Positions 1 through 38,191 of a stretch of DNA of 38,191 bases are shown piece after piece (positions within the stretch are counted from its first letter, which is position 1; each line of letters starts with the position of its first letter). The notes under the pieces were generated by a model that saw only the letters and a list, made by a program, of their open reading frames with translations, ran no database searches and was not told where the DNA came from. Position numbers and translations under genes: made by a program. The DNA lies in assembly GCA_013336285.1 (NCBI GenBank), contig JAAXTX010000008.1, positions 1 to 38,191 of the forward strand, in the 5' to 3' direction. The DNA comes from Candidatus Moraniibacteriota bacterium (GTDB lineage Bacteria > Patescibacteriota > Minisyncoccia > Moranbacterales > UBA1568).

Positions 1-149
1 TCCCCTGCCTGAGGGGAGCTCCCGTGGCCCTGCACGGGTGAGGGGTGGGAGCTGCTCCCTGTTCAATGTTATCTGTTCACTGTTCCCCGATTCCCCCGTC
101 GGGACCGCGGAAAGGAAGGCGTGCATGTCGCCTTTCCTTCCGCCGTCCC
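1..149. other. Hairpin-rich non-coding DNA at window start
   Basis: No convincing gene lies in the first 266 bases. The stretch has several inverted repeats: CCCCT/AGGGG at 2-16, an outer AGCTCCC/GGGAGCT pair enclosing CCCGTG/CACGGG at about 18-54, and a long imperfect 21-bp stem at 101-121/129-149 with a 7-nt loop. None is followed by a clean T-run on the plus strand. It could be the 3' part of a structured RNA that starts outside the window, or a palindromic intergenic repeat. Function unknown. Confidence 0.45.
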
Positions 150-266
150 ACCCAAAAAGGAGCGGTTTACTCCCCTCCGGACGGCAGAAATGTTTGAAAA
201 AATAGCTTTGTTAACGCCTGCCATTATGAGATTCGTCTCGTGTGAAGCGGGCAAAAAAAAATCGAT

Positions 267-422
267 ATGAAAAAAACAGTTTCGTCAGTTTCGCCTGCAA
301 AGCAGGCCGGCACGCAGCCATCTAAGCTGCACAAAAAGTCTGTCGCGGACCGCCGCGCGACAGTCCGCACCCACCACGTTGGGGCGGACACGACATTGCT
401 GGCGAAGAAATTCGCCAAGTAA
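267..422 (+). CDS. Small basic hypothetical protein (51 aa)
   Basis: This ORF is too short for the supplied track. It begins MKKTVSSVSP and ends LLAKKFAK, and is rich in Lys, Arg and His with no hydrophobic segment, so a soluble nucleic-acid-binding or intrinsically disordered protein is possible. I do not recognise a family. No Shine-Dalgarno precedes the ATG, only an A-rich tract. The main support is context: an intrinsic terminator on the same strand starts about 16 bases after the stop codon, as expected for a short monocistronic transcript. A shadow ORF on the opposite strand (224-418) covers the same bases and is less likely. Confidence 0.4.
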   Translation: MKKTVSSVSPAKQAGTQPSKLHKKSVADRRATVRTHHVGADTTLLAKKFAK

Positions 423-438
423 GTCCGGGGTTTCCAAA

Positions 439-479
439 GGGTCAGCGACGATTAATTTCCTTGCTGACCCAACTTTTTG
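439..479 (+). terminator. Intrinsic terminator after the small basic ORF
   Basis: Perfect 8-bp stem GGGTCAGC/GCTGACCC with a 16-nt loop, followed by AACTTTTTG. It separates the small ORF from the leader of the dikinase-like operon. Confidence 0.8.
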
Positions 480-592
480 AGAACTTGATCATCCGATCGA
501 GGCCTCAAAGAAGTTTTCATAAATCGTAATCAGTAAACTAATAAATCATATGTAGTAACTAACACCACGTCCATTCTTCCTCCAACCATCTT

Positions 593-1050
593 GGCGGCGT
601 TTCGAGAGAAATAGCATGTGTTTTCTCCCGGACCGCCGCCCGGATATGGTGCGGTAAGACAGTTCAAAACCACAAAAGTCCGCGAGGACAAGGAGGCGAG
701 ATGTTTCAGGACATCTAAGGTAGGTCGTTGCCCAGCGACCTTAAATGAAGTCGGCAGGCGCGTACCCGCCTCAAACTGCTTAGGAGGTCTCAACACCGAA
801 ACCATGAGGTATGTCATGCGTGGAAAATGTTGGAGGAGCTATGTTTTCGGCATAGTGGCAAATGACACGGATTGGAAAACGGTCTTTTGTCTGTCGACTA
901 CCGGTTAGTCGAATGTTATAGACGGGGTGGCGTCCGTCCGCGGTCAGTCGCGACAGCTAAGAAAAACCTAGGTCTTGGGAATGCCGCCGATATTTTTGCT
1001 TCGGCAACGAAATCGAGGAGTGAATATCACTTCGAGTCAGCCTAAGACGA
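593..1050 (+). ncRNA. Candidate long structured leader RNA upstream of the dikinase-like gene
   Basis: The 679-nt gap before the next gene contains a dense run of short perfect stems readable by eye on the plus strand. They are GGCGGCG/CGCCGCC (593-599/634-640) enclosing GAGAAA/TTTCTC; GTCC-GCGA-GGAC (678-689, GNRA tetraloop); GATGT/ACATC (700-715); GGTCG/CGACC (723-740); AGGCG/CGCCT (756-771); TCGACTA/TAGTCGA (894-912); GACGG/CCGTC (921-938); and a longer-range GTCTTGGG/CCTAAGAC pair (972-979/1041-1048) that encloses TTGC-TTCG-GCAA. The ORFs on either strand here (618-908 +, 530-817 -) give unrecognisable protein and are probably chance. I looked for tmRNA, RNase P, SRP and 6S signatures and found none. 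No terminator separates it from the gene at 1102, so it may be a cis-acting leader or a processed RNA. Confidence 0.45.
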
Positions 1051-1101
1051 CAACTTCAAAAACATTACTCCCTCAAGGAAGACAGAGGGAAAGGAGGTGA
1101 A

Positions 1102-3336
1102 ATGAAAAAAGAACTCATTTATCTCCTTGGGGAGAGCAATGGGAAAAACCCGCTTCCAACCATGGTTTTGGGAGGAAAGGGTAAGGCAATCGACGAAATG
1201 TCCCGTGACGGGATGCCGGTCCCACCGGCATTCACACTCCGGACCGGAGTCAGTCGTGCCTTCATGCAAGAAAAATGTCTGCCCCGACGCCTTGCATGGC
1301 ATCTGAAAAGGGGTATGTCGGAACTGGAAAAATCGACTGGCAGAAGATTTGGCGATCCAGCCAATCCTCTGTTGGTGTCGGTTCGATCCGGTGCTGCCGT
1401 ATCCATGCCCGGCATGATGGATACGATCCTGAATCTCGGCCTCAACCCGGAAACGACGATGGGGTTGGGCCGTATTGCCGGAGAAAGATTCGCTTGGGAC
1501 AGTTATCGGAGATTTCTTTCGCTTTTCGGCACTACGGTACTGGGAGTGAGTAAGGAGTCTTTTGAGAGCTTCCTTAGCACCTTGAAGAAAGATTTGGGGG
1601 TGGCAGACGACAGTCACCTGTCGGTAGACATACTGAAGCAAGTCTGCGATGTATTCCGCATCATAATAAAGCAGGCAAGCAAAGTTGAAATGCCAGATGA
1701 CCCGTGGCAACAACTCACGATGGCGCTACTCGCTGTCATGGAATCGTGGAAATCGGAAAGGGCCATGCTTTATCGGGAGAAATATGACATCCCGGAATGG
1801 CACGGAACCGCCGTAAACGTGCAGGCAATGGTATTCGGTAATCTCAATGACCGTTCCTGTACGGGAGTCGTCTTCAGCCGCAACGTCGCAACAGGAGAAA
1901 AAGGCCTCTACGGTGAATTTCTCGTCAATGCGCAGGGTGAAGATGTCGTATCCGGGGCCAGAACCCCGAGCCCGATTGCCGAAATGCAGCTATGGGATCG
2001 GGAATTGCACGATGAACTAGAGCGCTTGGTCATGAAACTTGAGGCCAAGTATCAGGACGTCGTGGATGTGGAGTTCACCGTAGAAAACGGAAAGCTCTAT
2101 ATCCTGCAGTCCCGGATTGCAAAAAGGACGCCCGAAGCTGCTGCGACCGTTGCCGTACACATGTTCTGGGACAAGACATGGGATCGCGAACGGTCGCTTG
2201 ATGCCGTGACACCCGAACAGGTATGGCAATTGCACACGCAATCGTTTGATGCTGATGCTCTAAAATCAGCTACGATCATTGCAAGGGGTATTCCAGCCTC
2301 GCCAGGCGCCATAGTGGGCACTGTTACCCTATCATCGCGATCGGCCGTTGAATTGGCGGCTCGCGGGAAAGTAGTGATTCTCGTAAGACCTGACACCTCT
2401 CCTGACGATCTGTCAGGTATGTTGGCAAGTGTCGGAGTCATCACGGGCACAGGCGGATCCACATCGCACGCTGCAGTCGTTTGTCGCGGTATGGGTAAGC
2501 CGGCCGTGGTCGGTTGCGATATCGATTCTCTCAAAGAAGGTGGCCTCGTCTCCATTGATGGCGCAACCGGAACCGTCTTTCTCGGAGAAGTAAAAAGAAA
2601 TGAAGCAAACAAAAAAAAGGAGGTAAACATCTTTCTCAGGTGGGTCGATCGGTTCCGTCGAATCAAGAGGAAGCCGAGAATCGGTTTCGAATACTATGGC
2701 AAGAGAGAGTCGTTTAACAGACTGTTAAATGACTTCTATCTATCCGAAGCTATAGCGGCAGAAACTGCTTCCACCGAAGCAAGTCAATTACGTGAAAAAA
2801 TCCACACAACAACAGCTGAACATATCGCGTGTTATCTCGCGATAGCTGTTGCCGGCGAATTACGGCATGCAAGAAGTATCACAAGGGAGATATCATCGTA
2901 CCTGAAAGAATTCGATATCTCGCTCGGAGGAGAGCGTCTGCCCGCACAAGGTAAAATCATCGCGATTCTGAAAAATGCGAGTGATCCCAAGAAAGGCATC
3001 CGGTTCTTCGAAGGCGCCGTAAAGGCTTTCAGGGAATGCGAATGGAAAGAAGGATTCGGTGGCAGTCAGTGGGCGCAGATCGCGGAAGCGCCGATCAATT
3101 ACCTTGCCGGTACAGTAAGTGATAGCGTGTTCGTAGATCACGCATTCGATCTACAGCACAACAACGGCTCGGTTTTTGGAAAGCACGACATGCTGTACGG
3201 AAGTCGCGACCTTCTTCAGAGCCAGCTAGAAGCAAAAAAGCTCGCGACCGGGAACGCGAGAGAATTGAGGAAGAAACTGAGCTGGATCTGTAATGAGTTC
3301 TCTCCCGAAGTCATCGCCATGCTCGAAAAAAATTAA
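1102..3336 (+). CDS. PPDK-like dikinase lacking the PEP/pyruvate barrel, with a novel C-terminal domain
   Basis: Residues 1 to about 350 match the nucleotide-binding (ATP-grasp) part of pyruvate phosphate dikinase: GGKG near the N-terminus, PVPPAFT, VSVRSGAAVSMPGMMDTIL and a VEFTVENGKLYILQSR segment. About residues 390-490 form the phosphohistidine swivel domain, with TGGSTSHAAVVCRGMGKPAV and probable catalytic His456. A normal PPDK is about 870-900 aa and ends in a large TIM barrel that binds PEP/pyruvate. Here, after residue about 500, there is instead a basic linker and about 230 residues I do not recognise, with no barrel motifs. So ATP-dependent phosphorylation of the histidine looks possible, but the final acceptor is unlikely to be pyruvate. 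The start has a strong Shine-Dalgarno (GGAGGTG), unusual in this window. The phosphatase gene starts 2 bases after the stop. PEP-synthase-like or rifampicin-phosphotransferase-like chemistry is an analogy only. Confidence 0.85.
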   Translation: MKKELIYLLGESNGKNPLPTMVLGGKGKAIDEMSRDGMPVPPAFTLRTGVSRAFMQEKCLPRRLAWHLKRGMSELEKSTGRRFGDPANPLLVSVRSGAAVSMPGMMDTILNLGLNPETTMGLGRIAGERFAWDSYRRFLSLFGTTVLGVSKESFESFLSTLKKDLGVADDSHLSVDILKQVCDVFRIIIKQASKVEMPDDPWQQLTMALLAVMESWKSERAMLYREKYDIPEWHGTAVNVQAMVFGNLNDRSCTGVVFSRNVATGEKGLYGEFLVNAQGEDVVSGARTPSPIAEMQLWDRELHDELERLVMKLEAKYQDVVDVEFTVENGKLYILQSRIAKRTPEAAATVAVHMFWDKTWDRERSLDAVTPEQVWQLHTQSFDADALKSATIIARGIPASPGAIVGTVTLSSRSAVELAARGKVVILVRPDTSPDDLSGMLASVGVITGTGGSTSHAAVVCRGMGKPAVVGCDIDSLKEGGLVSIDGATGTVFLGEVKRNEANKKKEVNIFLRWVDRFRRIKRKPRIGFEYYGKRESFNRLLNDFYLSEAIAAETASTEASQLREKIHTTTAEHIACYLAIAVAGELRHARSITREISSYLKEFDISLGGERLPAQGKIIAILKNASDPKKGIRFFEGAVKAFRECEWKEGFGGSQWAQIAEAPINYLAGTVSDSVFVDHAFDLQHNNGSVFGKHDMLYGSRDLLQSQLEAKKLATGNARELRKKLSWICNEFSPEVIAMLEKN

Positions 3337-3338
3337 AA

Positions 3339-3953
3339 ATGACAGTGAAAAAGAAACAAGCAAAAGGAGGGAGCGGGGGAGGCTTGGCTATGCCGAAGGC
3401 TCCACCTCTTCCGCCACATCCGGAACACCGAGGTGAACCGGTCCGGGTCGGTCCCTATACCATCCTCGCGGGTGGGATACGCGACCTCGTGGCCGAGGAT
3501 CTCGAAAAGGCGGACGTACTGATCCCGCTTCTCGACAGTCTGCCGAGGCTTGAGTTTGGCAGGCCGTATCAGATTCTGGCCGCGCCGCTCGCCGACTATG
3601 GCGGTGTGCCGAACAACTGGGAGCAGTTCCTGCGCGAGCAGGTAATCCCGCTCCTGGCCACCGAAAAAAAGGTGCTCGCGTTCTGCCACGGCTCTCACGG
3701 CAGAACCGGCTGCTTCCTCGCATCGCTCATCGCGATCCTGGAGACACCGGAAGAGACTCCTGACCCGATTGCCGCGGTGCGAAAGCGTCATTGCAAAAAG
3801 GCAGTAGAGTCGCAGGCGCAAGCGGAAGCAGTTTTTGCCCTCCGGGGCGAAAAACTCCCTCAGAAGTATTCGATGGAATTCACAAAAAAACCCGCTACTG
3901 TCTGGCCTTTGCCGCAAGACAACTGGTGGAACTTTCTTCCAACAGCTCACTGA
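3339..3953 (+). CDS. Protein-tyrosine/dual-specificity phosphatase-like protein
   Basis: A 204-aa protein with the P-loop signature of cysteine phosphatases, FCHGSHGRTG, giving Cys116 as nucleophile and Arg122 as the phosphate-binding arginine of the CX5R motif. About 27 residues upstream, the segment PLADYGGVP has the right position for the general-acid loop Asp. The N-terminus is short, low-complexity and Gly/Pro rich; no signal peptide is seen. The gene begins 2 bases after the dikinase-like gene and is almost certainly co-transcribed, so it may reverse or regulate a phosphorylation made by its neighbour. That pairing is inference. Local GC is higher than in the genes around it. The substrate could equally be a phosphorylated nucleotide, lipid or RNA end. 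Confidence 0.75.
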   Translation: MTVKKKQAKGGSGGGLAMPKAPPLPPHPEHRGEPVRVGPYTILAGGIRDLVAEDLEKADVLIPLLDSLPRLEFGRPYQILAAPLADYGGVPNNWEQFLREQVIPLLATEKKVLAFCHGSHGRTGCFLASLIAILETPEETPDPIAAVRKRHCKKAVESQAQAEAVFALRGEKLPQKYSMEFTKKPATVWPLPQDNWWNFLPTAH

Positions 3954-3981
3954 GTACGCGGTGGGCAAAAAAACAAAAACC

Positions 3982-4338
3982 ATGAATAAATTCTTCATGG
4001 CCGGCACCGAAGGTACCGGCGAGTATGTCGTGATAGCCGTCACCGGCAAGGGCCGCGTCGGCTACCGCGTGCTCGAGGGCGCGGTCCGCGTCCGGGTTGA
4101 ACCGAAGAACCAGAAATGGGCCGTCCAGATGGCTCCGCTCTTCGGATATGACTGGAAGGTTCCGGACGGTCAGTTCCGGTTCTCAACCGTCGTGAGCGAC
4201 CCGGCCCCGGCAATCCGCCTCGGCCTTGAGGCCATCGGTGCGATTGTCAAACCGACGGTCCAGGTGAATGCCACCGCCCCTGATTGGGCCAAGGCGCTTC
4301 TCGCCTCAGCAGAGGTAGTGAATCAGGTCAAGGCATAA
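3982..4338 (+). CDS. Hypothetical protein (118 aa), third gene of the dikinase/phosphatase operon
   Basis: The ATG at 3982 gives MNKFFMAGTEGTGEYV and so on; an in-frame GTG at 3961, eight bases after the phosphatase stop, would add MGKKTKT. The longer ORF in the track (from 3835) overlaps the phosphatase and is less likely. The protein is soluble, rich in beta-type residues in its first half (YVVIAVTGKGRVGYRVLEG) and helical near the C-terminus, with no transmembrane segment or recognised motif. Position and strand tie it to the dikinase/phosphatase pair. Function unknown. Confidence 0.6.
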   Translation: MNKFFMAGTEGTGEYVVIAVTGKGRVGYRVLEGAVRVRVEPKNQKWAVQMAPLFGYDWKVPDGQFRFSTVVSDPAPAIRLGLEAIGAIVKPTVQVNATAPDWAKALLASAEVVNQVKA

Positions 4339-4622
4339 AGACCCTTTACACTCGCGTCAATGAACGCGTTCGCTGAAAACAATCCACAGCGGTAAATGAA
4401 CAGGTCGTCAGTCTCGTATCACGGGAATGTCCTGACGGAAACAAAGACAACACACGTGGGCCATATAGGGATTCATCCCTGGGAAGCAGAGCCTAAAAAT
4501 GAACAACGGTTTCAAAGAGAGCAAGCGTCATGTGGTATGGCCTTGCTCTTTCTTCCAAGCCCGAGCACGGTGGTGACGGTTTTGGAAGAAAATACTAAAC
4601 ATTAAATAATAGTAAGACTCCG
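4339..4622 (+). other. Gap with weak ORF and several hairpins
   Basis: The only ORF of note is 4396-4605 (69 aa), with no ribosome-binding site, domain or compositional support; I do not call it as a gene. The sequence carries small inverted repeats: CGCGT/ACGCG near 4355-4370, CGTCAG/CTGACG near 4407-4436, AGGGA/TCCCT near 4468, and AGAGCAAG/CTTGCTCT at about 4519-4552 followed by TTCTTCC. The last could act as a weak terminator or attenuator inside the operon. Confidence 0.35.
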
Positions 4623-4988
4623 ATGAGAAGAATCGTCGTCATGAACGAATCCCACAAACTTTTTCCTGAACAGAAAACTCTTCTTCAGGAAAAATTTGGC
4701 ACCTATGAGATCCTCTCGGTGCCGGAAGAAGGCTGGACACTCGAAGAAATGAGAGGTGTCGCCGACAGTATCGACCTATGGCAAGATCAGGTGCTCTTCG
4801 TATCACCGGTCCCATACCTCTTGGCTACCCTTAGTTTCAAGGCCGGCGAAATGTGCGGGCTTGTCGGACCCATTCCGGAAGATCGGCGCGGAGTGTACAT
4901 ATTCCACAACGACTTACGGGAGAAGAAGGAATTGCCGGGAGGAAGAATCGTATCCGTAACAGCAACGACTGGCTGGGTAACGGTCTAA
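4623..4988 (+). CDS. Hypothetical small Rossmann-like protein (121 aa)
   Basis: Begins MRRIVVMNESHKLFPEQ, a beta strand followed by a helix with a His and a PEQ helix start, then a VPEEGWTLEEM segment, a hydrophobic strand (DQVLFVSPVPYLLATL) and a C-terminal strand-rich part (GVYIFHNDLR, RIVSVTATTGWVTV). The alternation of strands and helices suggests a small Rossmann-like fold. The layout loosely resembles small ligand-sensing proteins around CRISPR or nucleotide signalling loci, but I cannot name a family and no CRISPR array is present. The start may be 4623 or the internal ATG at 4641. It is the last gene before the terminator at 5264 and is probably part of the upstream operon. Confidence 0.55.
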   Translation: MRRIVVMNESHKLFPEQKTLLQEKFGTYEILSVPEEGWTLEEMRGVADSIDLWQDQVLFVSPVPYLLATLSFKAGEMCGLVGPIPEDRRGVYIFHNDLREKKELPGGRIVSVTATTGWVTV

Positions 4989-5263
4989 TCAAATACGCCA
5001 GTGGAGGGAAGAAAGAACGGTTATTTCTTCCCAAATATTCCCTCCCCTGGCACAGTTTTTCGAGTCCTTGGACCATTCGAGGATTCGAAGTGACTGTTTC
5101 CCTCTCCCGTCCCGCAGACGAGCCGATTCGCGATATATACGACCCCGTACAGGTCATTCGCCAATCCACTCTTCGTGATGTCGCCGTCTCCGAAAGATCT
5201 CTCTCCTTTCGGGAGCACTCCGACTCATCCCGCTCGTCCGCGGAACAAGGGATGGAATCAATG
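4989..5263 (+). other. Untranslated tail between the last operon gene and its terminator
   Basis: No credible gene; ORF 4853-5437 is a shadow. At 4998-5051 two overlapping hairpins compete for the same bases: GGGAAGAAA can pair with TTTCTTCCC (inner), or GGAGGGAA with TTCCCTCC flanked by CCAG/CTGG (outer). Near 5190-5210 there is a CCGAAAG/CTTTCGG stem. This may be 3' UTR or a second short RNA. Confidence 0.35.
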
Positions 5264-5292
5264 ATAACGAGGCGTGCGCCTCGTTATTTTTT
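5264..5292 (+). terminator. Strong intrinsic terminator
   Basis: Perfect 11-bp stem ATAACGAGGCG/CGCCTCGTTAT with a 2-nt loop, running into a T-tract. It marks the end of the accessory plus-strand unit. The interval 5293-5454 after it has no gene and contains two copies of the palindrome CGTTAACG (5425-5432 and 5441-5448) just beyond the tsaE stop. Confidence 0.9.
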
Positions 5293-5454
5293 CGTACCCG
5301 TTCTTTCCTTTCTGTATTCGCCACACCAAAGCCTGAGTGTGGGCGGGTCGTTTCCCGTTACCATCCCTGTCTACGGATTATTTATTCTGTCTACCCTCCC
5401 CGCCCCCGGATTCTCCTCCCAACGCGTTAACGTATGAACCCGTTAACGATCTGA

Positions 5455-5892
5455 CTAACTTTTCCAAGTTATCCTCCGCTCCGTTTCCGACACCCATTCG
5501 AGTGAAACCTCCACGATATCCTCGGGAAGGATGCTTTCGACGCGTTCCGGCCATTCAAGCAATACGATCCCCTCCGGATCCGTGATCCATTCCTCGAATC
5601 CGAGCCGGGCGAGATCATCCGGATCGTGTATTCGATACGCGTCGATGTGATAGACGCGCAGGATACCCTGCGACGATGATTCGGAAAGGTCGTACCGATG
5701 CATGATGACGAAGGTCGGGCTCTGAAAGGGGCCCGGGGCACCGAGCGCCGCAAGGACACCCGAAGAAAACGCCGTCTTGCCCGCGCCAAGGCCCCCCCGA
5801 AGTGCGACGACGCTTCCCGCCTGGGCACGAGCTGCGAATTTCGCCGCGATTCGTTTCGTTTCGTCTTCGGAATGGGAAATCATATCGTCCAT
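5455..5892 (-). CDS. tsaE: tRNA threonylcarbamoyladenosine biosynthesis ATPase TsaE
   Basis: 145 aa, the usual TsaE/YjeE length. It has the Walker A motif GGLGAGKT, the family SPTF motif, the YHIDAYRI segment, and a late LLEWPERV motif that is diagnostic of the family. TsaE is the P-loop ATPase that works with TsaB and TsaD to make t6A at position 37 of ANN-decoding tRNAs. TsaB and TsaD are not in this window. The start at 5892 (MDDMISHSEDE) is preceded, about 50 bases upstream on the minus strand, by a TTGCTT-17-TAGTAT promoter. The gene is divergent from the DHH-like gene. Confidence 0.93.
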   Translation of the reverse strand: MDDMISHSEDETKRIAAKFAARAQAGSVVALRGGLGAGKTAFSSGVLAALGAPGPFQSPTFVIMHRYDLSESSSQGILRVYHIDAYRIHDPDDLARLGFEEWITDPEGIVLLEWPERVESILPEDIVEVSLEWVSETERRITWKS

Positions 5893-5943
5893 ATCGTTCG
5901 CAAATCATTATTTTCATGTCACGATGAGCTCTTCCTCAGACGT

Positions 5944-5972
5944 ATACTACTTCCCCCCGGCATCGGAAGCAA
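5944..5972 (-). promoter_or_regulatory. Promoter for tsaE
   Basis: On the minus strand: -35 TTGCTT (5972-5967), 17-nt spacer, -10 TAGTAT (5949-5944), about 45 nt before the tsaE start. It lies back to back with the plus-strand promoter at 5990. Confidence 0.6.
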
Positions 5973-5989
5973 CATCCGTACACCTTTAT

Positions 5990-6018
5990 TTGACATCACG
6001 GTTTTCTCCTGATATTCT
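5990..6018 (+). promoter_or_regulatory. Sigma-70-type promoter for the DHH-like gene
   Basis: Consensus -35 TTGACA, exactly 17 nt, -10 TATTCT, upstream of the ATG at 6101. This is the clearest promoter in the window. It argues for the 6101 start over the long ORF that begins at 5777 on top of tsaE. Confidence 0.75.
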
Positions 6019-6100
6019 GCCCCTCCTGGCCAGAAATCGATACCGACAGTTCCGCCGGAATTCCGTTCATCCTATTCTTTCCTTCATACGGGCTCACGCT

Positions 6101-7246
6101 ATGTCCCTCTCTCCCGCCGAACAGTTCGCCGAACTCATCCGGAAAAGCACGAATCCGATCATTTTGCTTCCCAGTTATCCTTCGAAGGACGTGGTCGCGT
6201 CCGCCGTGGCACTCTCGCGCTTTCTCGGAAATCAGGGAAAGCAGGTAACGGTCGCCGGGGAAGGAATTTCTGCCCGATTCGGAGAACTTCCGTTTTTGCC
6301 GGTCCCGACATCCGTCCTCGAATCACTCTCCGGCACGCGTGATTTCGTCCTCTCTTTCGATACGACCAGGAACCGCATCCTATCCGCACGGACCGAAGAA
6401 GTCGCAGGCGAGTTCCGCATCTATATCACGCCGGAGCAGGGAACGATAGATCCGCGCGACTTTTCTTTCATACCCGCTCGTTTCCAGTACGACGTGGTAT
6501 TCGTCCTCGGATCGCCGGATAAGGAGTCCGTCGGTACCCTGTACGAGGAAAGTCCGGATATCTTCTATGAAGTTCCGGTAATCAATGTCGATACGCGCGC
6601 CGAGAACGAACATTTCGGTCAGCTTAATCTCGTCGACATGACCGCGTCCTCGGTTTCGGAAATCCTCTTCGGGGTCTTCTCGGCCATAGACCAGAAAGCG
6701 ATCGATGCGACCGTTGCGGAAGGATTGCTGACCGGCATCATAACGGCTACCGACAGTTTCCAAAAAAAGAACACTACGCCGAGATCGCTTGAGATCGCAT
6801 CAAGACTGATCGCACTCGGGGCGGACCGCGAAAAAATCGTACTCTCCCTCTACAAGACCCAGCCATTCAATATTCTGAAACTCTGGGGGCGGGTCCTCAC
6901 GAATCTCCGATGGGACGAGCATCTTCGTCTCGTCTCCGCGAAATTATCACTCGATGATTTCGTCCGGAGCCGCACGAAACCCGAAGATCTCCCGGCCATA
7001 CTCGACCGGATCAAGGCGAATTTCTCATCCGGATCGTTCTTTGCCGTCCTCCATCCGGATACAGCCGACAAAGTCGCGGTCGTCCTGAAGACATCGGCGA
7101 GTGAACAGGCATTGCGGTTGTCGAAAACGATAGACGGGGCGATCCTGCATGGAGATGCGCTTCACTTCACGATTCCCGGCACTATCTCCGAAGAGACCGA
7201 GATGGCGTTCTTCGATATCATCAGGAAGGCGACCGAGGGCAAATAA
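6101..7246 (+). CDS. DHH-family phosphoesterase-like protein with a degenerate active site
   Basis: 381 aa with the two-domain plan of NrnA/DHH-DHHA1 phosphoesterases. The region around residues 161-190 (VINVDTRAENEHFGQLNLVD, then TASSVSEILF) aligns with the family's VINIDHHxxNxxFGxxNxVD block, but the DHH triad reads Asp164-Thr-Arg. The N-terminal metal site (normally a DxDA/G motif after a HxNPDGD-like strand) reads LLPSYPSKDVVASAVAL and has no acidic pair. Nano-RNase or pAp phosphatase activity is therefore unlikely; a binding or scaffold role is possible. A DHHA1-like C-terminal part remains (residues about 300-375). The start at 6101 fits the promoter at 5990. A terminator follows at 7275. 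Confidence 0.8.
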   Translation: MSLSPAEQFAELIRKSTNPIILLPSYPSKDVVASAVALSRFLGNQGKQVTVAGEGISARFGELPFLPVPTSVLESLSGTRDFVLSFDTTRNRILSARTEEVAGEFRIYITPEQGTIDPRDFSFIPARFQYDVVFVLGSPDKESVGTLYEESPDIFYEVPVINVDTRAENEHFGQLNLVDMTASSVSEILFGVFSAIDQKAIDATVAEGLLTGIITATDSFQKKNTTPRSLEIASRLIALGADREKIVLSLYKTQPFNILKLWGRVLTNLRWDEHLRLVSAKLSLDDFVRSRTKPEDLPAILDRIKANFSSGSFFAVLHPDTADKVAVVLKTSASEQALRLSKTIDGAILHGDALHFTIPGTISEETEMAFFDIIRKATEGK

Positions 7247-7274
7247 GGCCACGTTCACGAGATACGTGACGGTG

Positions 7275-7302
7275 AGACCGTTCCGACCGGACGGTCTTTT
7301 TC
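7275..7302 (+). terminator. Terminator after the DHH-like gene
   Basis: Stem AGACCGT/ACGGTCT with an inner CC/GG extension, followed by TTTTTCTTATT. Confidence 0.8.
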
Positions 7303-7440
7303 TTATTGGAAAATTTCTTGAAACCGTCATCATTTTCGAACCGGCGTCAGGACCATGCGATCCCGCCACCCTACTCCGTCCCATCGTTACGGTTCCGACG
7401 ATCATCAGTCCGTTTCGTTCCTCTTTCCGCGCTTTTCGGG

Positions 7441-7446
7441 TACAAT
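7441..7446 (+). promoter_or_regulatory. Probable -10 element of the tandem PilB gene
   Basis: TACAAT about 60 nt before the ATG at 7508. The -35 region (TTCCTC, 17 nt upstream) is weak. Confidence 0.4.
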
Positions 7447-7507
7447 AGGGTGCATAGACGGCCGCTATGCTTTCGCATGGTCCGATCAAGAACTAAACAC
7501 CCACACT

Positions 7508-10500
7508 ATGGTACAGGTCGTGAATTCGACCGCCTCGGATTGGCGGGATAAGAAACTTCAGAAAACCGAGGATACGCTCAAAGGCCTCGCGGGAACCTCG
7601 AAGGAACAGGCGGCCGCGAGACTTGCAGCCGAGGTCGGATTACCGTATTTCGATCTCCATATCTTTCCCGCCAGTCAGGAGGACGTGACGCTCGTTTCAG
7701 AAGAAAACGCGAAGAAACATCAGATCGCCGTTTTTGAAAAAAGCGGGGGGAAGATCCGCGTCGGATTCGCAGACCCTAAAAACTCCGCTGCGGCGGATTT
7801 CGTGGAATCGCTTGCGGACGATCGGGGTTGGCAGGTGGAGGCATACGTCGTCTCCGTTCCCTCCCTTGAAAAAGTCTGGCAGATCTACGACGAGGCACCG
7901 CTTATCAAGGATTTCGATCTTCTTCGGGTCTCGCTGTCCGGGGAGGAACTCAAGCGCTTCGAGGAAAACTTCAGCGCTATCATGAAACTTAAGAATGCCT
8001 CGAAGGTATCCATCTCCGAGACTATCGAGATCATTCTTGCCGGAGCCAACAAACTTCAGGCGAGTGATATCCATATCGAACCCGAAAAGGAAGGTGTCCG
8101 TCTCCGTTACCGTATCGATGGCGTGCTTCAGGATATCGGGTCGATCTCGGCGGACATCTATCGGCTCACGCTCTCCCGGGTAAAAATGCTTTCTCGCATG
8201 AAGATAAACATCCGTGACCGGGCACAGGACGGGCATTTCGGTATTTCGCTCGACGGGAAACTGATCGACCTTCGCGTCAACATCATCCCGGGAAATCACG
8301 GGGAGAGCATCAACATGCGTATCCTCAATAACGACGATGTCCTCTATGACATGACGAAGCTCGGCATTCAGGGAGCGACCTACGACAAGATCAAGCAAGA
8401 GACGGAAAAGCCACACGGCATGATCATCAATACCGGTCCGACCGGCGCCGGAAAGACGACGACCCTCTACAGCATATTGCGTACGGTGAACAGTCCTGAC
8501 AAAAAAATCATCACCGTCGAGGACCCTATCGAGTATCAGATCCAGGGTATCGTGCAGACCGAGGTCTCCAAGGGCCGCGAGTACGGATTCGCGACGGCGC
8601 TTCGCGCGATTGTCCGCCAGGACCCCGACGTGATCCTTATCGGTGAAATCCGCGATGATGAGACGGCGGAAATCGCCGTGAACGCGGCTATGACCGGACA
8701 TCTGGTCCTCTCCACCGTCCATGCCAACACCGCTCCGGGTGCCATTCCGCGTCTTATCGAACTCGGAGCGAAGCCATCCGCTCTCGCGTCGGCACTGAAC
8801 GTCGTCATCGGGCAGCGTCTCGTCCGAAAACTGTGCGAGAAGTGCAAGGAATCCTATCTGCCGGCCGAAGAGACGATAGATTCGCTTCGGGAAATACTCT
8901 CGATCGTTTCTCCGAAAGCGAAGGTCGAGATACCCCGTGAAATCACCGAGCTCTGGAATCCGAAGGGGTGTCCCTCCTGCGGAATGACCGGCTATCACGG
9001 CCGGATAGGAATTTATGAGTCTTTCACCATTTCCAAGGATATCGAGAAAGCCATCGTCGAACTGGGAACGGAACGTGAAATCATGAGAGTGGCCATAGAA
9101 GAAGGCATGGTGACCATGGTCCAAGACGGCATTCTCAAGGCAATTCATGGAACGACCTCCCTCGAGGAAGTGTGGCGCGCGACTGGACAGAAGAACGCGC
9201 TTCGGGAAATCTATGCAGAACTCATGCCGAGCATCCTCTCACGTACCTCTTTGCTTTCCAAGGAGACATTCGAGGCCGCGCGTGCGCATCTTACGACTCT
9301 CGAGGAATTCGGGCGATACGCCAAAACCCTTGGGGACAGCGACGTTTTACGCTCCATTTTCGCGGCCGCTCTCCTGCTTAAGGCCGGCGATATCCATCTC
9401 GAACCGGCGGATCAGGAGGTCCTGGTCAGGTTGCGCATCGACGGAATACTCCAAACCATAGCCGCGCTTCCGAAAGTCACGTATCCTCAGATACTCGGTG
9501 AGATTAAGCTCTGGAGCGGTCTCAAGTCCGGCCAACGCTCGGGTGTCGTGGACGGACGTTTCTCACTCACAGTGAAAGAACCTTACGAGCATATCCCGGC
9601 AGGCACCACCGACTTCCGTCTCTCCATAATCCTTGGGGGATTCGGGGAAACCGCCGTAATGCGTATTCTCAACAACTCACTCACGACACTCTCGCTCGAG
9701 TCTCTCTCTTTCCGACCCGAGAACCTTGTACGGATTCGCGAGGGTTTGAAGAGAGCGAACGGCATCATGATCAACACGGGCCCGACAGGCTCGGGAAAGA
9801 CGACGACCCTGTACAGCATGCTGTCGAAACTCAACAAGCCGGAAGTGAAAATCATCACTGTCGAGGACCCGATCGAATACCGTCTATCGGGAATCCTCCA
9901 GACGCAGATGAATCCGGAAGAGGGCTATACGTTTTCCGAAGCGCTACGCGCATTACTCCGTCAGAATCCCGACATCCTCATGATCGGCGAAATACGGGAT
10001 GAGGATACGGCCAAGATAGCATTGCAATCGGCGGAGACCGGTCATCTCGTGCTGTCCACCATCCATGCCAACAGCGCCACGGGCGTCATTCCCAGATTCC
10101 TCGGCATGGGAGCTTCCCCGGACGAGATCGCGAATACGGTCATCTGCCTTATCTCGCAGCGTCTCGTGCGAAAACTGTGCGAACATTGCCGACAAGAGGA
10201 TGTACCGACCGCTGAAGATTTGGATCTCATCGACCGCGTATTGAAAAAGGTTCCGGAGAATATCGGCGGCCAGGCAAGGACGGAAAAAAAGATTTGGAAG
10301 ACGACAGGATGCGAACGGTGCAACGGAACCGGATATACCGGACAGATCGTTCTCTCGGAAGTCCTCTCGATGGATCCTGATATCGAGGAACTCATCACAA
10401 CGGGAGCACTCATGTCGCAAATCGAGGAGACTGCGATAAAAAACGGTATGTTGACACTCGCGGGAGACGGCGTCCTGGCCGTACTCGAGGGCCGGACGAC

Positions 10501-10534
10501 TCTCGACGAGATCCGTCGCGTAACAAATGAGTGA
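7508..10534 (+). CDS. Tandem PilB/GspE-type secretion ATPase (two complete ATPase modules in one chain)
   Basis: 1008 aa, nearly twice the usual PilB length of about 570. An N-terminal T2SSE_N-like domain (about residues 1-140) is followed by two full GspE-type modules. Module 1 has GPTGAGKTTT from residue 310, Walker B ILIGEIRDDET, a His box with STVHANT, and a four-Cys zinc motif (CEKC ... CPSC). Module 2 has GPTGSGKTTT from residue 758, ILMIGEIRDEDT, STIHANS and CEHC ... CERC. Both keep all key residues, so both may be active. The second module lacks its own N1 domain. PilB drives type IV pilus extension as a hexamer; here three chains could form a six-module ring (inference). No pilC, pilT or pilin genes adjoin it. 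The track ORF starts earlier (7355), but the ATG at 7508 fits the -10 at 7441. It ends before a bidirectional terminator. Confidence 0.9.
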   Translation: MVQVVNSTASDWRDKKLQKTEDTLKGLAGTSKEQAAARLAAEVGLPYFDLHIFPASQEDVTLVSEENAKKHQIAVFEKSGGKIRVGFADPKNSAAADFVESLADDRGWQVEAYVVSVPSLEKVWQIYDEAPLIKDFDLLRVSLSGEELKRFEENFSAIMKLKNASKVSISETIEIILAGANKLQASDIHIEPEKEGVRLRYRIDGVLQDIGSISADIYRLTLSRVKMLSRMKINIRDRAQDGHFGISLDGKLIDLRVNIIPGNHGESINMRILNNDDVLYDMTKLGIQGATYDKIKQETEKPHGMIINTGPTGAGKTTTLYSILRTVNSPDKKIITVEDPIEYQIQGIVQTEVSKGREYGFATALRAIVRQDPDVILIGEIRDDETAEIAVNAAMTGHLVLSTVHANTAPGAIPRLIELGAKPSALASALNVVIGQRLVRKLCEKCKESYLPAEETIDSLREILSIVSPKAKVEIPREITELWNPKGCPSCGMTGYHGRIGIYESFTISKDIEKAIVELGTEREIMRVAIEEGMVTMVQDGILKAIHGTTSLEEVWRATGQKNALREIYAELMPSILSRTSLLSKETFEAARAHLTTLEEFGRYAKTLGDSDVLRSIFAAALLLKAGDIHLEPADQEVLVRLRIDGILQTIAALPKVTYPQILGEIKLWSGLKSGQRSGVVDGRFSLTVKEPYEHIPAGTTDFRLSIILGGFGETAVMRILNNSLTTLSLESLSFRPENLVRIREGLKRANGIMINTGPTGSGKTTTLYSMLSKLNKPEVKIITVEDPIEYRLSGILQTQMNPEEGYTFSEALRALLRQNPDILMIGEIRDEDTAKIALQSAETGHLVLSTIHANSATGVIPRFLGMGASPDEIANTVICLISQRLVRKLCEHCRQEDVPTAEDLDLIDRVLKKVPENIGGQARTEKKIWKTTGCERCNGTGYTGQIVLSEVLSMDPDIEELITTGALMSQIEETAIKNGMLTLAGDGVLAVLEGRTTLDEIRRVTNE

Positions 10535-10554
10535 CCTGTGACAGTCTTCGTTCG

Positions 10555-10586
10555 AAAAAAACTCCGCCAATATGGGCGGAGTTTTT
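10555..10586. terminator. Bidirectional terminator between the tandem ATPase and the minus-strand RNA
   Basis: Stem ACTCCGCC/GGCGGAGT with T-runs on both strands: five T on plus, and seven T when read on minus. It serves the ATPase gene on plus and the structured RNA on minus. Confidence 0.85.
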
Positions 10587-10848
10587 GTGGAAAAAACGTT
10601 CAGCTGCAGGCAATCCGAAGCATTAAGAACGCCTCGGCAAGGAGCAGTGTCGAGGTATGGCAGAGCCGAGACCCCACCACCCATGTCTGGACAACTCGCA
10701 CTTCCCGATATCCGTGACATTTCACGAACAACGGAAAGTGCGAGAGAAAGCCCCCAGTCTTGAGGATAAAAGATAGTAATCCCCAATTTGCCTGCAGGTG
10801 AACGATCATTCCGTCACTATCGGAAGGCGCTGATCGCTCTCGATGTGA
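10587..10848 (-). ncRNA. Candidate structured non-coding RNA with 6S-like architecture
   Basis: A complete minus-strand transcription unit without a convincing ORF. The promoter is TTGACA-17-TAGGAT at 10883-10855, and the end is a T7 terminator at 10586-10555. A long closing stem joins GTTCAcCTGCAGGCAA (about 10803-10788) with TTGCCTGCAGcTGAAC (about 10614-10599), with one C-C mismatch. Inside is CTCGCACTT/AAGTGCGAG enclosing CGTGA/TCACG (about 10696-10745), plus CTCGGC/GCCGAG nearer the 3' end. A roughly 205-nt closed hairpin with interior bulges resembles 6S RNA in size and shape. I cannot match a 6S consensus, and RNase P, SRP and tmRNA signatures are absent. ORF 9953-10786 on this strand is mostly a shadow of the ATPase. 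Confidence 0.5.
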
Positions 10849-10854
10849 CTGGGA

Positions 10855-10883
10855 ATCCTATCATGGCTTTGTATTTATGTCAA
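10855..10883 (-). promoter_or_regulatory. Consensus promoter for the minus-strand RNA
   Basis: Minus strand -35 TTGACA (10883-10878), 17-nt spacer, -10 TAGGAT (10860-10855). It overlaps the ruvB promoter on the other strand. Confidence 0.65.
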
Positions 10884-10896
10884 GTGATGGTAGAAT
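10869..10896 (+). promoter_or_regulatory. Probable ruvB promoter
   Basis: TTGTAT, 16-nt spacer, TAGAAT at 10891-10896, with the ruvB ATG at 10947. It overlaps the opposing promoter of the structured RNA, so the two transcripts may interfere. Confidence 0.5.
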
Positions 10897-10946
10897 GTCC
10901 TGGAACGAAGCCGTTTTTCTATCAATCTTACGTCACCCGGCACCTT

Positions 10947-11956
<1,010 letters not shown>

Positions 11957-11960
<4 letters not shown>

Positions 11961-12208
11961 CACGGATTCTATCGATGTTTTACCTCATACTGTTCCTCGG
12001 CATAAGCGCCGCGGGACTGTATATCTCATATCATATACTCCGATATTCGATTTCAAAGCAACGGGCGGCGCTAACGATGACACTGTTCGCATCGGTCTTC
12101 ATCTTACTCCTCGCGACGAATGCAACGCTGTTTTTTCGGATAAATTGGGATACCCTCATCGGAAATGGCATTTACCTCAAGCAACCGACGAATTATTCTC
12201 GTTTCTAA
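11957..12208 (+). CDS. Small membrane protein (83 aa)
   Basis: Two hydrophobic segments (about residues 4-28 and 38-60) separated by a short basic loop (RYSISKQRA), so probably a two-helix inner-membrane protein. No family recognised. Its ATGA start overlaps the ruvB stop, so it is translationally coupled to ruvB. The PH-domain membrane protein starts 6 bases after its stop. Confidence 0.65.
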
Positions 12209-12214
12209 TGCGCT

Positions 12215-12763
12215 ATGAACCTTTCACTGGTCCGTTTTCCTGGCAAACACGACGGGGAAGCCGTCATTGCCGTCTACCATCGTCACTGGTTCGATATCTT
12301 CTCGAGCCTTCTGATTCCGGTCCTCCTCTCCATCGTCGTTATCGGAGCATTCATCACCCTGCCTTTCGTAGCGCCGGTTCTCTTCAGGAGCGAGAGTGAG
12401 GCTTTCTTCACGTTCTTGGAGAATTCGTTTCTGCTCTTCTTCTGGTTGAACGTTTTTCTCATCTGGATCGACCTGTATTTCGATGTTTGGATCGTAACCG
12501 ACGAACGTATCATCAACATCGAACAAAAGGATCTTTTCACCCGCCGGGTCAGTGAACTTCGATTTTCCCGCGTTCAGGACGTGACGAGCGAGGTAACCGG
12601 TGTCATACCGAGCATATTGAATTTTGGCGACGTATACGTACAGACAGCCGGTGAAAATCCTCGGTTTATCTTCCATAACGTATCGAATCCCATCGCGATC
12701 AAGGATCTCGTAATGAGACTGGCGGAAAAAAGGCGCGCAACCGTAGGTTCGGCCGGAGATTGA
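12215..12763 (+). CDS. Bacterial PH-domain (bPH2/YdbS-like) membrane protein
   Basis: 182 aa. A short cytoplasmic N-terminus is followed by two hydrophobic helices (about residues 29-55 and 70-92). Then comes a PH-like beta domain: DVWIVTDERIINIEQKDLFTRR, then SRVQDVTSEVTGVIPSILNFGDVYVQTAG, a sequence pattern typical of bPH2 (DUF304) proteins. The role of these proteins is not well established; membrane-associated binding is likely. It forms a unit with ruvB and the 83-aa membrane protein. Confidence 0.75.
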   Translation: MNLSLVRFPGKHDGEAVIAVYHRHWFDIFSSLLIPVLLSIVVIGAFITLPFVAPVLFRSESEAFFTFLENSFLLFFWLNVFLIWIDLYFDVWIVTDERIINIEQKDLFTRRVSELRFSRVQDVTSEVTGVIPSILNFGDVYVQTAGENPRFIFHNVSNPIAIKDLVMRLAEKRRATVGSAGD

Positions 12764-12772
12764 ACATATGAC

Positions 12773-12801
12773 TTGATGGATCCGTCGGACGCCGATATAC
12801 T
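12773..12801 (+). promoter_or_regulatory. Promoter for the YebC-family gene
   Basis: TTGATG, 17-nt spacer, TATACT at 12796-12801. The ATG at 12842 lies about 40 nt downstream. The track start at 12773 falls inside the -35 box, which supports the later start. Confidence 0.65.
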
Positions 12802-12841
12802 GCATTGTCGTCGGTCGTTTATTGTTTTTTCCGGATCATTT

Positions 12842-13561
12842 ATGTCAGGACATTCCCACTGGGCAGGCATTCGGCACAAAAAGGCGCTCACAGACACGAA
12901 AAAGGCATCAGTTTTCACGAAAATGGCGAACAATATCACGATAGCCGCACGTCATGGCGGCAACCCGGATATGAATTTTCGACTCCGCCTCGCGATTGAC
13001 GCAGCCCGTGCGGTCAACATGCCCAAAGATAATATCGAACGTGCGGTCAAGCGCGGCACCGGAGAGCTTACTGACGGCGCCGTCATTGAGGAACTTGTCT
13101 ACGAAGCGTACGGCCCTGGCCAGGTTGCTTTGCTTATCGGAACGGCGACTGACAATCGGAACCGGACTTTCGGCGACATACGCACGATACTTACGAAAAA
13201 CGGCGGGAAAATAGTATCGGAAGGCGCTGTTTCGTATCTTTTTACGCTTTCCGGCGAAATCGTGATACCTCTCGACAACCGAAATCAGGATGAGGCAGAA
13301 CTCACCGCGATCGAAGCGGGGGCGGAGGATGTCTCACGCGACGGCGTTTCATTGATCGTCTTGAGCCGTCCCGAGGATTTGCAAAAAACCAAAGAGTCTC
13401 TCGAGGCGGCGGGATTCGCTATCGGTTCGGCTTCACTTGCGTATATTCCTACGCAAAAAATGTCGATTTCGAAAGAGAATCGGACCCAATACGACGCTCT
13501 GCTCGAGGCGCTCGATGAACACGCCGATGTTCAGGACGTGTGGGACAACCTTTCCGACTGA
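12842..13561 (+). CDS. YebC/TACO1-family translational/transcriptional factor
   Basis: 239 aa. It begins with the family hallmark MSGHSHWAGIRHKKALTDTKK, followed by FTKMANNITIAARHGGNPDMN and the MPKDNIERAVKRGTGE motif; the YEAYGPGQVALLI and TDNRNRT segments are also typical. YebC-family proteins were long annotated as DNA-binding regulators, and some members help ribosomes through proline-rich stretches. Sequence alone does not decide which applies here. The gene has its own promoter and terminator. In many bacteria yebC sits next to ruvC, as here (ruvC is 76 bases downstream). Confidence 0.95.
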   Translation: MSGHSHWAGIRHKKALTDTKKASVFTKMANNITIAARHGGNPDMNFRLRLAIDAARAVNMPKDNIERAVKRGTGELTDGAVIEELVYEAYGPGQVALLIGTATDNRNRTFGDIRTILTKNGGKIVSEGAVSYLFTLSGEIVIPLDNRNQDEAELTAIEAGAEDVSRDGVSLIVLSRPEDLQKTKESLEAAGFAIGSASLAYIPTQKMSISKENRTQYDALLEALDEHADVQDVWDNLSD

Positions 13562-13577
13562 TGTCGTGAAAACATCG

Positions 13578-13600
13578 GTAAGCGCCGCTTACGACTTTTT
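13578..13600 (+). terminator. Terminator after the YebC-family gene
   Basis: Stem GTAAGC/GCTTAC with a 3-nt loop, followed by GACTTTTT. Confidence 0.65.
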
Positions 13601-13637
13601 GGAATAAATCGATTGCCGGCTAATTGCTGTTCGTCGT

Positions 13638-14129
13638 ATGAGAATCATCGGTATCGATCCAGGCACTGCGATCGTAGGCTGGGGCATCGTGGATGTTGAA
13701 GATGGCAGACCAAAGGCCGTAGCATACGGTCACATCACGACTCCCGCCGGCATGTACATAGGAGAGCGCGTACTTTTGATCGCGGAAGAGCTTGAAAAGA
13801 TACTCGACGAGCATGTGCCGGAAGAATCCGCCGTAGAGGAGCTCTTTTTTTCAAACAACGCCAAAACGGCGATGACCGTTTCGCAGGCACGCGGTGCCAT
13901 CCTCTTGACACTCGGTCGTTTTGGTGTTACCGTCTCCGGTTACACTCCGAACCAAGTCAAGCAGTCCCTCACAAGTTACGGACGAGCAGACAAACATCAA
14001 ATGCAGATGATGGTGAAAAACATTTTGCATCTCCCTGACATTCCGAAGCCGGACGATGTCGCGGATGCGCTTGCCGTCGCCGTCTGTCACTCCTTCTCAC
14101 GGAAAACTGCGGGCTTGATCGGGAAATAA
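13638..14129 (+). CDS. ruvC: Crossover junction endodeoxyribonuclease RuvC
   Basis: 163 aa, normal length. The first catalytic Asp lies in IIGIDPGTAIVGWGI, the second acidic residue in VEELFFSNNAKTA, and the C-terminal pair in KPDDVADALAVAVCH. RuvC cuts Holliday junctions symmetrically after RuvAB migration. The gene follows the yebC terminator; no strong promoter is evident in the 37 nt between them (TTGGAA-16-TAATTG is weak). Confidence 0.95.
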   Translation: MRIIGIDPGTAIVGWGIVDVEDGRPKAVAYGHITTPAGMYIGERVLLIAEELEKILDEHVPEESAVEELFFSNNAKTAMTVSQARGAILLTLGRFGVTVSGYTPNQVKQSLTSYGRADKHQMQMMVKNILHLPDIPKPDDVADALAVAVCHSFSRKTAGLIGK

Positions 14130-14133
14130 TTTC

Positions 14134-14162
14134 TTGCGTGATATCATGCCGGAGAGGATAAT
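14134..14162 (+). promoter_or_regulatory. Promoter for the 7TM/ATP-grasp cluster
   Basis: TTGCGT, 17-nt spacer, GATAAT at 14157-14162, about 28 nt before the 7TM gene start. It implies that the cluster is transcribed separately from ruvC. Confidence 0.55.
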
Positions 14163-14190
14163 GCATTCACGTACGCGATAAGGCAACGAC

Positions 14191-14850
14191 ATGGAACACT
14201 ATCATCCGATTATCCGGTTCGTCGTCGAAGGCGGCGTCCCAATTCAGACGGCGGTCCTGCTTCTCATGCTCCCCATAGTAGCGACATTGGTCGCTTTTTT
14301 CCGGCAGATCGTCGGTATCAAGGCTTTCGGCATCTACACCCCATCGATCGTGACGTTCGCGCTTATCGCGTTCGATCCGAACGGGCTGAAATATGGCATT
14401 GCCATATTCGCGAGCGTCATCTTCGTCGGGATGATAACCAGGTTCATTCTTCGCAGATTCCGACTCCTCTATCTGCCGCGAGTGGCCATAACCCTGTCAG
14501 TCATTTCCTTTTCCATACTTTGTCTCCTTGTTTTCGGGGGTTACTATCATCGGACGGGGCTCGCGGCCGCCCCGATCTTTCCGATCCTGATCATGATTAC
14601 CATCTCGGAAAAATTCGTCGCTGCACAGATTGAAAAAGGGACAAAAACCGCTCTTATACTGGCAGCTGAGACGCTTGGCATCTCCCTTATCGGATATGCG
14701 CTCCTCTCATGGTCCGCCTTCATCTTGTTTCTTGTCGAATATCCCTGGACCATCCTTTTCACGATCCCCTTGAATGTCTTCATCGGAAAATGGACCGGCC
14801 TCCGCCTTTCCGAATACGTCCGGTTCGCGCGCATCATCCGGCAGAAGTAG
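14191..14850 (+). CDS. 7TM membrane protein of the inactive-transglutaminase-associated family
   Basis: 219 aa, almost entirely hydrophobic, with about six to seven membrane segments. Segments such as FRQIVGIKAFGIYTPSI, RVAITLSVISFSI and ISEKFVAAQIEKGTKTA resemble the 7TM domain that in proteobacteria is usually fused to an inactive periplasmic transglutaminase-like domain. Here only the membrane part is present. In proteobacteria this protein is encoded with a RimK-like ATP-grasp ligase and a retropepsin-like protease. The same partners follow here directly (4-base gap), which supports the assignment. It probably anchors the amide-ligating and peptide-cutting enzymes at the membrane (inference). 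Confidence 0.75.
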   Translation: MEHYHPIIRFVVEGGVPIQTAVLLLMLPIVATLVAFFRQIVGIKAFGIYTPSIVTFALIAFDPNGLKYGIAIFASVIFVGMITRFILRRFRLLYLPRVAITLSVISFSILCLLVFGGYYHRTGLAAAPIFPILIMITISEKFVAAQIEKGTKTALILAAETLGISLIGYALLSWSAFILFLVEYPWTILFTIPLNVFIGKWTGLRLSEYVRFARIIRQK

Positions 14851-14854
14851 GATT

Positions 14855-16252
14855 ATGTTCGAAGCGCTCAGGAAAAGCAGCGGGATTCTCGGGATGAACG
14901 CCCGAAATCTCGAATATATACGCCCTCTCAATAGGAAGCGTGGTCGGAATATCGCCGACGATAAGCTTCTTTCGAAACGTGTTCTCAGGAAAGCGGGCCT
15001 TCCTGTCCCGAAACTCATCGCGACCATTCGAAACAACGAGTCTCTTGAACAGTTCGATTGGAGCCTATTGCCAGGCGGATTTGCGCTCAAACCGAACCGC
15101 GGATTCGGCGGCGAAGGCATTCTCGTCGTCTATGGTAGAAAAAAGAATCGGGATGACGCCTGGGTAAAGGCGGATGGCTCACTCGTCACTATCGAGGACC
15201 TACGCGCTCATATTCGGAATATCCTCGATGGTTCGTTTTCGCTCACGAATTCGCCGGATATCGCTTTTTTCGAGGAACGACTTACCTTACTCAAATCTTT
15301 CAAGCCGTATTCCTACAAAGGCATTCCCGACCTCCGTATCATCGTCTGTAACCGTATTCCGGTCATGGCGATGCTTCGTCTCCCCACGAGGCAATCAAGC
15401 GGGAAGGCGAATCTACAACAGGGAGCTATCGGGGTCGGCATCGACCTCGCCACCGGAACGACCACGACTGCCGTTATCGGAAAGTCCCATATCATAGAAT
15501 ATGTGCCGAAAACACGACTCGCGCTTTCAGGTATCCGTATCCCTTATTGGAAGGAAATCCTCCGAATAGCGATCGAATCGCAAAATGTTTCCGGTCTCGG
15601 GTATCTCGGCGCGGATATCGCGATCGACCGCGAAAGGGGTCCTGTTTTACTTGAACTCAACGCCCGTCCTGGTCTATCGATCCAGATTGCCAACCTCGAC
15701 GGTCTCAAAGGCCGTCTCGATCGCGTAAAAGATCTCCGTGTCAAAACGACGGAACGAGGCATGACGCTCGGCATGAATCTTTTCGGCGGAGAAATCGAGG
15801 AGGAACTCGAGGAGATTTCAGGTAAACGGATCATCGGGCCCGTAACCAAGACGAAACTCGTCGGCAGGGATGGGAAAACGGAGATCGAAGTGGAAGCCAA
15901 AATCGATACCGGCGCCGATTCCACCTCCATCGACATCGATCTCGCACGCAGACTCGGTTTCAATGACACGGTAGACGGATATCTCAAGGCCGCGAAGGAT
16001 TGGCAGGAGATTTCCGAACTCTCGGGCGGTGAACGATGGAAGATGTTCGAACATATTCCCGGGGTTGTCGCGACCATCCCTGTCAAATCGGCAAGCGGCA
16101 CCACGTACAGGGTCGCGATCAGGATCGAGATCGTCGTGGACGGACTCCGTGTTCCGGCGCGCGCGACACTGATCGACCGTTCCAATCTCGAATATCCCGT
16201 CATCATCGGTCGGAAGAATCTTTCGCGATTTTTGGTGGACGTGACGAAATGA
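14855..16252 (+). CDS. ATP-grasp alpha-L-glutamate ligase-like protein fused to a retropepsin-like protease
   Basis: 465 aa in two parts. Residues 1 to about 310 are a RimK-related ATP-grasp: NRKRGRNIADDKLLSKRVL, KPNRGFGGEGI as the ATP-binding loop, an FEERL strand, DLRIIVCNR, and the metal-binding LLELNARPGLSIQ. Residues about 330-465 match the RimB-like ('ATP-dependent zinc protease') fold, a single-chain retropepsin relative, with IDTGADSTSI holding probable catalytic Asp351 and the C-terminal PVIIGRKNL. In most bacteria these are separate proteins. The fusion implies one enzyme that adds amino acids through amide bonds and cuts or trims such bonds, but the substrate is unknown. The ATG at 14855 is used; the track ORF starts inside the upstream gene. 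Confidence 0.85.
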   Translation: MFEALRKSSGILGMNARNLEYIRPLNRKRGRNIADDKLLSKRVLRKAGLPVPKLIATIRNNESLEQFDWSLLPGGFALKPNRGFGGEGILVVYGRKKNRDDAWVKADGSLVTIEDLRAHIRNILDGSFSLTNSPDIAFFEERLTLLKSFKPYSYKGIPDLRIIVCNRIPVMAMLRLPTRQSSGKANLQQGAIGVGIDLATGTTTTAVIGKSHIIEYVPKTRLALSGIRIPYWKEILRIAIESQNVSGLGYLGADIAIDRERGPVLLELNARPGLSIQIANLDGLKGRLDRVKDLRVKTTERGMTLGMNLFGGEIEEELEEISGKRIIGPVTKTKLVGRDGKTEIEVEAKIDTGADSTSIDIDLARRLGFNDTVDGYLKAAKDWQEISELSGGERWKMFEHIPGVVATIPVKSASGTTYRVAIRIEIVVDGLRVPARATLIDRSNLEYPVIIGRKNLSRFLVDVTK

Positions 16253-16271
16253 ATTATTAGTACGAATCGGC

Positions 16272-17234
16272 ATGCCGAAAACACTCGTCATCATTTATCA
16301 TAAGGACGACTGGGACGCCGAAATACCTTTTGAGCGGTCTCCCGACACCCGGGCGGCATTCGAGTCGTTTTATGATTTCGCGCGAAAGAAGGATGTCGAG
16401 GTTTTCCGAGCCGACATCCGTTGGTTCGATACGGCGAGATCCTGTTTCAAAAAGGCGTGGACATTCCGGAACGACACCTGGATCCGCCAGGAAGGCCCTA
16501 TCATTCCGGACGCTATCTTCGACAAGATGGCAGGAAAAAGAGACTACGAGTTCTTCGTATTGAAAACGTCGATCTCAAACCGTATTCAGATACTCAATAC
16601 CCCTTTGTTTCGTACGATGTTCGATAACAAACTTTCGCAATACCTGGCATTCCGTGAGTTCATGCCACAATCTTTGCTTGCCGAAAACGATGAGCATCTG
16701 AAAGAAGCCATCGCCCGGATTCGAACGGGCAAGGTTGTAATAAAGCAGATATACGGATCCGGAGGGAAAGAAGTCGTTATCGGAGATAAGACTCGTCTTA
16801 TCGAGACCGGCGTTCCCCTCTCGTTCCCGGTCCTCGTACAGGAATTCATTGGCACGTCCGGGATTCCCGGTTTTTCCGAGTCAGAAGAAGTTTCCGACCT
16901 CCGTATTGTCTATGTCGGTAAAGTACCTATTTACGCCTTGTCGCGTATCGCAAAAAGCGGGTCCCTCTTTACGAATTTTCACCAGGGAGCAACGGCCCGT
17001 ATCGTCCCAATGGAACGCATACCTGCCGACTGCCTCAGGATGGCCGATGCGATTCGAAAGACGCTTGATTTGTTTGAAAATACGAATTATTCTCTCGATT
17101 TCATGTTCTCGACGGATGGAACACCGTTTTTCGTAGAAATGAACACGACTCCCGGATTCGATTTGCTTCACATTATGGGGACTTCCGAATTAAAAGAGTG
17201 CTATTTCGAGTCCTTTCTTCGACTATTACGTTGA
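16272..17234 (+). CDS. Second RimK-like ATP-grasp ligase
   Basis: 320 aa. The N-terminal part (about 1-110) is a Rossmann-like pre-ATP-grasp domain (TLVIIYHKDDWDAEIPF). The ATP-grasp core follows: RTMFDNKLSQYLAFREFMPQ, VVIKQIYGSGGKEVVI as the ATP loop, LVQEFIGTSGIPG, SDLRIVYVGK, and the catalytic end FFVEMNTTPGFDLL. This matches RimK/glutathione-synthetase-like amide ligases that join a carboxylate to an amino group. It lies 19 bases after the ligase-protease fusion, and no other gene intervenes before the PBP promoter. Two different ATP-grasp enzymes in one cluster suggest two ligation steps, or two substrates, in one pathway. Confidence 0.85.
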   Translation: MPKTLVIIYHKDDWDAEIPFERSPDTRAAFESFYDFARKKDVEVFRADIRWFDTARSCFKKAWTFRNDTWIRQEGPIIPDAIFDKMAGKRDYEFFVLKTSISNRIQILNTPLFRTMFDNKLSQYLAFREFMPQSLLAENDEHLKEAIARIRTGKVVIKQIYGSGGKEVVIGDKTRLIETGVPLSFPVLVQEFIGTSGIPGFSESEEVSDLRIVYVGKVPIYALSRIAKSGSLFTNFHQGATARIVPMERIPADCLRMADAIRKTLDLFENTNYSLDFMFSTDGTPFFVEMNTTPGFDLLHIMGTSELKECYFESFLRLLR

Positions 17235-17274
17235 TTCATGAGTCCGATTCGTCTGAAAAAAATATGGATATTCA

Positions 17275-17303
17275 TTGAATATTCAACCGTTTCGTGGTAA
17301 TAT
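17275..17303 (+). promoter_or_regulatory. Promoter for the class A PBP gene
   Basis: TTGAAT, 17-nt spacer, TAATAT at 17298-17303, with the ATG at 17330. Confidence 0.6.
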
Positions 17304-17329
17304 CAGCCTACAAAGCTGATTTTTGCTTT

Positions 17330-19894
17330 ATGAAAAGACTTTTTTCTATTTTTCGCAGATCGGATCAGGAATATCTCGGATGGTCTGCCGACAGGAAGAA
17401 AAGGGCACTCAAAATGCTAGGTTGGGCCGCGCTTTGGGGTATCGGTTCCCTGTTCATATTCACGGTTGCCATATTCGCGTGGGTAGCCAAAGACCTCCCG
17501 AGCCCTGGAAAGGTTAATTCGCGAGTCATTCCGGAGTCCACCAAAATCTACGATCGCTCGGGTGATCATCTTTTATACGACGTCCATGGGGAGGAAAAAC
17601 GGACCATTGTACCATTGACGGACATACCTCAAAGCGTCCGTTTCGCGACCATCGCGCTTGAGGATCAGGACTTCTATTCTCACCACGGTATCAAGTTCAC
17701 GTCCATCTTAAGATCCATTTTAAACGACATCCGCCGCGGGGGTGCGGCTCAGGGTGGGTCGACCATCACCCAGCAGTTCGTCAAGAATTCCCTTCTTACG
17801 GACGAGAAAACGATAATCCGCAAAGTGAAAGAGGTTATTCTATCGCTTGAGATCGAGCAAAAATTCCAGAAGGACGAAATTCTCTCGATGTATCTCAATG
17901 AGATTCCATACGGTTCGAACGCTTATGGAATAGAGGCGGCGGCACAGACATTCTTCGGGAAATCCGCGAAAGACCTCAGTCTTGATGAAGCGGCTATACT
18001 CGCCTCTTTGCCGAATGCGCCGACGTATTATTCCCCGTATGGTTCCCATACGGAAAATCTTGTCGCGCGAAAGAATTATGCGTTGATTCAAATGGCCAAA
18101 CTTGGCTATATAACACAGGAACAGACGGATGCCGCGGTCGCAGAGAAAACGGTTGACAAGGTACAGCCGCAGAAAAATATAATTGCCGCTCCGCATTTCG
18201 TCATGTATGTGAAAGATTATCTTTCCCAGAAATATGGCGAAAATGTCATAGAAACAATGGGTCTCAAGGTCTTCACGACACTTGATTGGGACAGACAAAA
18301 TGAAGCGCAGCAGATCGTACGCGATCAGGCGATCGATAATGAGAAAAAATGGAACGCGGAGAATGCCGCGCTTGTCGCTATGGATCCGAAAACGGGACAG
18401 ATTCTTACGATGGTCGGTTCGCGCGACTATTTCGATAAGTCGATTGACGGACAGGTAAATGTCTCCATTCGTGAACGCCAGCCGGGTTCTTCTTTTAAAC
18501 CTTATGTCTATCTTGACGCCTTTACGAAAGGTTATAGCCCCGAAACCATACTTTACGATACGGAAACGAATTTCAGTACGGATGACGGAAAGGATTATAA
18601 ACCTCAGAACTACAACGGGAAATTCAACGGTCCCCTCCCGATGAAAGAGGCGCTCGCGCAATCCCTGAACATACCCGCTGTAAAGGCACTCTATCTCGTC
18701 GGTGCGAAAGATGCCGTCTCTTTCGCGAAAAATCTTGGGATCACAAGTCTCAATGATCCTAATCGCTACGGTCTTTCGCTCGTTCTTGGGGGCGGTGAAA
18801 TTACCTTACTGGATCATGTGAATGCCTATTCGACGCTCGCTACCGGTGGCGTAAAGCGCGAAAAGACGGCTATCTTACGTATCGAGGATGCGAAAGGAAA
18901 CGTGCTTGAGGAATACAAGGATTCACCGGGAACCCGTGTCGTGGACGAGAAATACGTCGCGATGCTCGACTTTATCATGTCCCATAATGAATTCCGGGCG
19001 CCAGTATTCGGGACAAACAACCCACTCCGCTTCGATAACCGTCCCGTCGCCGCTAAAACCGGCACGACTAACGAATTTCGTGACGGATGGACGGTCGGTT
19101 TTACGCCACAGATCGCTGTCGGGGTCTGGTCTGGGAACAACGACAATACACCGATGGTAACGGGAGCGGACGGTATCAATGTCGCTGCCCCGATTTTCCG
19201 AAAATTCATGGATTATACGCTCCGAAATCAGGCGGTCGAGAAGTTTCCGGAATATGATTCATCAAAGTATCTTGAGGATAATAAGGATCAGGATTGGATG
19301 AAGAAACCTCTTTTGAACGGACGACTCGACAAGCAGGACAATCTGAAGGTATGTGAGATCCCCGGGAAAAACAATAAGTACTGCATTGCGAACAAATATT
19401 GCCCTGACAGCGAAGTGAAAAAAAAGGATTTCGTTACCGTACATGACATACTGTACTACGTCGATCGGACTAACCCGCTTGAGCCGGTTCCGACCGACCC
19501 TAAAAAAGATCCTCAGTTCCAGAAATGGGAAGATGGGGTCGGTGCGTGGTATAAGGACAACGGAAAGAAAAGCGACATGCAAAGTGCGCCGACGGATGAA
19601 TGCAAGGAAAGTGATTTTTCCAAATATAAACCCAGTGTTTCCATCTCCGCGCCGGATACTGCCGGGCAATCCTTTACTATCAGCGTTTCGACTGATGCCG
19701 CTTACGGCGTCGATTCCTTGACCGTTTCCGCGAACGGTAATGAGATATCGTCCGGCGGCAATAATTCCGTATCCGTGACATACGATGTTCCATCGGACAA
19801 AAACGGTTCTTCCGTCAAGATCAACGCCACGATTAAAGACGGCAATGGAAATACCGCTAGCGACGAGAAAAACGTCTCGGTGAGCTGGCTGTGA
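17330..19894 (+). CDS. Class A penicillin-binding protein (GT51 glycosyltransferase plus transpeptidase)
   Basis: 854 aa with a basic cytoplasmic start, one membrane helix (about residues 30-55), a GT51 domain and a transpeptidase domain. The GT51 domain has the catalytic Glu111 in ALEDQDFYSHHG and GGSTITQQFVKN. The transpeptidase motifs are intact: Ser387-x-x-Lys in PGSSFKP, Ser445-Leu-Asn and Lys576-Thr-Gly. It polymerises and cross-links peptidoglycan outside the membrane. After about residue 660 there is a Cys-containing linker (CEIPGKNNKYC, then CPDSE) and a C-terminal Ig-like beta domain (about 765-854: SVSISAPDTAGQSFTI, then VKINATIKDGNGNTASD), probably for cell-wall or surface binding. 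The start at 17330 fits the promoter. It is the only PBP in the window. Confidence 0.95.
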   Translation: MKRLFSIFRRSDQEYLGWSADRKKRALKMLGWAALWGIGSLFIFTVAIFAWVAKDLPSPGKVNSRVIPESTKIYDRSGDHLLYDVHGEEKRTIVPLTDIPQSVRFATIALEDQDFYSHHGIKFTSILRSILNDIRRGGAAQGGSTITQQFVKNSLLTDEKTIIRKVKEVILSLEIEQKFQKDEILSMYLNEIPYGSNAYGIEAAAQTFFGKSAKDLSLDEAAILASLPNAPTYYSPYGSHTENLVARKNYALIQMAKLGYITQEQTDAAVAEKTVDKVQPQKNIIAAPHFVMYVKDYLSQKYGENVIETMGLKVFTTLDWDRQNEAQQIVRDQAIDNEKKWNAENAALVAMDPKTGQILTMVGSRDYFDKSIDGQVNVSIRERQPGSSFKPYVYLDAFTKGYSPETILYDTETNFSTDDGKDYKPQNYNGKFNGPLPMKEALAQSLNIPAVKALYLVGAKDAVSFAKNLGITSLNDPNRYGLSLVLGGGEITLLDHVNAYSTLATGGVKREKTAILRIEDAKGNVLEEYKDSPGTRVVDEKYVAMLDFIMSHNEFRAPVFGTNNPLRFDNRPVAAKTGTTNEFRDGWTVGFTPQIAVGVWSGNNDNTPMVTGADGINVAAPIFRKFMDYTLRNQAVEKFPEYDSSKYLEDNKDQDWMKKPLLNGRLDKQDNLKVCEIPGKNNKYCIANKYCPDSEVKKKDFVTVHDILYYVDRTNPLEPVPTDPKKDPQFQKWEDGVGAWYKDNGKKSDMQSAPTDECKESDFSKYKPSVSISAPDTAGQSFTISVSTDAAYGVDSLTVSANGNEISSGGNNSVSVTYDVPSDKNGSSVKINATIKDGNGNTASDEKNVSVSWL

Positions 19895-19915
19895 TGATTT
19901 CCTGTCCGGATAAGC

Positions 19916-19945
19916 AATAACCAGGGTCCTTGACCCTGGTTATTC
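19916..19945. terminator. Probable bidirectional terminator between convergent genes
   Basis: Stem AATAACCAGGGTC/GACCCTGGTTATT with a short loop, 22 bases after the PBP stop. The T-runs are short on both strands, so efficiency is uncertain. Confidence 0.6.
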
Positions 19946-19977
19946 GATTCTCACACGTATATTTATCACCGTTTTTT

Positions 19978-20655
19978 TCAGGTTATCCGTCTCAATAAGG
20001 TTCGTGCGAGTTCATAATAACGAGAACCGTTACCGACGATCAGGAAAATAATGGTGGTATAGATCGTTATATTCATCGGTATTGAGCGGGATGATAATTT
20101 TAATGCGGTTCCAAGCGAATGTTTCGGCTTAAAAGGGGTTCCATCGAAATGAATCGTTGCGTACAGTTCATCCAATATAAGATGGACGAGATACCCGGCC
20201 ATGATAACGATTCCGAGTAAGAAAGATTCTTGTTCGGTAAACGAAAATCTCATCGCGACCATATTTGCAATCAAGGCTGAAAGAAGCGCGGCAGGAATCG
20301 AATGAGCCATTCCTCGATGCCTCGTGAATCGCTTAAAGACCGTTCCTAACACACACCAGACAAATATGACGACCCCAAGCACTTTCAGCAACATTCCAAG
20401 GGGGTCGTTAATGCTATTTTTTAAAAGTTCAATGAATGTCAGAGTACCCATGACTAATGATAAGGACCCGAAAACCGCATGAAACGGGGTTCCGGAATCA
20501 CTGTCCAAATCAGGTAAAATCGAACCGAGTAAGGCCATGGTGAAGACGGCTACTAGGAATCCGGATCCGCTATTCAGGGCCGTAAAGACAAGCCCGATTA
20601 CACTCAATATTCCCAAGGCTGTACCGAAGGTGGTATGTGTCCTGAAGGCTGCCAT
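19978..20655 (-). CDS. Membrane metal-dependent hydrolase (YdjM/DUF457-like)
   Basis: 225 aa with about five hydrophobic helices and the conserved metal-binding motifs of the YdjM family: LLGSILPDLDSDSGTPFH near the start, RHRGMAHSI in the middle and HLILDEL later. Family members are membrane proteins annotated as putative hydrolases, often linked to membrane or DNA-damage responses; the substrate is unknown. The gene lies 11 bases downstream of the dciA-like gene and may belong to the dnaA-dnaN-dciA transcription unit. The N-terminus MAAFRTHTTFG agrees with family starts. Confidence 0.85.
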   Translation of the reverse strand: MAAFRTHTTFGTALGILSVIGLVFTALNSGSGFLVAVFTMALLGSILPDLDSDSGTPFHAVFGSLSLVMGTLTFIELLKNSINDPLGMLLKVLGVVIFVWCVLGTVFKRFTRHRGMAHSIPAALLSALIANMVAMRFSFTEQESFLLGIVIMAGYLVHLILDELYATIHFDGTPFKPKHSLGTALKLSSRSIPMNITIYTTIIFLIVGNGSRYYELARTLLRRIT

Positions 20656-20666
20656 ACTTCGTTTCT

Positions 20667-20963
20667 TTATTCCGAGACTTTTATTTCCTTTACGACGACG
20701 TTCCCGAGCTCCTGATTGATCTTTTCCGAAAGGATCTCACGGGTGATCCAGAGCTCATTCGCCCACAGTGGGCTCTGACATGAAAAAAACAGCTTACCCC
20801 CCTTCCAGTACCGAGGAACGATATTTTCACGTCCTCGGACGCCATAGAGGCCTAATACGACCTTCTCTGCGAGGAAGAAGATGGTTTTTTCATCCGCATC
20901 GACTCGTTTCGGTCGCACCTGGACCCGGGACTTCGATTTCATCATCTCACTGATCGATTTCAT
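20667..20963 (-). CDS. DciA-like (DUF721) protein
   Basis: 98 aa from the ATG at 20963 (MKSISEMMKSKSRV); the longer track ORF overlaps the end of dnaN. The segment GGKLFFSCQSPLWANELWITREILSEKINQELG is the conserved DUF721 core, with the alternating strand and the WANEL helix. DciA helps load the replicative helicase DnaB in bacteria that lack DnaC. Its place 22 bases after dnaN and two genes after dnaA fits that role. It is short and lacks the N-terminal KH-like length seen in some DciA proteins, so helicase loading is likely but not proven. Confidence 0.75.
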   Translation of the reverse strand: MKSISEMMKSKSRVQVRPKRVDADEKTIFFLAEKVVLGLYGVRGRENIVPRYWKGGKLFFSCQSPLWANELWITREILSEKINQELGNVVVKEIKVSE

Positions 20964-20985
20964 GACATTGATCGGTTTATCTGTC

Positions 20986-22137
20986 TTATTTCCGTATCGG
21001 CATCGCGATATAGATGAACGAGCCTTTACCGCTCCCATCCTCATCCGCGGAAATGATCCCGGCTGGAGATGATTTCGAATTCATTTTCAATATGACATCC
21101 TTTGAATCAAGAACATTGAGTCCGTCCAATAGGTATCGCGGATTAAAAAGGACGTTCAGAGATTCGTTACCGGTAATATCACCGGACAAGACCGTTTTAT
21201 TCTCGCCGACATCCGATGATCGCGACGCTACTACCAATTCCCCTTTCTCAGGTACGAGCGAAAGTAACATTTCACCATTCATCTGTGAAGCGAACACGCT
21301 CGCCATACGGACGGCACGGAGCAACTCCTCTCGTGAGACTTTGGCGGAATATGTGAATTCTTTCGGAAGAATCTGCTTATAGTCGGGATATTTTCCGTTA
21401 ATGATCCTGGAAACAATCAATAATCCGTCTATCTCGAAAAATACCTGATTTTCTTCGAAAGAAACCTTGACCTCTTTCGTTTCGGGAGAAACGGCACGAA
21501 TTATCTCTTGAAGGGTTATCAGTGGAAGAATAATGGAAGAGTGATTCTCCATGAATTCATCGTATCCGTCACTACGAAAAGATTTCGGGAGATCCAGGAT
21601 CTGCTCCGCGAGACGAAAACTGTCCGTTGCGGCTATATGGACCTCAGAGTTGAAAAATAGAAAATTGACACCGGTCAGTTCAACCCGACTTTCATTCACT
21701 GAAACACAAGGTAATAACCGCTGTAAAGAATCCTTCAACTCATTCGCGGGAAAAGAAAAGAGGAAGTCACCCTTCTGTTGGGGGATGATCGGGAAATCTT
21801 TCACGTCGAACCCCCGCATCCGCATGGAATGTCCTCCGCTTTCCAATGCTATGGAATTACCCTCTATAGACAATGCGACGACATCACTCTCGGCGAGATT
21901 CTGTATGAAACTGTTCAATATCTTCGCCGGCGCAACTATATCGCCGGTTCCCTCGATTTTCGCATTCACGAATGCCGTCACTCCGATTTCAAGATTGGTA
22001 GCGGATAATTTGATTTTACCTTTTTCGGTTTGAAGGAGAAAATTCGAAAGGATCGGAAGACTTGTCTGTTTCCCAGTCACCCTCTCTAGGAAGGAAAAGG
22101 CTTTGGAAAGATTCTCACGCGTACATGTTATCCTCAT
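20986..22137 (-). CDS. dnaN: DNA polymerase III beta subunit (sliding clamp)
   Basis: 383 aa, the normal length for three repeated clamp domains. Typical segments are the N-terminal LPILSNFLLQT, LTGVNFLFFNSEVHIAATDSFRLAE in the middle domain, IINGKYPDYKQILP in the third, and the C-terminal FIYIAMPIR peptide end. It forms the dimeric ring that holds DNA polymerase on DNA. The gene follows dnaA on the same strand, with 230 bases of AT-rich DNA between them that carry DnaA-box-like sites. Confidence 0.97.
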   Translation of the reverse strand: MRITCTRENLSKAFSFLERVTGKQTSLPILSNFLLQTEKGKIKLSATNLEIGVTAFVNAKIEGTGDIVAPAKILNSFIQNLAESDVVALSIEGNSIALESGGHSMRMRGFDVKDFPIIPQQKGDFLFSFPANELKDSLQRLLPCVSVNESRVELTGVNFLFFNSEVHIAATDSFRLAEQILDLPKSFRSDGYDEFMENHSSIILPLITLQEIIRAVSPETKEVKVSFEENQVFFEIDGLLIVSRIINGKYPDYKQILPKEFTYSAKVSREELLRAVRMASVFASQMNGEMLLSLVPEKGELVVASRSSDVGENKTVLSGDITGNESLNVLFNPRYLLDGLNVLDSKDVILKMNSKSSPAGIISADEDGSGKGSFIYIAMPIRK

Positions 22138-22367
22138 AAGATATTCTTTAGTATATATATAAGATTATTATCATTATTATAGTGGTGGAAAAGTGGACAA
22201 CCTGGAATAATGCCTTAGTCTGGACGTAATTTACGGAAGGAACTGTTCACGGTGTTATACATTTCTATCACGGTATGAGCGGTTGTGTCTCTAATATGAT
22301 CATCTTTACCATTTTTATGCTGAGTTTTCCACTTGATCCGGATGTATTATCGCACGTTATCAACGAG
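22138..22367. other. Candidate origin segment between dnaN and dnaA
   Basis: A very AT-rich stretch (about 22140-22185, with TATATATATAAG and ATTATTATCATTATTATAG) suits a DNA-unwinding element. DnaA-box-like 9-mers are TTATACATT (about 22255), TTATCAACG (about 22358), and TTATACACC at 22368, which includes the dnaA stop codon. They are variants of TTATCCACA. The dnaN promoter is probably here too, but many TATAAT-like sequences make it ambiguous. Confidence 0.5.
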
Positions 22368-23807
22368 TTATACACCATTTTGTCTGTATAAGACATCTTT
22401 TAAATCGGAAATCTCACCTTTCAAACGCAAATTTATCTCGATATCCTTTCCGATTTTCTCGAAAGCATGCAATGCTGTCGTATGATCACGGCCACCGAAG
22501 AAATCGCCGATCGCGGAAAATGGCATGTTCAATTCACTTCTCATCAGATACATGGCGATCTGCCGGGGGTGAGAAATACCCTTCTTTCTGCCTTTTTTTT
22601 TCAAATCCTCATCTGTGACTGAATACTTATTCAGAATCGCTGATAATATGTCTTCCGTTTTGATTTCCTTTTTACCCTGTATGATAATCTGAGCGAGAGC
22701 TTTCTCAACGAGTTTCAGATCGGGGGGGAGTTTGTAAAAATCAGCGTATGCTGAAATCCTATTGAGAGCACCTTCCAATTCACGAACATTTTGTGTTATA
22801 TGTTCGGCAATGAATCGAATCACCTCACTTTCTATATCGATACCTTTTTCCCGTACTTTCCGCTCAAGAATAGCCGTTCTTGTTTCAAGATTCGGCTGAC
22901 TGATATCCACGATCATTCCGCCTTCAAAACGGGACCGGAGGCGGTCTTCGAGTGTCTGGATCGACTTCGGAGGTCTGTCACTCGAGATGACTATTTGCTT
23001 ATTAAGCTGATATAAGCCATTGAATATATGAAAGAACTCATTTTGAGTTTTTTCACGTCCTGAAAGAAACTGGATGTCATCAATGATAAGAAGGTCCATC
23101 TGTTGATAATATTCCTTGAATTTATCGATAGTCTGGTTTTTGATGGAGTCTACAAGCTCGCTGGTGAATCGTTCCGATGTGATATATTTTATCGTGTTTT
23201 TAGGGTCCCTACGTTTTACCTCGTTTCCCAATGCCTGAAGAAGATGGGTCTTTCCGAGGCCGACGCCACCATAAATGAAAAGTGGGTTATATACACGGGC
23301 GAGATTTTGAGATATCGCGTAACAGGCCGCATGTGCCAATTCGTTATTTTCTGCCACGACAAAGCTCTCAAATTGGTAACGGTCGTTCAGATTGGACTCA
23401 TGGAATAAGGCAGTCGTTTTTTGTGGTGTGTTTACCGCGATGGTATCTATTCTTCCGGAAAATGTACTCTTATGCGTTGGGTGAGTCACTTGTGCGATTG
23501 TCGTTTCCGATTGTTTCGCTTGGGCAGCATCGAGATTTCTCCGTCCCGGAGGAACTGGCCCCGAGATGACACATCTCATACCTTTTATACTTTCGTCAAA
23601 GCTCCTCAAACTTTGTAGTATAGTGTGATTATACTTATTTTCAAGCCATTCTTTCGCAAATCCATTCGGAACGCTTATGGTAACGATACCATCTTCGATC
23701 GCGATGATTCCCGTATTCTGAAACCATGTCACAAAATTAGCTTTCGATATGGAAAGCTCTATCTGTCCAAGTGATGATTTCCACAATTCTTGCTGATCCA
23801 TAGGCAT
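22368..23807 (-). CDS. dnaA: Chromosomal replication initiator DnaA
   Basis: 479 aa with all four domains. Domain I starts MPMDQQELWKSSLGQIE; a short linker follows; domain III has Walker A GGVGLGKTHL, Walker B LLIIDDIQFLSG and the SSDRPP sensor; domain IV carries the DNA-binding signature GGRDHTTALHAFEKI. It opens the origin as an ATP-bound filament. On the minus strand a TATAAT box (23821-23816) lies only about 8 bases before the start, so the mRNA would be nearly leaderless (or start at the second ATG, 23801). The stop codon lies inside a DnaA-box-like sequence. It is divergent from rpmH, the classic origin layout. Confidence 0.97.
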   Translation of the reverse strand: MPMDQQELWKSSLGQIELSISKANFVTWFQNTGIIAIEDGIVTISVPNGFAKEWLENKYNHTILQSLRSFDESIKGMRCVISGPVPPGRRNLDAAQAKQSETTIAQVTHPTHKSTFSGRIDTIAVNTPQKTTALFHESNLNDRYQFESFVVAENNELAHAACYAISQNLARVYNPLFIYGGVGLGKTHLLQALGNEVKRRDPKNTIKYITSERFTSELVDSIKNQTIDKFKEYYQQMDLLIIDDIQFLSGREKTQNEFFHIFNGLYQLNKQIVISSDRPPKSIQTLEDRLRSRFEGGMIVDISQPNLETRTAILERKVREKGIDIESEVIRFIAEHITQNVRELEGALNRISAYADFYKLPPDLKLVEKALAQIIIQGKKEIKTEDILSAILNKYSVTDEDLKKKGRKKGISHPRQIAMYLMRSELNMPFSAIGDFFGGRDHTTALHAFEKIGKDIEINLRLKGEISDLKDVLYRQNGV

Positions 23808-23946
23808 TGAGAGGAATTATATCATAGAGGGAAGGCAGGGTCACAGATGAGCGTGTATAAACGGTGTATAAGTTGAAATATTCCCTAATTAAAGGAAATC
23901 CCCAGATGTATTGTGGATATAATCAATCGCCGGCTTATAATGGCAA
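23808..23946. other. Candidate origin segment between dnaA and rpmH
   Basis: Two tandem GTGTATAA motifs (23853-23860 and 23864-23871, complement TTATACAC) and TGTGGATAT (23912-23920, one mismatch from the reverse-complement consensus TGTGGATAA). With the sites on the other side of dnaA, this suggests that the local DnaA box is TTATACAC-like. GC-skew analysis of the full genome would be needed to place oriC. Confidence 0.5.
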
Positions 23947-23975
23947 TTGACTTTTGTAAGCCGATATTCTATGAT
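23947..23975 (+). promoter_or_regulatory. rpmH-rnpA-yidC-jag promoter
   Basis: TTGACT, 17-nt spacer, TATGAT at 23970-23975, with the rpmH ATG at 24015. Confidence 0.7.
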
Positions 23976-24014
23976 TCTTGTGATATGTTACCGTAATTTC
24001 CGTAGAATCGTAAT

Positions 24015-24149
24015 ATGAAGCAGACGTTTCAACCGAAAGTAAAAAGACGAGCCCGAAGACATGGCTTTCTTGAGCGGATGAGTACGAAGAACGGACGGAA
24101 AGTGCTGTCGGCTCGTCGTGCGAAGGGACGAAAACGGGTTTCCGTATAG
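24015..24149 (+). CDS. rpmH: 50S ribosomal protein L34
   Basis: 44 aa, too short for the ORF track. It begins [18 protein letters not shown] and continues [21 protein letters not shown], the near-invariant L34 pattern of a small very basic protein buried in 23S rRNA. It is the first gene of the rpmH-rnpA-yidC-jag group, the usual bacterial order next to dnaA, and starts 40 bases after the -10 box. rnpA follows 8 bases after its stop. Confidence 0.97.
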
Positions 24150-24157
24150 CTTTCGCT

Positions 24158-24487
24158 ATGCTCCCGAAATCCCTCAGACTCAAAGAGAATACTGCTTTCC
24201 AAAAGGTTTTTCGCCAGGGAAAGCCGTTTTTCTTTAATGGGCTCGGATGCAGGGTACTTGGTGGATATGGGGATATGAAGATTGGTTTTTCCATATCAAA
24301 AAAAATGTATTCGAGGGCGGTGGACAGGAATCGTGCGAAGCGGTTGCTGAGTGATGCGGTTTACAAACACCTCCATGATATCCCGACAGATACCGGTCTC
24401 ATTTTTTTCCTTTCAAAAAAGCCGGAAACTCTGGATAATGTAAACATAGAGCATGGAGTGACTGCTCTTATAAGAAATATGAGATAA
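24158..24487 (+). CDS. rnpA: Ribonuclease P protein component
   Basis: 109 aa. It begins MLPKSLRLKENTAFQKVFRQGKPF and contains KIGFSISKKMYSRAVDRNRAKRLLSDAV, the conserved RNR motif region that contacts the RNase P RNA. It is the protein cofactor for 5' processing of tRNAs. The RNase P RNA itself was searched for in this window and not found. It sits between rpmH and yidC with 8-base gaps. Confidence 0.95.
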   Translation: MLPKSLRLKENTAFQKVFRQGKPFFFNGLGCRVLGGYGDMKIGFSISKKMYSRAVDRNRAKRLLSDAVYKHLHDIPTDTGLIFFLSKKPETLDNVNIEHGVTALIRNMR

Positions 24488-24494
24488 TACAAAT

Positions 24495-25301
24495 ATGAAT
24501 GTATTCCACATCCTGGTATTTCAACCGGTCTACAACCTCGTTATATTTTTTGCGGATATATTTCCCGGAGCCAACTTCGGGTTGGCAATCGTTTCCGCTA
24601 CGCTTCTTATCAAACTTCTGTTCCTGTCTCTGTCTAAAAAACAGATAGAGTCGCAGAAACAGATGCAGGAAATTCAACCGAAAATAAAACAGATTCAGGA
24701 AAGATTCAAAGATGATAAGGAACGTCAATCGAAGGAGATCATGTCCTTATATAAGGATAGCGGGGTGAATCCTTTCATGGGTTGCCTTCCGATGGTGATT
24801 CAGATAATATTTCTGATTGCGATATACCGGGTGATCCTTTCAATATCTGATACTGGTTTTACTCCTGCTCCGGAAGAGCTTTACGGCTTTATAAAGAATC
24901 CCGGATCGTTGTATAAGGTATTTCTCTTTACGGACCTCGCCGTTCCAAGTATTGTGTTTGCGGTGATCGCGGCAGCAGGTCAATTTTATCAGACGAAGAT
25001 GCTGATGATTTCGAATAAAACGAATAACGAAACAAAGACGGACGTGAAAGCCGGGCATAAACATAAAAAAAACGAGGAAGAAAAGCCGAAAGAGGCCGAT
25101 TTTGCTGCCATGATGAACCAGCAAATGCTGTATCTCGGTCCGGCGATGACTTTGTTTATAGGCCTGAAGTTTCCCGCGGCCCTTTCCTTGTATTGGCTTG
25201 TTTCTACCGTCTTCGCTATTATCCAGCAGAGATTTATCTTGAAGGAGAAGAAAGCGAATGCCGAAACGATGAATGATGTGAGGAAGAAATCCGCTCAATA
25301 A
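24495..25301 (+). CDS. yidC: Membrane protein insertase YidC
   Basis: 268 aa, the short form without the large periplasmic domain of gammaproteobacterial YidC. The core has an N-terminal helix, the positively charged cytoplasmic hairpin (KKQIESQKQMQEIQPKIKQIQERF), the PFMGCLPMVIQI segment and later helices with FIGLKFPAALSLYWLVS. A Lys/Glu-rich insert (HKHKKNEEEKPKE) lies in the loop before the last helices. YidC inserts and folds inner-membrane proteins, alone or with SecYEG. It follows rnpA by 7 bases, and the KH/R3H gene starts within 11 bases of its stop. Confidence 0.95.
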   Translation: MNVFHILVFQPVYNLVIFFADIFPGANFGLAIVSATLLIKLLFLSLSKKQIESQKQMQEIQPKIKQIQERFKDDKERQSKEIMSLYKDSGVNPFMGCLPMVIQIIFLIAIYRVILSISDTGFTPAPEELYGFIKNPGSLYKVFLFTDLAVPSIVFAVIAAAGQFYQTKMLMISNKTNNETKTDVKAGHKHKKNEEEKPKEADFAAMMNQQMLYLGPAMTLFIGLKFPAALSLYWLVSTVFAIIQQRFILKEKKANAETMNDVRKKSAQ

Positions 25302-25311
25302 AGGCATGATT

Positions 25312-25803
25312 ATGAATGAAAAGAACTTTCAGGAGGTCGTGAGTGGTATGATTCGGGAGCTGTTTGGAAATTTGGGAGTACAAGACATCGAGGTAAGTGT
25401 TTTTGCCGGTCGTCCCGGGGTTCGTGAATCATTCGTATTCAGCGTATCCGTACCCAAATCGGATTCAAAGATTCTTATTGGACAGCATGGCGTTACCCTT
25501 TCGGCAATTCAACATCTTCTCCAGACTATGGCAAAACAGTCAGCGGGAAATGATTATGAGACATTTTCGGTCGACGTGAACGATTATTGGAAAGATAAGA
25601 TCCGATTGCTGCGTCGCGATGCGGAGGAAGCCGCTCACCAGGTTATCGCTTCCGGACGCCCGGTCCAACTTCGCCCGATGTTTTCGTATGAACGAAAAAT
25701 CGTACATTCCGTTCTCGCGGATAACGAAAGGGTTGAAACTGAGAGTTCGGGTCGCGGTGAAGAAAGGAAAGTTATCGTAAAGCCGAAAGCGGTATTTTCA
25801 TAA
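25312..25803 (+). CDS. Jag/KhpB family KH-R3H RNA-binding protein
   Basis: 163 aa from the ATG at 25312; an AAGG lies 7 bases upstream, and the track start at 25306 adds only MI. A KH domain (LIGQHGVTLSAIQHLLQTMA, the GxxG loop being GQHG) is followed by an R3H domain (RRDAEEAAHQVIASGRPVQLRPMFSYERKIVH). It lacks the N-terminal Jag domain of longer homologs. KhpB-type proteins bind many RNAs and affect cell elongation and division in Firmicutes. It is the last gene of the rpmH operon and is followed by a terminator. Confidence 0.93.
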   Translation: MNEKNFQEVVSGMIRELFGNLGVQDIEVSVFAGRPGVRESFVFSVSVPKSDSKILIGQHGVTLSAIQHLLQTMAKQSAGNDYETFSVDVNDYWKDKIRLLRRDAEEAAHQVIASGRPVQLRPMFSYERKIVHSVLADNERVETESSGRGEERKVIVKPKAVFS

Positions 25804-25820
25804 CAACGAAAGAAATCCGA

Positions 25821-25844
25821 AATCCCGCTCCAAGCGGGATTTTT
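25821..25844 (+). terminator. Terminator of the rpmH-rnpA-yidC-jag operon
   Basis: Stem AATCCCGC/GCGGGATT with a 5-nt loop and a following T-run. Confidence 0.85.
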
Positions 25845-25846
25845 GT

Positions 25847-25875
25847 TTGCTATTTCCGCTTCAGGACCGTACAAT
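25847..25875 (+). promoter_or_regulatory. Promoter of the polysaccharide operon
   Basis: TTGCTA, 17-nt spacer, TACAAT at 25870-25875, directly after the terminator and 28 bases before the flippase ATG at 25904. Confidence 0.6.
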
Positions 25876-25903
25876 ATGCATGTTGCAGCTATACATCCAA
25901 GCT

Positions 25904-27355
25904 ATGTCGACCCGGAAGATCGCCTACAATATCATATTCAACTCCTTCATGAAGGTCACGACGACCGTCATGCTTTCACTGATTTCGATACGCCTTATAA
26001 CCGGATACCTTGGAAAGGAGGGATTTGGGGATTATGCTACCGTATTGGCTTTTTTCTCATTCTTTTCGGCTATAGCCGATCTTGGTATCGGGTCGATAAC
26101 TGCTCGGGAGATATCCAGGGAAGGTGTGGATGAAGGCGGTATCCTTGGAAGGGTTGCTTCGCTTCGGATCGTTTCCTCGACTTTGTTGTTTTTGATAGTC
26201 CCGCTGTTCTTGCCGCTTTTCTCTTATCCCTTTCCGGTCAAAGTCGGGATCTTGGTAGCCGCCGCCGCCGTTATTTTTTCCACTTTTTCAATCTTTCTTA
26301 ACGGAATATTTCAGAAAAACATAGCCATGGATCGCATCGCGATGATCGAGTTTATGGGCAAGATGGTTCAAGTGGCGGCCGTCTATTTGGTCGTGACTTT
26401 GAATCTGGGGTTCCTGGCTATCGCATCGACGTTGATCCTTTCTATTTCGTTCAATGCGATGATGGCTTACTTATTGAGCAGAAAATATGCGAAATTCAAG
26501 TTCGTTCTCGATGTTCCTTTCTGGAAGAGGTTTCTCGGTGATTCCCTTCCGCTCGGAGGGAGCGCCTTGATTACGTTCTTTTACTTCAAGATGGACACCA
26601 TTTTACTTTCTTTCATAAAGGGAAGCGCGGCTGTCGGGACATACAGTGTCGCCTATAAGGTGATGGAGAACCTCACGTTTTTTCCGGCTTTGCTTGCCGG
26701 CCTCATACTGCCGCTTCTTTCAAGGGCATTATCGGTCGATCGAAATAAATTTCAAATCATCGCGGATACGACATTTCGCGTTTTTTCCATCATTGCCATA
26801 CCGATAGTTCTCAGTGGGGTTTTTTTCTCAGACCGGATAATATCGATAGTATCCGGAAACGGCTTCCAGGACGCCGTCCCGGTGCTCGAGATATTGCTCG
26901 TTTCGCTCATATTCATCTTTTTTGGAAATTATTTCAATATGCTGCTTATTGTCGGAAATCATCAGAAAGCATTGATGAAAGTACTTCTTGCCGTGGCGAT
27001 CGTAAATATAATTGCAAATCTCATTCTTATTCCCAGGTTTTCGTTTGTCGGCGCGGCAGCAACGTCGCTTGGTACGGAGCTTCTCGTTTCCGTATCGACG
27101 GGGCTCCTGACCTTCCGATTGCTTAAATACAGTCCTTCTTTCGAAAAGATCGGGAGAATTGTTGTTTCCGCATCAATTATGGCGGCAGTACTCTTTCTTA
27201 CGCGCACACTGCCGTTCGTTCTGTCGGGAACACTCTCGGGATTGGTTTATCTGGCGTCATTGTGGACGCTAAAAGCGGTCTCCAGTGTGGAAATTACCGG
27301 ACTTTTCTCAAAGCAGTCCGAACAGGAGGCCGCTTTTGTGGAGGAAATCCTTTGA
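25904..27355 (+). CDS. Polysaccharide flippase (Wzx/MOP-superfamily)
   Basis: 483 aa, about 12-14 membrane helices, beginning MSTRKIAYNIIFNSFMKVTTTVM. The early segment RLITGYLGKEGFGDYATVLAF is typical of RfbX/Wzx flippases, which move lipid-linked oligosaccharide across the inner membrane. No enzyme motifs are present. It is the first gene of a sugar-polymer operon with two glycosyltransferases and two ligase-like proteins downstream. The track ORF starts at 25847, inside the promoter; the ATG at 25904 fits better. Confidence 0.9.
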   Translation: MSTRKIAYNIIFNSFMKVTTTVMLSLISIRLITGYLGKEGFGDYATVLAFFSFFSAIADLGIGSITAREISREGVDEGGILGRVASLRIVSSTLLFLIVPLFLPLFSYPFPVKVGILVAAAAVIFSTFSIFLNGIFQKNIAMDRIAMIEFMGKMVQVAAVYLVVTLNLGFLAIASTLILSISFNAMMAYLLSRKYAKFKFVLDVPFWKRFLGDSLPLGGSALITFFYFKMDTILLSFIKGSAAVGTYSVAYKVMENLTFFPALLAGLILPLLSRALSVDRNKFQIIADTTFRVFSIIAIPIVLSGVFFSDRIISIVSGNGFQDAVPVLEILLVSLIFIFFGNYFNMLLIVGNHQKALMKVLLAVAIVNIIANLILIPRFSFVGAAATSLGTELLVSVSTGLLTFRLLKYSPSFEKIGRIVVSASIMAAVLFLTRTLPFVLSGTLSGLVYLASLWTLKAVSSVEITGLFSKQSEQEAAFVEEIL

Positions 27356-27399
27356 GAACGGCGGTATTCTCTGGAATACGTTGAAAATAGTGGGACTCG

Positions 27400-27426
27400 T
27401 ACGGTTTCGGCGTGATGGAAACCGTA
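27400..27426 (+). repeat. Perfect 9-bp inverted repeat between flippase and glycosyltransferase
   Basis: TACGGTTTC and GAAACCGTA with a 9-nt loop. There is no T-run, so it could be a weak terminator, an RNA-stability element or an operator. Confidence 0.4.
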
Positions 27427-27469
27427 TGGAATAATGGTACTTTCGTCTTTCGAGGAACGTCATGATATC

Positions 27470-28339
27470 ATGTCCTATATGAACATTCGCCCGAAAGTCA
27501 TCGTGGTAGTGTTGAATAAGAACGGTAAGGATTGCCTACAAGATTGTTTGCGAGGTGTTTTTCAGTCTTCATATTCGAATTTTGAGGTCGTCGTCGTAGA
27601 TAATGACTCACGTGACGGGTCGCTTGAGGATGCGAAATCTATGTTCAGCAGGTCTCATTTTATTCTGAACCGGGAGAATCTCGGGTTTGCTGCAGGGATG
27701 AATGTCGGTATACGATATGCGTTTTCTCAGGGTGCACGATATGTCTGGGTACTGAACAACGATGCGGTTCCCGGCGGAGATGCTCTCTCAGAACTTGTCA
27801 AAACGGCCGAAAAACATGAGGATATGGCGATATTGAGCCCTTTGATTTTTGATCCGAAAGGTAAAGTCTGGTTTTCAGGGGGGAAAGTCGACTATTTCAG
27901 AATGAGAGCCCGACATGTATCTTCTCCCGGGGTAAGGCGTGCTAACATACCGTACGGATCCGCATATCTTTCCGGTTGTGCTCTTTTTCTTCCGAAAAAA
28001 GCATTGGACCGGGTAGGACTGTTTGATGAAGGGTATTTCCTGTATTATGAGGACGCTGATTTTTCAATACGTGCGCGAAAGGCCGGAATAGAGCTCTTAG
28101 TCGTTCCGAATGCGGTTGTGGTTCATGCGGAACGGAGCAATATGAACCCTGAAAAGTTGTATTGGCTTGTAAGATCCGGATTGCTTTTTTTTCGAAAAAA
28201 TACCCCGAAAATTTTGCGACCGTGGACGACCGTTTATCTTTTTCTTCGAAAGATGAAAAATGACCATGATAGGCGACGGGGAGGGACGGAATCCGATCTG
28301 GTCGCTCGAGCGTATGCCGATTCCCGAAAAGATGCCTGA
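27470..28339 (+). CDS. Family 2 glycosyltransferase
   Basis: 289 aa from the ATG at 27470 (MSYMNIRPKV; a second ATG at 27479 is possible). It is a GT-A fold: VIVVVLNKNGKDCLQDCL at the start, VVVVDNDSRDGSLED, NLGFAAGMNVGI, the nucleotide/metal site WVLNNDAVP, and the acceptor-side ED in YYEDADFSIRARKAG. This pattern resembles rhamnosyltransferase-like GT2 enzymes of cell-surface glycans. No membrane helix. The last bases overlap the start of the next glycosyltransferase (ATGCCTGA), so the two are translationally coupled. Confidence 0.9.
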   Translation: MSYMNIRPKVIVVVLNKNGKDCLQDCLRGVFQSSYSNFEVVVVDNDSRDGSLEDAKSMFSRSHFILNRENLGFAAGMNVGIRYAFSQGARYVWVLNNDAVPGGDALSELVKTAEKHEDMAILSPLIFDPKGKVWFSGGKVDYFRMRARHVSSPGVRRANIPYGSAYLSGCALFLPKKALDRVGLFDEGYFLYYEDADFSIRARKAGIELLVVPNAVVVHAERSNMNPEKLYWLVRSGLLFFRKNTPKILRPWTTVYLFLRKMKNDHDRRRGGTESDLVARAYADSRKDA

Positions 28340-29114
28340 ATTGTCGATCGTGATAGTGAATTTCAAGAGTGCCGACATGCTTTCAAAAGCGCTTGGTGCG
28401 TTACTGTTTGGCGTTGAAAAGGACTGGGTGGAGATCGTGATTGTCAATAATGATCCATTAGACGATGATGCGATACGTCGCTTGGGAGCATCGTACCGGG
28501 TTCGCATAATCTCTCTTCCGGAGAATCGTGGATTCGGTGCGGCGTCGAACGTCGGCGTTTATGCGACGAGAGGGAGAATTATCGGTTTCCTGAACCCAGA
28601 CACGTTTTTATCGTCCGGATCGCTCAAAAGTATCACCCGATACTTTGCGGATAAGCCGAAGGTCGGTATCGTCGGTGCCGGACTCATCTCCAGGGATAAC
28701 AGGCCGGAACGATGGAGTGCGGGCAGAGGGGCTTCTTTTTTTGTGGTACTCGCGAACAAACTTCGTCTGACGAGATCCAGAATAGGGGAAAACCAAGACG
28801 GAGCGATTCCCGTTGATTGGGTGAGTGGGGCGGCGATGTTCATGCGCCGCGATCTGTTCGATGCGTTGCATGGCTTTGATGAGAATTTTTTCCTTTATTT
28901 TGAGGATATGGATCTATGTATACGTGCCCGTCAGGCCGGGTTCGACGTCGTTCGCTTCTCTGATCCGTCTTTTTTGCACCATGGCGGCGGAAGTATGCCT
29001 TCTACCGACGAACAAAGACGTAGATATTTTGAATCCCAAGAAATGTATTTTTTGAAACATCGTCCCTATTGGGAAGTTATGCTGTTAAGATCGTTCCGAA
29101 GGCTGTTCAAATGA
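28332..29114 (+). CDS. Second family 2 glycosyltransferase
   Basis: 260 aa from the ATG at 28332 (MPELSIVIVNFKSADML); earlier in-frame ATGs at 28314 and 28260 would overlap the previous gene more. Same GT2 plan as its neighbour: IVIVNNDPLDDDA, NRGFGAASNVGV, IGFLNPDTFL as the metal site, and YFEDMDLCIRARQAG. It is a paralog of the preceding gene, presumably adding a different sugar of the same repeat unit. The ligase-like gene starts 4 bases after its stop. Confidence 0.9.
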   Translation: MPELSIVIVNFKSADMLSKALGALLFGVEKDWVEIVIVNNDPLDDDAIRRLGASYRVRIISLPENRGFGAASNVGVYATRGRIIGFLNPDTFLSSGSLKSITRYFADKPKVGIVGAGLISRDNRPERWSAGRGASFFVVLANKLRLTRSRIGENQDGAIPVDWVSGAAMFMRRDLFDALHGFDENFFLYFEDMDLCIRARQAGFDVVRFSDPSFLHHGGGSMPSTDEQRRRYFESQEMYFLKHRPYWEVMLLRSFRRLFK

Positions 29115-29118
29115 CCGT

Positions 29119-30402
29119 ATGAAAGGGTTCGTATTCCGGTTCGCCCAGTTATTCCTGTTCCTTGTTCCTTTGCAATTCGCATTGGTGCCATTTTCTGGCG
29201 TCGATCTCCCATATACGAGGATTCTCGCTCCGTTGCTGTTCATTTCCTGGTTGACCGACGGTTTAGCGAGGCGCAGGCTCAAGACACCACTGTCCGTAAC
29301 CTTGATCGGTCTTTCCGTGTACCTTTCACTCTCATTTCTTTCCATTTTTTTTGCGCAGGATCAGGAATGGGCGTTCCGTCGGGTAACATTCCTTTTCTCA
29401 TATTTTCCCTTGTTCCCGGTCTTTTCTTCGATTATGTCCGAATACGGTGATTATGGTTCAAAGAAGTTGCTCCGGGCCTTTCTTTTTGGGGCGACAAGCA
29501 TCGCTATCGTTGCGATCACGCAATTCGTATCGCAGTTCATATTCGGTGTCGAAGTCATATACAAATACTGGATTGAGTCGGTACTCCCGTTCTTTTTGGG
29601 ACCGGGGTTTTCGGGAGCCGTTTCGGTTTATCCGAGTCTCCTTGTGAATCTTGGCGGTAGGACCGTTCTTCGTGCAAGTGCCTTTTTCCCGGATCCGCAT
29701 ATGCTCGCTTTCTACATGGGACTCGCGTTGCCTGTCTCCGTCGCATTGTTCGTTTCAGACTCCGAGTTGCGCAGAAAAATATTCTATTTCGCTTCGTTTC
29801 TTCTCATATTGTCCGCTGATATCCTATCTTTTTCCCGCGGAGGCTATGTGGGATTGTTTTTCGGTCTGTGTACCGCCGCGGTACTTGTTATAAGACGGAT
29901 GGGATTTTCCAAAATATTATTAACATTTGCGGTATTTTTCACTTTTGCTGCCAGTATTCTTATAATATCCGTACCTGTTCGTGAACGTTTGATGTCGACA
30001 TTCTCCATCGATGACGGTTCAAATAAGGGACGGGTTGAAATGTTTCAGGAAGCGATGGCCAAAATATGGGTTCGACCTTACGGATATGGACTTGGTAACT
30101 ATCCTCTCGCAGTTAAACCGACAGCCGGGTATAGGGATCCCATATATGCACATGACCTTTATCTCGATATCGCGACCGAAGCCGGTATCCTTGCTTCGGC
30201 TGCGTTTCTTTTTGCTTTGGGAAGCGCATATTTCAGAAATCTACGACTAAGATCTGAAGTCATTCCTCTGTCGATAGCGGTCTCGATAGCCGTCTTTTTC
30301 GCGCACTCCTTATTCGAGACGCCATTATATTCGGTACAGGTATTGCCAGCTTTACTGTTCGTTCTTGCGCTTCCGGACGCATACGGTAGAATCGAAACAT
30401 GA
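29119..30402 (+). CDS. O-antigen ligase/polymerase-like membrane protein
   Basis: 427 aa with about ten membrane helices. A large extracytoplasmic loop near residues 300-350 carries NKGRVEMFQEAMAKIWVRPYGYGLGNY and AHDLYLDIATEAGILAS, the region that defines the Wzy_C/O-antigen ligase superfamily (WaaL, Wzy). It joins or polymerises lipid-linked glycan outside the membrane. CPR cells are not known to make typical lipopolysaccharide, so the acceptor may be another surface polymer or protein. The stop overlaps the next gene's start by 4 bases. Confidence 0.85.
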   Translation: MKGFVFRFAQLFLFLVPLQFALVPFSGVDLPYTRILAPLLFISWLTDGLARRRLKTPLSVTLIGLSVYLSLSFLSIFFAQDQEWAFRRVTFLFSYFPLFPVFSSIMSEYGDYGSKKLLRAFLFGATSIAIVAITQFVSQFIFGVEVIYKYWIESVLPFFLGPGFSGAVSVYPSLLVNLGGRTVLRASAFFPDPHMLAFYMGLALPVSVALFVSDSELRRKIFYFASFLLILSADILSFSRGGYVGLFFGLCTAAVLVIRRMGFSKILLTFAVFFTFAASILIISVPVRERLMSTFSIDDGSNKGRVEMFQEAMAKIWVRPYGYGLGNYPLAVKPTAGYRDPIYAHDLYLDIATEAGILASAAFLFALGSAYFRNLRLRSEVIPLSIAVSIAVFFAHSLFETPLYSVQVLPALLFVLALPDAYGRIET

Positions 30403-31637
30403 AAGATTTTTTTTCCCGAATAGCCGGATACGCCATATTCTTCGTTCTACCGGCCTTGTCGTTTGCGCAGGTTCGTTTTTTCGTTTTCGGTAATCCTGTC
30501 TATGTCCTGGAGGCAATAACATGCGTCTCCCTGTTTTTTTTCATAATTGCCCGATTTCGCGGCGAACGTGACCTGAAGCGTGTCGACAACCTGTTGATTT
30601 TTGGTTTTTTGCTCATATTTATAGGAATACTCCTATCGGCGTACCTTTCAACCGGGATCATCCCCGAGGAATTGGGTGTCTTGAAGAGCTGGATAGTATT
30701 GCCCGTAGTCGCAGGGTTTCTGATGTTTCAGCTTATTGACGGTAAATCGGATATCAATGCAGTTTTAATGTCGTGGTTCTTATCGATAAGTATTTTTTCA
30801 GTCGGGCTGTTGATGCCGGGACCTTTATCCGAAATTACGTATGACGGGCGTCTGACCTCGATCTTCCCCTCGCCGAATCATCTGTCGTTCTACTTATTGC
30901 CGGGTGTCCTTATCGGCTGGTACTTTCTCGTTCTAACGAAAATCGGGACGAGATCCGTGCCGATCCTGTTGATGGAAAGCGTCATATTATTGGCATTGAT
31001 TCGGACCGAATCGCGAGGCGCGATGTTTTCTCTTGGTTTGGGTACGATGGTTTTTTTTCTGGCTTCCCTGTTCGGAAGCCGGGCGATCATGAAGTGTTGT
31101 TACGCGCTTTTAGCGTTTCTCGCGATATTTTGTGGCTACGTCATGTTTTCTGGCGAGTATGTCCGACTTTCAGATGGTGGAGTACGATCCCCGTTAGCCT
31201 CCCGCGTCATGATTTGGAACGCGTCGGCCGCGATTCTTGAGAAACACCCGATCTTCGGGATAGGACCGAGAAATTTTCAGAATGAATATCTAGCCATACA
31301 GCATATGTTTCCGCCGTATCTCGAATGGGCGGTGCCGCATCCGCACAATGTCCTTCTCTCTTTTTGGCTTTCCGGGGGATTACTGGCGCTTGTGGGCTTT
31401 GTTTTGCTGCTGATTTCCGCATGTATTACTATCAATGTCGGATTATCGGGTTCGGAGGTTTCAGAACGTTTGATCGTAGCGCTTACCTCGTCCATTCTTT
31501 TGTCGATTTTGCTTCATGGTCTTGTAGATGATACGTATTTCAGGAATGACTTGTCGTTGACGTTCTGGTTGGTCCTTGCCTTATCGTTTGCTGCCGTTCG
31601 GATAGGAAAAAAAGCCGCGACAGGTGTCGCGGTCTAA
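30399..31637 (+). CDS. Second O-antigen ligase/polymerase-like membrane protein
   Basis: 412 aa, same superfamily as the gene before it, with about ten helices and the motifs IRTESRGAMFSL, ASRVMIWNASAAILEKHPIFGIGPRNF and PHPHNVLLSFWLSGGLLAL. It differs clearly from its neighbour, so one may act as polymerase (Wzy) and the other as ligase (WaaL). Sequence alone does not assign the roles. Its ATG overlaps the previous stop by 4 bases. The terminator of the convergent minus-strand gene lies inside its last codons. Confidence 0.85.
   Translation: MKDFFSRIAGYAIFFVLPALSFAQVRFFVFGNPVYVLEAITCVSLFFFIIARFRGERDLKRVDNLLIFGFLLIFIGILLSAYLSTGIIPEELGVLKSWIVLPVVAGFLMFQLIDGKSDINAVLMSWFLSISIFSVGLLMPGPLSEITYDGRLTSIFPSPNHLSFYLLPGVLIGWYFLVLTKIGTRSVPILLMESVILLALIRTESRGAMFSLGLGTMVFFLASLFGSRAIMKCCYALLAFLAIFCGYVMFSGEYVRLSDGGVRSPLASRVMIWNASAAILEKHPIFGIGPRNFQNEYLAIQHMFPPYLEWAVPHPHNVLLSFWLSGGLLALVGFVLLLISACITINVGLSGSEVSERLIVALTSSILLSILLHGLVDDTYFRNDLSLTFWLVLALSFAAVRIGKKAATGVAV
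31607..31632 (-). terminator. Terminator of the minus-strand beta-propeller gene
   Basis: Read on minus: CCGCGACA/TGTCGCGG stem followed by GC and a seven-T run. It overlaps the 3' coding end of the second ligase-like gene on plus. Confidence 0.75.
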
Positions 31638-31659
31638 TGCCATATACGCGCGGAACGGA

Positions 31660-32805
31660 TCATTTCGGCAAGGCGATCCGATACAGTTTGTTATCCGTTC
31701 GGTTCGTGTAGAACAGATAGCTTTCGTTCCGATCAAGAAACAAGTCGGTGCTGTCATAGCTGCCAGGCATATTTTCGGGTGAAATGACCCGGTCAACTTT
31801 TCCCGTTTCGACGTCAAGCTTCCAAAACGAGTCGCTCGTTACGAGTGACTTGCCGAAATAGTCATCCGGCAGTACCGCACTTGATGTCAGAGATAGAGGC
31901 AACGCGTAATATACCGTGCGCCCGTCTTTTGTCCAGACGGCTTTCGATGTGAACGTCGGGACTTGAAGGGTATGAAATTCGCCACCGTTCTGATTTGCTA
32001 GTCCCAGACGGACTTCGGAACCGCCCTTACTGAGCGTATTGCTTATAAGCACGTGCCCGCCATCCGGAGACCAGAGAAAACTGGCTCCGAATTTTTGTCC
32101 GAATATCTTTTCAGGTGTCCCGCCGGTTACTGATACGGTATACAAGGAAGATTCTTCAAAGGCGGACGGACGGCTCCAGAACGAAAGTAATGCCGATTCA
32201 GGAACCGACTGGCTCATCGGGTCGAGAAGATTCGGAGCAGTCGCGATCTCTTTCCATTCGGTTCCGTCCGGTTTGGCGGAATTGATGCTGGTCCTGTCTT
32301 TTTCATCACGATAGAAATAATAGATTTTTTCGGATAAGTTCGACCAGGCGGGCGAATACATGCCCGCCTTGAGTGACGTGATAGAGGTGTGTTCGACATC
32401 GATCAGATACCACAGCTGAGTTTCGGTATTCCCTAGTAATGCGAGTACTTTCGATCTGTCCGGTGACCATCGGGACTGGAGCATCTTTCCGGGTAGCCCG
32501 CCAACGATGACGGACTCCCCGCCGCCGCCCAGCGAGAATTTCCGCAACGCGCCGTCACGAAAAAAACCGATCGCATTATCACCGATGACTGCGGCACCGA
32601 AGACGGGAGTATCGCTCACCGTTTCTAGCTGCGTCTGGCTCTGATTCCCGATGAATTCACTGTCGGACTGTGCCTTTGCTTCGATCTTCTTCTTTTCGTT
32701 TACGGTGGCATTTTTCGGGTTATTCTTGAAAGCGAAATTGTATGCACCCAAAAACAGGACGGTAATCGCGAAAAGTGACGCGGATATGATAAAAATTTTT
32801 TTCAT
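31660..32805 (-). CDS. Membrane-anchored TolB/WD40-like beta-propeller protein
   Basis: 381 aa. One N-terminal hydrophobic helix (MKKIFIISASLFAITVLFLGAY) acts as anchor or uncleaved signal. The rest is built from propeller-type repeats with WSPDRSKVLALLG, PAWSNLSEKIYYF, LWSPDGGHVLIS and VWTKDGRTVYYAL, the W(S/T)xDGxxVxY pattern of TolB/DPP-type blades. No catalytic site is seen, so an extracellular binding or scaffold role is likely. It follows the pilin-like gene on the same strand with a 35-base gap that holds a GTCAGAT/ATCTGAC hairpin (32817-32833). Confidence 0.8.
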   Translation of the reverse strand: MKKIFIISASLFAITVLFLGAYNFAFKNNPKNATVNEKKKIEAKAQSDSEFIGNQSQTQLETVSDTPVFGAAVIGDNAIGFFRDGALRKFSLGGGGESVIVGGLPGKMLQSRWSPDRSKVLALLGNTETQLWYLIDVEHTSITSLKAGMYSPAWSNLSEKIYYFYRDEKDRTSINSAKPDGTEWKEIATAPNLLDPMSQSVPESALLSFWSRPSAFEESSLYTVSVTGGTPEKIFGQKFGASFLWSPDGGHVLISNTLSKGGSEVRLGLANQNGGEFHTLQVPTFTSKAVWTKDGRTVYYALPLSLTSSAVLPDDYFGKSLVTSDSFWKLDVETGKVDRVISPENMPGSYDSTDLFLDRNESYLFYTNRTDNKLYRIALPK

Positions 32806-32840
32806 GTTGTTTGGCTGTCAGATCGGATCTGACCTGAATA

Positions 32841-34223
32841 TCACAATGTACAGCAGCTGGTCTGTGTGCTGACATGGACGTGCGCGGGTCTCCCCTCCGG
32901 ATTCACTCTCCCTCCGCATGCCGAGGCGGCACTCTGTATGTCTCTCGACAGTTGTGAATTGATATCACCACCGACTGACAAGTCCGCTGCCTGTGATTGC
33001 TGGCACTCAGTCGCGGTTTTCGAAGCGCCTCCGCCGTAATGACATGATGTCCGTGCATGGGCGCATTTTCTGTCGCTCCAGTTCGTCTTACATTCCGTAA
33101 AGCCGGCGCTGTCGGAAATGCTTGATAAGACCGCATTCGGTACTCTTCCCTTAATGCATGTAAGTAGTGTGGATAGGGCAGCCGACGCATCACCGCATTG
33201 CCTGTCGATGCCGGATTGTGTGCCAAGCCCGCCGCAGGAACCAGCTGCGACGGTCGGTGTCGTGACCCCGGTTTCATCCGTTGCAACAGGTGTCGCTTCG
33301 GTCGTGGAATTTATCGTTGCCGCTCCGAAATTTAAGCTTACCATGACCAGGTCGGGATTGATGACATAAAGAATCAACCAGGCGATGATCGCGAGTGCGA
33401 GCCCGATGAGTGCGTCAAAAATGACTTTTTTCGCCGAACTGGTCTGAGAAGTGTTTCCCGCACTGGTCAGATACATCATTCCACCGACTGCGATCATGAA
33501 CATCGCGGCGATACCTACCGCCCACAGTGCGAATTTGTATATCGCCTGTATGTAATCCGCCATCTGACCGCTGTTCGTGTTCGTGCCGGGGATCCGTTCC
33601 AGTGGAGTATAATCGGTATTTGTGAAGGTATTGGATGAACCGCTCCCGTCGCCCGTTCCCCCACCTCCGCCCGTACCTCCGCCTCCATCTAACGTCCCGC
33701 CTCCGCCTGTCGGAAGCGCAGAACTTGCAACGCAACAGTTCTGACCGGTGTACGCGCCGCCGCTAGCCGCAGTGCATGTGCTATCTGCGGACCTGCCTGC
33801 CGCGCAGGTCGCTTGACATACGCCTGAAACGCCACTGGTATTTCCTGTACAGGTTCCCGGTCCGGTTGTAGGTGAAGTGGCATCAGTGCTGCAACAATAA
33901 CCATTTGGCCAAGAACAGTTCGTTGCTCCACTTATCGTGTATTCGGCCAGACAGCTTCCGCCGCATGCTCCACCGATGTTTTCGCATAAAATGGAATTTT
34001 GAACCGGTACGCATGTGAGGCCTGACCCCGTACCCGCCTGGGTCAGATATGCCTGACACTCTGCCAGCGAGTTGTAATCCGTGAAGTTTCCCGCCCCGTT
34101 CGTGGTAGCAGCGCCGTTAAGGAATAAGCGGTATACGATGGCGGCGTGTGTCGGCTTAGCGGAAAGAAGAAAGATTACCGCAAGAAGGAAAAGGAGCTTG
34201 TGTGTATGTTTTGGCATAGACAT
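32841..34223 (-). CDS. CPR-type pilin-like (VirB2/TrbC-like) protein with Cys-rich N-terminus and M15-like C-terminus
   Basis: 460 aa in four parts. (1) A signal peptide ends about THA. (2) A Cys-rich region (about residues 30-170) has CCS/CCV pairs and a Gly-rich linker. (3) Two membrane helices (about 225-300) carry ALWAVGIAAMFMIAVGGMMYL, then a basic loop, then FDALIGLALAIIAWLILYVINPDLV, the pattern of T4SS-pilin-like proteins common in CPR genomes. (4) In the C-terminal part, SCHYGG (His395), AADL (Asp414) and AHVHVS (His448/450) resemble the zinc ligands of M15/D-Ala-D-Ala peptidases, although the His-Asp spacing is longer than usual. The membrane pilin could display a cell-wall-cutting enzyme. 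The ATG may be 34223 or 34217. A TTGATA-16-TATACT promoter lies upstream. Confidence 0.75.
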   Translation of the reverse strand: MSMPKHTHKLLFLLAVIFLLSAKPTHAAIVYRLFLNGAATTNGAGNFTDYNSLAECQAYLTQAGTGSGLTCVPVQNSILCENIGGACGGSCLAEYTISGATNCSWPNGYCCSTDATSPTTGPGTCTGNTSGVSGVCQATCAAGRSADSTCTAASGGAYTGQNCCVASSALPTGGGGTLDGGGGTGGGGGTGDGSGSSNTFTNTDYTPLERIPGTNTNSGQMADYIQAIYKFALWAVGIAAMFMIAVGGMMYLTSAGNTSQTSSAKKVIFDALIGLALAIIAWLILYVINPDLVMVSLNFGAATINSTTEATPVATDETGVTTPTVAAGSCGGLGTQSGIDRQCGDASAALSTLLTCIKGRVPNAVLSSISDSAGFTECKTNWSDRKCAHARTSCHYGGGASKTATECQQSQAADLSVGGDINSQLSRDIQSAASACGGRVNPEGRPAHVHVSTQTSCCTL

Positions 34224-34235
34224 TCATTTTTCGAC

Positions 34236-34263
34236 AGTATACCACAGCGTCCATGGCTATCAA
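34236..34263 (-). promoter_or_regulatory. Promoter for the pilin-like gene
   Basis: Minus strand -35 TTGATA (34263-34258), 16-nt spacer, -10 TATACT (34241-34236). Confidence 0.6.
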
Positions 34264-34270
34264 AGATTCC

Positions 34271-34305
34271 GACAAACAAAACGTTCACGAGTGTCTTCGT
34301 GAACG
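34271..34305 (-). terminator. Terminator after superoxide dismutase
   Basis: Minus strand CGTTCACGA/TCGTGAACG stem followed by TTTTGTTTG. Confidence 0.75.
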
Positions 34306-34345
34306 ATTGCCGAAATGCGGTTCCTATTATGACGATACGTGAACC

Positions 34346-34912
34346 CTATTCGTAACGCCGCTGTACCGTGTCCCAATCGATAGCTTTCATAAACGCTTCG
34401 ATGTATGAAGCTCGCTTGATGCCGTAGTCGCGGATATACGCGTGCTCGAATACGTCCATGACAAGTAGTGGTGTGCAACCGGCGAGATGACCGGCATCAT
34501 GTTCGTTTACCCAAACATTGAAAAGGCCGTCCCCGTTCGGGTCGTATGCGAGAACCGCCCAGCCGACTCCCCGAATTGCGCCCGTAGCGCGGAAATCTTT
34601 CTCCCATGCGTCGAAACTTTGAAACTTCTCCTCGATTTTCATCGAAAGACGGCCGCTTTTGTCGATCGGTATCGCTTGCTTCGTGATATTTTCGAAATAG
34701 AGCTCGTGGAGCTTCATACCGTTCCATTCCCAACCGAAACGCCTCTTCAGTTCCGAATATTGCGGAGTCCCCGTCTCGATCTCTTGTGAGAGCTTGGCAA
34801 ACTTATTCACATTCGTCACATATCCCTCATAAAGACCGAAGTGATCCGATAAGAGAGCGTCCGAGAAACCCGGAGTCCCGATGAGGTGGGAAAAGTCCTT
34901 CACTTCGTTCAT
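34346..34912 (-). CDS. Fe/Mn superoxide dismutase
   Basis: 188 aa from the ATG at 34912 (MNEVKDFSHLIGT). The metal ligands are visible: His in SDHFGLYEGYV, His in KLHELYFENI, and Asp and His in VMDVFEHAYIRDYG. The segment RGVGWAVLAYDPNGDGLFNVW also matches the family. The VNEHDAGHLAGCTPLLV stretch differs from the usual xxHxNH/G pattern, so metal preference cannot be read. It converts superoxide to peroxide, which the upstream peroxiredoxin can remove. The gene is 47 bases downstream of that gene on the same strand, with its own possible -10 (TATTAT, 34931-34926), and a terminator follows. Confidence 0.92.
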   Translation of the reverse strand: MNEVKDFSHLIGTPGFSDALLSDHFGLYEGYVTNVNKFAKLSQEIETGTPQYSELKRRFGWEWNGMKLHELYFENITKQAIPIDKSGRLSMKIEEKFQSFDAWEKDFRATGAIRGVGWAVLAYDPNGDGLFNVWVNEHDAGHLAGCTPLLVMDVFEHAYIRDYGIKRASYIEAFMKAIDWDTVQRRYE

Positions 34913-34959
34913 AATTGCTGTCGTTATAATATGAATGGTCCGTTGTGACCGAAACGTTG

Positions 34960-35598
34960 TCAGATTTTTCCTACAAGATCTATGCTGGGTTTCAATGATT
35001 TGTTCCCCGGCTTCCATTTCGCCGGGCACACTTCGAACCCGCCGTGTTCCCTCACGAACTGTGCCGCCCGCAGTTTCCGTAGAAGTTCTTCCGAGCTGCG
35101 TCCGATATTGTTGGCGTTGACTTCTATTCCCTGCAACACGCCGTCCGGATCAACAAGGAACGTTCCACGGAGTGACACTCCTTCGCCCTCGATATAGACC
35201 CCGAAGATTCTGGAAAGGTTCCCGGTAGGGTCGGAAAACATCGGATAAGAGACCTTCTTTACGGCCTCCGAGTGGTCATGCCACGCTTTGTGTACGAATA
35301 CCGTATCGGTGCTTACCGAAAGTACCTCCGCGTTCAATTCCTGAAACGTCGAATAGTTTTCTGCAAGGTCCTCCAGTTCCGTGGGACACACGAACGTGAA
35401 GTCAGCGGGATAGAAGAAAAGAATAAGCCATTTTCCCTTGTAATCAGATAAATTTACCTTTTTGAAAGCTTCTCCATGATAAATTTCTCCACTGAAATCG
35501 GGTATGCTCTCACCGATCGTAGGAAAAAACGATTCGCAGGAAGAACCGCATCCGCATTTTTCCGACTCATTTTCTTCGCAACAGTTCATAATGTGCAA
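34960..35598 (-). CDS. 2-Cys peroxiredoxin (AhpC-type) with Cys-rich N-terminal extension
   Basis: 212 aa. The peroxidatic Cys is in FTFVCPTELEDLA, and the resolving Cys near the C-terminus in FEVCPAKWKPG, as in typical AhpC/Prx1-type enzymes that reduce hydrogen peroxide and organic peroxides. Before the thioredoxin-fold domain (starting about PTIGESIPDF) there is an extension with six cysteines (NCCEENESEKCGCGSSC), absent from normal AhpC, which may bind metal or act in redox exchange. The start is MHIMNCC (35598) or MNCC (35589). No reductase (AhpF) is present. It pairs with superoxide dismutase downstream. Confidence 0.93.
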   Translation of the reverse strand: MHIMNCCEENESEKCGCGSSCESFFPTIGESIPDFSGEIYHGEAFKKVNLSDYKGKWLILFFYPADFTFVCPTELEDLAENYSTFQELNAEVLSVSTDTVFVHKAWHDHSEAVKKVSYPMFSDPTGNLSRIFGVYIEGEGVSLRGTFLVDPDGVLQGIEVNANNIGRSSEELLRKLRAAQFVREHGGFEVCPAKWKPGNKSLKPSIDLVGKI

Positions 35599-35675
35599 TT
35601 TATCTTATTAATAAGTGTAACCCCCGTCGCAGTCTGTCAGCATACTAGAACTCGGACAGGTCATCGTCAATGCTC

Positions 35676-35704
35676 TTGCCACCGTTTATGATTTGTTGTA
35701 GGAT
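35676..35704 (+). promoter_or_regulatory. Promoter for the pseudouridine synthase gene
   Basis: TTGCCA, 17-nt spacer, TAGGAT at 35699-35704, giving a short leader of about 14 nt before the ATG at 35725. Confidence 0.55.
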
Positions 35705-35724
35705 GTCTCGAATCACTCATATAT

Positions 35725-36717
35725 ATGACGGCAACGGAAGATAAAAAAATTCAAGTCGGAGTCCGGCAGGGGGATTCCGGACGACGTCTCGACTCGATCT
35801 TGGCCGAATCGGTTTTGACGGATGGAAAATCCAGGACGGTCGTTCGCCTGTTGATCGAGTCGGGCAACGTGACCGTCAATGGAGAGCCTCAGTCGAATCC
35901 GGCGAAACGGTTGCGATACGGGGATATAATCGGTTTGGAGCGGTACTCGTCCGAATCCCCCGTTTTGACCCCGAATCACGATCTTTCCATGACGATTCTT
36001 TTTGAGAACGACCAGCTTTTGGCCATTGCAAAGCCTGCCGGCGTGCAGATGCATCCGGCCGGAAACGATTTGACGGATACCGTTTCGAACTGGGTGATCG
36101 CAAAGAGACCGGATATGGCATCGGTCGGTTATGACCCTCTTCGTCCTGGTATCGTTCACAGGCTTGATAGAAATACGAGCGGCGTCGTCGTTCTCGCGAA
36201 AACACCCGAGAGTTTTAACGAATTACAGGAACTCTTCCGTGCTCGAAAGGTCAAAAAAACCTACCAGGCGCTTGTTTTGGGAAATGTTCGGGAAATCGAA
36301 GGGATAGTTAGCTATCCGTTGGCGCATCGTACGGGAACGCTTCGCCGACAGGCGATCGTGAAACAGGAAACGGAAGTCAAAGACGCGAAGGAAGCGGTAA
36401 CGGAATATCGCGTGAAACAAAGATACCGGGAGTACGACTTGTTGGAAGTGTTTCCGAAAACGGGGCGGACGCATCAGATTCGTGTGCATCTTGCGGCTAT
36501 TGGGCACCCTGTTGTCGGAGATCGTTTGTATGGAGGCAGACGGATGAAACGGGTTGGTATGCCCGAAAGACAGTTACTGCACTCTTTTGCGCTCTCCTTT
36601 ACTTTGTTTGGCATCCCTGTTCACTTAGAAGCGCCTCTCCCTCCTGATTTCTCGGAGTTTGTGGATTCCCTTGACGGGATGAAAAAAGCGGGGTATCCTG
36701 GGAAGGCTTTGAATTGA
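35725..36717 (+). CDS. RluA/RluD-family 23S rRNA pseudouridine synthase
   Basis: 330 aa. An N-terminal S4 RNA-binding domain (RLDSILAESVLTDGKSRTVVRLLIESGNVTVNG) is followed by the synthase domain with the family motif HRLDRNTSGVVVLAK (catalytic Asp in HRLDR), VKKTYQALVLG and GRTHQIRVHLAAIGHPVVGD. It isomerises uridine to pseudouridine in 23S rRNA or tRNA; which site cannot be told, as RluA, RluC and RluD share these motifs. An S4 domain favours the RluC/RluD type. rplS follows 73 bases downstream. Confidence 0.93.
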   Translation: MTATEDKKIQVGVRQGDSGRRLDSILAESVLTDGKSRTVVRLLIESGNVTVNGEPQSNPAKRLRYGDIIGLERYSSESPVLTPNHDLSMTILFENDQLLAIAKPAGVQMHPAGNDLTDTVSNWVIAKRPDMASVGYDPLRPGIVHRLDRNTSGVVVLAKTPESFNELQELFRARKVKKTYQALVLGNVREIEGIVSYPLAHRTGTLRRQAIVKQETEVKDAKEAVTEYRVKQRYREYDLLEVFPKTGRTHQIRVHLAAIGHPVVGDRLYGGRRMKRVGMPERQLLHSFALSFTLFGIPVHLEAPLPPDFSEFVDSLDGMKKAGYPGKALN

Positions 36718-36790
36718 TTACAGGGCTAATTAGTTTCATCCCGGTTTCGTGATTTCCGTTGGTTTTACGGACGGGTCTTATCTTATCGAT

Positions 36791-37288
36791 ATGCACAAGG
36801 ATCTCATCGCCTTCAATATGGCGCAGCGAGCGAAAAAAGAAGTCCCGAATCTCCATTCCGGGGATGTCGTGAAGGTTTATAGGAGAATCATTGAAGGCGG
36901 CAAGGAGCGAACCCAGATGTTCCAAGGAATGGTTATCGCGATGCGCGGCGGCCAGAGCTCTTCACCGACAGTCACGATCCGAAAGATTTCATTCGGAATC
37001 GGAGTAGAATTGGTACTCCCCCTGTACTCCGAGAACATAGAGAAAATCGAAGTCGTGAAAAGCACTCGCTCCCGTCGCTCGAAACTCTACTATGTTCGGG
37101 ATAAATCAGCCAAGCTTCTTCGTCGCAAACTGAAAGAAGTGGGATTGAAGGTGGGTAAGGGATTGAAGCCCGAAGATGCGCTTATCGCCGAGACGATTCA
37201 GACGGAATCTTCCGAATCAGAACCGGTCGAGTCGCCCTCGATGGATGGTGAAACGGTCGAAGAGGTATCGACGGAAGCTGGGAAGTAA
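36791..37288 (+). CDS. rplS: 50S ribosomal protein L19
   Basis: 165 aa from the ATG at 36791 (MHKDLIAFNMAQRAKKEVPNLHSGD); the track start at 36749 adds 14 residues not typical of the family. Core motifs are GDVVKVYRRIIEGGKERTQMFQGMVIAMRG, TVTIRKISFGIGVELVLPLYSENI and SRRSKLYYVRDKSAKLLRRK. After about residue 118 there is an acidic tail (ESSESEPVESPSMDGE) of about 40 residues, an extension seen in some CPR ribosomal proteins. L19 sits at the 30S-50S interface. tRNA-Leu begins 17 bases after its stop. Confidence 0.95.
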   Translation: MHKDLIAFNMAQRAKKEVPNLHSGDVVKVYRRIIEGGKERTQMFQGMVIAMRGGQSSSPTVTIRKISFGIGVELVLPLYSENIEKIEVVKSTRSRRSKLYYVRDKSAKLLRRKLKEVGLKVGKGLKPEDALIAETIQTESSESEPVESPSMDGETVEEVSTEAGK

Positions 37289-37304
37289 GCTATTCTTCCC
37301 ATGG

Positions 37305-37388
37305 GCCCAGGTGGCGGAATTGGTATACGCGCTAGCTTGAGGTGCTAGTTCCCGCAAGGGATTGGAGGTTCGAGTCCTCTCTTGGGCA
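37305..37388 (+). tRNA. tRNA-Leu (GAG)
   Basis: 84 nt with acceptor GCCCAGG/CTTGGGC, a long variable arm and anticodon loop TTGAGGT giving GAG. CCA is not encoded (CA follows the discriminator A). It lies directly after rplS. Confidence 0.95.
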
Positions 37389-37513
37389 CAACGGAACGGA
37401 GTGGAGTTGGGATGAAGAAACAAGCCAACGGTTTGGCTTGTGTGAGGACGAGAAGGCCGGAGCGAAGTGAGGCGGGGCTGGAAGCGATTCTTGCTTCGGG
37501 AATCGACTCTGGC

Positions 37514-37533
37514 CGAGTCCTCTCATGGGCACA
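37514..37533 (+). repeat. Partial copy of the tRNA-Leu 3' end
   Basis: CGAGTCCTCTCATGGGCACA repeats the tRNA-Leu 3' end at 37371-37390 with one mismatch (19/20). Between the copies lie a 9-bp ACAAGCCAA/TTGGCTTGT hairpin (about 37420-37441) and a CGATTC/GAATCG hairpin. It resembles a tRNA-3'-end duplication as left by integration or by tRNA-gene decay. Nothing in the 125-nt interval looks like an integrase. Confidence 0.6.
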
Positions 37534-37543
37534 GATAGATGTG

Positions 37544-37569
37544 AAAAGAACAGGCACCCTGTTCTTTTT
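37544..37569 (+). terminator. Terminator after the tRNA-Leu segment
   Basis: Stem AAGAACAGG/CCTGTTCTT followed by T-run. It separates rplS/tRNA-Leu from tRNA-Val. Confidence 0.75.
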
Positions 37570-37588
37570 GCTTGATAAAGGCAGAGTC

Positions 37589-37616
37589 TTGCTAATTTCT
37601 CACCATTTTGTACAAT
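37589..37616 (+). promoter_or_regulatory. Promoter for tRNA-Val
   Basis: TTGCTA, 16-nt spacer, TACAAT at 37611-37616. The tRNA begins at 37631. Confidence 0.55.
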
Positions 37617-37630
37617 AGAAAAAGTCTTAT

Positions 37631-37704
37631 GCACGCTTAGCTCAGTTGGTTAGAGCACCTCGTTTACACCGAGGGGGTCCAAGGTTCGAGTCCTTGAGCG
37701 TGCA
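37631..37704 (+). tRNA. tRNA-Val (TAC)
   Basis: 74 nt with acceptor GCACGCT/AGCGTGC and anticodon loop TTTACAC giving TAC. CCA is not encoded. Confidence 0.95.
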
Positions 37705-37721
37705 CCGAAACCGTGTATAAT
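37694..37721 (+). promoter_or_regulatory. Possible promoter for tRNA-Phe inside the end of tRNA-Val
   Basis: TTGAGC within the T-arm of tRNA-Val, 16-nt spacer, TATAAT at 37716-37721. The tRNA-Phe starts at 37735. Confidence 0.5.
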
Positions 37722-37734
37722 GAAAGTCATGGTC

Positions 37735-37806
37735 GCCTGGGTAGCTCAGTGGTAGAGCAGAGGACTGAAAATCCTCGTGTCGACAGTTCGATTCTGTCCC
37801 CAGGCA
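37735..37806 (+). tRNA. tRNA-Phe (GAA)
   Basis: 72 nt with acceptor GCCTGGG/CCCAGGC and anticodon loop CTGAAAA giving GAA. CCA is not encoded. Confidence 0.95.
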
Positions 37807-37815
37807 CAGGAATAT

Positions 37816-37850
37816 TGTGGATAAGTCGTGTATTGCGCCGGTTATCCACC
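37816..37850. other. Pair of inverted DnaA-box consensus sequences between tRNA genes
   Basis: TGTGGATAA (37816-37824) and TTATCCACC (37842-37850) form an 8-bp inverted repeat GTGGATAA/TTATCCAC. The first is an exact complement of the consensus box TTATCCACA. It may be a DnaA-binding or titration site, or simply a hairpin in the tRNA spacer. Confidence 0.45.
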
Positions 37851-37872
37851 GTTTCCGGAATCCATATAAGCC

Positions 37873-37945
37873 GGGACTGTAGCTCAGCGGTTAGAGCAGG
37901 CGGCTCATAACCGCTTGGTCGCTGGTTCGAATCCAGCCAGTCCCA
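37873..37945 (+). tRNA. tRNA-Met (CAT), elongator type
   Basis: 73 nt with acceptor GGGACTG/CAGTCCC and anticodon loop CTCATAA giving CAT. The stem GCGG/CCGC fits elongator Met. A lysidine-modified tRNA-Ile(CAT) cannot be excluded by eye; the acceptor does not look like initiator Met. Confidence 0.85.
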
Positions 37946-38002
37946 CAGTCGGTGAAGATCGGTGAAAAGCGGGCCTGCCACGCCGAAGCGCGGAGCGCGA
38001 AG

Positions 38003-38074
38003 GCGGGTATCGTATAGCGGCTATTACGTGTCCTTGCCAAGGACAAAATACGGGTTCGACTCCCGTTACCCGCT
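38003..38074 (+). tRNA. tRNA-Gly (GCC)
   Basis: 72 nt with acceptor GCGGGTA/TACCCGC and anticodon loop TTGCCAA giving GCC. CCA is not encoded. A GC-rich spacer of about 57 nt separates it from tRNA-Met. Confidence 0.93.
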
Positions 38075-38119
38075 CAGGAAAGCATAAACTCCCCCGCAGA
38101 GGGGAGTTTTTGCTTTTCC
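38075..38119 (+). terminator. Terminator after tRNA-Gly
   Basis: Stem AACTCCCC/GGGGAGTT with a T-run, nested within an outer AGGAAAGCA/TGCTTTTCCT pair. It ends the tRNA cluster. Confidence 0.8.
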
Positions 38120-38144
38120 TGGGTAGATAGGGAGTCGAACGGGC
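38119..38144 (-). repeat. Inverted tRNA T-arm-like remnant
   Basis: Read on minus: CCCGTTCGACTCCCTATCTACCCAGG, which shares GTTCGACTCCC with the 3' half of tRNA-Gly. It may be a broken tRNA copy in the opposite direction. The rest of the window (38145-38191) shows no gene. Confidence 0.4.
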
Positions 38145-38191
38145 AGGAACGAGTTGCGATCCGCCAGCTTGCGGAGAGCAAAACGAGTGTA

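Follow-up and report, generated by a model that had tools for sequence, protein, structure and literature searches.

A conserved structured RNA encoded beside ruvB in Candidatus Moranbacteria and other Patescibacteria

Introduction

In 6S RNA, conservation is expected at the central bulge rather than in the apical arm. Its published layout comprises a closing stem, a 3'-side junction hairpin and an apical arm (PMC8414754). In lactic acid bacteria the 6S RNA adjoins rarA, which specifies a replication/recombination ATPase (PMC8414754). One of the shortest 6S RNAs is about 160 nt long, and Ms1 RNA, at about 300 nt, has extra hairpins in its central region (PMC9130861).

Patescibacteria (the Candidate Phyla Radiation) account for a large share of bacterial diversity; their genomes are very small, and few of them have been cultured. 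The absence of both ffh and ffs from Parcubacteria has already been published (PMC4508563). The window analysed here is a 38,191-nt stretch from a Candidatus Moraniibacteriota bacterium (assembly GCA_013336285.1, contig JAAXTX010000008.1). An original prediction made from this sequence had placed a minus-strand RNA gene of about 300 nt next to ruvB and had compared its size and shape with those of 6S RNA. The RNA bears on whether Patescibacteria have 6S-type control of RNA polymerase.

Results

Predicted transcription unit

A promoter on the minus strand of the window (10855–10883) contains a −35 element TTGACA (10883–10878), a 17-nt spacer and a −10 element TAGGAT (10860–10855). These elements had been recognized in the original prediction, and the promoter has in addition the TG of an extended −10. 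An intrinsic terminator was located at 10555–10586 from sequence and fold. Its minus-strand stem is followed by seven U residues ending at 10555, again as predicted, and it would work for both strands, serving the RNA as well as the convergent pilB-like gene. From the positions of the promoter and terminator, the minus-strand transcript is predicted to extend over about 293 nt (10555–10848), with the start placed 7 nt past the −10 element and the end within the U-run.

Promoter-like sites were observed twice in the window against 1.5 expected; individual promoter-type elements, taken alone, are not rare. The composite of an exact TTGACA, a −10 element and a stem with 13 or more pairs around 120–300 nt occurred once in the window, at the RNA locus, and in none of 60 dinucleotide shuffles. 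Almost every locus from the order Ca. Moranbacteria retains a TTGACA-17-TGnTA promoter upstream of the RNA, and a TTGACA-type promoter also precedes several distant family members.

The RNA gene is flanked by two plus-strand genes. ruvB (10947–11960; RuvB_N E = 3e-80, AAA_lid_4 and RuvB_C) is divergent. A −10-like TAGAAT that we assign to the ruvB promoter by its sequence is found at 10891–10896 on the plus strand, and a similar element is kept in relatives. The −35 element of the RNA promoter falls within the spacer of this ruvB-directed promoter, so that the overlap of the two opposing promoters was correctly anticipated. The neighbour on the other side is a convergent ORF (7355–10534) of 1059 aa with an MshEN domain followed by tandem T2SSE (PilB/GspE) ATPase domains. 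The ORF is apparently a fusion of two secretion ATPases. Elsewhere in the window, five tRNA genes are clustered at 37305–38074, near the contig end. A cis-regulatory leader, either a riboswitch or a protein leader, was considered for the RNA and rejected, because no same-strand gene lies directly downstream; the convergent pilB-like ORF is found there instead, with the terminator between the two.

Structure and covariation

The 296-nt strand folded at −140.4 kcal/mol, compared with −89.5 ± 5.3 kcal/mol for shuffled sequences (z = −9.7), and none of 200 shuffles was as good. Two covariance models, R1 and R2, delimited a conserved core at 10597–10805 on the minus strand. R1, which has the window copy among its seeds, scored this copy at 121.3 bits (E = 1e-27), and R2, for which the window copy was not a seed, scored it at 93.3 bits (E = 4e-18), both E-values being rough owing to a short calibration.

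The conserved core parts are P1, P3, P5 and P6, with P2 and P7 occurring in most members. All positions given below are on the minus strand. The closing stem P1 is formed by a 5' arm at 10790–10804 (CUGCAGGC, for which many relatives have CUGUAGAC) and a 3' arm at 10597–10611. It contains 14 pairs and one C/C mismatch, in agreement with the singly mismatched closing stem described originally, and one or two more pairs lie further inside. The P2 hairpin (10760–10786) has a loop containing CUAUCUUU at 10776–10769; all 18 loci in the seed alignment of the order share these bases, and outside the order they vary. Hairpin P7 (10615–10637) lies before the 3' arm of P1 and is absent in Andersenbacteria-type members.

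The apical arm consists of P3, P5 and P6, with a conserved internal loop (CAGAU..GG facing CCUC) and a UUCG-type tip. In P3, GGGGGC (10750–10755) pairs with GCUCCU (10640–10645), and relatives have the variants GGGAAC/GUUCC and GGUUGC/GCAAC. The 5' strand of P5 (10680–10693) is made up of UGUC and the conserved internal-loop strand CAGAC-AUGGG; its 3' strand (10648–10656) is made up of GACA and the conserved internal-loop strand (A)CCUC. UGUC/GACA covaries with UAUC/GAUA, UGCC/GGCA and UUCC/GGAA. On the 3' side of P5, CCUCGACA is invariant or almost so within the order, and CCUC is widely conserved. Within the order the P2 loop (AUCU) could pair with the P5 loop (AGAU); the bases are invariant there, and the P2 loop differs outside the order. 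The apical helix P6 spans 10654–10682. One member (L015, 1319–1546) has a long hairpin of about 70 nt inserted in P6, and the tip of this helix, judged from that insert, is tolerant of expansion.

P4, a long hairpin at 10695–10744, was identified from the alignments as a lineage-specific insert; it measures 50–100 nt in some genera and is missing from several others. The apical stem-loop of the original prediction corresponds to P4: the hairpin exists, but it is not part of the conserved core. Similarly, the elements outlined in that prediction are present, but the structure has more parts than were first described (P1, P2, P3, P5, P6 and P7).

Relatives found by DNA search were aligned over a core of about 155 nt, which has 46 invariant columns (18 sequences, P4 insert set aside). 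In the 18-sequence set, 27 of 55 pairs had changes on both sides and 89.3% of cells were paired, a result that none of 500 shuffles equalled; slid structures were only 40–48% paired. Among 24 diverse sequences, changes on both sides were seen in 46 of 55 pairs with 89.2% of cells paired, in an alignment that was made by the model, leans to the model's own structure and contains many changes absent from the seed. This set gave 253 compensated cells versus 82 in shuffles, again with none of 500 shuffles matching it, and slid structures were 40–49% paired. For P1, both sides had changed in 8 of 14 pairs in the smaller set and 12 of 14 in the larger one; at one P1 pair, C-G is replaced by U-A in half of the sequences.

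At several pairs most sequences have G-U, for which the other strand would give A-C, and covariance-model scores were far lower for the opposite strand. These two observations settle the strand. No reading frame through the core was open in all relatives on either strand, and a Pfam scan of two ORFs on the RNA strand gave no match. As compensatory changes exceed chance on a fixed strand, we conclude that the locus is a structured RNA gene. The RNA-gene reading of the original prediction is thus sustained by covariation across Candidate Phyla Radiation relatives, together with the promoter, single-copy conservation and synteny; a conserved protein frame, which would have counted against it, was found on neither strand.

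Distribution and gene neighbourhood

By plain DNA search the RNA was recovered from 19 of the 37 related genomes. Within the order Ca. Moranbacteria, on which alone R1 was trained, this model gave hits in 99 of 111 genomes and in 54 of 58 genera, nearly always as one copy. In the class, 80 of 334 genomes were positive with the same model, as were 8 of 380 in the phylum, Andersenbacteria included, and the broader model R2 found the RNA in 29 of the same 380 phylum genomes, 14 of these outside the class; all of these counts are lower limits, as strict filters were applied in the large searches. The hosts are uncultured and represented mostly by metagenome-assembled genomes. A search of viral contigs with a strict motif gave no match.

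In diverged members P2 and P7 are missing or shortened, and most of these RNAs are 101–135 nt long. The minimal members have cores of 101–120 nt, with a loop of about 10 nt on the 5' side of the junction. Two diverged copies occur in tandem in one genome of the order (L159, 83–223 and 242–383) and share one TTGACA-type promoter.

In nearly all class loci examined, as well as in Andersenbacteria and one further family, the RNA has ruvB as its divergent neighbour; its other neighbour in most class members is a convergent PilB-like gene. Among the 29 phylum hits, approximately 22 carry ruvB in their flanks (~1.5 kb), for which the chance expectation is well below 1%. Since the models contain no gene information, this synteny is an independent confirmation of homology. 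Two distant members, L151 and L155, are instead convergent with an ORF named VanW-like from its sequence, and the L155 RNA is also downstream of a ClpP-like gene.

Comparison with known RNA families

Scanning the window, its relatives and more distant relatives against Rfam yielded only scattered sub-threshold chance hits, which were driven by the terminator or located elsewhere. GcvB, for example, scored 22.4 bits where the cut-off is 42, and reflected the terminator and generic hairpins. Neither tmRNA (RF00023) nor RNase P RNA (RF00010) gave a model match at the locus, and each has its own gene (G000:C59 for tmRNA and G000:C61, 105 bits, for RNase P RNA). The family thus appears to be absent from Rfam. 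A literature search returned no paper on the RNA, a weak absence given the thin coverage of subscription journals.

The SRP RNA models RF00169 and RF01854 gave no match in the window or its relatives, and RF00169 had no match in any of the 380 Patescibacteria genomes under strict filters. This absence is broader than the published Parcubacteria result (PMC4508563). The Ffh M domain (PF02978) was found in 0 of 28 genomes (G000 and 27 related genomes), with the control positive in 14 of 14. Because Ffh is absent, the RNA cannot be canonical SRP RNA. A plus-strand sequence reminiscent of the SRP core, GGAAGGAGCAG, was rejected, as it is not conserved in relatives.

RF00013 was searched for as the original prediction had proposed, and it gave no match in the window, either at the gathering cut-off or with E up to 10, and none in relatives. 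It also had no match in 18 related whole genomes, a search of limited sensitivity in which the control was positive in only 5 of 14 cases. On the 5' side of the junction, where 6S RNA would be expected to have a large single-stranded bulge as the template for its product RNA, the window copy and the order have the paired hairpin P2 with short unpaired joints. The resemblance suggested originally finds no support at the level of membership of the 6S family.

Discussion

We favour the interpretation, with a probability of roughly 60%, that this gene represents a new, housekeeping-type family of structured, stand-alone RNA acting in trans as a ribonucleoprotein component through its conserved apical arm. 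The RNA would have a strong sigma-70 promoter and a terminator of its own. The long closing stem P1 locks the two RNA ends together and may act as a clamp against exonucleases; in most members the junction bears two side hairpins, P2 and P7. Action in trans, rather than as a leader, is suggested because the next downstream gene is convergent. A role as the RNA part of a ribonucleoprotein is suggested by conservation, and the internal loop of the apical arm (CAGAU..GG/CCUC) may be where a protein or a second RNA docks. P2, P4 and P7 are probably lineage-specific additions, because they are variable or missing while the arm persists. Alternatively, P1 and the inserts could in principle act at the level of DNA where the divergent promoters lie; the G-U pairs favour RNA.

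For the trans-acting RNA, our first-choice candidate function is a 6S-like binding of RNA polymerase, and we infer that this is the best specific functional candidate while not filing the RNA as 6S. The proposal that it is these bacteria's own 6S-like RNA, diverged past recognition by Rfam, goes further and is in our view possible but rather doubtful. Such an RNA would bind the sigma-70 holoenzyme as an open-promoter mimic and be released by synthesis of a product RNA. The expected layout is found, with P1 as the closing stem, P7 as the 3'-side hairpin and P3-P5-P6 as the apical arm, although only this gross layout is common to the two. The promoter is of a strong, constitutive type, the location of 6S RNA beside rarA is a mild parallel to the ruvB neighbour, and without an RF00013 match in the related genomes the 6S role would be vacant. 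Against these points stand the failure of RF00013 itself, the hairpin in place of the bulge, and a pattern of conservation opposite to expectation, as P2 is the least conserved part of the family and the apical arm the most conserved. In addition, the minimal cores are shorter than one of the shortest 6S RNAs.

The persistence of the head-to-head arrangement across classes, with the −35 element of one promoter inside the other promoter, raises the question of whether the overlapping promoters or the transcript control ruvB and hence recombination repair. We think this unlikely, because transcription leads away from ruvB without entering its coding sequence, L151 and L155 retain the RNA without an adjacent ruvB, and promoter interference needs no such elaborate structure. 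It is more improbable still that the RNA stands in functionally for SRP RNA and performs part of protein targeting where SRP is lacking. The missing Ffh M domain, the empty SRP RNA models and the published absence (PMC4508563) would leave room for such a substitute, but they also remove Ffh as a binding partner, the SRP RNA families are unmatched in the window and relatives, and the coincidence of a missing system with a new RNA is weak evidence. Finally, the locus might be no RNA gene at all but a repeat, a small protein gene or a fold arising by chance, given that open frames of 60–70 codons occur on both strands in the window and promoter-like sites are common by themselves. This explanation can practically be dismissed: it is refuted by the covariation and opposed by the synteny and distribution, and the frames are broken in relatives and lack Pfam matches.

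Returning to a trans-acting ribonucleoprotein RNA, its retention in nearly every genome of the order despite much gene loss suggests that it is likely important. Opinion is evenly balanced on the wider proposition that it is a housekeeping ribonucleoprotein RNA not recognised before, found almost throughout at least one large order of Parcubacteria and occurring in several Patescibacteria lineages, with a function outside those of the known bacterial RNAs, in cells without SRP or a recognisable 6S RNA. The RNA is a defined target for tests of structure, partner and phenotype, and a covariance model would enable others to annotate it.

The RNA resembles 6S RNA (ssrS, RF00013) in being stand-alone, in having a similar size in the window and its own promoter and terminator, and in its conserved neighbour gene; it differs in that conservation resides in the apical arm rather than the bulge, and in its much shorter minimal members. 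Ms1, a 6S-related RNA of Actinobacteria that binds core RNA polymerase, is comparable in its length of about 300 nt and its additional hairpins in the central region, and was likewise detected through conserved gene order where sequence search had failed. However, its flanking genes and phyla are different, and it has no sequence or Rfam link to the RNA described here. The rod-like minimal members of 100–120 nt, and the status of a universal single-copy RNA, recall SRP RNA, but neither RF00169 nor RF01854 matches and the genomes are without Ffh. With respect to orphan structured RNAs known from comparative genomics, such as raiA, OLE, ROOL and GOLLD, the RNA has no Rfam match and differs in size and host range, but it shares with them conservation in single copy, a structure demonstrated by covariation and a function that was unknown at the time of discovery.

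Follow-up and report, generated by a model that had tools for sequence, protein, structure and literature searches.

A candidate membrane-tethered writer and eraser of glutamate-rich peptide tails in Patescibacteria, centered on a ligase-retropepsin fusion

Why would a bacterium join an ATP-grasp ligase and a protease in one polypeptide and encode it next to a membrane protein? This question is raised by three tightly packed genes on the forward strand of a 38,191-nt stretch of DNA (hereafter "the window") from a 1.35-Mb Patescibacteria genome. The three genes encode a 7TM_transglut-type membrane protein (14191..14850, 219 aa), a fusion of a ligase and a retropepsin (14855..16252, 465 aa), and a second ATP-grasp ligase (16272..17234, 320 aa), with gaps of 4 and 19 nt between them and a further gap of 59 nt, and are flanked by ruvC on one side and a class A PBP gene on the other. 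This layout, with a RimK-like ligase plus retropepsin in the middle gene and a PBP gene adjoining the cluster, had been proposed from the DNA letters, and was borne out by Pfam, NCBIfam, and ORF positions, the PBP gene lying on the same strand. On balance, we consider that the locus probably encodes a membrane-tethered writer and eraser of a glutamate-rich peptide tail, i.e., a Patescibacteria version of Rlo.

Although the longest ORF of the fusion gene begins at 14774, translation probably initiates at the ATG at 14855, four nucleotides past the stop of the 7TM gene. The resulting protein comprises an ATP-grasp domain (residues ~10–297), a linker (298–325), and a retropepsin domain (~326–465). 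Its ligase part matched PF14397 (5.6e-70) and TIGR02291 (1.6e-87), the latter with 293 bits, just below the 314-bit equivalog cut-off; RloC, the ATP-grasp of the Rlo system, is presumably a member of the same family. In an AF2 model of the whole fusion (pLDDT 83), residues 10–296 best matched, among PDB structures, ArgX in complex with LysW and glutamate (Z 18.7, 217 residues, 2.9 Å), followed by the poly-alpha-L-glutamate synthetase RimK (Z 17.4, 214 residues, 3.2 Å), with other ATP-grasp ligases scoring close behind, and residues D254, E267, and N269 of the ATP-grasp site were invariant in the alignment. By analogy to RimK and ArgX, this domain would add amino acids onto the carboxylate of an acceptor, and L-glutamate is the most likely residue, although the fold by itself is no proof. 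ArgX and LysX, which attach glutamate or aminoadipate to the LysW carrier, differ from the window ligase in both family and gene context.

The fusion is not restricted to the window. Matches were obtained in 53 of 54 genomes of the same order, most of them full-length, and the fused frame also recurs in many other Patescibacteria families, which rules out an assembly artefact or chance as its source and indicates an old, widespread architecture in this phylum. The phylogenetic profile suggested in the original prediction thus yielded a fusion that is near-universal in the order and widespread beyond it. In an even sample of the phylum, the 7TM family was detected in 86 of 286 genomes with the ligase adjoining in nearly all, and at every one of the 101 loci read for gene order within Patescibacteria, the ligase carried a C-terminal extension. 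In 82 of 99 loci, the 7TM gene immediately precedes the ligase, either overlapping it or separated by at most 30 nt, and the 7TM protein and the fusion together represent a phylum-wide core. Short PF05618 proteins also occur on their own, in a set of genomes distinct from the one that has the 7TM gene.

The identity of the C-terminal region was decisive for the original prediction, which took it to be a retropepsin-type protease with a DTG aspartate at residue 351, and Pfam, profile, and structural evidence agree that it is a retropepsin. The match to PF05618 is weak but above the Pfam cut-off (7e-7), and that to the NCBIfam RloA3 model (1e-8) scores under the equivalog cut-off, while a profile built on 21 fusions and compared to the PDB recovered RloA2 (9g59, 1.3e-6) and RloA (9g58, 1.9e-6), as well as the Legionella structure 2pma. 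Because the full-length fold search listed just ATP-grasp and related enzymes, matches to the ligase domain taking up the whole list, the retropepsin domain was also modelled alone (pLDDT 88). The top structural matches of this isolated model were RloA2, Lpg0085, and RloA, with foamy-virus protease and Ddi1 among the first rows, and on a second look all 50 of the 50 matches listed were retropepsin-like proteins. The predicted catalytic DTGA motif (15905..15916) places its aspartate at residue 351 when translation starts at 14855, as proposed. Across the 73 intact loci without a fused MATCAP metallopeptidase (see below), D351 and G353 were retained in all, Arg419 (16109..16111) in 70, and Arg442 (16178..16180), which is invariant in alignment A1, in 62. 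Based on the alignment to 9g58 and on spacing, these two residues are the putative polyglutamate-binding equivalents of RloA Arg114 and Arg137: the arginines are 23 residues apart in both proteins, and the aspartate-to-arginine spacing differs by two, in the flap region. In RloA, replacement of Arg114 or Arg137 reduced polyglutamate cleavage most strongly and failed to rescue the Pseudomonas mutant (PMC12239564).

The closest known system is rloABC of Pseudomonas aeruginosa, reported in 2025, in which RloA is a secreted retropepsin, RloB an inactive transglutaminase-7TM protein, and RloC an ATP-grasp enzyme, and for which genetics place all three in one process (PMC12239564); the operon affects osmotic tolerance, biofilm, and antibiotic sensitivity. 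The kinship previously suspected between the window locus and a proteobacterial 7TM/ligase/protease cluster is supported, and this cluster now bears the name rloABC. Both loci encode what are presumably the same three protein families in neighbouring genes, with the 7TM half of RloB (PF14402, 3.7e-23) found beside the ligase in the window, and both proteases share the retropepsin fold, the DTGA motif, and the two mapped arginines. However, protease and ligase form one protein in the window whereas RloA is separate, RloB includes an inactive transglutaminase domain that the window 7TM protein lacks, and the Patescibacteria locus is distinguished by extra ATP-grasp genes and a phylum-wide spread. 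In addition, RloA is secreted and has a signal peptide and a disulphide, whereas neither a signal peptide nor hydrophobic segments were found in the 465-aa fusion and the sequence of its retropepsin domain is devoid of cysteine. Since it forms the C-terminus of a fusion without signal peptide, the window protease is cytoplasmic, so that the locus is a fused and cytoplasmic variant of rloABC, and with a topology that differs from Pseudomonas, its function may differ too.

A cytoplasmic ATP-grasp ligase associated with a polyglutamate-cutting retropepsin family is also found in RimB/RimK, including a fused form with an active protease: the RimBK hybrid of Desulfotalea cleaved polyglutamate, but RpsF was not glutamylated in the published assay (PMC11957791), a result that speaks against the model favoured here. 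This hybrid is an earlier example of ligase-protease fusion, with the domains reversed: the protease is N-terminal in RimBK and C-terminal both here and in the relatives examined. The window ligase further differs from RimK in belonging to the TIGR02291 family and in having a 7TM protein as its constant partner.

This 7TM protein aligned solely to the C-terminal 7TM half of the NCBIfam RloB model (NF052267, positions 312–507 of 508). Its hydropathy profile includes 6–7 segments, and its C-terminus is cationic and probably cytoplasmic; seven helices with a basic C-terminus make an N-out, C-in topology likely. The original prediction had viewed the locus as a reduced version with a missing transglutaminase domain. 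We saw no reduction by loss of that domain: a scan of 21 Patescibacteria 7TM proteins gave no PF14400 match, and in six of these a PKD domain takes the place of the transglutaminase. Long Patescibacteria 7TM proteins carry this PKD ectodomain, often behind a signal peptide, while the window protein is bare, without an ectodomain. Relocation of the transglutaminase domain elsewhere in the genome found no support either, as a PF14400 search of the genome, carried out as originally suggested, returned no match to add to the 0 of 21 relatives; control genomes were equally blank, so the genome search does not by itself prove absence.

An exchange at the protease position bears on what the retropepsin does. 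Across the 101 loci, the retropepsin motif (DTG or DSG) is intact in 75 and lost in 26, and all 26 of the latter are associated with a PF08014 MATCAP (TIGR02421 QEGLA) metallopeptidase, either fused behind the dead retropepsin (23) or encoded by the next gene (3). Only five of the 75 intact loci have a fused (L095 and L100) or adjoining (three loci) MATCAP, and one of these adjoining genes (L055) lacks the EEGLA motif and may therefore represent a more distant MATCAP relative. Most fused copies include both HExxxH and (E/Q)EGLA motifs. At the window locus MATCAP is absent, and a search of the rest of the genome, run without a positive control, gave no match. In a tree of the ligase domain only, DTG loss maps to three or more places (a clade of 23 rows including L095 and L100, the pair L120/L132, and the group L051/L069/L077), and the starred branches force four label changes. 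The Fisher value for DTG loss versus MATCAP (2e-19) is only descriptive since it ignores relatedness, and a pair test included too few independent pairs, about three to four events, to reach significance. DTG loss with MATCAP gain is thus a strong pattern, short of proof of dependence given shared descent.

In animals, MATCAP/TMCP enzymes trim the tails of tubulin and take off polyglutamate (PMC10499314), and RimB and RloA cleave polyglutamate (PMC11957791, PMC12239564). The occurrence in one position of two unrelated folds that both have polyglutamate-removing members points towards an acidic tail as the product. Arg419 is not among the common residues of MATCAP-fused or DTG-lost loci, where both arginines are replaced. 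The dead retropepsin domain is still present in all 26 DTG-lost loci, and Gly452 is kept in all but one of the 28 loci with a fused MATCAP or a lost DTG, suggesting that the domain has a second, non-cutting role, e.g., stimulation of the ligase as observed for RimB, which boosts poly-glutamate synthesis by RimK (PMC11957791). These same observations would fit a retropepsin that serves mainly, through docking or allostery, to stimulate the ligase and to shape what it makes, with cutting as a secondary activity. We regard this as unlikely, since a pure scaffold would not need the universal conservation of Asp351 and Gly353 or the near-universal Arg419 in intact loci, and since loss of the motif is accompanied by gain of another peptidase. 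Rather, residue conservation and the peptidase swap provide indirect support for the original prediction that one protein both makes and cuts an amide-linked tail.

The third gene, a RimK/glutathione-synthetase-like ATP-grasp (PF08443, 1.5e-12), had been proposed as a second ligase of the same system, and its relatives corroborate this. Of 101 loci, 48 carry extra same-strand ATP-grasp genes downstream, with one as the adjacent gene in 43, neighbour clustering placed this family 97 times downstream and three times upstream, and in two relatives a second ATP-grasp is fused behind an intact retropepsin (L088 and L102, the second part being weak in L102 and recognized by inspection). Slot occupants in close relatives nonetheless derive from unlike ATP-grasp subfamilies, e.g., cyanophycin-synthetase-like in L032–L034. 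Based on this downstream bias, these fusions, and this diversity, we regard the third gene as an exchangeable part of the system. Hence, of the three genes expected to be conserved together, the 7TM/fusion pair is fixed and the third position is filled by different subfamilies. Further ATP-grasps are present at 47 of 75 intact-retropepsin loci vs. 1 of 26 DTG-lost loci, with up to five in tandem (L059).

Such tandem arrays and cyanophycin-synthetase-like ligases, together with Patescibacteria graspetide loci with metallopeptidases already on record (PMC8939145), could indicate a small modified peptide or metabolite, in which serial ATP-grasps would act on a graspetide- or cyanophycin-like precursor that the peptidase matures and the 7TM protein exports. 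We find this distinctly improbable: at 4, 19, and 59 nt, the gaps within the operon are too small for a precursor gene, although one encoded elsewhere is conceivable, the main ligase is a TIGR02291 member, and near-universality in the order suggests a housekeeping function over a secondary product.

Counting against a glutamate-rich tail, the reading we favour, no acceptor is obvious in this genome. A genome-encoded acidic substrate was rejected, as the sole Glu7 run of the genome lies inside DnaX, no suitable polyglutamate protein was found, and under the rule applied, none of the window ORFs ends in an acidic tail. Likewise, and in contrast to the RimK system, the RpsF of this genome ends in LEEVLDI, without an obvious acceptor tail. 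The original prediction also raised a cell-surface molecule because of the neighbouring PBP gene. A cell-wall precursor or an envelope polymer could serve as acceptor in a pathway shared with the PBP, which would be consistent with the class A PBP gene that comes next, on the same strand, in 22 loci (11 outside Moranbacteria), and with the altered cell shape and antibiotic sensitivity upon protease loss in Pseudomonas (PMC12239564). This too seems rather improbable, as a PBP is missing from the vicinity of most loci and RuvC/YebC neighbours occur more often still, such that the PBP linkage may only reflect ancestral gene order.

Under the membrane-tethered writer/eraser model, the 7TM protein would tether, and perhaps move, the acceptor or product at the cytoplasmic membrane, where the ATP-grasp domain would extend the chain and the second ATP-grasp could add, or cap it with, another residue. 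The retropepsin, presumably active only once two fusion molecules pair, would trim or remove the glutamate-rich chain in the cytoplasm, making the modification reversible, and may also stimulate the ligase in the way RimB does RimK. With writer and trimmer in one complex, chain length would be set there. An envelope or osmotic role may be envisioned by analogy to Pseudomonas (PMC12239564) and, more weakly, to Photobacterium, in which low salinity strongly induced rimK along with a QEGLA gene and gshB with consecutive locus tags (PMC10308900).

Two observations go beyond the original prediction, namely the replacement of a lost retropepsin by MATCAP and the location of the second ATP-grasp in a variable slot. 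A literature search, which did not extend to the 2009 amidoligase review (Iyer 2009, cited in PMC12096838), recovered no description of the Patescibacteria fusion or of the MATCAP exchange. As a natural fusion, the protein provides a ligase and a protease in one soluble polypeptide, so both steps can be expressed and assayed, and because the MATCAP swap ties two unrelated peptidase folds, each with characterised glutamate-chain removers, to one ligase, the acidic-tail prediction is testable in vitro. The swap further provides a bacterial example of MATCAP-family peptidases fused to ATP-grasp ligases, a combination relevant to the origins of tubulin-tail enzymes. More tentatively, and with less confidence than in the model above, it is possible that Patescibacteria possess a membrane-linked peptide-tail code with a conserved writer, an exchangeable eraser (retropepsin or MATCAP), and one to five varying further writers. 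If true, it would parallel, in bacteria, the tubulin tail code, which likewise pairs ATP-grasp ligases with MATCAP-family and other trimmers.

In the Patescibacteria RloB-like membrane proteins encoded by the 7TM genes of ligase loci L055, L053, L068 and L060, a PKD ectodomain replaces the inactive transglutaminase, and the part lying between PKD and 7TM regions had no clear Pfam match in these proteins. In Moranbacteria, the interval between the ligase-retropepsin fusion and the PBP gene holds a recurrent gene for a protein of 610-640 aa with an HExTH/HEIIH-like zincin motif (L034:8857-10752, and again in L032, L044, L046 and L048); none of these five proteins matched Pfam, and the window does not contain one.

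Five ATP-grasp genes stand in tandem immediately after a ligase-retropepsin fusion in another locus (L059:200-5418). Variant retropepsins were found in a group of loci comprising L116-L119, L123, L124 and L127-L130, most reading DTGI or DTGV, with Arg where Ser358 sits. Multiple ATP-grasp genes follow downstream in most of these loci, and several carry a separate gene for the MATCAP metallopeptidase farther away on the opposite strand. Stand-alone proteins of PF05618, the retropepsin family of the fusion C-terminus, were also detected (135-187 aa; G094, G228, G190, G031, G278 and other Patescibacteria genomes), some with an ATP-grasp gene nearby; within the 286-genome sample, these genomes showed no overlap with those encoding the 7TM gene.

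PilB/GspE proteins with two tandem ATPase modules are unusual. A single 1059-aa ORF in the window (7355-10534, + strand) carries a Walker A set twice, once as GPTGAGKTTT and once as GPTGSGKTTT, and appears to encode one complete type II secretion/type IV pilus ATPase module followed directly by another. Near the ligase-retropepsin locus lie dnaN and dnaA (20667-23807, - strand), and the window therefore probably includes the replication origin region.
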